Assembly (NCBI GenBank): GCA_029940695.1
Contig: JAPYUP010000006.1
Span: 1-51,372, forward strand
Direction of reading: 5' to 3'
Source of the DNA: Candidatus Thalassarchaeaceae archaeon
GTDB lineage: Archaea > Thermoplasmatota > Poseidoniia > Poseidoniales > Thalassarchaeaceae
Length of the DNA stretch: 51,372 bases
Shown: positions 1 through 51,372 of the stretch, piece after piece
Position numbering within the stretch: the first letter of the stretch is position 1
How the letters are laid out: the number at the start of each line of letters is the position of its first letter
Notes under the pieces: generated by a model
Database searches by the model: none
The model's input: only the letters and a program-made list of their open reading frames with translations
What the model was told of the DNA's origin: nothing
Made by a program: the position numbers and the translations under genes

Positions 1-685
1 AGCCTTCGTCCTGTCCTTGGCCTTGCTGACCGCCGTCCTGGCCCTGTTGTCCTTGGCCCTGTCCTTGGCCCTGTCCTTGGCCCTGTCCTTGACCTTGGCC
101 CTGTCCTTGACCTTGGCCCTGTCCTTGGCCCTGTCCTTGGCCCTGTCCTTGGCCCTGTCCTTGGCCTTCGCCGTCCTCGCCTTCGCCACCGCCCTCGGTG
201 CCTCCGTTGCCCGAGCCGTCTCCGTTGCCCTCGTAGTCCGGGTCGTAGGCATCTGGGATGCCGTCGCCGTCGGAGTCCGAGGCGGCCCCGTCATTGGGGT
301 CGTTCGGGAACGGGTCGTCCGCGTCGTCAGTGCCGTCTCCATCGGTATCAGCCGAGTTGGGGTTGGTTCCAGTCTCGTACTCCTCCGTATTGGTCAAGCC
401 GTCACCGTCGGGGTCGCCGCTGGCATCGCTAGCCGAATTGGGATTGAGGCCGTAATTGACCTCCCATCCATCTGGCATGCCGTCGTTGTCAGTATCAGGG
501 TTATTCATATCAGTTCCAGCGTCTTGCTCCTCGGCGTTGGTGAGTCCATCTCCGTCCCAGTCGGCCCCGCCGTCAGACGGGTCGAGGGGATCGGAACCAT
601 CGGCGCTAACGCCGGTGGATCCCGCCATAAGCACTAGGAGAAGCGCTATCAGTACACTCGTATTTTTCGTTCTCTTCATTTTCAT
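1..685 (-). CDS. Secreted thrombospondin type-3 repeat protein with Gly-Gln repeat tail (partial)
   Basis: The C-terminus runs off the left edge of the window. The ATG at 685 follows a GGAAGTGA-like ribosome-binding site; a second in-frame ATG lies at 679. Residues 1-28 form a signal peptide (basic MKMKRTK, then a Leu-rich core ending near GVSA). At least five acidic calcium-loop motifs of thrombospondin type-3 kind follow, for example DWDGDGLTNAEE, DTDNDGMPDGWE and SDSDGDGIPDAYD, then a Gly/Glu linker and a run of about twenty Gly-Gln dipeptides. The family is extracellular and binds Ca2+ in a rigid rod. The Gly-Gln tail may be a flexible spacer to a C-terminal domain outside the window. The function is unknown; a surface or adhesion role is inferred. 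An inverted repeat (706-724) sits 20 nt upstream of the start. Confidence 0.85.
   Translation of the reverse strand, partial: MKMKRTKNTSVLIALLLVLMAGSTGVSADGSDPLDPSDGGADWDGDGLTNAEEQDAGTDMNNPDTDNDGMPDGWEVNYGLNPNSASDASGDPDGDGLTNTEEYETGTNPNSADTDGDGTDDADDPFPNDPNDGAASDSDGDGIPDAYDPDYEGNGDGSGNGGTEGGGEGEDGEGQGQGQGQGQGQGQGQGQGQGQGQGQGQGQGQGQGQGQGQQGQDGGQQGQGQDEG
45..170 (-). repeat. 12-bp tandem repeat encoding Gly-Gln-Gly-Gln
   Basis: On the minus strand the unit GGCCAAGGACAG recurs in phase, with two places where GGTCAA replaces part of the unit. Every unit is a multiple of 6 bp, so the reading frame is kept and encodes alternating Gly and Gln. Such a tract can change length by replication slippage without breaking the gene. 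Confidence 0.85.
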
Positions 686-705
686 TTCACTTCCAAATTT
701 AGTAT

Positions 706-724
706 AGGGAACCCGCTGTTCCCT
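706..724 (-). promoter_or_regulatory. Inverted repeat copy 1, upstream of the thrombospondin-repeat gene
   Basis: Perfect arms AGGGAAC and GTTCCCT are separated by 5 nt. The repeat ends 20 nt before the ATG at 685 and abuts a TATA-like CTATACTA on the minus strand. That position suits an operator or transcription-factor site. A hairpin in the mRNA leader is the alternative. Confidence 0.45.
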
Positions 725-922
725 CTGTCCGGGCGTGGTACGCGCTAATCGCTGCGCGAAGTCCTCGATTCGGGAGCTGTGGATGGTTGCTGGAAGTGAG
801 CCTGCGCAACGGTTCGTCAGCTGTCACAACGCTACACTGAGCGCCATTCCGGCCGTTTTCGAACTCGTCCTTACTTGTTCTGGCTCCTCCTCTTTTGTTC
901 ATCCAATCTCACGGGCTTTCAC

Positions 923-941
923 AGGGAACCCACTGTTCCCT
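923..941. promoter_or_regulatory. Inverted repeat copy 2
   Basis: It has the same arms as the copy at 706-724, with one difference in the 5-nt spacer (CCACT instead of CCGCT), and shares three more bases (CTG) on the right. It lies between the end of the zinc-ribbon gene (991) and the intergenic space, 20 nt before a minus-strand ATG at 902. Confidence 0.4.
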
Positions 942-990
942 CTGACTCCGGAGAGTAATAGGCCGTATTTCAAGCATTCCCGTGGGCGAT

Positions 991-1371
991 TCAAGGTGTC
1001 AGTCGGGATAACTCGGCGTTGAATCTCGCACTCCGCAGGAAGTGGACGACAGGGACGACCAGCGTGCCTAGAACCAGGACGACGAATATGAGGCCCGACC
1101 AAAGCTCGATTTCGCGGCCGAGGGTCAGGTACAGGAGCCATCCGACAAGGACCGTAATCCAAGGGAGGTGTCGGAGCGTAAACAGGGCGAAGCGCGCGTT
1201 GAGAACTTCGTCCGAGTAGTACTGCGGAACCTCTTCGGGATCAGCCAAGCCATGCTCGATGCCACAGCGGGCGCAGACGAGGTAGCGCGGCCCGTTTCCG
1301 CTGATGAATTGGCTCTGTGGGTAGTTCTGCTTGCACATCCTACAGGTTGGCATACGCTTCGGTCTGACCAC
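991..1371 (-). CDS. Small zinc-ribbon membrane protein
   Basis: About 126 residues. I chose the GTG at 1371 because AAGGAG lies 9 nt upstream; a TTG at 1389 and an ATG at 1353 are alternatives. The N-terminus carries CRMC and, 20 residues later, CARC, a four-cysteine zinc ribbon. The C-terminal half has two hydrophobic segments (around WITVLVGWLLYL and LIFVVLVLGTLVVPVVHF), so the ribbon should be tethered to the inner face of the membrane. No family is recognised. It is transcribed in the same direction as the giant surface protein upstream on this strand, 63 nt away, and may be co-transcribed. Confidence 0.7.
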   Translation of the reverse strand: MVRPKRMPTCRMCKQNYPQSQFISGNGPRYLVCARCGIEHGLADPEEVPQYYSDEVLNARFALFTLRHLPWITVLVGWLLYLTLGREIELWSGLIFVVLVLGTLVVPVVHFLRSARFNAELSRLTP

Positions 1372-1434
1372 CTGTGACCGCTCCTTCAAGGCTACGGTCC
1401 GGCATGGGCGTCTGGAGTTGGGCTTCGATTCCGA

Positions 1435-4400
1435 TCAGTCATCGATTGCATCGTCGATGAACGACGTGTCGAGCTCCTCTTCCTCGGAATCGTCCATGTC
1501 CAACTCGTCAGCCATCTCGTTAAGGTCGTCGAGTTCGACTTCCTGCTCAGAGTCCATCAGCTCTCCAACCACTGCATCGGGGACTTGCGAAGATTGATCC
1601 TCAGGGAGCCCGGGCTTTTCCGAGGTTGGGGACTCTGATGCCCCCAATGATCCCGACTCGGAGATGTCGAGCATCGAAATGGGGGAGATGTACTCCTCTT
1701 CCTCATCGAGGCCGGCCGCTTCGCGCTCCAATTCCTCCTCCATCTCCACTTCTAGGGTCCCGAGTTCCCAGGGCTCGGGTGCGGACCTCCCCTTCGGCTT
1801 GATGATGAGTACCGCACCAAGGAGTATCATCAGCGCGGAGATGAGGGCGATGAACATGTTCAGGTCGCCCTCCATGAGCTGATCGAACCACGATACGCCA
1901 ACCGAGTCCCTGTCCGAGCCGCCGACCTCGAGGGAGTACTCGATTAGTGGCTTAATCTGGATTGGTTGCACTCCGAGCCTGTGTACCTCGCCGTCCGAGG
2001 CGACCACGGCGATCCAGTAGGTGCTGGAGGGGTTTATCGGAGTGGGGCCGAGGGCGTCGAAGGTTGCGTTCGAGGCCGTGATGCCCGAGGCGACCAGCAT
2101 GGCCTCCCTAGTGTCCGAGAACTCCGTCGTGCTGGCGTACACCGTGTAGGAGATGACCTGTGGGTCGTTGGAGGCGCCCCACAGTATCTCGACGTGCGAG
2201 CCCGAGGGATCCCAGTAGACCATGATCTCGGAAATCTCAGGTAGATGAATGCCGGGATCGAGGGCAATCTCATCGACGGTGCTAATCATCGTGGTTGCGA
2301 GCTTGTCGTACCAAGCATTGCCGGAACTGTCCACAGCCACTACAGCGACCCACATCGGGATGTCAGGGGAGATACTCCCTCCGCCCGATAAACTCTCGAT
2401 CAAGACGGGGGTTCGGACGCTGCGGTCGACCACTAGGGCAGGCACGAGGTTGTCGGCGCTATCGAACGGGTTGCCGGCGACAGCGTATATCCAGTACTCC
2501 CCGATGTCTGAGGCGGTGCTGTAAACGAAATCGACGAATACGCCGTCCCCGGTATCGGGCGATCTGTCATCGAGGGTTGGGGCGGGGATTCTGTCTGGCG
2601 GGGAGAGGTCGCCGCGGTTGTCTAAGGGAGTAACGAGGGCCATGTTGTCGCCCAAGTCGGTGAGCTGGACGTTGCCAGCGATGTCGTGGACGGTCACCGT
2701 GACGTAGAGCGGCACTAGGGGTACTATCTCTGCCGGGACCAGGCTATCGGCCTCGGTGCCGTACAACGCCCTGCTGATCGTCACCTCGAGCTGGGGGGAG
2801 TTTTCTATCTGCCTCTGGTCGATCGTGGTGAGTCCACACTGCCCGGACTCCTCGCAAATCGAAGAGATGAGCGTGAGGTCGTCAAGGGGATAGTCCGAGG
2901 CCCATACCATGTAATGGCTGAAGTCGTCGGCGATTGACCGATCCCACCTCACGTCGATGGCAGTTCCGTCATCAGAGGGATGATCCCAAGCGAGCAGCCC
3001 GGTGACTAGTTCCGGAGAGACCCACTCCAGCGAGTCGAGCTCGGAATACGTGGTTGTATCCACTACGAGCACGTCATCGACGTTCTGGTTACCCCAATCA
3101 TCAACGGCGACAATCCCTATCCAGTAGACGATGCCATTCTCAAGAGAAGCGTTGCCGATCGAGTCTATGATTAGCTCGTCGGTCGTGCAGTCCGGCACGT
3201 AGGCAGCGACAGGCCAGCCGTCGACTGTAGTCGGCGCGGTCCAGCCGGAAGCTGGAAGCACGTAGATCACGTGGTAGGTGCAGTCCTCCTCGTCGTTGGG
3301 GGTCCAGGTGACTAGAATCCTCCCTCCTTCATCTTCGGGCACGTCGCTTGCAGCGGTGTCTGCAATCGGTGCGGGAGCGATGCCATCGTTCAGGCCTCCC
3401 GCAGTCACCACTGGACCAACGACAGTAGCGTTCACAGAATCGAACTGCCCGGCTTGGTCGACGCAAACGACGGCGAACCAGTATGGCGTGTTGCCTTCGA
3501 GATCCAACACCGTAGTGTTACCCGCGGCGAAGGCGAAATCCATTGGATCAGATAGGGCGAGAGCGTTGGTAATCTCTTGCTGGACGGCCCAAATCCTCGT
3601 CAGCGAGGGGTCGAGTTCCCGGCACGCCGACCACTCTACTGAGAGGCTTCCGGGGTTACCGCCGGAGACGGGGTCGACGATTAGCCACTCGGGTGGCGAA
3701 GGGACCTCGTCTGTTGGAGTGGCATTGCCATGCCAAGTAACGGGATCGCCGAGGGATCCATCGGGGTACTCGATGGTGATTGCCGCTCGATATTGATGGT
3801 CCTTGGAGAGCGCTACTTGGCTGCCGTTACTGTTCCCGGTGGTGAACACCGCTGTGGTCTGGGACCAGTAAGGTACTCGTTGGTAGGTGGGAAAGTCGTC
3901 CAAGTCGTCCTTGGTCGGGGACCAATTGGGGTCATCGGTCGAGTCCCACACGTAGACCCTGTAGGCTGTCCAAGCCGAGTCCTGGGCCGGCAGCCAGGAG
4001 GCCTGCAAAACGCCTCCACCGTCGTTTGGCCTATCAATGAGGTCGGTAATCATGGTCGGTGCCTCCAGCCTCTCCCAATCGTATGTGAGTCGGACCTTGA
4101 TGCGTCCATCGGAGGGAGACTGGAGCTGCAGGTGAATCATCGAGGACATGGAGCTGGGTGGTGTGTTGAAGATGGCGGTCTGGAATGCATTCTCTATGCC
4201 AGAGTCGTAGGCCGCCAAGTCCCATGCCCCAGTGTAGTTCAGCAAAGTCGAGCTTGCCCACACCCATGCGCCCCTCTGGGGAGCTGTTAGAGTCAGGGCA
4301 CCTGGGTAGAGCAGGATATCCGAGGAGTTGTCCTGGTTCCCATGAAGTGGGATGAGCATTGGGGAGTCGGGCGAAGCCAATACCGTGGCCATTCCAGGGT

Positions 4401-7400
4401 GAGTCGTGTCCGTGATGTCAATGGACCTGTCCACGAAGACGGCTGTCAGGGGCTGGGCCCTCCTCTGAAACACCCTAGGTATTTCATTGAGAGTTTCCAT
4501 GGGTTGATAGACGTGCAGGCCATCACTTCCGAGGGCTGCTAGCCTGCCATTCGCGGCGTCGCCGCCGATAGCTCCAGTCAGCTCTCCAACGGCAATGATT
4601 CCATGGTCGTCGCCGACCTTGACCACGTTGATTCGGCTGGGCGAGATTACGGCCAAGTGCGTTCCATCTGTGGCGAGGTCGATGACGGGCCAAGCCTGCA
4701 GTTCCCGTGCCCCTGCCCCCGACTCCATCATCATCGAGGTCCCGTTCCAGTGCACTAGGGGATCTCTGTTAGTGGCTATGTGCACTCCCCAGTCATCGGC
4801 AGCCACCGCACGAACATTGTTGCTCGGGATCATGTCGATGTTGTATGTCCCGTTCGCCCTGTCGGTTGCCAGATCCCAAGCCGCGACTCCGGGACGAGTT
4901 GCGCCCTGGCCGTTGTGCGAGATGAACAAAGCGGCGTCGTGGTGGAGGTTCACGGAGGTGCCGGTTGAAGTGTCGTTGACCTGCCTAGTCACGGCCTCTG
5001 CGTAGACGATTCCCGCGACGGCATCCCCCACCAAGCCGTCTGCTCGGCCGATGGTCCCGACCAGTGACAGGTTCTGGTCGAGCACGTTGAGCCCTGTAGG
5101 GCCACCGGTGAGCACCGTGCCATTGCCCATCAAGGGTGATGGTGGGACGAATAAGTGGTTGATAATTGGCGAGGGTAGGCCATCTACGGTGGTGATGGGG
5201 TCGTCCCAGTCAGACCTAGAGGTGTTCCAAAGACCGATTCCGCCATGGGTAGCCACCAAGATGTGATCGTCGTATTCGACGAAATCGGTGACGATGTTGC
5301 TCGGGAGTCCTGCTAGCAGGCTGCCGTGGCCCCATGATCTGCTATCGAGGTTGAAGGTCTGGAAGCCGGCCGAGCTCCCATCGAATCCCATCAACCCCAC
5401 GTACATCTGGTCCTCATTCATCAGCAATCCATCCATCTGGTTGTGGAGCGGAACGGGAGTGGATTGGAAGGTCCGCTGGCTCAGGTTGACTGACCAAAGA
5501 CCGCCTCCCAACGTCGAGAGCCAGATCTCACCATCCCCAAGGAGAATCTCGTTGATTGACTCGTACTGAGTGTCAAAGCCGTACTGCCAGTTGACTGAGC
5601 CATTCTCTAGCAGTTCGCCTTGAAGAATCGTTGACCCGAGGAAGGAGTTGGGACCTGACCCTAGAGTCACCCATACGTGGGTCTCGTTGGCAATCATCTC
5701 GTGGACTACTCCAGAAGGGAGGCCCACCAACGCGTCGAATCCGCCTTCAATCAGGCCGGTGTTGTCGAGTCTATCGACCCTGTTGATGCCCGAGGAATCA
5801 CCGGACCTGCCGATTGCATAGGCCCTCGAACCCTCGGTGGGAGCACGGGCGATGGAGCAGGCGTCCATCCCAGATCCGAGAACCTGCCCGGTCGAGGCAG
5901 TGGTTCCCGAGGTGATGACGCGACTGATTCCCCCCTGACCGTCATAATGTGCGACTAAGAGGACGTTGTCGTCGTGCAGCATCCCACCCGGAAAGACCTT
6001 GGCTCCCGAGACGCCGCTGTCGGGTGTCAGAGCGCCGATGAAACTGTTGGAGTTGTAGTTGAAGCGATCTATGCCTTGGTCCTCTGTGTCGAATCCGATG
6101 TACAAAATGTCATTGGTCTCGTCACAAGCGAGCGCCCTCGCGTCCCTGTCGCCAATGTTCGAGTTATCCTCAATGAGAGGGGTGATCCACTCGTTGCTGG
6201 TGCCGTCTCCGTCATTGTCTGCGAGGTCGAACCTAGCGACCCCGCCACCATCGAGCCACCACTGCCAAGTATCGAATCCAATGGCAATGTGGACGATGTC
6301 ATTGCATAGCAGGATGTCTGCAGCGTATCCATCGGGAATGGCATCTATGTCAACTTCCCATGTCGACCAATTGCTGTTGTTTCCTGAGAGTCTCATTACC
6401 AGTCCGTCGTTGAGGTTGCCAGAACCGGCCCAGAGATCGTCGCCGACGACGGCCATCGAGTAGAAGTCGAGCTCTGACTCCTCGGGAAGGCCATCTCCAG
6501 GAAGCCATGACGACAGCCATGACTCGTTATCGGGGTTCCACCTGAGGATGCCGTTCATGCTAGCGAACAGGTACTCGCCGTCGTACTCGACCATCCCCCT
6601 GATCCTTCCATCGACGTCGTTCCACTGGTTCAACAGCGTCATGTTGCCCGCAGAGAACCTTCGGAGGATGTTGTCTCCGTAGGCCACCCATAGCTCGCAG
6701 GTGTCCGTGAGAGGGAAGCAGTCACCGAGGTAGCGCGCGTTGACGCGACCGACTTCGCCGATGGTTTCCAGATTGGGTTTCCAGGAGTCGGAGGACGTAT
6801 TCCACCTCAGAATCGTTCCAACTTCCCCGCCGCCGCCCCAGCCAGAGGTCCCTCGAACTCCGATCCATAGTTCGTCGCCGATATGCCCGACACCATGGAT
6901 GACCCCGTTGTACCCCAGACGATTACCCGCGTCGATGGTGGAGAGGCTGGAGTTGTTGTCCAGATTGATTCTGTGGACCTCGTCCCTCGAACTCCAGGAA
7001 CCGGCCCGCTGTGGAGAGTAGTACATGATGTGGTCAATGATGACTGTCTCCGCTGGCGGATAGTCCGGCAGCGTCGGTCCATTCTGGTTCGAGCCCCGGT
7101 TCCATTGAATCAGGACCGCTTCGTTGACCACGTCAATCAGTGTTAAGCCAGAATCGCCACCAGCCCAGATGGTGCCGTCCTCACGACCTTCGATTAGGGT
7201 GGTGACGTCGTCATCGCTGATGATGCCCAGCGAGCCGTCCCAAGCAGGCAGCCACTCGTGAGAAGTGAGGTTGTAGCGGGCGATGCCGATGTTCTCGAAG
7301 CCTAGGTAAACTATGTCACCGAACTTCACAACCCTAGCTCTCTCGGTCTCGTCACCGGCCGTCCAGACGTCGATTACGGTGCCGTTCGCTGTGTTGATTA

Positions 7401-10032
7401 CAGCCGCGCCCTCGGTTGTTCCGGCATACAGTCGGTCGGTTCCGATGACGTCCACGGAAATGACCCATCGGGAGGGCATGCCCGAGCCGCCACCACCACC
7501 GCCACCACCGCCAGTGCTCCAGCACTCTTCCAGAGTGATTGATGCTTGTGTGTCGGTAGCCCAGTTCCACATGCATGCCCCCCTGTTCGTGCCGGCGTAG
7601 ATGCCGCCGGCATCGCTTGTGATGTCATAGAACTCGAAGGGGTCGTTACCCCATCCAGGGATGCTGGTCGGCAGGATTTCCCAGCTTGAGCCGTCCCACC
7701 GCGCGATGCCACCGTTGCTGTTCGCCCCGGTGTTCTGGACCTCCGAGCCCACGAGCAGGCCACCGTAGTAGTCAATGGCTATGGTGTTGACATCAGCGTC
7801 GGGGATACCGTTCTGGTCGTCCGGGGTCCAGAGGTCGATGATGTCCCTCGTCAGCCTGTCAATGATGAGGATTCCCAACCCGGGAAGCCCGATGTAGATC
7901 GTGTCGCCATCGACAGCCACTGGAGTCTGTTCGAGGTTGTCGGCTTCTAGGGACTGCCATGATCCGATAATCATAGGACCGCTCAGGTCTATTCGCATCA
8001 CGCCTTCCTCTTGTGTGGCGATATATGCCACACCGTACCTCGTCGCTACATCTCGGATCGAGTCGGAATCCAAGCCGTTCGAGGTCGTAAAAATCTCAAT
8101 GACCGCCTCTGTGCTTGTGGAATAGAGGGAGATTCCTGACTCGTGGTGGCCAATGACGAGAATTTCGTTGTTAGCGTCGAAGTCCATGCTAGTGACGTGG
8201 TACGAACTGAGACCCTGGATGTAGCCGAAGAACGATCCATCGACGTTGCTGAATCTCAAGGCTCCGGTACCCGTGGTGCCTACCCATACCCAGCCATCGT
8301 CGTCCTGCGTAATTTCAGTGATGGACCCGGGGTCAGAGACATGGTCGTTGAGGTCGATTGGGGGCTTCCAAACGCCTTCTCTCTTATCCATGATGTTGAT
8401 GATGGTGCCCGAGGCTATCCAGAACTCCCCCTGCTCGCCGTCGTCAATGATGGCGGTGACTGCTGCGTCATCAATCGAGGGGCTGCTGACAACAACCATG
8501 GTACCGTCGGGGCTCTCCTCGAGCAATCTCCCAAGCGTGCCAGAAGAATCACCGATGAGAGCCATCGATGAGCCCGGGGCCCTCTCTAGGTCTCCGGGCC
8601 AAGCGCTAATCGAGGCTCCCGAGCCGGTGAGTGCGAAGTCGGAGAGGGGAGTCTCTGAGCGGAACAGCAAGACGTCCGTGTCGTAAGCCTGAACTTGCTC
8701 GTCACCGAGGATGTGAAGCCATCCGGGAGTCACAGCCAAGCCGACGACGGTGTCAGACGCGAGCCAGTTGCTCGAGGTCCAAGAACCCAGCCATGAGGAG
8801 GAAGAAATGTCGAGGCGATCGATTCCAGAATCCGAGGTGGCGATGTACAGGATGTCGTTGGCGATTGCCAAGTCGACAATCGAGTCGCCAGAGAGGAAAT
8901 TGCTCGTGTCCCACACGGTGTTTCTGTCTATAGTGATCGGGTCCGCAGAGCCTGAAGTAGAGATGTTGTAATCGATGGCGTGAATACCGTGGCTCTCGGT
9001 AGCGACGAAGAGCTTTCGACCTTCGACCAGCATGTCGACAGGCCTCTCGGTTTCTTCTCCTAGACAGAAGCTCTCGGAATTCCATGTGGATCCCATGCTC
9101 GGCATTAGGTAGTGCAAGCCGCACTCAGTCGCCGCCCATAAGACACCGTGGATGTCAACTGCCATAGTCAGTATCGGGTCCGAGTGAGTGTGATTTACTT
9201 CAGAGGGGATCTCTTCGATGGTAGTCGAGTCAGAAAGGCGCATGGCGGAGACTTGTCCGTCCGCGGTTCCCATGTAGAGCACATTGCGACTGCCATCGAC
9301 TACTAGGCTGCGACCGGCAACGTTCGGCTGGATATCGATGATTCGTTTGTTCGCGTTATTATCGAGATGAAGCAAGTCGTCGTCGACTAATAGATACAGC
9401 CTTCCATCAAACGGATTGAAGGCGCTATCGTGTATCGTCACCGTAAGAGGGGTCAGCGAGAGCTTGGGATCGACCGGTCTCAGTGCCTCGATGACAAGGT
9501 CTGTGATCTCTATGCCAGTAGGCAGTTGCCAAGACGCGTCACTAATCGAGTTCGGCTTGAGCGAGGTGTCGAGCACGCCATCAATCAGGGTGGGGGGGTG
9601 GTCGAGGAAATCATTCTGACGACCCAGATCACCCATTCCGCCCCAGTCGAGAATCTCGGTCTGGGTGTTCATCAGGGTCAATTGCGGCTGATTGGCCCAA
9701 TATCCGTCACTTCCATTGACGGCGATCTCGAAGGTCAGGTTGTTGATGACTGCTCCTGGAGCGAATTCGAGCATCAAATCCCCATAGGCCGGGGTTCCAT
9801 TGGCTGGGTCCGCGCCACCTGCTGCCAAGTCGATCCAGCCGGTGTCATTGGTTCCATTGACGCCCCAGGACCTCGAGGTCGCTGACCTCTGTTGGGAGGT
9901 GTCATCGAAGCTTCCATAGAACTCTGTTCCGGAGGTAGCCATGGAGCACCAAGGAAGCAGAATCATCAGGCAAACGAGGGGCATCGCGTAACCGCGACGC
10001 CTACCGCTCGACGGACCTAAGTGCATAGACAC
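1435..10032 (-). CDS. Giant surface protein: beta-propeller repeats, fibronectin-like domains, C-terminal membrane anchor
   Basis: 2,865 residues. The GTG at 10032 is 8 nt from GAGGGG; an ATG at 10026 is the alternative. A signal peptide (residues about 14-34, MPLVCLMILLPWCSMA) is followed by some 1,900 residues of beta-propeller blades of the two-component-regulator-propeller type, seen as recurring segments such as IYIATSDSGIDRLD, VWVGTTGTGALRFS and IYIGLPGLGILIIDR. A nine-glycine run lies near residue 845. From about residue 2000 there are several fibronectin-type-III-like modules ending in phrases such as TYWIAVVASD. One membrane helix (about 2726-2745) ends in KPKGR, and the last 120 residues are very rich in Asp/Glu and probably cytoplasmic. 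Blades of this kind occur in sensors and carbohydrate-related surface proteins, but no catalytic motif is visible. Adhesion or substrate capture is inferred. Confidence 0.85.
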   Translation of the reverse strand: MSMHLGPSSGRRRGYAMPLVCLMILLPWCSMATSGTEFYGSFDDTSQQRSATSRSWGVNGTNDTGWIDLAAGGADPANGTPAYGDLMLEFAPGAVINNLTFEIAVNGSDGYWANQPQLTLMNTQTEILDWGGMGDLGRQNDFLDHPPTLIDGVLDTSLKPNSISDASWQLPTGIEITDLVIEALRPVDPKLSLTPLTVTIHDSAFNPFDGRLYLLVDDDLLHLDNNANKRIIDIQPNVAGRSLVVDGSRNVLYMGTADGQVSAMRLSDSTTIEEIPSEVNHTHSDPILTMAVDIHGVLWAATECGLHYLMPSMGSTWNSESFCLGEETERPVDMLVEGRKLFVATESHGIHAIDYNISTSGSADPITIDRNTVWDTSNFLSGDSIVDLAIANDILYIATSDSGIDRLDISSSSWLGSWTSSNWLASDTVVGLAVTPGWLHILGDEQVQAYDTDVLLFRSETPLSDFALTGSGASISAWPGDLERAPGSSMALIGDSSGTLGRLLEESPDGTMVVVSSPSIDDAAVTAIIDDGEQGEFWIASGTIINIMDKREGVWKPPIDLNDHVSDPGSITEITQDDDGWVWVGTTGTGALRFSNVDGSFFGYIQGLSSYHVTSMDFDANNEILVIGHHESGISLYSTSTEAVIEIFTTSNGLDSDSIRDVATRYGVAYIATQEEGVMRIDLSGPMIIGSWQSLEADNLEQTPVAVDGDTIYIGLPGLGILIIDRLTRDIIDLWTPDDQNGIPDADVNTIAIDYYGGLLVGSEVQNTGANSNGGIARWDGSSWEILPTSIPGWGNDPFEFYDITSDAGGIYAGTNRGACMWNWATDTQASITLEECWSTGGGGGGGGGSGMPSRWVISVDVIGTDRLYAGTTEGAAVINTANGTVIDVWTAGDETERARVVKFGDIVYLGFENIGIARYNLTSHEWLPAWDGSLGIISDDDVTTLIEGREDGTIWAGGDSGLTLIDVVNEAVLIQWNRGSNQNGPTLPDYPPAETVIIDHIMYYSPQRAGSWSSRDEVHRINLDNNSSLSTIDAGNRLGYNGVIHGVGHIGDELWIGVRGTSGWGGGGEVGTILRWNTSSDSWKPNLETIGEVGRVNARYLGDCFPLTDTCELWVAYGDNILRRFSAGNMTLLNQWNDVDGRIRGMVEYDGEYLFASMNGILRWNPDNESWLSSWLPGDGLPEESELDFYSMAVVGDDLWAGSGNLNDGLVMRLSGNNSNWSTWEVDIDAIPDGYAADILLCNDIVHIAIGFDTWQWWLDGGGVARFDLADNDGDGTSNEWITPLIEDNSNIGDRDARALACDETNDILYIGFDTEDQGIDRFNYNSNSFIGALTPDSGVSGAKVFPGGMLHDDNVLLVAHYDGQGGISRVITSGTTASTGQVLGSGMDACSIARAPTEGSRAYAIGRSGDSSGINRVDRLDNTGLIEGGFDALVGLPSGVVHEMIANETHVWVTLGSGPNSFLGSTILQGELLENGSVNWQYGFDTQYESINEILLGDGEIWLSTLGGGLWSVNLSQRTFQSTPVPLHNQMDGLLMNEDQMYVGLMGFDGSSAGFQTFNLDSRSWGHGSLLAGLPSNIVTDFVEYDDHILVATHGGIGLWNTSRSDWDDPITTVDGLPSPIINHLFVPPSPLMGNGTVLTGGPTGLNVLDQNLSLVGTIGRADGLVGDAVAGIVYAEAVTRQVNDTSTGTSVNLHHDAALFISHNGQGATRPGVAAWDLATDRANGTYNIDMIPSNNVRAVAADDWGVHIATNRDPLVHWNGTSMMMESGAGARELQAWPVIDLATDGTHLAVISPSRINVVKVGDDHGIIAVGELTGAIGGDAANGRLAALGSDGLHVYQPMETLNEIPRVFQRRAQPLTAVFVDRSIDITDTTHPGMATVLASPDSPMLIPLHGNQDNSSDILLYPGALTLTAPQRGAWVWASSTLLNYTGAWDLAAYDSGIENAFQTAIFNTPPSSMSSMIHLQLQSPSDGRIKVRLTYDWERLEAPTMITDLIDRPNDGGGVLQASWLPAQDSAWTAYRVYVWDSTDDPNWSPTKDDLDDFPTYQRVPYWSQTTAVFTTGNSNGSQVALSKDHQYRAAITIEYPDGSLGDPVTWHGNATPTDEVPSPPEWLIVDPVSGGNPGSLSVEWSACRELDPSLTRIWAVQQEITNALALSDPMDFAFAAGNTTVLDLEGNTPYWFAVVCVDQAGQFDSVNATVVGPVVTAGGLNDGIAPAPIADTAASDVPEDEGGRILVTWTPNDEEDCTYHVIYVLPASGWTAPTTVDGWPVAAYVPDCTTDELIIDSIGNASLENGIVYWIGIVAVDDWGNQNVDDVLVVDTTTYSELDSLEWVSPELVTGLLAWDHPSDDGTAIDVRWDRSIADDFSHYMVWASDYPLDDLTLISSICEESGQCGLTTIDQRQIENSPQLEVTISRALYGTEADSLVPAEIVPLVPLYVTVTVHDIAGNVQLTDLGDNMALVTPLDNRGDLSPPDRIPAPTLDDRSPDTGDGVFVDFVYSTASDIGEYWIYAVAGNPFDSADNLVPALVVDRSVRTPVLIESLSGGGSISPDIPMWVAVVAVDSSGNAWYDKLATTMISTVDEIALDPGIHLPEISEIMVYWDPSGSHVEILWGASNDPQVISYTVYASTTEFSDTREAMLVASGITASNATFDALGPTPINPSSTYWIAVVASDGEVHRLGVQPIQIKPLIEYSLEVGGSDRDSVGVSWFDQLMEGDLNMFIALISALMILLGAVLIIKPKGRSAPEPWELGTLEVEMEEELEREAAGLDEEEEYISPISMLDISESGSLGASESPTSEKPGLPEDQSSQVPDAVVGELMDSEQEVELDDLNEMADELDMDDSEEEELDTSFIDDAIDD

Positions 10033-10176
10033 GAGACGGACCCCTCATTGTGCAATTTATGAAAGGTATGGGTAAACGTCTGCGTGCTGCTCACCATCCC
10101 GTCCATGCTTGTGATACTACCATTTCGGAATTGGACCGCACCAAGGATAGTTGTTGTCTTCACATTGGCAGGTCGA

Positions 10177-10192
10177 AAACATGTCCATGTTT
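10177..10192. promoter_or_regulatory. Inverted repeat AAACATG-TC-CATGTTT
   Basis: Perfect 7-bp arms around a 2-bp centre, about 145 nt from the giant gene start and 250 nt from the maeB start. The shape and size fit a dimeric regulator site; which gene it would control is unknown. Confidence 0.35.
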
Positions 10193-10391
10193 GTTACCAT
10201 GAAGACCTATTGGATTGCAATACCATATCAATAACCGTCCCGATTGTGTGAAAACCAGTGAAAAATCTCACAATCCCACGCAAATGATGGGGTTTGAGGT
10301 AGCCGTTCACCATGGTAGAACATCCTACGCCACAGGTGAGTAAACGAGGAAGGAATCTCATTTTCGGGGTACGAGGGGCCGATAATGACCC

Positions 10392-10400
10392 CATATATCG
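10392..10400 (+). promoter_or_regulatory. Probable TATA box of maeB
   Basis: CATATATCG lies about 50 nt before the GTG start. Transcription starting about 25 nt downstream would give a leader of roughly 25 nt. Confidence 0.4.
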
Positions 10401-10443
10401 ATAGGATAGCATCATAGGAGACAGTCCTGCCGGGGCACCCGAG

Positions 10444-12741
10444 GTGTGTCCTCTGGACGACAAACAACTGCGTAACGACGCGCTGGACTACCATTCATCT
10501 GCGCCAGCAGGAAAGATTACCGTTCTGCCCACCAAACCCCATAGTACGCAACGAGAGCTTTCCCTAGCTTACTCCCCCGGCGTAGCCTACCCGTGCAAGG
10601 AGATTCAAGCAAACCCAAACGCCGCCTACAAATACACATCCAAGGGCAACCTAGTGGCCGTTGTCAGCAATGGAACTGCTGTCCTAGGTCTTGGGGACAT
10701 CGGCGCTTTGGCCGGAAAACCCGTAATGGAGGGAAAGGGGCTGCTATTCAAGGCGTTCGCGGATATCAACGTCTTCGACATTGAGGTGGATCGCGTCGAC
10801 GTCGACCAATTCGTCGAGGCTGTAAAGGCGATTGCTCCGACCTTTGGTGGCATCAACCTTGAGGACATCAAGGCGCCTGAGTGCTTCGAAATCGAACGAC
10901 GCCTAGTACAGGAACTTGACATCCCTGTGATGCACGACGACCAGCACGGCACTGCGATTATCTCAGGAGCCGCACTTCTCAACGGCCTCGAGATCGTAGA
11001 GAAGAGGGTTGGCGAAGTCAAGATTGTGATTCTCGGAGCTGGTGCATCGGCTATCTCGTGCGCTAGGCATTACGTCAAACTAGGAGTGGATTTGCAGAAC
11101 TTGATCATGGTTGACTCTAAGGGTATTATCACCACCAAGCGCCGGGATAATGGCGATTTGAACGAGTACAAGGCCGAGTTCGCCAGGGAAATCGAAGATG
11201 GGGACATCGCTTCAGTAATAGAGGGTGCTGATGTCTTCCTAGGACTTTCCAAGGGAGGACTGTTGACCCCAGAAATGGTCGAGAAGATGGCGGATCGACC
11301 ACTAATCTTCGCACTAGCGAATCCCGACCCAGAAATCACACCTGAAGAGGTTCTCAGCGTTCGCGAGGATGCGATTGTCGCAACTGGCCGATCTGACTAT
11401 CCCAACCAAATCAACAACGTCCTAGGGTTCCCTTACATCTTCAGGGGTGCCTTGGACGTAAGAGCCACAGAAATCACCGAGGGTATGAAGATGGCAGCTA
11501 CGAAGGCATTGGCACACCTTGCAAAGGAGCCAGTCCCAGATGATGTGCTCTCAGCCTATGGTGATGATCAGATGCAGTTCGGGCCCAATTACCTCATCCC
11601 GAAGCCCTTCGACGCGAGGATCCTGATTTGGGAAGCCAGCGCGGTCGCCGAGGCAGCCGTGAACGAAGGGGTTTCTCGCCTCTCTCCGGATGAGTTCGAT
11701 GCTGATGCCTATAGGGAAGAACTCGAATCGAGGCTCGGTCTGACTCGTTCGATCATGAGGGGGGTCATCAACCAAGCCAAACGCGATGTCAAGAGGATCG
11801 TCTTCTGTGAAGGCGCGGACCCCACCATCATCAAGGCAGCCTCTCAGTGCATTTCTGAGGGTATTTGCGAACCGATACTGCTCGGTCAGATAGAGAGGAT
11901 AGATGCGGTCAAGGAAGAGCTTGGTCTCGAGTTCGATTGTCAAACCATCGATGTCAGGTATGATCCCAGAAGGCGTGATGAGTATGCCGACGAGCTACAC
12001 AATCTGCGAGGTCGTCGGGGGCTGACGCGTGATGATGCGGTTCGCCTCCTCAAGTCATCGACCTACTTCGGACCGATGATGGTCCGAATGCGCGATGCCG
12101 ATGGTTACCTAGGAGGAGTCTCGCACGATTATCCCGACATTGTGAAGCCATGTCTGCAGGTCATCGGCCCCAACCCAGGTTCCCATAGAATCGTAGGGAT
12201 GTACATGATGACCGTGAACGGGCAATTGATGTTCATTGGGGATGCGACCATCAACATATACCCGGACGCGAGAACGTTAGCTGAGATTGCCATCCAAACC
12301 GCCAAAGTAGCAAGGAGGTTCGGCGTCAAGCCCAAGGTCGCGATGCTTTCGTTCTCCAATTTCGGTACCTCTGACGAGTTGCGGACCGATCGAATCGAGG
12401 AGGCGATTGAAATCGTGAAGGAGATGGAACCCGACCTCGTAGTTGACGGTCCGATGCAAGCGGACACCGCCTTGGTTTCTGAAATCCAAGAGGACTATCC
12501 GTTCATGTCCTTCAAAGGACCGGCGAACGTGCTAATCTGCCCTAACCTCGCCTCTGCGAACATCGCCTACAAACTGCTGCAGCGCGTTGCCGGTGCCGAG
12601 ATGACCGGCCCCATCCTAGAGGGGCTGTCTAAGCCCGCCCATGTCCTGCAGAGGCGCGACAGCGTCCGAGACGTAGTTCACATGGCTGCTATTTGCGCTG
12701 TGGACTCGCAACGCGCCTCTAGACAGAAGCTAATCGACTAG
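10444..12741 (+). CDS. maeB: NADP-dependent malic enzyme, MaeB type
   Basis: 765 residues, the usual length of bacterial MaeB (malic enzyme fused to a phosphotransacetylase-like domain). It converts malate to pyruvate and CO2 with NAD(P)+ reduction in the cytosol. Residues 1-430 match the family closely: [54 protein letters not shown] and [20 protein letters not shown]. The dinucleotide site reads GAGASA. Residues about 440-765 are the phosphotransacetylase-like part, regulatory rather than catalytic in studied MaeB proteins. The GTG at 10444 gives an N-terminus aligning with known MaeB ([13 protein letters not shown]). The 3' end overlaps pckA by 12 nt tail to tail. With FumC and PckA it sits at the malate/oxaloacetate node. 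Bacterial relationship suggests old transfer (inference). Confidence 0.97.
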
Positions 12742-14364
12742 GGGCTTCGGGCCGGCTCCCAGTACCTCGTCGCTGCAGCCCGAGGCGTACTGCTCGAAGT
12801 TTTCGAAGAACATCTGCGCGAGCAGGTTCGCGACGTTGTCGAACTTCCCCTTGTCGTGCCAAGTCTCACGAGGACGTAGAATCCTTTCGGGGACGCCCTC
12901 GCAAGTGGAGGGGACGGAGAATCCGAAGCGCTCGTCTTGAATGAAGACGACGTCGTCAAGGTCACCGTTAAGGGCCGCGTTCAATAGCGCTCTCGTCCAC
13001 TTGATCTTGATGCGGCTGCTGTTACCGTAGCCACCAGCAACCCAACCAGTGTTGATCAACCAGCACTTGGAGTCGTACCTCTTGATCTTAGCAGAAAGCA
13101 GATCGGCGTAGACGCCCGGATGCCGTGGCATGAAGGGGGCACCGAAGCAAGTGGAGAACGTAGCTTGCGGCTCGATGATGCCGACCTCGGTACCAGCTAC
13201 CTTGGCGGTGTATCCCGAGATGAAGTGGTAGGCAGCCTGTTCGGGAGTCAGACGCGATAGGGGGGGCAGGACCCCAAAGGCGTCACAAGTAAGGAAAACG
13301 ACGTCCTTCGGATGGCCTGCCATCGAATCCGGAGTCCTGTTCTCGATGAACTCAATGGGGTAGGAACCCCTAGTATTCTGTGAGAGCGAGGCATTTGCGA
13401 AATCTGGTGTGCCATCTGCGTTAAGCACGACGTTCTCCAAAATCGAGCCTGGAATCTGCGTGGTGGCATAGATGGCTGGCTCGTCCTCCTCGGACAGGTC
13501 AATCAGTTTGGCGTAGCACCCCCCCTCGAAGTTGAAAACGCCGTCGTCGGACCAACCATGCTCGTCGTCACCGACCAGTGCTCTTCTAGGATCCGCGGAC
13601 AAGGTCGTCTTGCCGGTTCCAGAGAGTCCGAAGAACAAGGCTGAGTTCTCACCGTCCGTGTTCGCGGAGCAGTGCATTGGCAAGAGACCCTTGAGAGGCA
13701 GAATGTGGTTCATGATGGTGAAGATGGCCTTCTTGATTTCACCAGCGTAATGCATCCCTCCGATGATGACCAGCCCCCTATCCAAAGCCAAGACTACGAA
13801 CGCATCGGAATGGGTGCCGTCACGACTTGGGCTTGCTTTGAGATCAGGAGCGTGAAGGATGGTGAACTCCGGGTCGTGTGCTTCCAATTCATCACTCTCT
13901 GCCCTGACGAACATATTGTGCATGAAGGCGGCGGACCAAGCCTTCTCCGTCACCAGTCTGACCGGCATTCTGTAATTCGGGTCAGCGCCGCAGAATGCGT
14001 CCTTGACGAACAGTTGGTCAGCGCTGTCTAGATGTGCTCGGACCATACTGAGAAGGTGGTCAAAGGTCTTGGGATCCGTTGATTTGTTGACCTTGCCCCA
14101 CCAAACTTCGTCGGCCAGACCGGGTTCGTCGACGATGAACCTGTCATTCGGTGAACGCCCCGTGCGCTCGCCGGTCGTGACAAGGAGGACGTCGTGTGCG
14201 GTGAGCCTTGCCTCGCCTCTTTCAACAGCAATGGAATGAAGATTCTCCCAACCCAAGTTCCAATGGACCTCTCCCTTGGGACTCAATCCATGTGCTGACA
14301 ATCGCACTGCAGACTCTTGAGGAGAACCTTGCAAACTGGAACCCTCCACACTGCGGGCTGCCAC
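12730..14364 (-). CDS. pckA: Phosphoenolpyruvate carboxykinase (ATP)
   Basis: 544 residues, normal for the ATP-dependent class. It decarboxylates and phosphorylates oxaloacetate to phosphoenolpyruvate, the entry step of gluconeogenesis. The P-loop GLSGTGKTTLS, the second kinase motif GDDEHGW and the lid region FNFEGGCYAKLIDLS are intact, as is TGERTGRSPNDRF near the N-terminus. The start is GTG at 14364 with GAAGGGAAG just upstream; an ATG two bases away is out of frame. It is convergent with maeB, sharing 12 nt at the 3' ends, and divergent from the large membrane protein with a 110-nt gap holding both promoters. Confidence 0.96.
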   Translation of the reverse strand: MAARSVEGSSLQGSPQESAVRLSAHGLSPKGEVHWNLGWENLHSIAVERGEARLTAHDVLLVTTGERTGRSPNDRFIVDEPGLADEVWWGKVNKSTDPKTFDHLLSMVRAHLDSADQLFVKDAFCGADPNYRMPVRLVTEKAWSAAFMHNMFVRAESDELEAHDPEFTILHAPDLKASPSRDGTHSDAFVVLALDRGLVIIGGMHYAGEIKKAIFTIMNHILPLKGLLPMHCSANTDGENSALFFGLSGTGKTTLSADPRRALVGDDEHGWSDDGVFNFEGGCYAKLIDLSEEDEPAIYATTQIPGSILENVVLNADGTPDFANASLSQNTRGSYPIEFIENRTPDSMAGHPKDVVFLTCDAFGVLPPLSRLTPEQAAYHFISGYTAKVAGTEVGIIEPQATFSTCFGAPFMPRHPGVYADLLSAKIKRYDSKCWLINTGWVAGGYGNSSRIKIKWTRALLNAALNGDLDDVVFIQDERFGFSVPSTCEGVPERILRPRETWHDKGKFDNVANLLAQMFFENFEQYASGCSDEVLGAGPKPLVD

Positions 14365-14474
14365 ATCTTCCCTTCAAGCGTTGCGGCACCGCTCGATGGG
14401 TGATGCAAGCCGTCTGACGGCCCACTGTACGCTTGGAGGGGATGTGATTATGCCATGCACGCCTCGTTGGAAGG

Positions 14475-17400
14475 ATGATGACCGATGATGAGCCGGATGA
14501 CCGCATCATCCGAGAACGCGCGTTCAGGCGTTCCTCTGGAGTAGACATCGGCGGCATAGATTTCAAGGAGCGTGGTGAAGAACCTGTGAAGACCCTAGAG
14601 GAGGATGAGGCGATTGGAGACATCTTCGATCCGTTCGTAGAGCAAGGGGGCGATGCTGCGGGAGCGGTCCAGGCCGACGGCTCGGTGATTACGGCGCCCG
14701 ACAGGGATCTGGTTTCCGAGTTGTCAATCGAGGGCGAGAGGCGTGTCAACTGGATGCTGATGGTCTCGATGATAGTGGTCTACAGCGCAATCAGTATTCA
14801 AGTTGGCTCAACCTTCGACCCACTTCCAGGGACGATTGCGCTAATACTACTGGCTACGATGGGATTCGCGCTCGGTGAGTTGTGGGTCCCTAGGGAGAAC
14901 ATGCTACTGCTTGGCGTCACTTGGGTCATCATCTCGATGAAGATACTGTATGGGTTAGCAATAGAGCTGAGACATTGGGGTATTATCGGTAGCGATGCCG
15001 CGCTCGGTTTGGCGCTCTTGCTGCTCGTTGGTGCCAACATCTATGCTGCCTACAGGCACGACCATGATGCGATTGCCGCTCAGTCGACTTTGGTTCTGCT
15101 AGCCATTGGATCGACAACGGGTTCGGTGCTGGGGGAAGAAGGCGTAGCGGGCATGATCCTGATAGCGACTCTATTGCTCCATGGGCTTGCACTGCATAGG
15201 GAGTCAGGGAACCTAGCCTCGCTAGGTATCGCGGCCTCCAACTTGTGGATTGGTATGCACGCAATTACCTCTGGTTTTGAGATCGCTCAGTTGCGAGTAG
15301 TACCGCTGGACTCGCCTCTCCTGCTGTTTCTCCTGCTAATGGTCGTCACTGCCCTCAACGCCACTATGGCAGCGAGGTTCGCGCGCAAGGAGAACTGGTT
15401 CTCAAGCGGTTTCGAGGCCGTGGGCCTCGGTAAGCCTGGACTCTGGGGGGTTTCGATATCGCTTGGCATGATTGGAGCGCTCCTAGCCGTAGCGGCGAAT
15501 AGGGAGGATCTTGGCTATGCACTTGGAATGGTGACGTTTCTCAGTGGGGCGTTCGGTGGCTCTTACCTAGTGGTCCGAGGCGTTAATCGCGGCCGGGTAT
15601 CAACGCCCCTGCTTGTCTCTGCGTCGATCCTAAGCGTAATCCTGGTTGCAGGTGGCAATGTCGACGAACTCCTCAACCTGACTTCCTACCAGATTTTCAC
15701 CATCCTAGGTGCGGCCACCACGGGATTTGTGATTCTGAGGGATCAGAAGAGCGTCACAGACAGGATTCTTTGGATTGGCGCAGTTGCCATCCTGATCATG
15801 CTCGTGCTTCTTGTCCCCACAGAGTCCTCAGAAGCGGGAGGAGACGGTGGTGTGCTACTCCTTTCTCTGTTGTCTGCATTACACATCGGAACCGCGATCC
15901 TAGCGCTGAATAGGGGTTCGCCATCTCTTTCGGGAATTACGGTCCTCCTCCCCTGGACCTGGATCCTCTTGGAGGAGATCGTACAGGAGACGATCAGGAC
16001 CGTCTTACTGGCCAACGACATCTCAGACCCGGGTGAAATCATAGACTTGGACCCAATGCCTCTCGCCCTCTATCTGTGCCTAGCCTCGGTCCTGCTCTGC
16101 GTGGTGAACGTCAGAATGGGAGACAGGGGCGTGAACTTAGCCGCCCGGTTCCTCGGGATTACGGAGATTTCTGCCTCAATCAGAGACTCCGGTGCCTTGC
16201 AACTCTGGAGCATCGGTCTCTGGCTTCCTATGATTGCCATCCTCTTCATGGCCCAGTTCGGCGGTTTCACCGCGATTACAATCCTAGTGGTCCTCGCTCT
16301 ACTGGGAGGCTTGCACGTAGGTGCTGAAATTCTCGGATATCGCCCTGGCCGACCAGAACACATCATGGGAATCCTTGCCTTCGTGGTAATTGTCGTTCAG
16401 TGGAGGCACGGGCTGGACGAGGCTCTGATAGGAATACTCTGCATATCGATCGCCTCCTTGCTGTTTAGCCAAGACGTAGAGGGTAGGTTCACATTTGGCA
16501 TGATTGTGATGTCGCTTCCCATACTAGTCGCGATGACTGGTCACGAGGCGTCGTTGGTGCTCGAGGATACTGCATCTGTTCCGAATCCCGGTATCGGCTT
16601 GGCTGCGGTGCTGTGCACGGCTGTTTTGCTTGCTGCATACCTGCCTAGGGCCGAGAAGATGGAGAAGATTCTCAAACCCGCAACCGCTGCCCTGCTGCTC
16701 TTGGTCATTACCATCATACTCTCCTTGAGGGGCGACGAGCCTTATCTCGAAATAGCCTCTGTTGGCATGTTCGCAGTCACCTCAGTGTGGCTGATTGCTC
16801 GTGGGGAAATCAGGGCCGAACTGCGATCCATCGCTAAGAGGGAGGCGATTCTAGGGTCTGTGGTGGGTGGGGGTGTTGGGGGAAGGGTCGTTTCCCTCAA
16901 GCAAGGGAAGATTCAGACGTTCAACCCCAAGGTTGCTGAACTAAGAGAACAGCGCAGTAAAAAACGGGAGAAATCCGGGACCGACGATTTGGAGGAACTG
17001 CTGACGACAGACGCGAGTCACCGGCCTATCGTTGGCCTTGCCGTGCTGGCAATCGTAATGGGTTCGACAGTGCTGTATGCAGCGATGAATGGCTCCAATC
17101 ATAATTCTTGGCCGCTGTTCCTGATTGCATCTGGAAGCTTCTCTGGCCTGATTGTTCTGCTTGTCAGAAACCGGATTCTGGGGCTGGAGCTTGAGCTGCC
17201 CCACGTCATGGGGATAGAGATGCCAATCGCCCTGACCATAGGCGGATTAGTTGCATCTCTCGTCACAGCGCATGTAATCCCCCCCGGGAGCAGCAATATG
17301 GTGCTCTTGGACATGGCCGCCGTTGCGGTTCTGATTCTGGTGCTCGTACTCATCTCCCTAATCCATCAGGACAATCTCCTCGATAGGATTCCGATTGCCA

Positions 17401-18215
17401 TTGACTGGCTAGTACTCCCGCTCCTAGCAGCTAGAGTCCTCGGGGCACTGGTGGGAGAGAGTCTGCCGATGCCACTGGGCGTCAATCCGTTCGAAGGCGA
17501 CCTTCTGGAATGGAAGGGCCCATGGTATCTCCTCGAGGCACTTCTCGTTCTTTGCGTGGCGGGCAATTTTTGGATTGACGAGAGGAGGGGTCTGCTCGGT
17601 CGGGATGATGGCCCAAAGGGAGTGGGTATAGGATTTCGTTGCTTGGCTGTGGTCCTGCTCTCGTTCGGACCTGCCGGTCTGCTGGCTGCCCTCAGCGCAT
17701 CATTCAGAAGTTGGAGGCTTGCCCGGCCATTGGGTCTCGGGTTGGCACTGCCAAGTGGGGTTCTAGCAGTGCTGGCCATGGGTTCGTGGAATTATGTCGT
17801 CTACAGTGCAATACCCGGCTTCGTGCTCATGCTTGGAGTCTTTCTGATCGTTCTGTGTGGGCTCACCGTCCCGCTGAACGCAGGGACGTGGACCATGACC
17901 TTAGCCGTCGATGGGCACCTGTTCGTTGTCTCGGGTGCCTTGGCGATGGGATTCATCGATGAAACGCTGATGCCGATCCTTCTGATCATAATGTCGACTG
18001 TCGTATGGGTCGTAGGTATCCTCCAATTACGAAAGGTGCTAAGAATCTGGGGTTTGGCAGACCTCGTTACGGCCATCCTCTGCGCTATTGTCTTCGTCTC
18101 AAGCGAGTTGTCACAGCCCTCGAACCTCCTGATTTCGATGATTGTACTAGCCATAGAGCTCGGCATAGTGGCGTGGTTAGGCTTGGCAAACCAGGAAGAA
18201 CTGGTCAAGGATTGA
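14475..18215 (+). CDS. Large polytopic membrane protein of unknown function
   Basis: 1,246 residues starting MMTDDEP, preceded by GGAAGG. Residues 1-95 are acidic and hydrophilic, probably cytoplasmic. The rest is a chain of well over 25 hydrophobic segments, many of the pattern LLLLxxxxxGLH, broken by one charged stretch (about 785-835, rich in Lys/Arg/Glu, ending DDLEELLTTD). The segments look internally repetitive in spacing, but I see no transporter, enzyme or nucleotide-binding motif. The gene is followed 25 nt later by the anchored FKBP-like protein and then the methyltransferase, so the three may be one unit. It cannot be assigned from sequence alone; a scaffold or lipid-related role would be a guess. 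Confidence 0.85.
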   Translation: MMTDDEPDDRIIRERAFRRSSGVDIGGIDFKERGEEPVKTLEEDEAIGDIFDPFVEQGGDAAGAVQADGSVITAPDRDLVSELSIEGERRVNWMLMVSMIVVYSAISIQVGSTFDPLPGTIALILLATMGFALGELWVPRENMLLLGVTWVIISMKILYGLAIELRHWGIIGSDAALGLALLLLVGANIYAAYRHDHDAIAAQSTLVLLAIGSTTGSVLGEEGVAGMILIATLLLHGLALHRESGNLASLGIAASNLWIGMHAITSGFEIAQLRVVPLDSPLLLFLLLMVVTALNATMAARFARKENWFSSGFEAVGLGKPGLWGVSISLGMIGALLAVAANREDLGYALGMVTFLSGAFGGSYLVVRGVNRGRVSTPLLVSASILSVILVAGGNVDELLNLTSYQIFTILGAATTGFVILRDQKSVTDRILWIGAVAILIMLVLLVPTESSEAGGDGGVLLLSLLSALHIGTAILALNRGSPSLSGITVLLPWTWILLEEIVQETIRTVLLANDISDPGEIIDLDPMPLALYLCLASVLLCVVNVRMGDRGVNLAARFLGITEISASIRDSGALQLWSIGLWLPMIAILFMAQFGGFTAITILVVLALLGGLHVGAEILGYRPGRPEHIMGILAFVVIVVQWRHGLDEALIGILCISIASLLFSQDVEGRFTFGMIVMSLPILVAMTGHEASLVLEDTASVPNPGIGLAAVLCTAVLLAAYLPRAEKMEKILKPATAALLLLVITIILSLRGDEPYLEIASVGMFAVTSVWLIARGEIRAELRSIAKREAILGSVVGGGVGGRVVSLKQGKIQTFNPKVAELREQRSKKREKSGTDDLEELLTTDASHRPIVGLAVLAIVMGSTVLYAAMNGSNHNSWPLFLIASGSFSGLIVLLVRNRILGLELELPHVMGIEMPIALTIGGLVASLVTAHVIPPGSSNMVLLDMAAVAVLILVLVLISLIHQDNLLDRIPIAIDWLVLPLLAARVLGALVGESLPMPLGVNPFEGDLLEWKGPWYLLEALLVLCVAGNFWIDERRGLLGRDDGPKGVGIGFRCLAVVLLSFGPAGLLAALSASFRSWRLARPLGLGLALPSGVLAVLAMGSWNYVVYSAIPGFVLMLGVFLIVLCGLTVPLNAGTWTMTLAVDGHLFVVSGALAMGFIDETLMPILLIIMSTVVWVVGILQLRKVLRIWGLADLVTAILCAIVFVSSELSQPSNLLISMIVLAIELGIVAWLGLANQEELVKD

Positions 18216-18240
18216 GGCGAAATCCCCGTTCAGACGACTC

Positions 18241-19245
18241 GTGCCAACGTTGATGACAGGCGAGCATGACAAGGGATACGTGACTAGGTCTTGGATGTCA
18301 GACACTCCTGACGAAGTCGAGCACCCTCCGATACCCCTCGGTCTGAACAGAATGGCAATCCCTAGGGCGGCTCTCATCCTGTCTGTTGGGACAGTCGTCG
18401 TCCTGATTGCCTCGAGCGTGTGGGTCGGGCTTTCTGCCATGACATTCCTCGATGACCTAGAGGCCTCCTTCGGCTCGACCAACGTCGAGCTCTTGGAGTC
18501 AGACGGTCGATGGATCTGGGAGGTAGACCTCCTGTTCGACACCTGCTCTGCAAGAGAAGACGACTGGATCTGGCCCGAGAGCCTCGCAGACCAGGACGGT
18601 TTCTTCCTCTATCCCGGAGAGTTGCGCTGCGACTGGGAGCACCAAGGCGAAGGAGATGCTGCGAGCGTGGCGGTCTACAACCGAGGAAACGAGACTCTCG
18701 ACCTCGTTATGGAGGTCAGTGGTGGAGGGGTTGTTTTCTCTGCCTCAGGAGAGCCGCACCTCATCATCAACGACCTCGGGGGAAACGAGAGCGTGATATT
18801 GGAGGTTGACCTAGATGAAGAAGTCAGCGAACGAGACGTGAGCATCACAGCGACTCATGTCTCGGTGCTCGAGGCGCATGTCCGGCTCGATGTGCACATC
18901 TTCGAGGGCACGGAGCAGCGTGACGTGCATGTGGATTACAATGACAGGGTCGAGGTTCACTACACCCTATGGAATGCCGATACTGACGAGCAACTAGACG
19001 AGGGGACATTGTGGGTCACTGCGGGGAATGATCCTGCCTATATCGACGGCTTTGAATGGTCGGCCATTGGACTGGACATCGATAGCGATCGGGGTGGCGG
19101 CTATCCAGTTGTAGATACTGGGACCTCACACATAACGCTCCTGCCCCCGCCAATCGCTTACGGGGATAATGATGGTCATGAACTTCAAGAAACCTGGCTG
19201 AAGTTCGAGTTGAAGGTGAATAGAGCGCCTCTGTCGAGCGGATGA
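18241..19245 (+). CDS. Membrane-anchored extracytoplasmic protein with FKBP-like C-terminal domain
   Basis: 334 residues from GTG 18241. The start is uncertain: ATG 18253, GTG 18280 (after AAGGGA) and ATG 18295 are in frame. One membrane helix (about 43-66, AALILSVGTVVVLIASSVWV) puts the rest outside. Residues 90-225 are beta-rich with two cysteines (CSARE, LRCDWEH) that could pair. Residues about 235-330 follow the FKBP prolyl isomerase pattern: VEVHYTLW, YIDGFEWSAIGL, LLPPPIAYGDNDGHEL, then WLKFELKV. The catalytic Tyr of HYT and the PP-AYG loop are kept, but spacing is irregular, so isomerase activity is unproven. An extracellular chaperone for the secreted proteins encoded here is a reasonable inference. 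Confidence 0.65.
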   Translation: MPTLMTGEHDKGYVTRSWMSDTPDEVEHPPIPLGLNRMAIPRAALILSVGTVVVLIASSVWVGLSAMTFLDDLEASFGSTNVELLESDGRWIWEVDLLFDTCSAREDDWIWPESLADQDGFFLYPGELRCDWEHQGEGDAASVAVYNRGNETLDLVMEVSGGGVVFSASGEPHLIINDLGGNESVILEVDLDEEVSERDVSITATHVSVLEAHVRLDVHIFEGTEQRDVHVDYNDRVEVHYTLWNADTDEQLDEGTLWVTAGNDPAYIDGFEWSAIGLDIDSDRGGGYPVVDTGTSHITLLPPPIAYGDNDGHELQETWLKFELKVNRAPLSSG

Positions 19246-19285
19246 GCCGCGAAAGTGACTTGACTGAGGCCCATGAGGGAGAGTC

Positions 19286-20587
19286 GTGACCGAAGGAGAG
19301 CATGCCGCCCTCACACCGTCTAAGGAGCTCTTCAATAGGGCTAAGAAGCGGGCAAAGCCCAAATCGGCGAGAAAAGGCGAGCCTTCCTTTCTCATGACCG
19401 ACGAGATGCGGAGGCTGTCAACACCTTGGTCGGTCGCATCGATTCGAGCTGGACAAATCGACCCTCTGGTTCTCCCAGCTGGTGTGATTCTGGATGTGGC
19501 TGCTGGGTCAGGGGTACAGCTGATTGCCTACTCCAAGGCCCTACAACGCCCGGCGCTCGGCATAGAGTTAGACGAAAATGTCGCTGAACTCTGTGCGGCC
19601 AACATGCATCTCAACTCCGAAGGCGACGTGCAACGCTCGCTCGACAGAGTTCTCGTCGGGGACGGGTCCACCGCAGAATCTGCGATCTCCTCTTACTGGG
19701 CAAGCCTTCGGGAAGGTGGGACTAGGGCTCACCCCCCAATCGCTATGCTGCATCTCGACCCAGCCCGTCCTCAAGACGCCCAGAACCACAGTGTCGAAGA
19801 GATGCGGCCGAATCTGAAATCAGTGATGAGAGAGTGGAGCAAGCACCTACAGACCGGCCCTCGTGGTCCCGCGGTACTGCTGGACCTCTCCCCCAGACTG
19901 AATTCCGTTCAAAGGGCAATGATCGATGGGATTCTCGAGACTAGCTTCCCGGGCTCTGTCAGGACATGGGAGTGGCTGAGCCAAGGAGGAGGTAGGGTTG
20001 ACCGTTTGTCGGTCTGGCTAGGGTCGCTTTCCTCAAAGAACACACGCCGTTGCTTGCGCATAGGTAGGAAGAGGGTAATTGCCAGCATCGAGGGAGCTGC
20101 CTCGGCGTCACATGCGATAGCGTTCGACAAGCCTCCTGATTTCGGTGCGTGGATTTCGATTATCGATCCTGCTGTATTCGAAAGTGGTCTCCAAGAATCG
20201 TGGTTGAATAGAGCCGTAACAAGAGGTACTGGATCTTCTTGGATTAGGACTGAAGGGAGGAGACCACTACTGATACACACTGATCCACTAACGGAAGACG
20301 AGGACGCCCTGGGATTCGTGGTGGCGACCGGTCAAATAGCACAACACAGGCTAACGCCACCCGAGTTGCACACCATCGACCTAGTTGCCTCTGCAGCGAC
20401 TAGGAATGGCATTGGGAAAATCACTCTGAGATGCAGTCTCGATCCCGCCCTGCATCCCACTTTGCAGAGGAGGCTGGACAAGGCTCTGAAGGGGGTCGAT
20501 GGTAACAGGGCTTTCATGATCGACATGGAATTAGTTCGAGGGGGATCGAGTCACACCCTGTATGTCATCTGTAAGGAACATGGCTGA
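19286..20587 (+). CDS. SAM-dependent class I methyltransferase, THUMP-like family
   Basis: 433 residues from GTG 19286, with GAGGGAGA close upstream. Motif I is LDVAAGSGVQLI (about 69-80), followed by the acidic end of strand 2 in GIELDENV and a catalytic-loop candidate LHLDPARP (about 153-160). The DPAR signature is typical of a family that joins this methyltransferase to a C-terminal ferredoxin-like THUMP-related domain, here about 280-433. The substrate is probably RNA (inference from the family). It lies 40 nt after the FKBP-like gene and 108 nt before rps13. Confidence 0.7.
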   Translation: MTEGEHAALTPSKELFNRAKKRAKPKSARKGEPSFLMTDEMRRLSTPWSVASIRAGQIDPLVLPAGVILDVAAGSGVQLIAYSKALQRPALGIELDENVAELCAANMHLNSEGDVQRSLDRVLVGDGSTAESAISSYWASLREGGTRAHPPIAMLHLDPARPQDAQNHSVEEMRPNLKSVMREWSKHLQTGPRGPAVLLDLSPRLNSVQRAMIDGILETSFPGSVRTWEWLSQGGGRVDRLSVWLGSLSSKNTRRCLRIGRKRVIASIEGAASASHAIAFDKPPDFGAWISIIDPAVFESGLQESWLNRAVTRGTGSSWIRTEGRRPLLIHTDPLTEDEDALGFVVATGQIAQHRLTPPELHTIDLVASAATRNGIGKITLRCSLDPALHPTLQRRLDKALKGVDGNRAFMIDMELVRGGSSHTLYVICKEHG

Positions 20588-20620
20588 GGCGCTCTCCGAG
20601 GCCATTCATCTGACTCCGTT

Positions 20621-20634
20621 CGTTTCAAATACAG
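20621..20634 (+). promoter_or_regulatory. Probable promoter of the rps13 operon
   Basis: CGTTTCAAATACAG resembles an archaeal BRE/TATA pair. It lies about 65-75 nt before the rps13 start, leaving a leader of about 45 nt that includes GGGGGA as ribosome-binding site. Confidence 0.4.
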
Positions 20635-20695
20635 AGGGCAGGTCGCGTCAGTGCCCAAAGGGCCACCGTAACAGGTGAACACGGGGGAACCGTAA

Positions 20696-21163
20696 TTGGC
20701 GAAAGTGGATGAAACAGAACTTGGAGACGACTTTTCGTACATCCTGCGAATCGCTGACACCGACATCGACGGGCTCAAACCCATAACCTACGGTCTGACC
20801 TCGGTGAAGGGCATCGGAATCAGGACTTCGATGCTAATCTGCCAACTGTCAGGGATTGATGGGGCTAGGCTCGGCGGCCATCTTGCTATTGAGGAGCAGG
20901 ACCTGCTACGCAGCACCATTGACGATTATGCCACTAGAGTCCCGTGGTGGCTGGTGAATCGCCAGAGGGACCTAGAGGCCAACGAAGATGCTCACATCAT
21001 TGCCAACGAAGTCAGCATGACCAGAGCCGACGACGTCTCTCGGCTCGCCGAGATGAAAGCGTATCGGGGAATGCGGCACAGGAGCGGGCACAAGGTCCGC
21101 GGCCAGCGACTCAGAGCCAATGGCCGAAAGGGCTCTGCTCTGGGTGTGCAGAGGAAGAAGTGA
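20696..21163 (+). CDS. rps13: 30S ribosomal protein S13 (uS13)
   Basis: 155 residues, archaeal length. It binds the head of the small subunit and contacts tRNA and the 50S subunit. YGLTSVKGIGIRTS is the family helix-two-turn-helix region, and the basic C-terminus RGMRHRSGHKVRGQRLRANG is diagnostic. The start is TTG at 20696, nine nt after GGGGGA; nothing better lies downstream. It is first in the operon rps13-rps4-rps11-rpo3, the usual archaeal order. Confidence 0.97.
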   Translation: MAKVDETELGDDFSYILRIADTDIDGLKPITYGLTSVKGIGIRTSMLICQLSGIDGARLGGHLAIEEQDLLRSTIDDYATRVPWWLVNRQRDLEANEDAHIIANEVSMTRADDVSRLAEMKAYRGMRHRSGHKVRGQRLRANGRKGSALGVQRKK

Positions 21164-21173
21164 CGAGGTGGCA

Positions 21174-21857
21174 ATGATGGGCGAACCTAAATTCTCGAGA
21201 TCTCGGACGCAGACTCCGACCCACCCGTGGATGCAGGCGAGGATTGACGAGGAGCACGCACTCAAGGATAAGTACGGCCTGAAGAAGACCGGTGGAATGA
21301 GGGAAATCTGGAGGGAGAAGTCGGCTTTGCGTAGACATCGAAATCAAGCCATGAAGCTGATTGGTAGGGTCGATGCCTCCGAGGGACACTATTCCAAGGA
21401 GAAGGAGCAGTTGCTCGAATCCCTATTCATTAAGGGACTACTGGTATCGGGTGCCGACATAGGTGACGTGCTCGAGATCAACGTCGAGCACATGCTGTCT
21501 CGAAGGCTGCAGTCCGTGGTCTACTATCGAGGTCTTGCCCCTTCGATGAGGGCAGCAAGGAACCTTATTGTCCATGGACACATTTGCATCGGCAACCAAC
21601 GCATGACCGTTCCTGGATACCACATCCTAAAGGAAGAGGAGGGGGATTTGCGATACAGTTCAAACTCTCCCTACGCTAATCCAGATCACCCCTTCAGGGG
21701 AGACATGGACCAGCGCCGCCTAACTTCCTTGGAGGAAGACGAAGAGGGCTTTGTTCGAGGGGATGACGGTGCCTCTGAGGAGTTTGTCGAGCAGATCAAG
21801 AAGGACGCTAAAGCCGCACCCACGGTTGATGATTCCATTCCCAAGGAGGTGAAATGA
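21174..21857 (+). CDS. rps4: 30S ribosomal protein S4 (uS4)
   Basis: 227 residues from ATG 21174 (ATG 21177 follows directly), with GAGGTG just before. Longer in-frame starts inside rps13 lack support. MGEPKFSRSRTQTPTHPW matches archaeal S4, and the S4 RNA-binding domain is seen in LSRRLQSVVYYRGLAPS followed by ARNLIVHGHICIGNQRMTVP. The C-terminus has an acidic extension of about 45 residues (EDEEGFVRGDDGASEE). It is a primary 16S rRNA binder in 30S assembly. The stop overlaps the rps11 start (ATGA). Confidence 0.96.
   Translation: MMGEPKFSRSRTQTPTHPWMQARIDEEHALKDKYGLKKTGGMREIWREKSALRRHRNQAMKLIGRVDASEGHYSKEKEQLLESLFIKGLLVSGADIGDVLEINVEHMLSRRLQSVVYYRGLAPSMRAARNLIVHGHICIGNQRMTVPGYHILKEEEGDLRYSSNSPYANPDHPFRGDMDQRRLTSLEEDEEGFVRGDDGASEEFVEQIKKDAKAAPTVDDSIPKEVK
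21843..21852 (+). promoter_or_regulatory. Strong ribosome-binding site of rps11
   Basis: AAGGAGGTGA lies inside the end of rps4, one base before the ATG pair at 21854/21857. It is the best Shine-Dalgarno match in the window. Its spacing favours the second ATG (21857). Confidence 0.7.
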
Positions 21858-22237
21858 TGGGGCACAAGGCGATTCTACATATTTTCAGCACATACAACAA
21901 CGTCCTAATCACTGCGACGGACCTGACCGGTGCTGAGACGATTTGCAAAGTTTCCGGGGGCATGGTGACCAAGGGCGGTAGTGATTCCGGCGGACAGTTC
22001 GCCGCTACGAGGGCTGCCGAGAGAATCGCTGAGATGCTCTCTGAGAAAGACTTCAACCAAGTTATCGTCAAGTATCGTGGCGCCGGTGGGAATCGATCTA
22101 ACAGCGCTCCGGGCGCCACAGCAGCAATTCGAGCTTTGACGAGAGCAGGGGTTAAAATCACAAGAATCGAGGACGTCACCCCCATGCCCACTGACGGCAC
22201 GAAGAGCAAGGGAGGCCGGCGAGGCCGGCGAGTATGA
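21854..22237 (+). CDS. rps11: 30S ribosomal protein S11 (uS11)
   Basis: 127 residues; the start is ATG 21854 or the next codon. It forms part of the 30S platform near the mRNA exit. The family motifs STYNNVLITATDLTGAET, GGMVTKGGSDSGGQFAA and TPMPTDGTKSKGGRRGRR are complete. It overlaps rps4 by four bases, so translation is probably coupled. Confidence 0.98.
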   Translation: MMGHKAILHIFSTYNNVLITATDLTGAETICKVSGGMVTKGGSDSGGQFAATRAAERIAEMLSEKDFNQVIVKYRGAGGNRSNSAPGATAAIRALTRAGVKITRIEDVTPMPTDGTKSKGGRRGRRV

Positions 22238-22246
22238 GGTGATAAT

Positions 22247-23134
22247 ATGGTGAAGATCAAGATATTGAAAGAAACGAATGATAGATTACAACTATTGATG
22301 TCAGAGACTGATAGGAGCTTTGCGAACGCTCTCCGACGTTCTCTCATCTCTGACACGCCAAAGATGGCAATCGATAGCGTTAGATTTCAATTGGGGACCA
22401 AGGAGCAGGACGATGAAATCTGGGAGACGACCGGGCCACTACCAGACGAGATGGTGGCTCACCGACTAGCCATGGTTCCCATTCCAACCCAGCACGACAG
22501 GTTCCACTTCCAGCCCGAGTGTCCCAACTGCTCTGAACTGGTAGAGGACGACCGTGGTTGTTTGGAATGCCAGATGATCTACACGTGCGTGGTATTCGGC
22601 ACTGAAGAAGGCAAGTGGGTCACTGCGGGAGATATGAAGTACCTCGGTGAGGAATCACTGGAGATTCCCGCCGAATACAAGAGCATCCCCCTCACTAAGC
22701 TGATGAAGGGCCAAATGATCGAGTTCTATGCCACCGCCGTAATGGGTCGGGGGCGTGATCACGTGAAGTGGTCTCCAGTCTGTGGCGTCTCTTTCATACC
22801 TAGGAATGTGGGGGTAATCAAGAACAAGACGAGGGCCAAGATTCTCTGGAACATGAACCTATCAATCACCGCGAAAGACTTCGACAAGGACAGCAGACTG
22901 GAGGACATTGACAAGGTCGCTACGCTCAGTCTCGAGCTTCACCACGTTGGCGAAGGTACAGAAGAGTCTCGAGAATTCGAGGATGCCATAGTTCTCGAAG
23001 AAGTCCCGGGCGAGTTCATACTCGACTTCGAAACGGATGGTTCAATGACCCCAAGGACAGCCTTTGAGAAGGCATCTCATGAACTGGCAGAGAGGTTTGG
23101 CTCACTCGAAACGGATCTCGCTGCAGCTTTGTGA
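22247..23134 (+). CDS. rpo3: DNA-directed RNA polymerase subunit Rpo3 (RpoD)
   Basis: 295 residues with GAGGTGATA ahead of ATG 22247. It is the Rpb3/alpha-like subunit that dimerises with Rpo11 to start polymerase assembly. SETDRSFANALRRSLISDTP is the conserved alpha-motif, and MVAHRLAMVPIPT is the second family signature. Next comes a cysteine cluster, C92, C95, C105, C108 and C114 (CPNC, CLEC), at the place where Rpb3 carries a zinc loop and many archaeal subunits carry an Fe-S domain. The insertion is short, so zinc is likelier than a full ferredoxin domain. It is last of the ribosomal-type genes here; pantoate kinase follows instead of the usual rpl18e-rpl13-rps9. Confidence 0.96.
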   Translation: MVKIKILKETNDRLQLLMSETDRSFANALRRSLISDTPKMAIDSVRFQLGTKEQDDEIWETTGPLPDEMVAHRLAMVPIPTQHDRFHFQPECPNCSELVEDDRGCLECQMIYTCVVFGTEEGKWVTAGDMKYLGEESLEIPAEYKSIPLTKLMKGQMIEFYATAVMGRGRDHVKWSPVCGVSFIPRNVGVIKNKTRAKILWNMNLSITAKDFDKDSRLEDIDKVATLSLELHHVGEGTEESREFEDAIVLEEVPGEFILDFETDGSMTPRTAFEKASHELAERFGSLETDLAAAL

Positions 23135-23174
23135 GATGCCAACCCTTCTTTACCGGTGCACTGGATGAAGACCC

Positions 23175-24152
23175 ATGACCACGAGGCTCGGTCGGGGTCA
23201 GTGTGGAGCCCACGTGACGCTACTTTTCACTGTCGATGACGGCGCAAACAATCCAGAAGAACAAGGGAGCGTCGGAGCAGGGCTGTGTCTAGAGGATGGG
23301 GCTGAGGCCATAGCGAAAGGAGAGGAGGGGGTCCCATCACTCGTTGTCTCTTTCTTAGGTGACGAGTACGAGTCTATGATGTACGACGATGTGCTCGAGG
23401 TGCTTTGCTCGGAGGTTCCCGAAGTAGGTGAGTTAGCTTGGGAACTGAGCATTAGAATGGGGCTGCCGGCCTCGCAGGGGTTCGGGATGTCCGCCTCTGG
23501 GGCGATAGCAGCCGCAATGGCATTCCAGAGGGCACTAGGAATCCCCCATGAGGAGTGTTTGAGGAGGTCTTTCTTGGTTGCTCACATCGTCGAACGAAGG
23601 AATTCCAGTGGCTTGGGTGACACCACTGCATTGGCCGCAGGCGGTGTCGAGAGGAGGTTGGTTGCCGGTTCACCGTTCACTGGCTCGATGCTAGACAACG
23701 GGCCCGGAGAGTCTGAAGGATGGACTCTCAACACCCCAGTGCTCCTTTCTTGGAAGGCGGATACAGGGATACATACCTCGCAATACATCGATAATCCGAG
23801 ATGGAGAGATAGGATTAGCAGGGCGGGAAAGGAACAGATGGACAAACTGGGTGTAGGGGTCTGGGACCAACATAGGTGGTCAGAATTAATCGAATCATCT
23901 CATTCCTTCGTTGACGCCAGTCGTTTGTCGACTGACGCATCTAGGTCTACGCTGCTCTCCATCGTCAATCGCGCAATCACAGCAGCGAACCTGTCTGAAG
24001 TGGTGTCTCCTTTGCTTTGCATGTTGGGAGAAAGCGTCGTAATCGTGCCTAGAGACGCGGGGTCCGGTGGCAATTTCTTCGACCTGCTCTCAGAGGAACT
24101 GAAGAACGAAGGCCTATCGATACTCAGAAGCAGGGTAGGGTCAGTGACCTGA
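23175..24152 (+). CDS. Pantoate kinase (GHMP family, archaeal CoA pathway)
   Basis: 325 residues. It phosphorylates pantoate to 4-phosphopantoate, the archaeal route to coenzyme A with phosphopantothenate synthetase. The glycine-rich GHMP motif reads GFGMSASGAIAAAMA (about 96-110), and SSGLGDTTALAAGGVERR is characteristic of this subfamily. The C-terminal segment LSEVVSPLLCMLGESVVIVPRD ends in the family glycine-rich loop. The start at ATG 23175 lacks a clear ribosome-binding site. It lies 40 nt after rpo3 and probably shares its transcript. It ends 1 nt from the convergent TPD-domain gene. Confidence 0.85.
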   Translation: MTTRLGRGQCGAHVTLLFTVDDGANNPEEQGSVGAGLCLEDGAEAIAKGEEGVPSLVVSFLGDEYESMMYDDVLEVLCSEVPEVGELAWELSIRMGLPASQGFGMSASGAIAAAMAFQRALGIPHEECLRRSFLVAHIVERRNSSGLGDTTALAAGGVERRLVAGSPFTGSMLDNGPGESEGWTLNTPVLLSWKADTGIHTSQYIDNPRWRDRISRAGKEQMDKLGVGVWDQHRWSELIESSHSFVDASRLSTDASRSTLLSIVNRAITAANLSEVVSPLLCMLGESVVIVPRDAGSGGNFFDLLSEELKNEGLSILRSRVGSVT

Positions 24153-24153
24153 A

Positions 24154-25239
24154 TCAGGATCCGTTCCTCATCTTCTCGTGGAAATCTTCCAGAGGCTTGA
24201 GATCCAACGGACTCGCGTCGAGCTGAATAGCGCCCCTCAGTTTGAGTCCGCCACAGAATCCGTGACGGTAGACTATGGCACCCTGACCGTATTCGGCGAC
24301 ATATCTGTCTACCTGCTTCTGGGTCTTCTTCTTGGGGAACCTGAGATCGGCTCCGAAGAAGTGCTTGGCATCAATCCACGCACAAGGGATATCGTTAATC
24401 CTCACATCGTCCAGAAGAAGAAGGTCGGGCGTGATGATGGCTCTGCCCTCAGTCACCTTCTGCTCTGCCAGAAGATCCTCTTGACGACGGAACCGCACTC
24501 CGACGGAAGAAAAGTAGTCGCACAGGATGACCTCGAAGACCTCCGCGGCGTTCTGGGTCTCGGTCTGGTTCACAGAGCTCACCCTGTCTACTGACTCTGC
24601 GAGCTCGAACTGTTCCCGGTCGCGCTTGCTCAGTCTCGAGGGATTCTTGTTGAGAGTCTCCTTGATTTTGGTCTTCGTCCATCCCCTCCCAGTAAGGGCG
24701 GCTCGGAAGGTATTGACAGGAGGGGCGTCAAAGCGCTTGGACAGGGTGATGATGCTCTCGCCGGAATCGTAACGTCTACTGATTTCGTTGGCGCGGTGCA
24801 TCAGTTTCGAATAGGAGTAGACGCTCTTCTCCTGATTCAGGGCACTGCGCAGAGACAGGGCCTGCTCTAGAGTTATTGGTAGGTTATCTAGTTTGGAGGC
24901 AATCTCCTGGACCCTCTCTTCAGGGAGGAATCCGAACTCCCCTGGTATGCATGCAATCTTGCCGGCCTTGCGTTGTACGTCCTTGGGGACTGCGTTGGTC
25001 TGCCACCGGAGGTCTATTCTCTTGGGAGGGGGGTCAATCTTCTTCGGGATGCCCATCGGTCGTGGCTTGGTGGAGAAGCGAGCGAGCGCACGCTCAACCT
25101 CTTCGGATTCGGCCACCGGACTCGTCTCCTTGGGGGGGCGGTCGCCACTCCCGGAGCGCCGGCGGCGTCGGCGGCGTCCACGCCGCCGGTTACCACTCTT
25201 CTCCTCACTCAACGGGACGTCCAGAGAAAGGGGCTCCAT
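24154..25239 (-). CDS. TPD-domain (CDIN1/C15orf41-like) predicted nuclease
   Basis: 361 residues. I chose the ATG at 25239 (GGTGGG upstream) over longer starts inside the DCC-family gene. Residues 14-40 are an arginine-rich basic patch. Residues 105-200 are helical, with an HTH-like segment (SIITLSKRFDAP then GRGWTKTKIKE). Residues 235-335 carry the TPD domain: ITPDLLLLDD (T270-P271-D272), CAWIDAKHFFG and QVDRYVAEYGQGAIVYRHGF. Glu (AEVFEVIL), Asp272 and Asp290-x-Lys292 fit a PD-(D/E)XK nuclease core. The human homologue CDIN1 partners codanin-1 in congenital dyserythropoietic anaemia. The archaeal role is unknown; DNA or RNA cleavage is inferred. It is third in a leuS-DCC-TPD unit. Confidence 0.75.
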   Translation of the reverse strand: MEPLSLDVPLSEEKSGNRRRGRRRRRRRSGSGDRPPKETSPVAESEEVERALARFSTKPRPMGIPKKIDPPPKRIDLRWQTNAVPKDVQRKAGKIACIPGEFGFLPEERVQEIASKLDNLPITLEQALSLRSALNQEKSVYSYSKLMHRANEISRRYDSGESIITLSKRFDAPPVNTFRAALTGRGWTKTKIKETLNKNPSRLSKRDREQFELAESVDRVSSVNQTETQNAAEVFEVILCDYFSSVGVRFRRQEDLLAEQKVTEGRAIITPDLLLLDDVRINDIPCAWIDAKHFFGADLRFPKKKTQKQVDRYVAEYGQGAIVYRHGFCGGLKLRGAIQLDASPLDLKPLEDFHEKMRNGS

Positions 25240-25264
25240 GAACCCACCGTGTCCGCAGGGTATG

Positions 25265-25594
25265 TTATCGCCTGCTGGAATAAATGTCGTAGCACAGGTC
25301 TCTGATAGGAGCCGGGACCAGCCACATCGCCGCAGCAAGGGGCCAAGGAAATCTCATTTTTAGTGTGATTCGCCATATTGCGGCGCTCTTAGCGTACCAG
25401 ATTCCACCCGCTGACACGAGAAAGACAGAATCGGTGTCAACTAGGTTTGCAGGTCTAGTATTGAGCAGCGCCTTTCCCTCATCGCTATTCTGACCTACAA
25501 TCCGGAGTCTCGCGGTCGAGTGTCCTCTCTGGATGACCCTGGCCCAACGATTGCACTTGTCGCAGGCATCGTCGAACAGCACGATGGCATGCAC
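25265..25594 (-). CDS. DCC-family (DUF393) thiol-disulfide oxidoreductase-like protein
   Basis: 109 residues. The N-terminus VLFDDACDKCNRW has the D-x-x-C-x-x-C arrangement that names the family, on a thioredoxin-like fold. Family members are small predicted redox proteins of unsettled substrate. The conserved C-terminal part is present (LVPAPIRDLCYDIYSSRR). The ATG at 25594 lies 10 nt past the leuS stop, with AGGTGATG overlapping that stop, so translation is coupled to leuS. Confidence 0.8.
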   Translation of the reverse strand: MHAIVLFDDACDKCNRWARVIQRGHSTARLRIVGQNSDEGKALLNTRPANLVDTDSVFLVSAGGIWYAKSAAIWRITLKMRFPWPLAAAMWLVPAPIRDLCYDIYSSRR

Positions 25595-25604
25595 TATTCA
25601 TCAC

Positions 25605-28460
25605 CTAAAGAAATGCGATTCCCGGATCTAGGGGGAAGGAGTGTCGAGCCTTCTCAGCGACGTCCTCACCATCGCCGACCGCGTAGACCTCTATGCTCTC
25701 AACACCTAAAGCAGTGGCGAGGAACTCCGCATTGGCCATCAAGACCTCTGTCTCATCGAGCCCGCAGGAGATTAGTGCCTTCTCGCCGTCGGACCATGAG
25801 TGAACGCGGCCTCGCTTCTTCTTGGTGCCCGTTGTCAAGGCCATCCAAGTCTGGAAGATTTCGCCTCGCAATGCCTCGTTTTCGAATATAGTCAGCGATT
25901 GCACGTGAGCCTGTCCCCGTGCCATGAAGTCAAAGCCTTCCGAATCGAGTAGTATCGCATCTCGAGCTAGTTCGGACTTCCATGTAGGTGCGGTCTGGAT
26001 GACGGCTCGGCTTATTCTACCCTCGGTGTAACGCTCGGCGAGACCGCGAAGATTCCTGGCACTGGCAATGACGTTGCGGAGGTAGGTCTCGCGGGCCAGC
26101 ACGGGGGCGTCGGCCTGCGAGTCTGTAATATCTGGAAGGACGTGCTCGGCCAACAGCCTCTGCCCCCCCATCTGATGCCATAATTCCTCAGCGATATGGG
26201 GGGTAGCTGGTGCTAGCATCGGAATCCATCCCTCGAAGAAGGCGCGGGCAGTCGTTCGGTCGCAGCCCCCCCGGCGGCAGTACCAGTTCCAATCGGAGAG
26301 CATTTCGAAGTGGCTGACCATCACTCCTTCACGAAGACTCACGTTGCCCATCACTTCTCTCCATGTGCTCTGATTAGCTCTCAATCTAGCGATCAACCAG
26401 TCATCCATGGGGTTTGGAGATTCATCCATGTCCCGAGCAGAGTCAACTGCGTCGATGATTGCGTACACCTGACGGTGGTTGGCCTCAAGGGCGCTATCCG
26501 ACCAGTCCATGCCAGCTTCGGGGTTGGCTCCGAAAAGGATGAACAGACGAACTGTGTCTGCGCCGTAGCGGTCAACCATGGCCTCCGGACTGACTGTGTT
26601 ACCGAGCGACTTGCCCATCTTGGCTGAGCGTGTCCCGAGGGGTTTTCCGCAGGTCGGGCAGTCGTCACCGAAGTTGTCAACGTGGTACTCGGCGTTGCAG
26701 TCGGCGCAGAACGGGGCGGGGGCGTTGAGCATACCCTGGCAGACCAGTGTGCCGAACGGCTCGCCGACCTCGTTCATCCCGGCGTCGCGGGTCGCCTTGG
26801 TGAAGAAGCGGGCATAGAGGAGGTGCATGACGGCGTGCTCAATGCCACCGATGTAGAGGTCGACGCCGCCGTCCATCCAGTAGTCAACGGCCTCGCGGTC
26901 GAAAGGTGCAGAGTCGTTGTTGGCGTCACAGAAGCGCATGAAGTACCATGATGAGTCGTAGAAGGTGTCCATGGTGTCGGTCTCCCGCTTCGCAGCGCCG
27001 CCGCACGATGGGCATGGAACGTTGACGAAGGAGTCGTGCGCAGCAAGCGGATTGCCACTCTGCTCCTCGCTGAACGTGACGTCCAAAGGAAGTTCAACCG
27101 GTAGGTCCACAGCGGGTACGGGAACAGTGCCACAAGAAACACAGTGTACCATCGGTATCGGGGTGCCCCAGAAACGTTGTCGGCTCAGCAGCCAGTCCTT
27201 CAGACGGTACTCGGTAGTACCTTGGCCTGCACCCACGGACTCAAGAGCGGCGATCACGGAGTCCTTGGCCTCGTCGCCAGAGAGTCCGTCGAAGCCGCCC
27301 TTGGCAGAGTTGACCATCGGACCGTAGCCCTCGAAGGCCTCGCTGAGCGGGGCGTTCGGATCGTCGCCGGCCCTTTCCACGAGCACGCGGCGGATATCGA
27401 TTCCATACCTCTCGGCGAAGTCGTAGTCGCGCTGGTCGTGACCGGGGACGGCCATAACAGCGCCAGTGCCGTAGGAGGCAACAACGAAGTTGCCCGCGTA
27501 GATTGGCACCTCCTCACCACTCAGGGGATTGATTGCGTGACACCCGAGAAAGACACCCTTCTTCTCCTTCAGCATGTTGATGCGCTCAAACTCGGACATG
27601 CGTACACACTCGTCTCGTAGTTCGCGCCAATCCGTCTCCCACTCTGTCCCTAAGCACAGCACCTCGCACAGAGGGTGCTCGGGTGAGAGAGTGACGAAAG
27701 TCACGCCGAAGATGGTGTCCGGCCTAGTCGTGAAGGCATCGATGACAGCTTCGGAGCCGGCCACTGAGAAGTCAATATGGGCGCCGTGGGAGCGACCTAT
27801 CCAGTTGCGCTGCATCGCCTTCACATTCTCTGGGAAGGCAATGTTGTCAATCTCGTCGAGTAACTCGTCGGAGTACTCGGTCATGCGCAGGAACCACTGC
27901 ATCATGTCTCTCTGGACAACCTCGAGGCCGCAGCGCCAGCAGCGGTTGTTCTTGACTTGCTCGTTGGCGAGTACGGTGTCACAGTCCACACACCAGTTGA
28001 CAGGTGCCATCTTTCGCTCGACCAAACCCCTCTCGTTGAGCATCAGGAACATTTGCTGGTTCCAGTGGTAGTAATCGACGTCCGAAGTCACGAGGAGGCG
28101 GCGCCAGTCGTACGAGTAGCCCATCCTCTCTTGGTCGGCGCGTATGCTCGAGATGTTGCGATGAGTCACCGTGTGTGGGTGCCCGCCCTCCTTCTTAGCG
28201 GCGTTCTCGGCGGGCATCCCGAACGAATCGTAACCCATCGGATAGAGGACGTTTCTGCCCATTAAACGGTGAAAGCGAGCCATCGCGTCACCGATAGAAT
28301 AGTTGCGGACGTGACCCATGTGCATGTTGCCAGAGGGGTAGGGGAACATCTCGAGGCAGTAGAACTTGGGCTTAGAGGAATCGGGGTCGGCCTCGAAGGC
28401 ACCTGCGTCCGCCCACGCCTTCTGCCAGCGGGTCTCAACCTCTTGCGCGTCGTATGCCAT
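25605..28460 (-). CDS. leuS: Leucyl-tRNA synthetase, bacterial type
   Basis: 951 residues. It charges tRNA-Leu with leucine. The HIGH-type motif is in MFPYPSGNMHMGHVRNYS, and a CP1 editing domain is inserted after the first zinc site (NWCVDCDTV then RCWRCG). TTRPDTIFGVTF is the editing-site threonine-rich motif. The second catalytic motif reads KMGKS where KMSKS is usual, and just before it stands an extra CxxC/CxxC ribbon (CADC, CPTC). The gene resembles bacterial LeuRS, not the archaeal/eukaryotic form. The ATG at 28460 is preceded by GGGAGTGAGGAG. The start codon overlaps the divergent hydrolase gene, so its promoter must lie inside that frame. Confidence 0.96.
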   Translation of the reverse strand: MAYDAQEVETRWQKAWADAGAFEADPDSSKPKFYCLEMFPYPSGNMHMGHVRNYSIGDAMARFHRLMGRNVLYPMGYDSFGMPAENAAKKEGGHPHTVTHRNISSIRADQERMGYSYDWRRLLVTSDVDYYHWNQQMFLMLNERGLVERKMAPVNWCVDCDTVLANEQVKNNRCWRCGLEVVQRDMMQWFLRMTEYSDELLDEIDNIAFPENVKAMQRNWIGRSHGAHIDFSVAGSEAVIDAFTTRPDTIFGVTFVTLSPEHPLCEVLCLGTEWETDWRELRDECVRMSEFERINMLKEKKGVFLGCHAINPLSGEEVPIYAGNFVVASYGTGAVMAVPGHDQRDYDFAERYGIDIRRVLVERAGDDPNAPLSEAFEGYGPMVNSAKGGFDGLSGDEAKDSVIAALESVGAGQGTTEYRLKDWLLSRQRFWGTPIPMVHCVSCGTVPVPAVDLPVELPLDVTFSEEQSGNPLAAHDSFVNVPCPSCGGAAKRETDTMDTFYDSSWYFMRFCDANNDSAPFDREAVDYWMDGGVDLYIGGIEHAVMHLLYARFFTKATRDAGMNEVGEPFGTLVCQGMLNAPAPFCADCNAEYHVDNFGDDCPTCGKPLGTRSAKMGKSLGNTVSPEAMVDRYGADTVRLFILFGANPEAGMDWSDSALEANHRQVYAIIDAVDSARDMDESPNPMDDWLIARLRANQSTWREVMGNVSLREGVMVSHFEMLSDWNWYCRRGGCDRTTARAFFEGWIPMLAPATPHIAEELWHQMGGQRLLAEHVLPDITDSQADAPVLARETYLRNVIASARNLRGLAERYTEGRISRAVIQTAPTWKSELARDAILLDSEGFDFMARGQAHVQSLTIFENEALRGEIFQTWMALTTGTKKKRGRVHSWSDGEKALISCGLDETEVLMANAEFLATALGVESIEVYAVGDGEDVAEKARHSFPLDPGIAFL

Positions 28461-29410
28461 CTCCTCACTCCCATCGAGCTTCGAAGGGATCCATCAGGCT
28501 CCCCGCAGAAGCAGTAGAACGGGCGCAAGCCCGCCTAGCAGGGTATGTGAAGCGGGCACTCGTGCCACGCCTCTCGACTCTATGGGCACGCTTTGAAGCC
28601 TGCCCCGAAGCAGCATGGCCGCCACACCTATGCGACGGAGTCGGCTGGCGTTGGACGATGCTGGACGACGGAGAGTTCGACGTTGCGATTGGAGATGATA
28701 CAGTGGAGGTCTGGGTCACCCAGATGGGCGACTACATGAACATGAACACGGCGTTCATCGACAGAGTGGCTGGAATTGTCGCCATCGTCGATCCATTCGA
28801 TGCCAAGGGATGGGTAAATGCGCTGGATGAGGAGGGTCTTCGTCCTACTCATCTGCTCTACACACATACTCATCGGGATCACACTGCTGGATATTCGATG
28901 ATGCGCAAGCTGGTTCCTGAGGTGGAGGTTTGGGGCCACGAGGAAGCAAGGGTCCCAAACCTGCTCGGACATTTCATCTTCAAGAAGGTGGATTTCACAC
29001 ATACTTGGGACAGCGAGCCTAACAGCACCGCTCAGTGGTCAGCAGGAGCGATCACGCTCGGCGTCACGCACTCGCCGGGTCATGCGCCCGGTCACGTCAC
29101 CTTGCACGGGCATGGAGTCTACCACGCTGGGGACCTGTTGTTCACAGCGCACTCCGGGCGCGTCGATCTGCCAGGAAGTGACCCGCGCGCGCAGTGGAGG
29201 AGTGTGCTGTACGCGCGCTCGCTCCTGCAGGGGCTCCCAGGCGATTGGAGGCTGATTCCCGGGCATCGCTACGAGTGGATAGACGGCTCGACTCCGGACT
29301 GGGTGAGCCTCGAGCAGGCACTGGCGCACAACTTCTCCCTGAATTCGCCGGAGCTGGAGGCGTTCGAGCGCCTGCCGTGGCAGAGCTTCGATGATGATAT
29401 CAGCGCTTGA
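28454..29410 (+). CDS. Metallo-beta-lactamase-fold hydrolase, glyoxalase II-like
   Basis: 318 residues from ATG 28454, but this start overlaps the leuS start on the other strand. A GTG at 28547 after AGGG is a plausible shorter start. The metal ligands are complete: THTHRDH (H138, H140, D142, H143), HSPGHAPGH (H210 or H214), D227 in HAGDLLF and H271 in LIPGH. SGRVDLPGSD resembles the loop of hydroxyacylglutathione-hydrolase relatives. A binuclear zinc or iron thioester or persulfide hydrolase is likely; the substrate is unknown. The 3' end overlaps the LETM1-like gene by 11 nt tail to tail. Confidence 0.85.
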   Translation: MPSPHSHRASKGSIRLPAEAVERAQARLAGYVKRALVPRLSTLWARFEACPEAAWPPHLCDGVGWRWTMLDDGEFDVAIGDDTVEVWVTQMGDYMNMNTAFIDRVAGIVAIVDPFDAKGWVNALDEEGLRPTHLLYTHTHRDHTAGYSMMRKLVPEVEVWGHEEARVPNLLGHFIFKKVDFTHTWDSEPNSTAQWSAGAITLGVTHSPGHAPGHVTLHGHGVYHAGDLLFTAHSGRVDLPGSDPRAQWRSVLYARSLLQGLPGDWRLIPGHRYEWIDGSTPDWVSLEQALAHNFSLNSPELEAFERLPWQSFDDDISA

Positions 29411-29894
29411 GCCTCAGCAGACGCCGTACCATGGAGCTCTCCGTCTCTAAGTTGGGGGCGTCGTCCAACTTGCGAACGGTCCTGAGCGCATCGATGGGAA
29501 TCCAGTCATCTGGTATGAGTCTCCATGGCGTCACCCTCGCCATTATCCCCAGGAGCACGTGGCTGCCCGGAATCATGAACACGCGCAAAGGCGGCACGAC
29601 TAGGCTCAGTGCAGCGAGATTGTCGCGAGTGCGTTTACGTTCGTCCTTGTCGATGCGGCGGCCCAGGAGGAGAGTTGCGAGTATTTCCGCGGTGTCCTTG
29701 AAGTGCTCCGCGCCTATTTTCGAAGTATCCCACGCCCTCTCAATAGACTCGCCCCACTTCCCTGGCTCCTTGGCTACCTCCTTGATTTCCTCTTTGGACT
29801 CCTCTGGCAGTTTCCTGAACGCTGCAGCCGCTCCTGTTGCCATCCAAGGCAGCCACCTGCCAAGAAATCGCAAGCCGTTACCGAGGCGCCCCAT
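29400..29894 (-). CDS. LETM1-like domain protein
   Basis: 164 residues. Residues 75-131 follow the conserved LETM1 ribosome-binding-like segment: a charged ERKRTRDNLA, then LVVPPLRVFMIPGSHVLL, then a basic/hydrophobic stretch ending RLIPDDW, where LETM1 has LVPF-FIIVPFMELLLP-LFPNMLPSTF. A hydrophobic segment near residues 5-27 and an acidic-basic helix (EESKEEIKEVAKEP) precede it. LETM1 is a mitochondrial inner-membrane protein tied to cation/proton exchange and ribosome contact. In an archaeon the role is open; membrane association is inferred. The similarity is by eye and moderate. Confidence 0.55.
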   Translation of the reverse strand: MGRLGNGLRFLGRWLPWMATGAAAAFRKLPEESKEEIKEVAKEPGKWGESIERAWDTSKIGAEHFKDTAEILATLLLGRRIDKDERKRTRDNLAALSLVVPPLRVFMIPGSHVLLGIMARVTPWRLIPDDWIPIDALRTVRKLDDAPNLETESSMVRRLLRLKR

Positions 29895-30003
29895 GGGCTC
29901 TCGTAGTGGCGGTTCTGTTTGAGGTCAACGCTTGAGTGTAGAGACTTTCAAGTGGGGTGCATGTGATATCTTGATAGATGATTGAGGAAATATGAAGAGG
30001 AAT

Positions 30004-30013
30004 CGATATAATG
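30004..30013 (+). promoter_or_regulatory. Probable TATA box of korAB
   Basis: CGATATAATG lies about 80 nt before the korA start. The leader would include an 11-codon open frame (ATG 30052 to a TAG ending at 30087) that stops 2 nt before the korA GTG. Confidence 0.35.
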
Positions 30014-30089
30014 GCCCGTCCTGTCGGCCGGACCCATACAAAGTAGGTGTTATGACAGCGCAAACAAGTGTGCAGGTCGGTGAGTAGGA

Positions 30090-31868
30090 GTGGGTTCATT
30101 CGATTACGTCATCAGCATAGGCGGTGCAGCCGGTCAGGGCATCGCTACTCCCGGGGACATTCTCGCGAGACTGTGCGCACGCTTGGGTGTGCACATGTAC
30201 GCCTACAACGCCTACCAATCAATCATCCGCGGTGGTCACTCCTTCCTCACAGTTCGCTGCAGCGACAGAAATGTTCGCACCCATGGCGATACTATAGATC
30301 TGTTAATCTGCCTCAATCAGAACACTATGGATAGGCACCTCGAGCACATGCGAGAGGGGACATCAGTCATTTACAACAGTAACACAATCAATTCCGGTGA
30401 AGCCGCGGAGGGAGTTCAACTCTGCCCGATGGATGTCGAAAAACTAGCAGGAAAAGGGGCCAACAAATTGATGCAGAACACAGTGGCAATAGCCGTTGGA
30501 TGCCAGTTGCTAGGAGTCGGGTTCTCCGCACTTGAGGATGTGATTAGTTTCCAGTTCTCGGCAAAAAGTGAGGAGTTGGGGGCTGAGAACGTGCGCGTCG
30601 CTAAGTCGGCGTATGACTACTCTGCATCTAACTTCCAACCAGCCCCCCAGCAGATGCCATCCGGAGGGGAGCCACTCGCAGTGTGGAGGGGGAACGAAGC
30701 GTTCGCCATGGCGGCAGCTGGGGCCGGAGTAAAGTTCTACTGCGCTTATCCAATGAGCCCGTCCACAGGCATCCTGCATTGGATGGCTGCAAATGGAAGA
30801 GAACTTGGCATCATGGTGCGTCAGGTGGAGGATGAGATTAGCGTAATCTGCATGGCCATTGGTGCGGCACACGCCGGTTGCCGTTCGATGTGCGCTACCT
30901 CTGGTGGCGGATTCGCGCTCATGACCGAGGGCGTAGGCGCAGCTGGAATGATGGAGGTTCCCGTAGTCATCGTCGATGTGCAACGCGCTGGTCCCTCTAC
31001 TGGAGTTCCTACCAAGACCGAGCAGGGCGACCTGTGGCAGGTGCTCGGCGCCAGCCAAGGTGACTTCCCGAAGCTAATCCTAGCTCCTAGCAGTCCACTG
31101 GATGGCTTCCAGACCATCCCGGAGGTGTTCAACCTCGCTGACAAGTACCAACTCCCGGCGATAATCCTCTCAGACCTATTAATCTCTGACGAGACCTCGA
31201 CAATCGACCCGAAGCTGCTCGACATGCATCCCGTCATCGACCGAGGCAAACTAATCACAGCGGCAGGAGATGAGGCAGGGAGTTACGAACGCTACAAGTT
31301 CACTGACAGCGGCATCTCTCCCCGTGCTCTACCCGGAATTCCTGGTTACGAACACGTGGTCGCAACCGACGAGCAGATGCCCGACGGAGTGCTCATCAGT
31401 GACGAGTTCACTCACCCTCACAAGCGCCGAGCGATGGTCGAGAAGCGACAACGCAAGATGGAAGGGCTGTTGGCTGACCTGCCACCCCCTGCTATCGTCG
31501 GTGATGCCGATGCCGAAGTGACGCTAATCGGCTGGGGCTCGACCGCAGACGTCATCCAGGAGTCCATCGAACAGCTGGCAGAAGTGGGGGTCGTCGCTAA
31601 TCATCTCCACTTCAAGTGGATGGTTCCGTTCCACGCTGATGAGGCGATTGAGTTGCTATCATCCTGCAAGCGCACCATCATCGTCGAGAACAACTTCACC
31701 GGGCACTTCCACCGCTATCTGCGCAGCGAGACCGGTTTCACCGTGGACGGTCACATCCGTAAGTACGATGGCGAGCCATTCAAGCCTCATCATATAGTGA
31801 CCGCTGTACAGGAACAACTCACAGGGGGAGAGTCGTTGTCGGTGCCGTATGAGGAGATTATAGTCTGA
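30090..31868 (+). CDS. korA: 2-oxoacid:ferredoxin oxidoreductase, fused gamma-alpha subunit
   Basis: 592 residues from GTG 30090. With KorB it oxidatively decarboxylates a 2-oxoacid, most likely 2-oxoglutarate, to the acyl-CoA and reduces ferredoxin. Residues 1-190 are the gamma domain (GGAAGQGIATPGDILARLC, then YQSIIRGGHSF), and residues 200-592 the alpha domain (FYCAYPMSPSTGILHWMA, QVEDEISVICMAIGAAHAG, ATSGGGFALM and QRAGPSTGVPTKTEQGDL). The gamma-alpha fusion is normal for this archaeal/actinobacterial type. Substrate choice between 2-oxoglutarate and pyruvate cannot be settled by motif. korB follows after 9 nt. Confidence 0.93.
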   Translation: MGSFDYVISIGGAAGQGIATPGDILARLCARLGVHMYAYNAYQSIIRGGHSFLTVRCSDRNVRTHGDTIDLLICLNQNTMDRHLEHMREGTSVIYNSNTINSGEAAEGVQLCPMDVEKLAGKGANKLMQNTVAIAVGCQLLGVGFSALEDVISFQFSAKSEELGAENVRVAKSAYDYSASNFQPAPQQMPSGGEPLAVWRGNEAFAMAAAGAGVKFYCAYPMSPSTGILHWMAANGRELGIMVRQVEDEISVICMAIGAAHAGCRSMCATSGGGFALMTEGVGAAGMMEVPVVIVDVQRAGPSTGVPTKTEQGDLWQVLGASQGDFPKLILAPSSPLDGFQTIPEVFNLADKYQLPAIILSDLLISDETSTIDPKLLDMHPVIDRGKLITAAGDEAGSYERYKFTDSGISPRALPGIPGYEHVVATDEQMPDGVLISDEFTHPHKRRAMVEKRQRKMEGLLADLPPPAIVGDADAEVTLIGWGSTADVIQESIEQLAEVGVVANHLHFKWMVPFHADEAIELLSSCKRTIIVENNFTGHFHRYLRSETGFTVDGHIRKYDGEPFKPHHIVTAVQEQLTGGESLSVPYEEIIV

Positions 31869-31877
31869 GGTGAACGG

Positions 31878-32771
31878 ATGACAGAAACAAATGTGAAAGT
31901 CAGCCTGAAACCGAAGGACTTCAAGGGCAAGGTGAACCCAGACTGGTGTCCCGGCTGTGGTGATTTCGGCGTGTTAAGCGGCCTGCAGCGAGCGGTCAGT
32001 GAGCTCGGTCTGCAACCGCACGAGATCCTAACCATCAGCGGCATCGGATGCTCGTCGAACTTCCCCGGTTTCTTCAACTCGTATGGGATGCACACGCTGC
32101 ATGGGAGGTCGCTCCCGCACGCGACAGGAGCGAAGCTAGCTAACCACGAGATGAATGTCATCGTGACCGGGGGAGATGGAGATGGCTATGGCATTGGAGG
32201 GAATCACTTCACCCATACCAGTAGGCGTAACCTCGATGTTCTCTACATTGTAATGGACAACCAGATTTACGGGCTCACGACTGGGCAAATATCCCCTACC
32301 AGTGAGGTCGGCATGAAGACCAAGAGCACCCCCTTCGGCAGCATCGAGTTACCAATCAACCCAATCGCGAGTGCGATTACCGCGGGAGCGACATGGGTGG
32401 CGCGCGGGTACACAGGCAACATCAAACAACTGACTAGACTGATGATTGAGGGCATTCAGCACAAGGGATTCGCCCTGCTCGACGTTTTCAGCCCGTGTGT
32501 TACGTTCAACAAGGTCAACACCTACCAGTTCTTTCGGCCGCGAGTACAGCCGCTAGAGGACACCGAGCATGACACGAGCGATTGGAAGGCTGGCATCGAG
32601 AAAGCGATGCTCTGGGGTGATGTAATCCACACTGGGGTCTTCTTCGAAACCAACTCCCGAATGACCCTAGGGGACCAGGAACCAGTGCTCGACGACGGGG
32701 GGCCGCTCGCCTTCCGTGAACTCGGACTCGACAGCGAGCAGACCGATCTCATCATCTCCCGCATGATGTGA
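31878..32771 (+). CDS. korB: 2-oxoacid:ferredoxin oxidoreductase, beta subunit
   Basis: 297 residues, with GAGGTGA 4-5 nt before ATG 31878. It binds thiamine diphosphate and Mg2+ through GGDGDGYGIGGNHF plus DNQIYGLTTGQISPT. WCPGCGDFGVL supplies cysteines for the Fe-S cluster, and GIGCSSNFPGFF is the conserved N-terminal motif. It is paired with korA; the spacing indicates co-translation. It ends 20 nt from the convergent acetyltransferase. Confidence 0.95.
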   Translation: MTETNVKVSLKPKDFKGKVNPDWCPGCGDFGVLSGLQRAVSELGLQPHEILTISGIGCSSNFPGFFNSYGMHTLHGRSLPHATGAKLANHEMNVIVTGGDGDGYGIGGNHFTHTSRRNLDVLYIVMDNQIYGLTTGQISPTSEVGMKTKSTPFGSIELPINPIASAITAGATWVARGYTGNIKQLTRLMIEGIQHKGFALLDVFSPCVTFNKVNTYQFFRPRVQPLEDTEHDTSDWKAGIEKAMLWGDVIHTGVFFETNSRMTLGDQEPVLDDGGPLAFRELGLDSEQTDLIISRMM

Positions 32772-32791
32772 TTCGGCGAGTTTTCGGGTGA

Positions 32792-33400
32792 TTAGGATCC
32801 CTTGCCCGGGCCGACCTCAATGATGTGGCATTCGTGGAGGGTTCGCACCCCGGCTACCGTGATCGCGGAATCTCCCTCAATACAGCGCTCTCCGCCCCAA
32901 TTCCTAACGGTCCTCATTACCGTGTGACGGCCTGCCTCGTTCTTCGGGTCGACTTTCAGTTCCACGGCGAGGTCTTCAATCTGCCCGAGCCACCCCAAGG
33001 CAGCATCGATGCTCTTCCTTGCGATGCCATGCTGTTGCTCCGAACTCCTGACCCAGTAGCCTAGGTTCCATACCGCCCTGTTAGAACGAGTGACTCTGTC
33101 GAAGCCGACAAGCCCAAGGATGAACTCGTCCCACGGGCGCACCATCACCCAATGATGGAGAAGTCCCGCTCTTCCCTTCCGTTCAGTCTCCTGAACGAAG
33201 TTCTCAATCTGGGCATTGATCTCCTTGTCGGGATTGATCCAGGGCATGGCACGGATGACATCGGGCCAGGTCTCCTCGAAAGCCTCGATGATTTCGAAGA
33301 CGTGGATGCTTGAGGCGGGCCTGAGGACGAGTCCGTCATCAACTCGAATCGATGACGTGGCACGACGTAGCATGGGCCGTTGGGAGGGGTTGTGTCGCAT
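32792..33400 (-). CDS. GNAT acetyltransferase, RimJ/RimL-like
   Basis: 202 residues. The centre has the GNAT core with the RimJ/RimL look: LGLVGFDRVTRSNRAVWNLGYWV, then EQQHGIARKSIDAAL as the acetyl-CoA pyrophosphate loop, then VDPKNEAGRHTVMR where Asn and following residues match the family. RimL-type enzymes acetylate the N-terminal amine of ribosomal proteins or small molecules; the substrate here is unknown. The ATG at 33400 lacks a strong ribosome-binding site, and ATG 33373 is an alternative. It follows the zinc-ribbon gene by 24 nt on the same strand. Confidence 0.8.
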   Translation of the reverse strand: MRHNPSQRPMLRRATSSIRVDDGLVLRPASSIHVFEIIEAFEETWPDVIRAMPWINPDKEINAQIENFVQETERKGRAGLLHHWVMVRPWDEFILGLVGFDRVTRSNRAVWNLGYWVRSSEQQHGIARKSIDAALGWLGQIEDLAVELKVDPKNEAGRHTVMRTVRNWGGERCIEGDSAITVAGVRTLHECHIIEVGPGKGS

Positions 33401-33424
33401 CAGGCCTACGGTGGATGCACTTTG

Positions 33425-34669
33425 TTAAGAAATCAGTTTCTTCTTTGCGAGAGAGATTTCTGGGTTGTCTGGATATGTCGAGCTGGCTGCCTCAACCATT
33501 CTCTCTACGGCTCTAGGCCTACCGATACTCATGAGAAGCTTGCCGATGGCGTAAAAGAGTACAGCGGCGATGTCTGGAGTTCTATTGCCAATATGGGGTC
33601 CAACTTCGTCAATCAGCACTGTTGCCTCGGCTATGTTCTGCTCCTTGGCTGCCCTCAATGCGGCGGAAAGTTGTGCCTTGACCTCTGCAAGGGGCCACTC
33701 CTCCTGTTGTTCCCATGGCCAGAACCTAGCTCCTTCTGGAGTGCTGGTCATCACAACGTCATTGGCAGCATCCCACGGCTGGACTGGTGCTGGAGGAAGG
33801 GCGGGGGTGGTGTCTTGGATCTCTTTGTGTTCGACCTGTTCGGGAACGGGATCTGCGTTCAGCCTCGGTATCGGCAGGCTCGTCGGCGCATGAGGAAGTT
33901 CGGATAGCGGATCTGAACGTGCGTTCGGTTCCTCTACGAGTTCGCCGTCTTCGACTTGTTCCTCCTCGGGGACTCCTTTTCTCAGTTCTAGGGGGGGCTC
34001 CTGATTCTCGTCTGAAATTGAAATGGGGCTAGCGAACGCTGCTTCGTACTCGTCGACCACCCCATCACCGTCGAAGTCAGCGGGGTCGGTCACAGGAGTT
34101 GTCCCGTCCGGGATTGACCATCCGTTGGTATCTGGCACCTCGCTGGCTGACACGACTTCCACATAATCCGGAGTCTCTGCGGTAGGTTGGACTAACTCGA
34201 TTGGCTTGTGTTCGGTCTCCTCGGCCTCCTCGAAATCCTCTGGACTCTCTGGGACCTCAAACTTCTTGACGAACTGAGGCGAGTCCTCGGACGAAAGCTC
34301 GTACTCCTCTTCCTCCATTGGTGAGGAGGGATTCAAAATAGACGCGAAATCAGGCTGCTTGTTGAGTATAACATGGTCATTGTCCTCGTACTGAGTCACA
34401 TCGACAGTAACATCGTCCATGGAAAAGGAAGGGGGGGTCCGCTCCTCTTCCTCGTTTTCTTGTTTCTCGATCTCGCTCACCAGCTCGTCGAGCAAGTCCG
34501 AAGACTCGTCATCACCGAGTCCCGATGTCTGCTTGAAAGAAGGCCTGTCGAGTTGGTAGTAACAGCGGATACACACAGTCGCACCCTCTTGGTTGCTGTG
34601 CTGGCAAGAAGGACAGTCAACGCCTTGAGATTGTTCCTTACGCCATGACTTGAATCTATCGAAGACCAT
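33425..34669 (-). CDS. Zinc-ribbon protein with long acidic disordered middle and helical C-terminus
   Basis: 414 residues. The N-terminus carries CPSC and CIRC (residues 19-36), a four-cysteine zinc ribbon. Residues 55-300 are low-complexity and strongly acidic with many Pro, and include DFDGDGVVDEYEA, a calcium-loop-like motif like those in the secreted proteins of this window. The C-terminal 100 residues are helical and TPR-like (AQLSAALRAAKEQNIAEATVLIDEV and VERMVEAASSTYPDNPE). There is no signal peptide or membrane segment, so it should be cytoplasmic. Function unknown; a hub for protein contacts is a guess. It is divergent from the helicase operon with 126 nt between. Confidence 0.75.
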   Translation of the reverse strand: MVFDRFKSWRKEQSQGVDCPSCQHSNQEGATVCIRCYYQLDRPSFKQTSGLGDDESSDLLDELVSEIEKQENEEEERTPPSFSMDDVTVDVTQYEDNDHVILNKQPDFASILNPSSPMEEEEYELSSEDSPQFVKKFEVPESPEDFEEAEETEHKPIELVQPTAETPDYVEVVSASEVPDTNGWSIPDGTTPVTDPADFDGDGVVDEYEAAFASPISISDENQEPPLELRKGVPEEEQVEDGELVEEPNARSDPLSELPHAPTSLPIPRLNADPVPEQVEHKEIQDTTPALPPAPVQPWDAANDVVMTSTPEGARFWPWEQQEEWPLAEVKAQLSAALRAAKEQNIAEATVLIDEVGPHIGNRTPDIAAVLFYAIGKLLMSIGRPRAVERMVEAASSTYPDNPEISLAKKKLIS

Positions 34670-34795
34670 ACCCCACTCCCCTCAGACATTGGTCTCGGTG
34701 AAACCACGCGTTTAACTCTCACCCGGAGAAGTTGTGGGCGACAGCGTGGGCTCGAGGCAGGCAAGCGTGATAGAGGCTACACAGGACGGGGTGTC

Positions 34796-36724
34796 GTGAG
34801 TGGTGCCAAGCAGGCCCTTCCCGCACGTTTCAGACGCAGTCAGGATCACCATGAGGCATACCTTCGACTAATTCGATGGGAATTGGATGACGAGTTAGCG
34901 ATGACCGAGGAAAGGTTACGTAACTGGTCCAATGGCAAACTACAGGCTAACGGCATCGCTCTGTTTGATCTGATTGCCAAACCCGACGGGTGGTTGTTCG
35001 GCCAGAGAGTGATTCGACTGCGCAACGGTGTAGGGGGAAGGTTCGGTACGCACCGCTTCAGGCAGGGCGATATTGTGATGTTGAGCCGCAACAACCCACT
35101 CACCGAGAAGTCGATTGAGGCGATAGTCAGTGGCCGTAGCAAGAGTGCAATTCGAATCGTTCTCCCTGAGGCCCCACAGGATCTCAGGAAGGGTAGATGG
35201 AGGATGGACAGAGGCGCCAACAGAATCTCGTTTGACAGGATGAGGGATGCTCTGAACTCAGTTTTTGAGGAAGATGGGAGCGCGCCTCTGAGGGAACTGC
35301 TCCTCGGCATGGTACATGACCCAGCGAGCACCGCTTCGCTCATCCCCGAGCTAGGTGGCGCCAAGCAAGTCAGGATTCCCATGCCAAGTGATTTGGATCA
35401 GGCCCAACGCGAGGCGGCTGATGCTGCGATGTCAAGCCGCCTGACCCTGATCCAGGGTCCGCCTGGAACAGGTAAGACACATACGGCGGTGAGGATCTTA
35501 GAGGCCTGGGCCAAGCAGGACATCGGCACCGTGCTAGCAGTCGCTGACTCGAACGTAGCCGTCGACAACCTGCTTGAAGGACTGTTATCTCGAGGTGTCA
35601 GAGCGGTAAGGCTAGGGCAGCCCGTCAAGGTTAGAGAAAATCTCAGGGAGCACACCATGGACGCAGAGATGGAGAGGCACCCGCTTAGGAAGGACCTGTT
35701 GGAGCACCTTGAGCTCAACGAGAAACTGGCTCGTAGAATCAAGGGTATGCGCGGGGGCAAGGATAAGGGTCTGGCTCATAGGGACCTGAGCAGAGGTTGG
35801 AAAGAGGTCCGCAGAATTGAGTCTCAGATACGAGACGCCATCCTCGACAAGGCACAGGTACTGTGCTGCACATGCATTGGCTCTGGGCACGATCTCCTCA
35901 CTGGGAGAAAGTTCCCAAGGGTGCTTGTTGATGAGGCGACTCAGGCTACCGAGCCGGCCACTCTGGTTCCGCTAGTGAGAGGTGCGCGGCAGGTTGTTCT
36001 GATAGGGGACCACAGACAACTTCCACCGACGGTCATCTCTAGGAGATCGGAAGAGGGGGGATTGAGTAGATCTCTGTTCGAACGCATGATTGAAATGGGA
36101 GTCGAGCCTCTGATGCTTACCACCCAATACAGGATGCATCCAGCGATTTCTGAGTTTCCGAACTCGCAGTTCTACGACAATCGCCTTGAGGACGGAATCA
36201 ACGAGTCAGACAGACCGGCCCCCCTAGGCCTCATTTGGCCTGATTGGGATGTCCCTATCGCCTTCCTCCCCGTAGAGGGAGGGGAGGTGCTGTCGCCAGA
36301 CGGGGCATCTAAGGAGAACCCGACAGAGGCGTCGTGGGTTGTTAGCATTCTGATGGGTCTGTTGGACGCAGGGGATCTAGATGAGGAGGAAATCGGAATA
36401 ATCACCCCATACGCAGGGCAAGTCAGGGCGATTCGCGACCACATGCCCGAGAATCTCCAAAGCGTCGAGGTGCGCACAGTCGACGGCTACCAAGGTAGAG
36501 AGAAAGGGGTCATTGTCTTCTCTTGCGTTCGTTCTAACAAGGACGGGAACGTTGGTTTCCTCTCTGATGCTAGGAGACTCAACGTAGCTCTGACAAGGGC
36601 AAAACGTGGGCTAATCGTAGTCGGTGACCCGGATACTCTGAGGTGCGATGGCAACTGGGAGGCTTGGCTGAATCACATCCGCAGTAGAAATCTTGAGGCA
36701 TGGCACTTGCTCGGGACAGCCTGA
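34796..36724 (+). CDS. Superfamily 1B helicase, Upf1/IGHMBP2-like
   Basis: 642 residues from GTG 34796, with GGGGTG just upstream. Walker A is GPPGTGKT (221-228); Walker B is LVDEATQATEPA; motif III reads VLIGDHRQLPP; motif IV QYRMHPAI; motif V VRTVDGYQGREKGVIVFSCV; and motif VI LNVALTRAKRGLIVVGD. An N-terminal beta-barrel-like region (residues 50-130) precedes, as in Upf1 relatives. A 5'-3' RNA or DNA helicase is expected from the family. It is first in a tight operon with an RDD protein, TsaC and Map, which hints at a translation-linked role (inference). Confidence 0.92.
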   Translation: MSGAKQALPARFRRSQDHHEAYLRLIRWELDDELAMTEERLRNWSNGKLQANGIALFDLIAKPDGWLFGQRVIRLRNGVGGRFGTHRFRQGDIVMLSRNNPLTEKSIEAIVSGRSKSAIRIVLPEAPQDLRKGRWRMDRGANRISFDRMRDALNSVFEEDGSAPLRELLLGMVHDPASTASLIPELGGAKQVRIPMPSDLDQAQREAADAAMSSRLTLIQGPPGTGKTHTAVRILEAWAKQDIGTVLAVADSNVAVDNLLEGLLSRGVRAVRLGQPVKVRENLREHTMDAEMERHPLRKDLLEHLELNEKLARRIKGMRGGKDKGLAHRDLSRGWKEVRRIESQIRDAILDKAQVLCCTCIGSGHDLLTGRKFPRVLVDEATQATEPATLVPLVRGARQVVLIGDHRQLPPTVISRRSEEGGLSRSLFERMIEMGVEPLMLTTQYRMHPAISEFPNSQFYDNRLEDGINESDRPAPLGLIWPDWDVPIAFLPVEGGEVLSPDGASKENPTEASWVVSILMGLLDAGDLDEEEIGIITPYAGQVRAIRDHMPENLQSVEVRTVDGYQGREKGVIVFSCVRSNKDGNVGFLSDARRLNVALTRAKRGLIVVGDPDTLRCDGNWEAWLNHIRSRNLEAWHLLGTA

Positions 36725-36733
36725 GGACTGAGA

Positions 36734-37306
36734 ATGGACGATCACGGCCCGCCCATATCCCTGCACGGAGGGACGACGCTGGCCAAGGCCATAGTCGCCG
36801 AGAGCAATGGTCACTGGTCGGTGCCAGAGGGAACCATCCTGGCCTCCAACATGAGGAGAGTCGCCTCCTTCGTCGTCGATGTAATCATAGTGACGACGAT
36901 ATTGATGATAGCCACTAGATCGATGATTCGAAACGCTTGGAACTTGACCCTCTGGACCACTCCTGAATTCCACTTCGCACTGGCATTCGCACTTGTGCTC
37001 CTAACTAGCCACTGGCTCTATTGGAGGGTGACTGGCGTGATATTCTCGAGGTCGTTAGGGCAGCGGATGTTCGGCCTAGCAGTGGTATGCGACGACGGAT
37101 CTGGTTTAACCAGCGAGATGTGGGATCGGCGTTCACTGAGAAAGCTGATCTATCTCTTGCCAATCGTGAACTTGTACTTCGGTGCTTATGAGATGGCTAG
37201 AATCTCACAGAGACATACGCATCAGTCTAACCTTGACTTGGAGATAGGGACTATAGTCGCTCATGCTGACTCTCTCCCTCCAGCGAGTCGTCGTCACATC
37301 AGGTAG
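36734..37306 (+). CDS. RDD-family membrane protein
   Basis: 190 residues. RRVASFVVDVIIV is the Arg-Asp-containing first helix that names the family. Further helices are FHFALAFALVLLTSHWLYW and LIYLLPIVNLYFGAYE, with the conserved SLGQRMFGLAVV between them. Function is generally unsettled (transport has been proposed for some members). It starts 9 nt after the helicase and ends 5 nt before tsaC. Confidence 0.85.
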   Translation: MDDHGPPISLHGGTTLAKAIVAESNGHWSVPEGTILASNMRRVASFVVDVIIVTTILMIATRSMIRNAWNLTLWTTPEFHFALAFALVLLTSHWLYWRVTGVIFSRSLGQRMFGLAVVCDDGSGLTSEMWDRRSLRKLIYLLPIVNLYFGAYEMARISQRHTHQSNLDLEIGTIVAHADSLPPASRRHIR

Positions 37307-37311
37307 ATGGA

Positions 37312-37917
37312 ATGTTGGAAGAGGCTGTGGAACTGGCTCTTTCTGGGCATTGCATCGTTTATCCAACCTCGACTCTGCCTGCCCTCGGGTGCATCCCAAA
37401 TCCGATTGCATTGGATGAGTTGTTCGCCATCAAGAGTCGTCCTTCCTATATGCCAGTCAGCCTTGGGGTGATGAACTTGGATCAGGCTAGGGAGCTCGTC
37501 GAGATACCTGAAGACGTACCGGAGATCCTAGCGGCCTTCCCTGAGGGGTCTCTGACCATCGTTCTTCGGTCCCACGAAACCATGGATTCCAGACTAGGGG
37601 GGAACAAAGTCGCAATCAGGGTGGTCTCTCACCCAACTGCCAAATCACTCCTAAGAGAGACTGGTCCCCTCACGGCTACTAGCGCGAATCCGAGTGGGGA
37701 TGTTCCCCTTTACGACTGCGACTCCGCTGCAAAAATTCTCTCTACCTTGGATATACCCGTTGGGAGTATCTCAGAAAAATGCGGTGGTGGCGCACCCAGT
37801 ACTTTGATAGCATGGCACACGGTCTGTGATGCACCTGAGTCGTTCAGCATCGAGGTAGTGAGAGAGGGTAAAGTTAGTTCTGAGGATGTTCTTGCATGGT
37901 GGAAGAAGAGGACCTGA
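37312..37917 (+). CDS. tsaC: Threonylcarbamoyl-AMP synthase, TsaC/YrdC type
   Basis: 201 residues, the short YrdC-only form without the Sua5 C-terminal domain common in archaea. It makes threonylcarbamoyl-AMP from Thr, bicarbonate and ATP for the t6A37 modification of ANN-decoding tRNAs. IVYPTSTLPALGC, FAIKSRPSYMPVSLGV, the VAIRVVSHP strand and TATSANPSGD match the family active site. ATG 37312 has AGGTAGATGGA ahead. The last 22 nt overlap map. Confidence 0.9.
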   Translation: MLEEAVELALSGHCIVYPTSTLPALGCIPNPIALDELFAIKSRPSYMPVSLGVMNLDQARELVEIPEDVPEILAAFPEGSLTIVLRSHETMDSRLGGNKVAIRVVSHPTAKSLLRETGPLTATSANPSGDVPLYDCDSAAKILSTLDIPVGSISEKCGGGAPSTLIAWHTVCDAPESFSIEVVREGKVSSEDVLAWWKKRT

Positions 37918-38909
37918 AGCAATGGCGGGATGCAGGGCACGTCGCTCGTAGGACCCTTGAGGGTATAAAGGGCGAAATCGTTGCCGGTAAGGCTTGGATC
38001 GACGTCATTGACTCTGCAGAGCGCTTCATCAGAAGACATGGTGGGCAACCGGCCTTCCCGGTCACCATCTCGGTCAACGACATGGCTGCTCACTACACGA
38101 CGAACACCGACCTCATCCCCCCAGAGGGAATGGAGGGTGAGATGGTCTTCGATAATGGGGACCTCGTCAAGCTCGACGTCGGTGTCCACATCAAAGGAGC
38201 GCTAGCCGATAACGCACTGACAGTCGAAGTAGGAAACGGAGGTCTTCACTCTGATCAGATCAAAGCGGCGGAGGAAGCTCGCGATGCAGCCATCGAGAAG
38301 ATGCATCCAGGAACTCCGTGGCATGAGATTGGCGCTGCTGCTCAACAAGTCGCCAGCGATGCTGGGTTCGAGCCAATCAGGAATCTATGTGGTCACAGGA
38401 TGGAACGTTGGAACCTGCATACTGGCCTATCTGTCCCAATGTATGCCTGTGGGTCGAACAACCCTGGATTCGGAGGGGGTCCCGAAGTCGGAGGTATCTA
38501 CGCGATTGAGCCATTCAACACTACTGGAGAGGAGGGGATGATTGAGAACGTCCCACCACTGGGGTCATCCAACATCCTGAGAGTTACGGGGAATGTGAAG
38601 ATTCGCAAGGCTCTGACAAAGGGCAAACTCAAGCCCCTGGGTGCAACGATGGCGAGGTACATCGAAGAACGTTACAATACCCTCCCATTCGCTGAGCGTT
38701 GGGCATACCCCCTACTCGCGAAGCCGTTCCCTGAAGAGGAAGATGCTACGTTGCGAAAGAAATGGGAAGCTCTGGTGAAGAAGTTGACATCCATCAGATT
38801 CCTCGAAGTCTATGCTGCTCTTCGCGACGTCGATGGAGGGATTGTCGGCCAGTTCGAACACACAGTATACGTCACTGAAGGGGGGCCAGAGGTCCTAACA
38901 GTAGAGTAA
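37896..38909 (+). CDS. map: Methionine aminopeptidase, type II
   Basis: 337 residues; the archaeal/eukaryotic class has an insert in the C-terminal half. It removes initiator methionine. Ligands are seen in order: the catalytic His in MAAHYTTNTD, Asp in KLDVGVHI, Asp in ALADNALTV, His in LCGHRMERWNLHTGLSVP, Glu in YAIEPFNT and Glu in QFEHTVYV. The start overlaps tsaC by 22 nt, so it is translationally coupled. It is the last gene of the operon, followed by a T-rich terminator-like stretch. Confidence 0.95.
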   Translation: MVEEEDLKQWRDAGHVARRTLEGIKGEIVAGKAWIDVIDSAERFIRRHGGQPAFPVTISVNDMAAHYTTNTDLIPPEGMEGEMVFDNGDLVKLDVGVHIKGALADNALTVEVGNGGLHSDQIKAAEEARDAAIEKMHPGTPWHEIGAAAQQVASDAGFEPIRNLCGHRMERWNLHTGLSVPMYACGSNNPGFGGGPEVGGIYAIEPFNTTGEEGMIENVPPLGSSNILRVTGNVKIRKALTKGKLKPLGATMARYIEERYNTLPFAERWAYPLLAKPFPEEEDATLRKKWEALVKKLTSIRFLEVYAALRDVDGGIVGQFEHTVYVTEGGPEVLTVE

Positions 38910-38929
38910 TTTGTCTTCAGTACATCGTT

Positions 38930-38955
38930 TTCGGAGTTTTTTTCCTTAGTTTTCA
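38930..38955 (+). terminator. Probable T-rich terminator after map
   Basis: A run of seven T (38937-38943) sits in a T-rich stretch with further T tracts on both sides, about 20-40 nt after the map stop. Archaeal terminators are typically such oligo-T signals. Confidence 0.55.
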
Positions 38956-39072
38956 CAACGATTAACTATCGCCGGCTCCCTGACTCACTCGTACAGGACG
39001 AAAGGTTCTCGCTGAGTGCATCCCATCCCCTCGCTATTGTCTCTCGCCCTGTACACCCTAACGGGCTAGCAG

Positions 39073-39999
39073 TCATGCTTTTTGCGAATTGTCCGAGTAT
39101 GGAACGGCCGAGCCGTATATCGTGACTGTGATTATGGCTACGAGTACCAAAAGAATACCGACTGTCTGGTTTGTGGAAGGAGACTCATCGAACAGGATAA
39201 CCCCCCAAATTATCGTAAGGACGGGCTGTAGGAGAATGGCGAACGAGGTGTGGGCTGCAGGAAGCCTTGGCAATGTGTAAGCAATCGCTGTCCAGCCGCC
39301 AACCTGGCACATCAGTGCGAGCAGAATCAACCAAGCATGGTCGGGCCAAGTCGGTTGGAGATGTATTGGGTCGATCGATATACTCTGTAGGGGAAGCAAG
39401 CCAAGGATGAGCAATCCAAGCGCGGCACCTGCTGTGGCATCGAATTGGACGTTAGTGGCGGGGGCGAGCTCCCTGTTAGAGTATCGAAACACGATGAGAA
39501 ACGTCGAATAGAAGAAGGCAGCTACTGTACCAAAAATCACGCCCTTGACAGGATTGGCTCCGAAGGGTTCGGAGTCTGATATCCCCGATATCAGGGCCAA
39601 GCCACCCAGAACCACAGGCAGGGAAAGGAGAATTGCCGGGTTTGGACGCTCTCCGAAGAGCCGCCATGAGGCGAGTGTCACAATAATGACCTGTGAGTTG
39701 CCTATCAAAGTGGCGATTCCGATACCGATGAATATCATCGAACTGTGGTATGAGAGCATGTCGGGAGCAAGGATGGCCCCCGCCCCGAAGGCGATCCATC
39801 TGGTGCGAATGGTGCGGGTATCTCTGCTGCGTGCGAGGTAGGCTAGAAGAGCAAGTGCGGGTAGAGCATAGAGCATTCTGAAAAAAGCGCCTGTCGACGG
39901 GTTCGTGTCCGAGTAGACATAGATTACCGGAGAGAATGAAATCGCAACAGCGCCCCCCAGAGCAACTAGCATAACCTGACGGTCTGTCACGACCGACAT
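39073..39999 (-). CDS. EamA/DMT-family transporter
   Basis: 308 residues with about ten hydrophobic helices arranged as two five-helix EamA halves, the usual size. Typical positions are AGAILAPDMLSYHSSMIFIG in the first half and SFAILLQPVLTIIWGVILFDE in the second, the latter being the conserved end-of-repeat motif. It exports or imports small metabolites such as amino acids or nucleotides; the substrate is not predictable. It lies 12 nt after the glutaredoxin on the same strand. Confidence 0.9.
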   Translation of the reverse strand: MSVVTDRQVMLVALGGAVAISFSPVIYVYSDTNPSTGAFFRMLYALPALALLAYLARSRDTRTIRTRWIAFGAGAILAPDMLSYHSSMIFIGIGIATLIGNSQVIIVTLASWRLFGERPNPAILLSLPVVLGGLALISGISDSEPFGANPVKGVIFGTVAAFFYSTFLIVFRYSNRELAPATNVQFDATAGAALGLLILGLLPLQSISIDPIHLQPTWPDHAWLILLALMCQVGGWTAIAYTLPRLPAAHTSFAILLQPVLTIIWGVILFDESPSTNQTVGILLVLVAIITVTIYGSAVPYSDNSQKA

Positions 40000-40011
40000 G
40001 CCAAGGCGCCC

Positions 40012-40341
40012 CTAACTGGAGTTCCCGTCAGCCAGCATTTGCTGCAATTCGCCGCTTTGAATCATTTCTACGGCTATATCTGATCCGCCAATCAACTCTC
40101 CGTGGACGAATACCTGTGGCATTGTAGGGAAGTCTGACCAAGTGCAAACTGAGGGAATGGCGTTTGGATCTGAAAGCACGTTGACGGTCACGAATGGTTC
40201 CTCGAGCTGTTGTAAGGCCATTGCAGCGCGGTTGCTGAAGCCGCACATTGGCTGCTGAGGAGTTCCCTTCATGAAGAGCACGAGCCGGTTGTCATCGACT
40301 ATCTCTTGCAATTCATCTGGCGTCCAGTTGAATTCAGTCAT
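40012..40341 (-). CDS. Monothiol glutaredoxin, CGFS type (Grx4/Grx5-like)
   Basis: 109 residues from ATG 40341, with GGAGTGA 4 nt upstream; the longer frame to 40380 lies inside bolA. VLFMKGTPQQPMCGFS holds the single-cysteine CGFS active site, followed by TMPQVFVHGELIGGSDI, the glutathione-binding loop. The family binds and delivers [2Fe-2S] clusters, usually with BolA. Here bolA is directly upstream, with 4 nt between, giving good contextual support. Confidence 0.95.
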   Translation of the reverse strand: MTEFNWTPDELQEIVDDNRLVLFMKGTPQQPMCGFSNRAAMALQQLEEPFVTVNVLSDPNAIPSVCTWSDFPTMPQVFVHGELIGGSDIAVEMIQSGELQQMLADGNSS

Positions 40342-40345
40342 AATT

Positions 40346-40669
40346 TCACTCCGTGTCCGGTCGGCGGATATGTACTCCAAAGAACTCTACCTCTTCACCG
40401 TGAGGGTCGAACGCCGTGTCCCCACTCTCTCCCGCCTGTTCGGGCGTCATGCACCTCAAGTCCAGCGCATGCACGACATTGCTTGCAATGTGTGGTTTGA
40501 AATGGTTGAGAATTGGTCTTTGACGCTGCAGCGGCCTGACTCCTTCGTAACTCGGTGAGATTACTCTGACGTGAAAGTGGTCTCCGCTTCCATGCAAGTC
40601 GGAGACTTCGACATCTGCGTCCGGTACCACCTTGAGAACCTCCGCGGACACCCACTCCTCCGTGACCAT
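40346..40669 (-). CDS. bolA: BolA-family protein
   Basis: 107 residues. The BolA class II KH-like fold is recognised by VEVSDLHGSGDHFHVRVIS, then YEGVRPLQRQRPILNHF, then VHALDLRCMTPEQA. The invariant C-terminal His of the family is present in VHALDL. A candidate second ligand for a shared cluster is His in GSGDHFHV. It partners monothiol CGFS glutaredoxin in [2Fe-2S] cluster transfer; the glutaredoxin follows at once. It lies 30 nt after rpe. Confidence 0.92.
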   Translation of the reverse strand: MVTEEWVSAEVLKVVPDADVEVSDLHGSGDHFHVRVISPSYEGVRPLQRQRPILNHFKPHIASNVVHALDLRCMTPEQAGESGDTAFDPHGEEVEFFGVHIRRPDTE

Positions 40670-40699
40670 GAGGCATGTCAGCGATGGAACGATTTGAAT

Positions 40700-41380
40700 C
40701 TACGTTTTAAGAGCGGTCCTAATCGCTTCTAAGTTCTCGGAGAAGGTTCCGCGGTCGTTAATGAGGCCCGAGCCCACCACAGAAATGTCGATGCCCCACT
40801 CGGCCACCATCGAGGCGTTGTGGTCCTTAATGCCGCCGTCAATCATCAACTTGGTCGCACGGCCGCCTACCGACATCTGAGAGTCGATGGCGGCGCGGAA
40901 GGCCCTCACCTTACCCTCAATCTCGGGCATGAACATCTGCCCGCCCTTCCCAGGGATAATCGACATGACCAATACGAGGTCCAAGTCGGGTAGCAGCGGC
41001 AGTACCTCCTCAATCGGTGTAGACGGGTTGAGCACGCATCCGGCCTGAACACCAGCATCGTGGAGATTGGTTATCAGGGTCGGGAAGTCATCCACAGCCT
41101 CGATGTGAGCGATTACCAGGTCCACGCCTGCATCGACGTATTGGTCCCAAGTTTCTTCGGCGTTGGTAATCATCAAGTGGCAGTCGATGAAGGCGTTAGT
41201 ACCCAGATGCTCCCTCGCGGAACGAATCAGTGCCGGTCCGAAGGTTATTGTTCGATTTACCACCCAGTTGCCGTCCATGACGTCCATGTGAAACCAATTT
41301 ATCCCAGAAGCGGACGCCTCCGCGAGGGTCTCCCCAAGTCTGCAGAAGTCGGCAGTTAGGATGCTCGGCGTAATCTCCAT
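40700..41380 (-). CDS. rpe: Ribulose-phosphate 3-epimerase
   Basis: 226 residues, the standard TIM-barrel size. It interconverts ribulose-5-phosphate and xylulose-5-phosphate. ITPSILTADFCRLGE, FHMDVMDGNWV, CHLMITNAEE, MSIIPGKGGQMFMPEIEGKV and LMIDGGI carry the substrate and metal-binding residues (two His and two Asp). In the usual SVNPGFGGQ motif position this enzyme has SIIPGKGGQ. ATG 41380 has AGAGGTG at suitable distance. It is probably the first gene of rpe-bolA-grx-eamA. Confidence 0.95.
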   Translation of the reverse strand: MEITPSILTADFCRLGETLAEASASGINWFHMDVMDGNWVVNRTITFGPALIRSAREHLGTNAFIDCHLMITNAEETWDQYVDAGVDLVIAHIEAVDDFPTLITNLHDAGVQAGCVLNPSTPIEEVLPLLPDLDLVLVMSIIPGKGGQMFMPEIEGKVRAFRAAIDSQMSVGGRATKLMIDGGIKDHNASMVAEWGIDISVVGSGLINDRGTFSENLEAIRTALKT

Positions 41381-41497
41381 CGATGCACCTCTGGCGTCGG
41401 GTGAGGGTTGCGGTTCTCAATCCCTCGGGCGGCTGTGGCCTCTCTGCACACACATATTGATAGGACTCGAACTCACCGTTTGGCCATTGGTGGGCAA

Positions 41498-41815
41498 ATG
41501 GGGCAAGTGGTGGAAGCAAGTGATTCAGACTTCGATGTAGTGACTAATAGTGACAAGTGGGTTCTCGTCGACTTCTGGGCCCCCTGGTGTGGACCCTGCA
41601 AGATGGTGACGCCCGTGCTTAAGCAGATTGCCGGTGAGAGGGAGATTACAATTGCCAAGGTAAACACGGACATCAACCCAGTTAGCTCAGGGAGGTTCGG
41701 GGTTCGTGGAATCCCTGCACTCCTTCTGTTCAGAGACGGTGAGATGATCGATCGAATGACTGGCGCCATGCCCAAGAATGGAATGGACGCCTGGCTTAAT
41801 CGCCATATGACCTAG
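41498..41815 (+). CDS. trxA: Thioredoxin
   Basis: 105 residues from ATG 41498, with GGTGGG just upstream; the longer frame from 41408 has no support. The active site is WCGPC in FWAPWCGPCKMV, and the cis-Pro is in VRGIPALLLFRDGE. A general protein disulfide reductase in the cytosol. A TATA-like CACATATTGA lies at 41451-41460. The TAG stop shares the palindrome CTAG with the convergent STAND gene. Confidence 0.95.
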   Translation: MGQVVEASDSDFDVVTNSDKWVLVDFWAPWCGPCKMVTPVLKQIAGEREITIAKVNTDINPVSSGRFGVRGIPALLLFRDGEMIDRMTGAMPKNGMDAWLNRHMT

Positions 41816-43353
41816 GCAGAGGCCTCGCGTAATTTCCTAGATCGTTCTTCATGTGGTGCGCCGACCTCGCGGAGCAAACGGGCTCGGAGGGCCTCGTGCA
41901 GCCACATGCCCTCATCGAGCTCCAACATCAAACCTCGTTCGAGCAAGGGAGGGGGAGGGGCACCACCCGCTCCGGCTGCCTTAGCCAGCGTCTTCCAAGG
42001 GACTGGTCTGTCGGCCACCGCAAGGAGGGAGAGCAGCTCCCTGTGATCCTCAGGAAGCACGTCAAGTATCTCCTCGTCGAGGAAGCGTAGCCAGTCATCG
42101 TGGAGCGTCTGACCATAGAGTTCGAGCAGTTCGACGGCCAGTGGGTGGCCGCCTGTGGCCCTGTGCACTTGCTCTGCGGGAGCAGTATCGGGGAGGTCGA
42201 GCTTGACGAGCCAAGCAGATACCTCTTCGATAGTCAAACCGGACAGTGCGAGCTCCTCGACCGTGCCTCGAGTATGCACGTCACGCCTATCGTAGAACGC
42301 TAGGTTGGTTCGCGAGATGAGGAGAAGTCGGATGTCAGTCGCCTCTGCAATCTGCAGTAGAGCCCCGAAGAGGTGGTCTCCTGAGGGTCCGATGTTGTGG
42401 ACGTCGTCGAGGATGATCAAGAGCTCCCTAGGGGTCTTGCTCAACATTCCTTCCTCGTCCAACAGGTGAGCAGACAGCCGTCGGCGATAGGTGTCCAACT
42501 CCAAGCTGGCGGCAGGCCTGAGTGGGAGAGAATCTAGCACTTTGTAGGGGTCTTGGGGGCCGTCGGTTATGCCGACCCTGTGCAGCAGGCTAGTCGCTAT
42601 GCCAAGCGGGGAGTCCCAGGGTTGGCAAGGATAGTACATCACTTGTAACTCTGGTTGTTCCTCTAGCAATGCGGACAGCCAATGTGAGACCAAAGTCGTC
42701 TTCCCGCACCCAGCGATTCCGGAGAGCACCAACATCGGCTTGTCTGAGTCGTGCCATCCACCGAGCGCGAGTTTCTCGTTGGCTCTCCCATGTACCGTAC
42801 GGGTTCTCGGTGGGCGGATGTGGTACGTCGAATGGGCCCCCGCTAGCATTGACAAGGAGCCGGGGGGCGGGGAGTCGTTGGCCTGATTGACTATTGTCCC
42901 GAAGCGGATGTCACCGAAGTTCAGCACACCCTCGTGCTGAGCGTGCATCAGTACCTGAAGCAGGCTCAGACCGGTCCGCAGCTTGGAGGCGACTTCATTC
43001 GCCCTGACCTCCAACAATTCCCCATCCCTCGATCTAATGAGAATCATGAAATCTCTCAGTACAGCGATTCGTTCTCGGGCAGCCTCTCTGCCATCCTCGG
43101 TTAGTTGCCAAGTCTTCTGTCGTCGGTCCTCTCCCCTGACTGTTCGGGTGTGTTGCGAGACCCAGCCGTTCGTCATTAGGTCGCTCATCGATCGTGACAC
43201 GTTTGGAGGGTGCAGCGCGCATGACTCGGCGATGCCCGGGCGAGTCAGCTCTGTAGTCACTAGGTAGTGATCCGCCTGATGGTCCTGCTCCCATAAGTGG
43301 AGAAGGATTCGATCAGCCACGGGCACGTTGGCCCTAGTGTCACTGCGTGCCAT
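41812..43353 (-). CDS. Winged-helix STAND ATPase, predicted regulator
   Basis: 513 residues. Residues 14-85 are a MarR-like winged helix (HPPNVSRSMSDLMTNGWVSQ as recognition helix, EDRRQKTWQLTEDG as wing). Residues 185-390 are a STAND/NB-ARC-like ATPase with Walker A GIAGCGKTT (212-220), Walker B LLIILDDVHN (311-320), sensor LLLISRTN and GHPLAVELLELYG as the GxP motif. The C-terminus is helical. Such proteins act as ligand-controlled switches; a transcription role is inferred from the N-terminus. It lies 53 nt after the S15 peptidase on the same strand. Confidence 0.85.
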   Translation of the reverse strand: MARSDTRANVPVADRILLHLWEQDHQADHYLVTTELTRPGIAESCALHPPNVSRSMSDLMTNGWVSQHTRTVRGEDRRQKTWQLTEDGREAARERIAVLRDFMILIRSRDGELLEVRANEVASKLRTGLSLLQVLMHAQHEGVLNFGDIRFGTIVNQANDSPPPGSLSMLAGAHSTYHIRPPRTRTVHGRANEKLALGGWHDSDKPMLVLSGIAGCGKTTLVSHWLSALLEEQPELQVMYYPCQPWDSPLGIATSLLHRVGITDGPQDPYKVLDSLPLRPAASLELDTYRRRLSAHLLDEEGMLSKTPRELLIILDDVHNIGPSGDHLFGALLQIAEATDIRLLLISRTNLAFYDRRDVHTRGTVEELALSGLTIEEVSAWLVKLDLPDTAPAEQVHRATGGHPLAVELLELYGQTLHDDWLRFLDEEILDVLPEDHRELLSLLAVADRPVPWKTLAKAAGAGGAPPPPLLERGLMLELDEGMWLHEALRARLLREVGAPHEERSRKLREASA

Positions 43354-43406
43354 GGGACAATGCGACCGCTTTCGTGCGCATCAAGCGTTCGGGGCGATGA
43401 CCGGAG

Positions 43407-45236
43407 TCAGTCCTCGGTTGCGCATTGTGGGTATGGGCTATGCATGGGAGGCAGGAACAGATTGGAGCAATCCCTGCTGGCTGTAGAGAGGCTGAGTACG
43501 CTTTGTGAGCCGAGGCCGAGGGATACTGGCATTGTGGAAACCGGGCTGGGCAAGTAGTCCTCCCCAGTCTGCGTAATTATCAATTGAACTCCATCGCCCT
43601 CGGGTATCACCACATCCATTCCGAAGAATTCCATCTTGGCGATGACCGTTGAACCGGGAGCCAATGGCCCCCCCTCCTTCCCACCTTCGTGGAATCTGAG
43701 ATCCATGACGGCATGGCCCAGATGCATACCGTTGCTGGATTGCACCATCTCGACGAATAGGTGGCCACTAGTAGCGAGGAGAGAAATCGTCGCTTCGAGG
43801 TGGAAAATCGGTGTTCCGACAATTCTAGTCTCCTGCTCGAACGTCGGGCACTCGATAGTGAGGCTCGAGCCGGAGGTGATGGTATCGCTGCCACTGATGA
43901 TGGAGCAGACATCCATGTCAAATTCTACCCAATCAACGTCTACCGGTGGGTAACTCTGCTCGACTCTCCATCCCCCAGTGTTGTCCTGAATCTCTGCAAT
44001 CAATCTGGGTTGGGGGCCTTTACCCCTGAGGTAGTAGTCGAACCACTCGAGCAGGTCATCGGCCCAGTCCCACCTCAGTGTGTAGGGGAATGCTTCTGCG
44101 CCCCTACCGCTGTTCAGGCCCTCGTGATCGCTGCTGCGGTCTGGGTAATGGTGGCCCCACTGGCCATACAGGCCCTTGACCTCGAACCCGGCCTCAATCA
44201 TCGTGTTGTGGACAGGGAAGGCCATGTGTGGGTCGACGTTCCAGTCCTGCATCCCATGGACGATATAGACGGAGCCACCGTAATTCTGGATGGCTCTGGT
44301 GAGGAAATGCCGCTCCTCCCAGTAGTCGCTTCCTATCCAAGCGAGGTTGTCACCCGTCAGGTAAGCCCCAACACCTGCGTAATATCCTTCGAAGTAACCC
44401 TCACATGCGTTCTGGGCATCCTCGAGATCGCCATCGAGCCCGAAGCTGCCGTAGACGCCGTTGTGCATGATGGCTCCCCTAGCTTCCATACTGCCGTTTC
44501 GCCACATCAGGTCATGGACCCCAATCAGCCCGGACATCGGCACGATTGTTCGAAGATACTCAGAACCCATTGCCGCAGCCTCCCATGGCGTCGAACCGTC
44601 GTATGACTTCCCGATGGCGCCGACATTGCCGTTGGAGAAAGGAGCTGTTCCCAGATATTCTACGGCGGCGTGAATGCCCTCCTGCTCATCGAGCCCCATT
44701 AAATCCATACAATGGTTAGATTCGCCTGTTCCAAAAACGCTGACCTGAGCCACACCATATCCATGGGGGACGAAGTTCTCGATCAGAAAACGCCCAAGTC
44801 GATTCGCAGGGGTAAGAGCGTCGACATCGCCGTCGGCGTAGTAAGGACCAATCTCGGCAATTACTGGGATTTGACATTCCTCGGGTACCTCGGCCGCATC
44901 CATGTCGCAACCTTCGATAATTGGGAGCCAGAGTCCCATGTGCACCTCGGCACCTCCAGTTACCCCCGCTCCCCCATCCGCGACGCTGATAGCTGGCACG
45001 GGGACGTATACGGAGCGAACTGTGTCGATTGCGTACGAGCCGTTCCATGAGACTCGACTGAAGACGTCATCGTTGCGGTATGACATGCCGGATCTGTCCT
45101 CTACATGAGGCAGCCAGTGGTCGTCTTCCGGATTCTCACCCCCCTGATTTGATGATCCGAGGCACCCTGAGATCGCAGGCAGGACCAGAATCATGGTCAT
45201 CAGCATGCTCGTCTTCCGCAGATGCACGAGTTCCAC
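43407..45236 (-). CDS. Secreted S15/CocE-type alpha/beta-hydrolase (X-Pro dipeptidyl-peptidase family)
   Basis: 609 residues from GTG 45236; GTG 45227 and ATG 45206 are in-frame alternatives. A signal sequence ends in a lipobox-like AISGC (Cys25), so it is likely a lipoprotein on the outer face. The catalytic triad is Ser211 in IGKSYDGS, Asp in HGMQDWNVD and His in GQWGHHYP. The C-terminal 200 residues are the beta-sandwich typical of this family. It cleaves peptides after proline or hydrolyses esters or amides; protein scavenging fits this organism. It is divergent from the ferritin-VIT1 gene (56 nt). Confidence 0.88.
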   Translation of the reverse strand: MELVHLRKTSMLMTMILVLPAISGCLGSSNQGGENPEDDHWLPHVEDRSGMSYRNDDVFSRVSWNGSYAIDTVRSVYVPVPAISVADGGAGVTGGAEVHMGLWLPIIEGCDMDAAEVPEECQIPVIAEIGPYYADGDVDALTPANRLGRFLIENFVPHGYGVAQVSVFGTGESNHCMDLMGLDEQEGIHAAVEYLGTAPFSNGNVGAIGKSYDGSTPWEAAAMGSEYLRTIVPMSGLIGVHDLMWRNGSMEARGAIMHNGVYGSFGLDGDLEDAQNACEGYFEGYYAGVGAYLTGDNLAWIGSDYWEERHFLTRAIQNYGGSVYIVHGMQDWNVDPHMAFPVHNTMIEAGFEVKGLYGQWGHHYPDRSSDHEGLNSGRGAEAFPYTLRWDWADDLLEWFDYYLRGKGPQPRLIAEIQDNTGGWRVEQSYPPVDVDWVEFDMDVCSIISGSDTITSGSSLTIECPTFEQETRIVGTPIFHLEATISLLATSGHLFVEMVQSSNGMHLGHAVMDLRFHEGGKEGGPLAPGSTVIAKMEFFGMDVVIPEGDGVQLIITQTGEDYLPSPVSTMPVSLGLGSQSVLSLSTASRDCSNLFLPPMHSPYPQCATED

Positions 45237-45292
45237 GACGAGGATGCGCTCATGATGGATTCGGTCTCCTGAGATGAGTTCAAGAGGCGTGA

Positions 45293-46189
45293 TTGGGACA
45301 GGATGCCGTGGACGACTCGAAGCGAGAGCGGCTGCTACACTTGCAGCGCATGGAGGCTACCGAGGCCGAGGTGTACCGGCGCCTAGCCAAGATGCAGGGG
45401 GATCCAGTCAACCAGTCCATTCTCGAAGGGATATCTCTCGAGGAGGAGCGTCACGAAGCGGTCATCGCGAAGATGACCGGCGAGGAAGTCAAGGCTGACA
45501 GGGCCAAGGTCGCGAGACAGATTGTGCTCGCTAGGCTGTTCGGGTTCACCTTCTCTGTCAAGATGATGGAGGCGACTGAGCAAGACGCGGCGGCTGAGTA
45601 CCGCAATCTCGGTCTCCACGACATCGCGGAGGAAGAGGAGGCACACGAGCAGAACATGATTGGAATGCTCGATGAGGAACGTCTGCGCTACTCCGGCAGT
45701 GTCGTCCTAGGGATGTCGGACGCACTGGTAGAGCTAACCGGTGCCCTAGCCGGCCTCACCTTTGCCCTGCAAGACTTGAACTTAGTCGCCCTCGCGGGGT
45801 TGATCACCGGTATAGCCGCAGCCTTCAGCATGGGTGCGTCCGAGTATCTGTCGTCTCGGGCCGAGAAAAAGGCTGAGTCCGCTGTCAAGGCCGCATTCTT
45901 CACTTGGATATCCTACCTCCTGACGGTGCTACTGTTGGTGGCTCCATTCCTCATATTCCAAGCCGACAGTCCAGAATTCCATGGATTGGGGCCGCATGTC
46001 CAAGCCCTGATGTGCACGTTCGCTGCTGGCCTCCTAATCGTCGCCCTGTTCAACTTCTACCTATCAGTGATTGAAGAGGTCTCCTTCAGGAGTCGTTTCC
46101 TTGAGATGGCCGGCATACTCGGCGTGGTCAGCCTGATTTCATATGGAATCGGCATCGCCCTCAGAGGCGCGCTCGGAGTCGATGTCTGA
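45293..46189 (+). CDS. Ferritin-like/VIT1 (CCC1) fusion, iron or manganese transporter
   Basis: 298 residues from TTG 45293 (AGGCGTGA upstream); GTG 45308 is an alternative. Residues 15-140 are a rubrerythrin-like four-helix domain with metal-ligand Glu/His patterns (EATEAEVYRRL, EEERHEAVI, MEATEQDAAAEYRNL and EEEEAHEQ). Residues 145-298 are the VIT1/CCC1 membrane part, starting GMSDALVELTGALAGLTF and including FSMGASEYLSSRAEKKAE, the family metal-transport helices. The arrangement resembles MbfA, which exports iron. An iron-detoxifying role is inferred. Confidence 0.9.
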   Translation: MGQDAVDDSKRERLLHLQRMEATEAEVYRRLAKMQGDPVNQSILEGISLEEERHEAVIAKMTGEEVKADRAKVARQIVLARLFGFTFSVKMMEATEQDAAAEYRNLGLHDIAEEEEAHEQNMIGMLDEERLRYSGSVVLGMSDALVELTGALAGLTFALQDLNLVALAGLITGIAAAFSMGASEYLSSRAEKKAESAVKAAFFTWISYLLTVLLLVAPFLIFQADSPEFHGLGPHVQALMCTFAAGLLIVALFNFYLSVIEEVSFRSRFLEMAGILGVVSLISYGIGIALRGALGVDV

Positions 46190-46239
46190 GGAAAAATTCC
46201 GGCCGTAACCTATGAGTCGGGCATCGTACTCGCTTGCCC

Positions 46240-47742
46240 ATGGACGCGTACGAGGAGCTGCTGAGACGATTGAGGGACATCGACATGGTCGGGCAAATTG
46301 GTGGTCTGCTCGGTTGGGACCAAGAGGTCCTCATGCCCCCTAAGGCCGCGTCTCTGCGTGCCGAGCAGTTGGCTTGGGTCTCCAAGACTGGGCATGAAAG
46401 GCTGACTGACCCCCGCATCGGAGAGCTGCTGAGCAAGCTCGAAGAACGAAATGGTATGGACGAAATTCAAGCAGCCAACGTCAGGCTCGCAAGAGAGTCC
46501 TACGACAAGGCCACTAAGCTGCCAACTGACTTCGTGGAAGAGATGGCCAAGCACCGCTCGAAATCACTGGTATCATGGACCGAGGCGCGCGCGAAGGACG
46601 ATTTCTCCATCTTTCGCAATAATCTCGCAATAGCGATCGACCTAGCAAGGCAGAAGGCCGACTACTTTGGCTATGACGGGGTTAGGTACGATGCCCTCCT
46701 CGATCAGTACGAGACGGGGTTGACGGTTGCCAAGGTGGATCCACTGTTCGCGGGACTCCGTGATAGCGCCGCACCCCTAGTCAGGGCGGTCGTGGAGAAG
46801 GGCGGGCGCCCTGACATGTCATGGGTCGAGGGCAACTCCTGGTCACAGCCGAGTCAGGAGGCCTTGAGCCAGAGCGTGTCCGAGGCCATAGGATTCGACT
46901 TCGAGGCGGGGCGTCGCGACGCATCTACACACCCATTTTGCGGCGGGCCGAATCCCGATGACGTTCGCTGGACGACGCGCTACAACGAATCCGATCCCTT
47001 CGGATCCCTGTACGGTTCGATGCACGAGACTGGTCACGGAACGTACGAACAGGGACGTCGACGTGACCTCGACTTCCAGCCCGCCGGAGAGGCAAACGGA
47101 TTGGGCGTCCACGAAAGCCAGAGCAGGTTGTGGGAAAATCAGGTTGGGCGCTCGAGGGAGTTCTGCGAGTGGGTGCTGCCGCTTTGGCAGCAGCACTTCC
47201 CGGGAAACATGGAGGGAGTGTCTGCCGACGACCTGTGGCAGGCTGTCAACCTCGTCGAGCCCAGCTTGATTCGAGTTGAGGCTGACGAGGCGACGTACAA
47301 CCTCCACATCATGATTCGCTATGAGATAGAGAAGCGATTGATTTCCGGTGAGCTCGAAGTAGACGATTTACCCGATACCTGGGACGACATGTACGAGGAG
47401 TTCCTAGGTGTTCGCGCGCCAAACCGCGCCCTTGGCGTTCTTCAGGACATCCACTGGTCAATGGGTGCTTTCGGCTACTTCCCAACCTACACGCTTGGCA
47501 ACCTGTACGCCGCACAACTGCTGGTCGCCGCTCGCAAGGACATGCCCGACCATGATGAGAATATGCGGCGAGGAGAGTTCGCCCCCCTGCTAGCATGGAT
47601 GAGGGAGCGCATTCACCAGCGTGGCAGCATACTTGAGCCGGCCGACCTCGTCGAGGAGGCCACAGGTTCTCCGCCGTCACCCGACGCCTTCGTCGACTAT
47701 CTGCACGACAAGGTCGAACGGCTTTACGGCGTAACATCTTGA
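46240..47742 (+). CDS. Carboxypeptidase Taq-type metallopeptidase (M32)
   Basis: 500 residues, the usual M32 length. I prefer ATG 46240 to the TTG at 46234. It is a zinc carboxypeptidase that trims amino acids from peptide C-termini in the cytosol. The zinc motif is HETGH in SMHETGHGTYEQG, the third ligand lies in GVHESQSRLWEN, and DVRWTTRYNE and IRVEADEATYNLHIMIR are further M32 signatures. It lies 50 nt after the ferritin-VIT1 gene and 45 nt before the propeller gene. With the S15 peptidase it fits growth on peptides. Confidence 0.94.
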   Translation: MDAYEELLRRLRDIDMVGQIGGLLGWDQEVLMPPKAASLRAEQLAWVSKTGHERLTDPRIGELLSKLEERNGMDEIQAANVRLARESYDKATKLPTDFVEEMAKHRSKSLVSWTEARAKDDFSIFRNNLAIAIDLARQKADYFGYDGVRYDALLDQYETGLTVAKVDPLFAGLRDSAAPLVRAVVEKGGRPDMSWVEGNSWSQPSQEALSQSVSEAIGFDFEAGRRDASTHPFCGGPNPDDVRWTTRYNESDPFGSLYGSMHETGHGTYEQGRRRDLDFQPAGEANGLGVHESQSRLWENQVGRSREFCEWVLPLWQQHFPGNMEGVSADDLWQAVNLVEPSLIRVEADEATYNLHIMIRYEIEKRLISGELEVDDLPDTWDDMYEEFLGVRAPNRALGVLQDIHWSMGAFGYFPTYTLGNLYAAQLLVAARKDMPDHDENMRRGEFAPLLAWMRERIHQRGSILEPADLVEEATGSPPSPDAFVDYLHDKVERLYGVTS

Positions 47743-47787
47743 GACGGAGCGCGGAAACCCCGATAGCGAGGACGTCGGTGGCAGTCC

Positions 47788-48876
47788 ATGGCAAGTCGGG
47801 GGCTGCACCACTTCGCATCATTCGTACGCGAGATGAACGGGGCGTGCACGTTGCTGAGGATATTCGGGGACAACCTCGTGGCTGGAACTCGTCTAGGCGA
47901 TCTAGCCTGTTGGAGTATCAGCAGCGGATTGGAGAGATGGAAGGTTTTCATGGAAGGACCGTGCTCTGACTGCGACCTAGAAGAGAATTTGCTGTGTGTT
48001 TCGGAGTCGGACAATCTTCACGCAGTTGACGTGAGGACAGGGGAGTGTCTTTGGAGCAGCGAGCTTGTGGGTTCGAGCGACTTCGTGAGAGTCTCTGGGG
48101 GTGAGGTCTGGGCTACCTCATCAGTCTACACCATAGAGATTCAAGATTACTCTCAGGCGGCTGTATGGCTCTTTGACATCAAGGGACGGCTCCAAGACAA
48201 GTGGGGAGTCGATGGCAGAGCCTGGTTCCTCGCTGCCAAATCTAATCTTGCCATCATTGGACTCAGTAGACCGAGATGCGGCTATGCTAACATGTCCCTT
48301 GGTCATGACCCCACGTACATCCCCCTAGATTACAACAGCCCGATTACCACCGGAGCAGTCTCGGAGGAAGGTGCCCTGTATCTAGGTCACAGCGATGGGG
48401 GGGTTAGTGAAATTATTGGGGAAGAGGTCGCCTCGCACAACGCTGGATCATCCCCCGTTACCTCCTTGGCCATTGGTGAGGATTGGGTAGCGGGTCTCGA
48501 ATCGGGACAAGTGATCTCCGGTCCCTCCCTTGGCGGTTGGTCCGTCGATTTAGGTAGATTGGTAGACGTGGTTGCCTTGGGCCCCTCACTGAGTGGCAGG
48601 AGATGCGTGTGGTCGTCATCTTGGTCCGAGGGAGCCAAACTGACGCTGCTTGACGAGGATAGCGGTACTACTCAATTTGAGGTCAACCACGACTCTCGTA
48701 TCGAGGAAATTTGCTCGACGGAAGGAACGATTGCTCTCGGCGATTCAGAGGGCAATGTATTCCTTATCGAAGAGGCGGTTTTCCGACGTCGCTTCGAACA
48801 GGTGGGAGAAGACGTTGAAGAGGACCAAAAAAGGACACTGCTAAGACGTCGGATTCGCAGTCTCCGACAAGGATGA
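47788..48876 (+). CDS. Predicted cytoplasmic beta-propeller protein
   Basis: 362 residues, ATG 47788. Repeating blade-like segments are seen (LVAGTRLGDLACWSISSG, LHAVDVRTGECLWSSELVG, LYLGHSDGGVSEIIG and IALGDSEGNVFLIEE), like PQQ/WD40-type propellers. There is no signal peptide and no membrane segment. The end is basic (LLRRRIRSLRQG). No enzyme motif; a protein-binding scaffold is likely. It follows the M32 peptidase closely. Confidence 0.75.
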   Translation: MASRGLHHFASFVREMNGACTLLRIFGDNLVAGTRLGDLACWSISSGLERWKVFMEGPCSDCDLEENLLCVSESDNLHAVDVRTGECLWSSELVGSSDFVRVSGGEVWATSSVYTIEIQDYSQAAVWLFDIKGRLQDKWGVDGRAWFLAAKSNLAIIGLSRPRCGYANMSLGHDPTYIPLDYNSPITTGAVSEEGALYLGHSDGGVSEIIGEEVASHNAGSSPVTSLAIGEDWVAGLESGQVISGPSLGGWSVDLGRLVDVVALGPSLSGRRCVWSSSWSEGAKLTLLDEDSGTTQFEVNHDSRIEEICSTEGTIALGDSEGNVFLIEEAVFRRRFEQVGEDVEEDQKRTLLRRRIRSLRQG

Positions 48877-48935
48877 TTTGCAGTGGAAATCACCTCTGTA
48901 GGACCCTTGTTTCCGTTGTACTGCGGCTATAATCG

Positions 48936-48948
48936 CGAAACGTTTATG
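48936..48948 (+). promoter_or_regulatory. BRE/TATA-like promoter of the putative RNA
   Basis: CGAAACGTTTATG resembles the strong promoters seen before stable RNAs in euryarchaea. Transcription would start about 25 nt downstream, near 48,969. Confidence 0.5.
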
Positions 48949-49136
48949 TGCCGGTCACTCGCCTGTTGACCTTGCCGCTCCGGGGGAGTGGTGTGAGGGC
49001 GCTTCGGCGCGACTCGCGGGCCACAAAAACCGAACCCCGAAGCCGGGGTGGTGAACCGAGATCTGAAAGGAAATCGGGGAGAGAGCCGGAGCGTCTGTGG
49101 ACGTGAAGGTGGAGCAGCGACGAAATCGGAGGAACC

Positions 49137-49168
49137 GGAGAGAACTGGACGCAAGGAAAGGGAAGGAA
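49137..49168 (+). repeat. 32-bp direct repeat, copy 1
   Basis: Purine-rich segment beginning GGAGAGAACTGGACGC; identical to 49254-49285, 117 bp away. Confidence 0.85.
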
Positions 49169-49253
49169 GGAGAGAGCGAGAGAGAAGTTGCGGAGATACG
49201 CGCGCGTAGGGAGTACTGAAAAAAACCTGGGTCGCGAGAGTGAGGAACGAAGT

Positions 49254-49285
49254 GGAGAGAACTGGACGCAAGGAAAGGGAAGGAA
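49254..49285 (+). repeat. 32-bp direct repeat, copy 2
   Basis: Identical to 49137-49168. Both copies follow a GAGGAAC stretch, so the duplication may extend imperfectly to the left. Confidence 0.85.
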
Positions 49286-49560
49286 ACGGAGGGAAACACT
49301 AGGGCAACAAGGGCGGGGAGACCCGTGGAGGAGCCAGTATCGAACCGTGGAATGAAATGGTGAGAGCCAAGACGGGAAGCGGAGACGGAAAAAGGGGGAG
49401 CGATCCCCAATAAGTCGGAAAATGACGAAAGAACCCTAGAGGTTCCGGAGTCTTCTACCCGGGGAAACCTGGGCCTACGGGCCCGGGGGACACCCGGACC
49501 CTGCGGAGTTAACAGAGGGGGATGCTCCCCCATGTGCAGAACCCTCTGTTGCTCCCACCT

Positions 49561-49574
49561 GTACCGCGCGGTAC
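49561..49574. repeat. Perfect 14-bp palindrome GTACCGCGCGGTAC
   Basis: It follows the last strong hairpin of the putative RNA and lies about 90 bp from the fumC stop. It could be a protein-binding site or the end hairpin of a transcript. Confidence 0.5.
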
Positions 49575-49662
49575 GAACTTCGGCCCATGTCATCAGTACT
49601 ACAATGGTTGCGGAGCATTTCGCTTCGCTCACCCACATTTTGGGAACCAAGGGGGAGCGCCG

Positions 49663-51276
49663 TCAAGCGCTTGGTCCTGTCATTTGATCCGCCTTCACCC
49701 ACTCGTCAAATTGCTCGTCGGTCAACATCTCAAGCTCGAGCGCGCTCTGCCTCAATGTGAGGTCTTTCTCATGCGCGTTCTTGGCTATCTTGGCGGCGTT
49801 GTCGTAACCGATATGAGGATTGAGCGCTGTTACGAGCATCAGTGAGTTCTCTAGGTGCTCGGCAATTTTTCCCTCGTTGGCTATGAGGCCAATCACACAC
49901 CTGTCTGCAAACGAGCGGCAGGTGTCTGAGACGAGTCGGACGCTATGGAGCAGATTGTGAATAATCATTGGCTTGAACACATTGAGTTCGAAGTTGCCTT
50001 GGCTACCACCAATCGAAATAGCGGTGTGATTGCCCATAATCTGGCAGCATACCATCGTCATCGCCTCTGACTGCGTGGGGTTCACCTTCCCAGGCATGAT
50101 GCTCGACCCTGGCTCATTGGCGGGCAGCGCCAACTCCCCGAAGCCACAGCGTGGGCCCGAACCGAGCCACCTGATGTCGTTCGCAATCTTCATCAGCGAA
50201 ACGGCTAGGGTATTGAGCGCTCCAGATGCCGCAACGATTGCGTCGTGTGCGGCGAGCTGTGCGAATTTGTTCTCAGCACTGATGAAAGGGAGTTCGGTCT
50301 TCTCTGCAATCCTATGCGCTACTTGGTCGGCAAAGTTCGGATTCGTGTTCAGACCGGTACCCACCGCTGTTCCACCAAGAGCCAGCTCGAAGAGGTCCAA
50401 GAGTGCATGCTCTACCCTAATGACATCGGCGTCCAGCATGGCAACGTATGCACTGAACTCCTGACCTAGCGTCAAAGGCACTGCATCCATCAGGTGGGTC
50501 CTGCCGATCTTTACTATCCCTCCGAACTCGTTCACCTTTTTTGCGAGGGCTGACCGAAGGTGCGTGACTGCAGGTAGTAGGACGTGGTGTATCTCCTCGG
50601 CCGCGGCGATGTGCATTGCCGTTGGGAAGGTATCGTTGCTCGATTGGGCGTGATTGACGTGGTCGTTGGGGTGAACGGGGGTCTTACTACCAAGCTCGCC
50701 ACCTGCCATCTCGATGGCCCTGTTTGCGATGACCTCGTTGGCGTTCATATTGGTCTGCGTCCCGGAACCAGTCTGCCACACTCTCAGTGGGAAGTGCACG
50801 TCAAGTGAGCCAGAGATGACCTCGTCACAGGCGGCTACGATCAAATCCCCAGTCCCTGGGTCCAACTCTCCGAGACCTACGTTAATCTCTGCTGCGGCTT
50901 GCTTGAGAATCCCGAAAGCCCTGATTACCGATCGAGGCATGGTGTCCTCGCCGATGTCGAAGTTCATCAGCGATCGAGCGGTCTGGGCGCCGTAGTACCT
51001 GTCAGCAGGGACTTCGACGTCGCCCATCGTATCCTTCTCCATTCGAGTTTGGTCTGGTGCAGCCCGTGCTTGCCTAGGCCCGGAATCCGAATCTGCCCTG
51101 CTGGATTCCTTGCGTCCAGCCAGCGAGCCCTCGATCATCCTAGAGACTGTTGCTGAGCGTCCGCTCTCGCGTCCCTTGCCGACCCTCGCATCGAGCCGGA
51201 GGGCCAGTTCCTCTGGTACGCTGATGGTGATGATTCGGCGGTTGCCTGCGCGGTGCTTCGCCATGCCGTTCGTCAT
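49663..51276 (-). CDS. fumC: Class II fumarate hydratase with N-terminal ribbon-helix-helix domain
   Basis: 537 residues, about 75 longer than standard FumC. Residues 80-537 are class II fumarase ([35 protein letters not shown], signature [10 protein letters not shown] and [15 protein letters not shown]), interconverting fumarate and malate. Residues 12-56 read as a ribbon-helix-helix DNA-binding domain: strand RRIITISVP, helix [14 protein letters not shown], turn and helix [17 protein letters not shown] Ser/Asp/Gln-rich linker (57-78) joins them. The frame is continuous; the internal ATG at 51042 has no ribosome-binding site. The ATG at 51276 has none either, so a leaderless transcript from the AT-rich upstream DNA is likely; ATG 51264 is an alternative. 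Autoregulation is suggested by the palindrome at the start. Confidence 0.93.
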
Positions 51277-51291
51277 TAATTAGTAATTAAT
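51275..51291. promoter_or_regulatory. 17-bp palindrome over the fumC start, possible operator
   Basis: ATTAATTA-G-TAATTAAT, perfect 8-bp arms around one base, overlaps the first two bases of the start codon at 51276. Ribbon-helix-helix proteins bind short inverted repeats. AT-rich DNA makes chance palindromes easier, so support is moderate. Confidence 0.4.
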
Positions 51292-51354
51292 AAATATTAT
51301 TGTAGGTGGGTTGGTACAATTAGTAATTAATAAATATTATTGTAGGTGGGTTGG
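51278..51354 (-). repeat. Tandem 40-bp repeat carrying the fumC promoter
   Basis: Two copies (51278-51314 and 51318-51354) share 37 identical bases at a 40-bp period. Each holds an AT-rich block with a TATA-like AATATTTATTAA (minus strand) and a CCAACCCACCTAC block. The copy next to the gene would place the TATA element about 20-27 nt before the ATG. Confidence 0.8.
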
Positions 51355-51372
51355 CACATCATAGTCGCTCGA

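What the first reader, a model, noticed from the sequence alone, without database searches (positions are those of the whole stretch)
49663..51276. Fumarase fused to a ribbon-helix-helix DNA-binding domain
Residues 12-56 have the strand-helix-helix pattern of CopG/Arc-type regulators and run in one frame into a complete class II fumarase. A TCA-cycle enzyme carrying its own DNA-binding domain would be a trigger enzyme that could sense fumarate or malate and control its own or other genes. I know of no described RHH-FumC fusion.
Basis: partly seen in the sequence, partly recalled or inferred. Interest (0 to 1): 0.75.

Follow-up and report, generated by a model that had tools for sequence, protein, structure and literature searches.

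The report
Fumarase with its own DNA-binding domain
In a large group of ocean archaea the central-metabolism enzyme fumarase carries a DNA-binding domain of a known repressor type, and a DNA site found so far only in front of its own gene suggests that the enzyme controls its own production.

Summary
Window 49663-51276 (-) is one open frame: a ribbon-helix-helix (RHH, CopG-like) domain, a variable linker, an intact class II fumarase. The fusion is widespread in Poseidoniales: of 60 relatives 55 have a fumarase-level match; 40 of these are fused, 13 not, 2 cut. Of 120 loci found by an RHH peptide in named genomes, 80 were kept and all 80 are fused. RHH codons change mostly synonymously, linker codons do not. 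The conserved start is Met5 (51264), not 51276.

In 60 genomes its 34 matches (27 genomes, all fused) lie at this gene only; 13 fused genomes lack a close match, the 13 unfused have none. A sister order has an unlike extension on a 45-50% identical fumarase and its own palindrome pair, at one place per genome, before fumarase, in 18 of 21 genomes. Best reading: a PutA-like autogenous regulator, probably a repressor. DNA binding, sign of control and metabolite sensing are untested. The held papers showed no RHH-fumarase. The upstream 40-bp repeat borders an assembly gap and is not conserved as such.

The parts
49663..51264 (-). RHH-fumarase gene from the conserved start Met5 to stop (533 aa)
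   Evidence: start M[AGSV][KRQ]H conserved in the loci read; ORF intact; 80 of 80 kept loci fused
51115..51264 (-). conserved N-terminal block (codons 1-50) holding the ribbon-helix-helix domain (predicted strand 9-13, helices 18-28 and 36-48)
   Evidence: low model confidence
51049..51120 (-). linker of about 24 residues, unconserved
   Evidence: codons 51-68: 749 synonymous, 5487 non-synonymous differences; pLDDT under 50 at residues 47-58
49678..51045 (-). class II fumarase domain
   Evidence: (TIGR00979, 766.7 bits)
51276..51294 (-). proposed operator overlapping the TATA-like box, TTTATTAATTACTAATTAA, starting 30 nt before Met5
51316..51334 (-). second copy of the element (2 mismatches to the searched pattern) inside the 40-bp tandem repeat
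51278..51358 (.). 40-bp tandem repeat, 2 copies, close to a scaffold gap just beyond the window end; true copy number unsure

Best explanation
A bifunctional, self-regulating fumarase. The C-terminal part is a normal class II fumarase, a homotetramer by family knowledge. Each subunit carries an N-terminal RHH domain on a linker; four of these would make two RHH dimers per tetramer. They bind the AT-rich dyad-like element that overlaps the TATA-like box 29-31 nt before the start, block the transcription machinery, and so cap the fumarase level: an autogenous repressor of the PutA type. Shown here: the fusion, its conservation and spread, and an element that with at most one mismatch was found only at this promoter. 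Inferred: DNA binding, repression rather than activation, stoichiometry. Possible but without evidence here: gating by fumarate or malate.
For: Fusion intact and conserved. Element TTTATTAATAANTWATTAA with at most 1 mismatch: 34 of 34 matches, in 27 of 60 genomes, lie at this promoter; the reversed control gave 6 matches in 5 genomes. The pattern was written from these promoters, so the test is its absence elsewhere. In the own genome a 16-base version hits only this promoter and the overlap copy across the gap; TTTATTAA occurs in the 51-kb window only here, twice. Spacing nearly fixed: 29 nt in 54, 30 in 15, 31 in 1, not found in 10 of 80 loci. In a 92-row fumarase tree 36 of 47 fused rows and 0 of 30 unfused rows have the element (with two variants that I allowed after seeing the data); the tree forces at least 5 changes of the main RHH label. 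Parallel: f3 has a different conserved extension and TATGCA-N3-TGCATA pairs at one place in 18 of 21 genomes, all before the extended fumarase gene, 0 control hits. No class I fumarase (PF05681) in 40 of 40 relatives and one FumC-level match in the own genome, so it is likely the only fumarase. Precedent: PutA (PMC5293562, abstract and introduction).
Against: No binding or expression data. The window's own RHH score is below Pfam's cut-off and the model has low local confidence. Foldseek found no significant PDB match. 13 of 40 fused genomes have no match to the element within one mismatch and 11 of 47 fused rows lack it, some keeping only TTTATTAA. The element overlaps a TATA-like box, so part of its conservation is promoter function. 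It touches the RHH codons, so one deletion could remove both, and their joint absence is weaker evidence than it looks. The f3 extension is not recognised as RHH by Pfam, NCBIfam, PDB profile search or profile comparison. A cyclophilin gene lies upstream on the same strand, so some transcription could come from there.
Confidence: 0.66

Rival explanations
1. The same fusion, but the RHH domains act as an activator at their own gene, or as a metabolite-gated switch in which fumarate or malate changes DNA affinity.
For: In f3 the palindrome pair lies upstream of a TATA-like stretch rather than on it (by eye), a place that also suits an activator; enzyme and proposed operator are linked.
Against: In Poseidoniales the element overlaps the TATA-like box and lies just before the start, a usual place for a repressor (recalled); no evidence on ligands.
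Confidence: 0.2
2. The AT-rich block is only a strong leaderless promoter (TATA box plus start region) and the RHH-like domain no longer binds DNA; it serves oligomerisation or stability.
For: TTTATTAA lies 29-31 nt before the start in 70 of 80 loci, right for an archaeal TATA box; some fused genes keep only that core.
Against: The longer element was found nowhere else, which a general promoter would not give; R9, R10, S15, G35, R36 and S37 are invariant among 62 N-termini; none of 30 unfused rows has it.
Confidence: 0.12
3. Artefact: chance in-frame read-through of a neighbouring short gene or of non-coding DNA into fumarase.
For: Weak profile score for the window copy alone; window ends at a scaffold gap.
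Against: Same architecture in 80 of 80 kept loci and in 40 of 53 judgeable relatives, with mostly synonymous change.
Confidence: 0.02

Closest known systems
Trifunctional PutA (type C; E. coli, Salmonella)
   Same: N-terminal RHH domain in one chain with a metabolic enzyme; autogenous repressor in PutA (PMC5293562), proposed here
   Different: PutA is a bacterial proline-oxidising flavoenzyme that responds to proline and flavin redox state and also represses putP; here an archaeal TCA-cycle enzyme with no known switch and no second target found
CopG/Arc/NikR-type RHH regulators (Pfam RHH_1, PF01402)
   Same: strand-helix-helix order in prediction, RS before helix 2; NikR is the best, though weak, PDB profile match
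   Different: known ones stand alone or carry ligand-binding domains (recalled), not a central-metabolism enzyme; the window copy scores below the cut-off
Class II fumarase (FumC, TIGR00979)
   Same: full-length domain over the cut-off; mitochondrial and bacterial fumarase structures align from residue 66-78 onward
   Different: the 46 PDB matches listed cover only residues 66 onward, none the RHH part
Other enzymes doubling as regulators (aconitase/IRP, BirA; from recall)
   Same: enzyme is also a regulator
   Different: aconitase binds RNA with its enzyme core, BirA has a winged helix; no RHH (recalled)

Membership tests
RHH superfamily (Pfam RHH_1) | score over the curated cut-off | tested here: inconclusive
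   window copy 13.6-15.9 bits against 20.5: not met alone; 6 of 10 hand-picked orthologues over it; 39 of 40 match at E up to 10
RHH superfamily (Pfam RHH_1) | strand-helix-helix fold | tested here: inconclusive
   full-length model E9-13 H18-28 H36-48 but pLDDT 49-62 there; isolated model shows both helices and only two-residue strand bridges; Foldseek gave no significant PDB match
RHH superfamily (Pfam RHH_1) | dimer with an intermolecular beta sheet that enters the DNA major groove | not testable with these tools
   only single-chain prediction is offered
Class II fumarase | TIGR00979 equivalog score and conserved motifs | tested here: met
   766.7 bits against 664.75; [17 protein letters not shown] and [10 protein letters not shown] stretches conserved in 46 sequences (their role is recalled)
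Class II fumarase | fumarase activity, tetramer | not testable with these tools
   no bench data
PutA-like autogenous regulator | DNA-binding domain and enzyme in one chain | tested here: met
   (DNA binding itself not shown)
PutA-like autogenous regulator | specific site in its own promoter | tested here: inconclusive
   element found only at this promoter within one mismatch, but no binding shown; 13 of 40 fused genomes and 11 of 47 fused rows lack it
PutA family proper | PutA catalytic domains (PRODH, P5CDH) | tested here: not met
   Pfam shows only Lyase_1 and FumaraseC_C: it may work like PutA, it is not a PutA
PutA-like autogenous regulator | ligand- or redox-controlled switching | not tested

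The most novel reading that the evidence does not exclude
Fumarase was turned into its own transcription regulator at least twice in one archaeal class (RHH in Poseidoniales, a different extension with a different private operator in a sister order), lost together with its operator in several lineages, and in one genome (G059) carries another, dissimilar RHH-like domain. The enzyme reads its own fumarate/malate occupancy to set TCA flux: a metabolic sensor made of the pathway enzyme itself.
Probability: 0.3. Interest if true: 0.88.

Novelty: new variant of a known kind. Interest (0 to 1): 0.74.

Why it matters
Enzymes with a built-in DNA-binding domain are few; PutA is the well-known RHH case (recalled; PMC5293562). 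A TCA-cycle enzyme of this type, kept across a large group of uncultured marine archaea, would be a simple, testable circuit for control of central metabolism in organisms whose regulation is hardly known (recalled). One protein and one 60-bp promoter suffice for the test, and relatives without the RHH domain give ready-made controls.

Tried and rejected
Rejected: start at 51276 (residues 1-4 unconserved; touches the element). Rejected: the 40-bp tandem repeat as a conserved operator array; the copy beyond the gap is a 55-bp stretch shared by the two scaffold pieces, as assembly overlap would give (inference).

Led nowhere: Foldseek of the RHH model (one match with E up to 10, prob 0.04); palindrome of genus g13 (7 of 19 genomes, all at the fused gene where coordinates were at hand, near relatives; 4 of 6 other g13 promoters read have TTAATAAC-N11-GTTATTAA); attempts to show that the f3 extension is RHH (negative or chance-level; its likeness is by eye only); phage search with the 5' end (no match). 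Literature: 'fumarase' + 'ribbon-helix-helix' 0 papers; 'ribbon-helix-helix' + 'fumarate hydratase' 1 paper, seen as a listing only, a toxin-antitoxin study; 'Poseidoniales' + 'ribbon-helix-helix' 0; the listings (15 of 375, 1, 7, 1 and 10 of 32 papers shown) name no RHH-fumarase in title or abstract start. The library lacks most subscription journals.

Rows dropped or missed: L028 (cut at contig edge), L056, L199, L217 (short or no start), L060 and L188 (same genomes as L027, L048) were dropped; L058 and L059 are fragments; L216 was not parsed (read as L228). One search used 28 f1 N-termini only and compared linkers position by position without alignment. One search scanned with one peptide pattern, confirmed 120 loci and kept 80. 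Of the 59 distinct full-length rows, 45 went into A3. The match table (339 genomes) is cut, so I took no fusion count from it. The strict motif test found 60 of 80.

Full report
What is there. Window 49663..51276 (-) is one open frame of 537 codons. Residues 78-533 are a class II fumarase, TIGR00979, 766.7 bits against a cut-off of 664.75, with PF00206 and PF10415. Solved fumarases align from residue 66-78 onward, so some 65-77 residues are extra. Within the full protein no RHH match was reported at E up to 10; the first 85 residues alone match only RHH_1, at 13.6 bits, and no NCBIfam model.

Is the extra part real, and is it RHH? Of 60 relatives, 55 have a fumarase-level match; 2 (G003, G009) have none and 3 (G008, G029, G053) only a weak one. 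Reading the N-termini, 40 of these 55 are fused (one of them, G059, with a dissimilar RHH-like domain), 13 start directly at fumarase, and 2 (G011, G033) are cut by contig ends. The first 50 residues from Met5 are conserved. In 28 f1 sequences codons 1-50 show 8145 synonymous against 4446 non-synonymous pairwise codon differences, codons 51-68 show 749 against 5487. These are raw counts without a substitution model, and the linkers were compared without alignment, which inflates their count; still, the domain is kept and the linker varies. 39 of 40 N-termini match RHH_1 at E up to 10 (best 3.4e-5); of 10 hand-picked ones 6 pass the Pfam cut-off, 3 score 19.7-19.9 and 1 does not match. A profile search of the PDB puts NikR first, at E 0.12. 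AlphaFold of the whole protein gives strand 9-13 and helices 18-28 and 36-48, but with pLDDT of only 49-62 there; the isolated domain has mean pLDDT 68.7, and Foldseek finds no significant PDB match. I call it RHH on the sum of these, not on any one.

Who has it. The search for related loci scanned one genome each of 84,980 species with one peptide pattern from the domain; 120 loci were confirmed, the best 80 kept, and 80 of 80 run into fumarase. Their titles name Euryarchaeota, marine group II, Poseidoniales, Poseidoniaceae/Poseidonia or Thalassarchaeaceae/Thalassarchaeum; some are not marked MAG (for example AG-422-I22; by recall single-cell genomes). Shared contig lengths tie family f1 to Thalassarchaeaceae and f2 to Poseidoniaceae. 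Among 292 genomes of the phylum the domain profile matches 59: 49 in f1 and f2, with E 1.2e-16 or better, and 10 elsewhere, E 3.9e-5 or worse, in frames that I did not examine. Genus g7 of f1 lacks the domain in 7 of 7 readable genomes (G248 is cut); the tree puts its fumarase among unfused f2 ones, so it may have come from there (inference).

The start and the promoter. Met5 (51264) aligns with the start of the relatives; 79 of 80 loci begin there with M, one with a GTG codon. TTTATTAA begins 29 nt before it in 54 of 80 loci, 30 in 15, 31 in 1, and is not found in 10: the place of an archaeal TATA box for a transcript that starts near the start codon (recalled knowledge). It runs on into AATAA-n-TwATTAAT. 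I searched 60 whole genomes, many incomplete, for TTTATTAATAANTWATTAA with up to one mismatch: 34 matches in 27 genomes, each beside the fused gene by coordinates (7 are the opposite strand of the same site), none elsewhere; the reversed pattern gave 6 matches in 5 genomes. The pattern was written from these promoters, so only its absence elsewhere is a test. 13 of the 40 fused genomes and all 13 unfused ones have no match. In the own genome a 16-base version gives 3 hits: two in the tandem repeat and one in the stretch repeated across the scaffold gap. TTTATTAA itself occurs in the 51-kb window only here, twice. Fused genes with changed elements: genus g13 has TTAATAAC-N11-GTTATTAA or GTTTAATAAC...GTTAAAC; some Poseidoniaceae have TTTAATAATTAATTA, others only ATTTATTAAA.

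Losses and a parallel. A 92-row fumarase tree needs 7 changes of the main RHH label, at least 5 on well-supported branches. 36 of 47 fused rows have the element, counting two variants that I allowed after seeing the data, and 0 of 30 unfused rows do. Of the 11 fused rows without it, L011 and L013 have a one-mismatch form, and L036 is cut at a contig end whose counterpart contig carries it. By a loose sequence test 30 of 46 main-type fused rows and 5 of 30 unfused rows have the cyclophilin gene upstream, so in those 5 the domain was probably lost in place. Caution: the element touches the RHH codons, so one deletion can remove both. G059 has a different RHH-like domain (phrog_949, E 1.4e-5; no Pfam match) among unfused relatives, with a similar promoter element. 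In a sister order (f3; by recall perhaps marine group III) fumarase is 45-50% identical to the window's and has another conserved extension with YT[S/T]IRVTK near its start, seen in 19 of 21 genomes (in G079 only the first residues). Before it lies TATGCANNNTGCATA twice; the pair with up to 2 mismatches occurs at one place in 18 of 21 genomes, before this gene in all 18 (16 by coordinates, G066 and G079 by reading the start), with 0 control hits; G074 has a diverged version, G061 and G062 have no match. This pattern too was written from these promoters. The extension looks strand-helix-helix to the eye, but no profile supports it.

How it most likely works. The gene follows a cyclophilin-like gene (named by sight) on the same strand, with the element between them; downstream the next gene is convergent. 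It is probably the only fumarase: one FumC-level match in the own genome and no PF05681 in 40 of 40 relatives, while the control genomes ring in 5 of 14. A FumC tetramer with four RHH domains could place two RHH dimers on the element, over the TATA-like box, and shut its own promoter when enzyme is in excess. This is the PutA logic (PMC5293562, abstract and introduction). Shown: fusion, conservation, an element found only here. Inferred: binding, repression, stoichiometry. Unknown: metabolite effect. After checking, the confidence went from 0.68 to 0.66, because 13 of 40 fused genomes lack a close match to the element.

Novelty. RHH-enzyme autogenous regulators are known (PutA); a fumarase of this kind I did not find in the held papers. 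Hence a new variant of a known kind.

Noticed in passing
window 48940-49562 (+): About 610 nt without a plausible gene, convergent with fumarase, 77-83% identical over its long pieces in most genus relatives, with weaker matches in further loci (listing cut). No Rfam match at gathering score in the window, only a chance-level one at E up to 1; fold z-score -2.4 on 20 shuffles; in 20 aligned sequences (one partial) 30 of 140 predicted pairs have at least one two-sided change. Candidate new large structured RNA.
   Followed up: partly
window 51278-51372 and L001 3111-3362: Just beyond the window end lies a 100-N scaffold gap; 55 bases before it are repeated on the other side, so the pieces overlap and the copy number of the 40-bp repeat is unsure.
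   Followed up: yes
window 48-233: Tandem arrays of 12- and 18-base units at the window start.
   Followed up: no
L055 (G059): Fumarase with a different RHH-like N-terminal domain in a lineage of unfused fumarases.
   Followed up: partly
L192-L198, L200 (genus g7): Genus of family f1 with an RHH-less fumarase that groups with family f2 in the tree: possible transfer.
   Followed up: no
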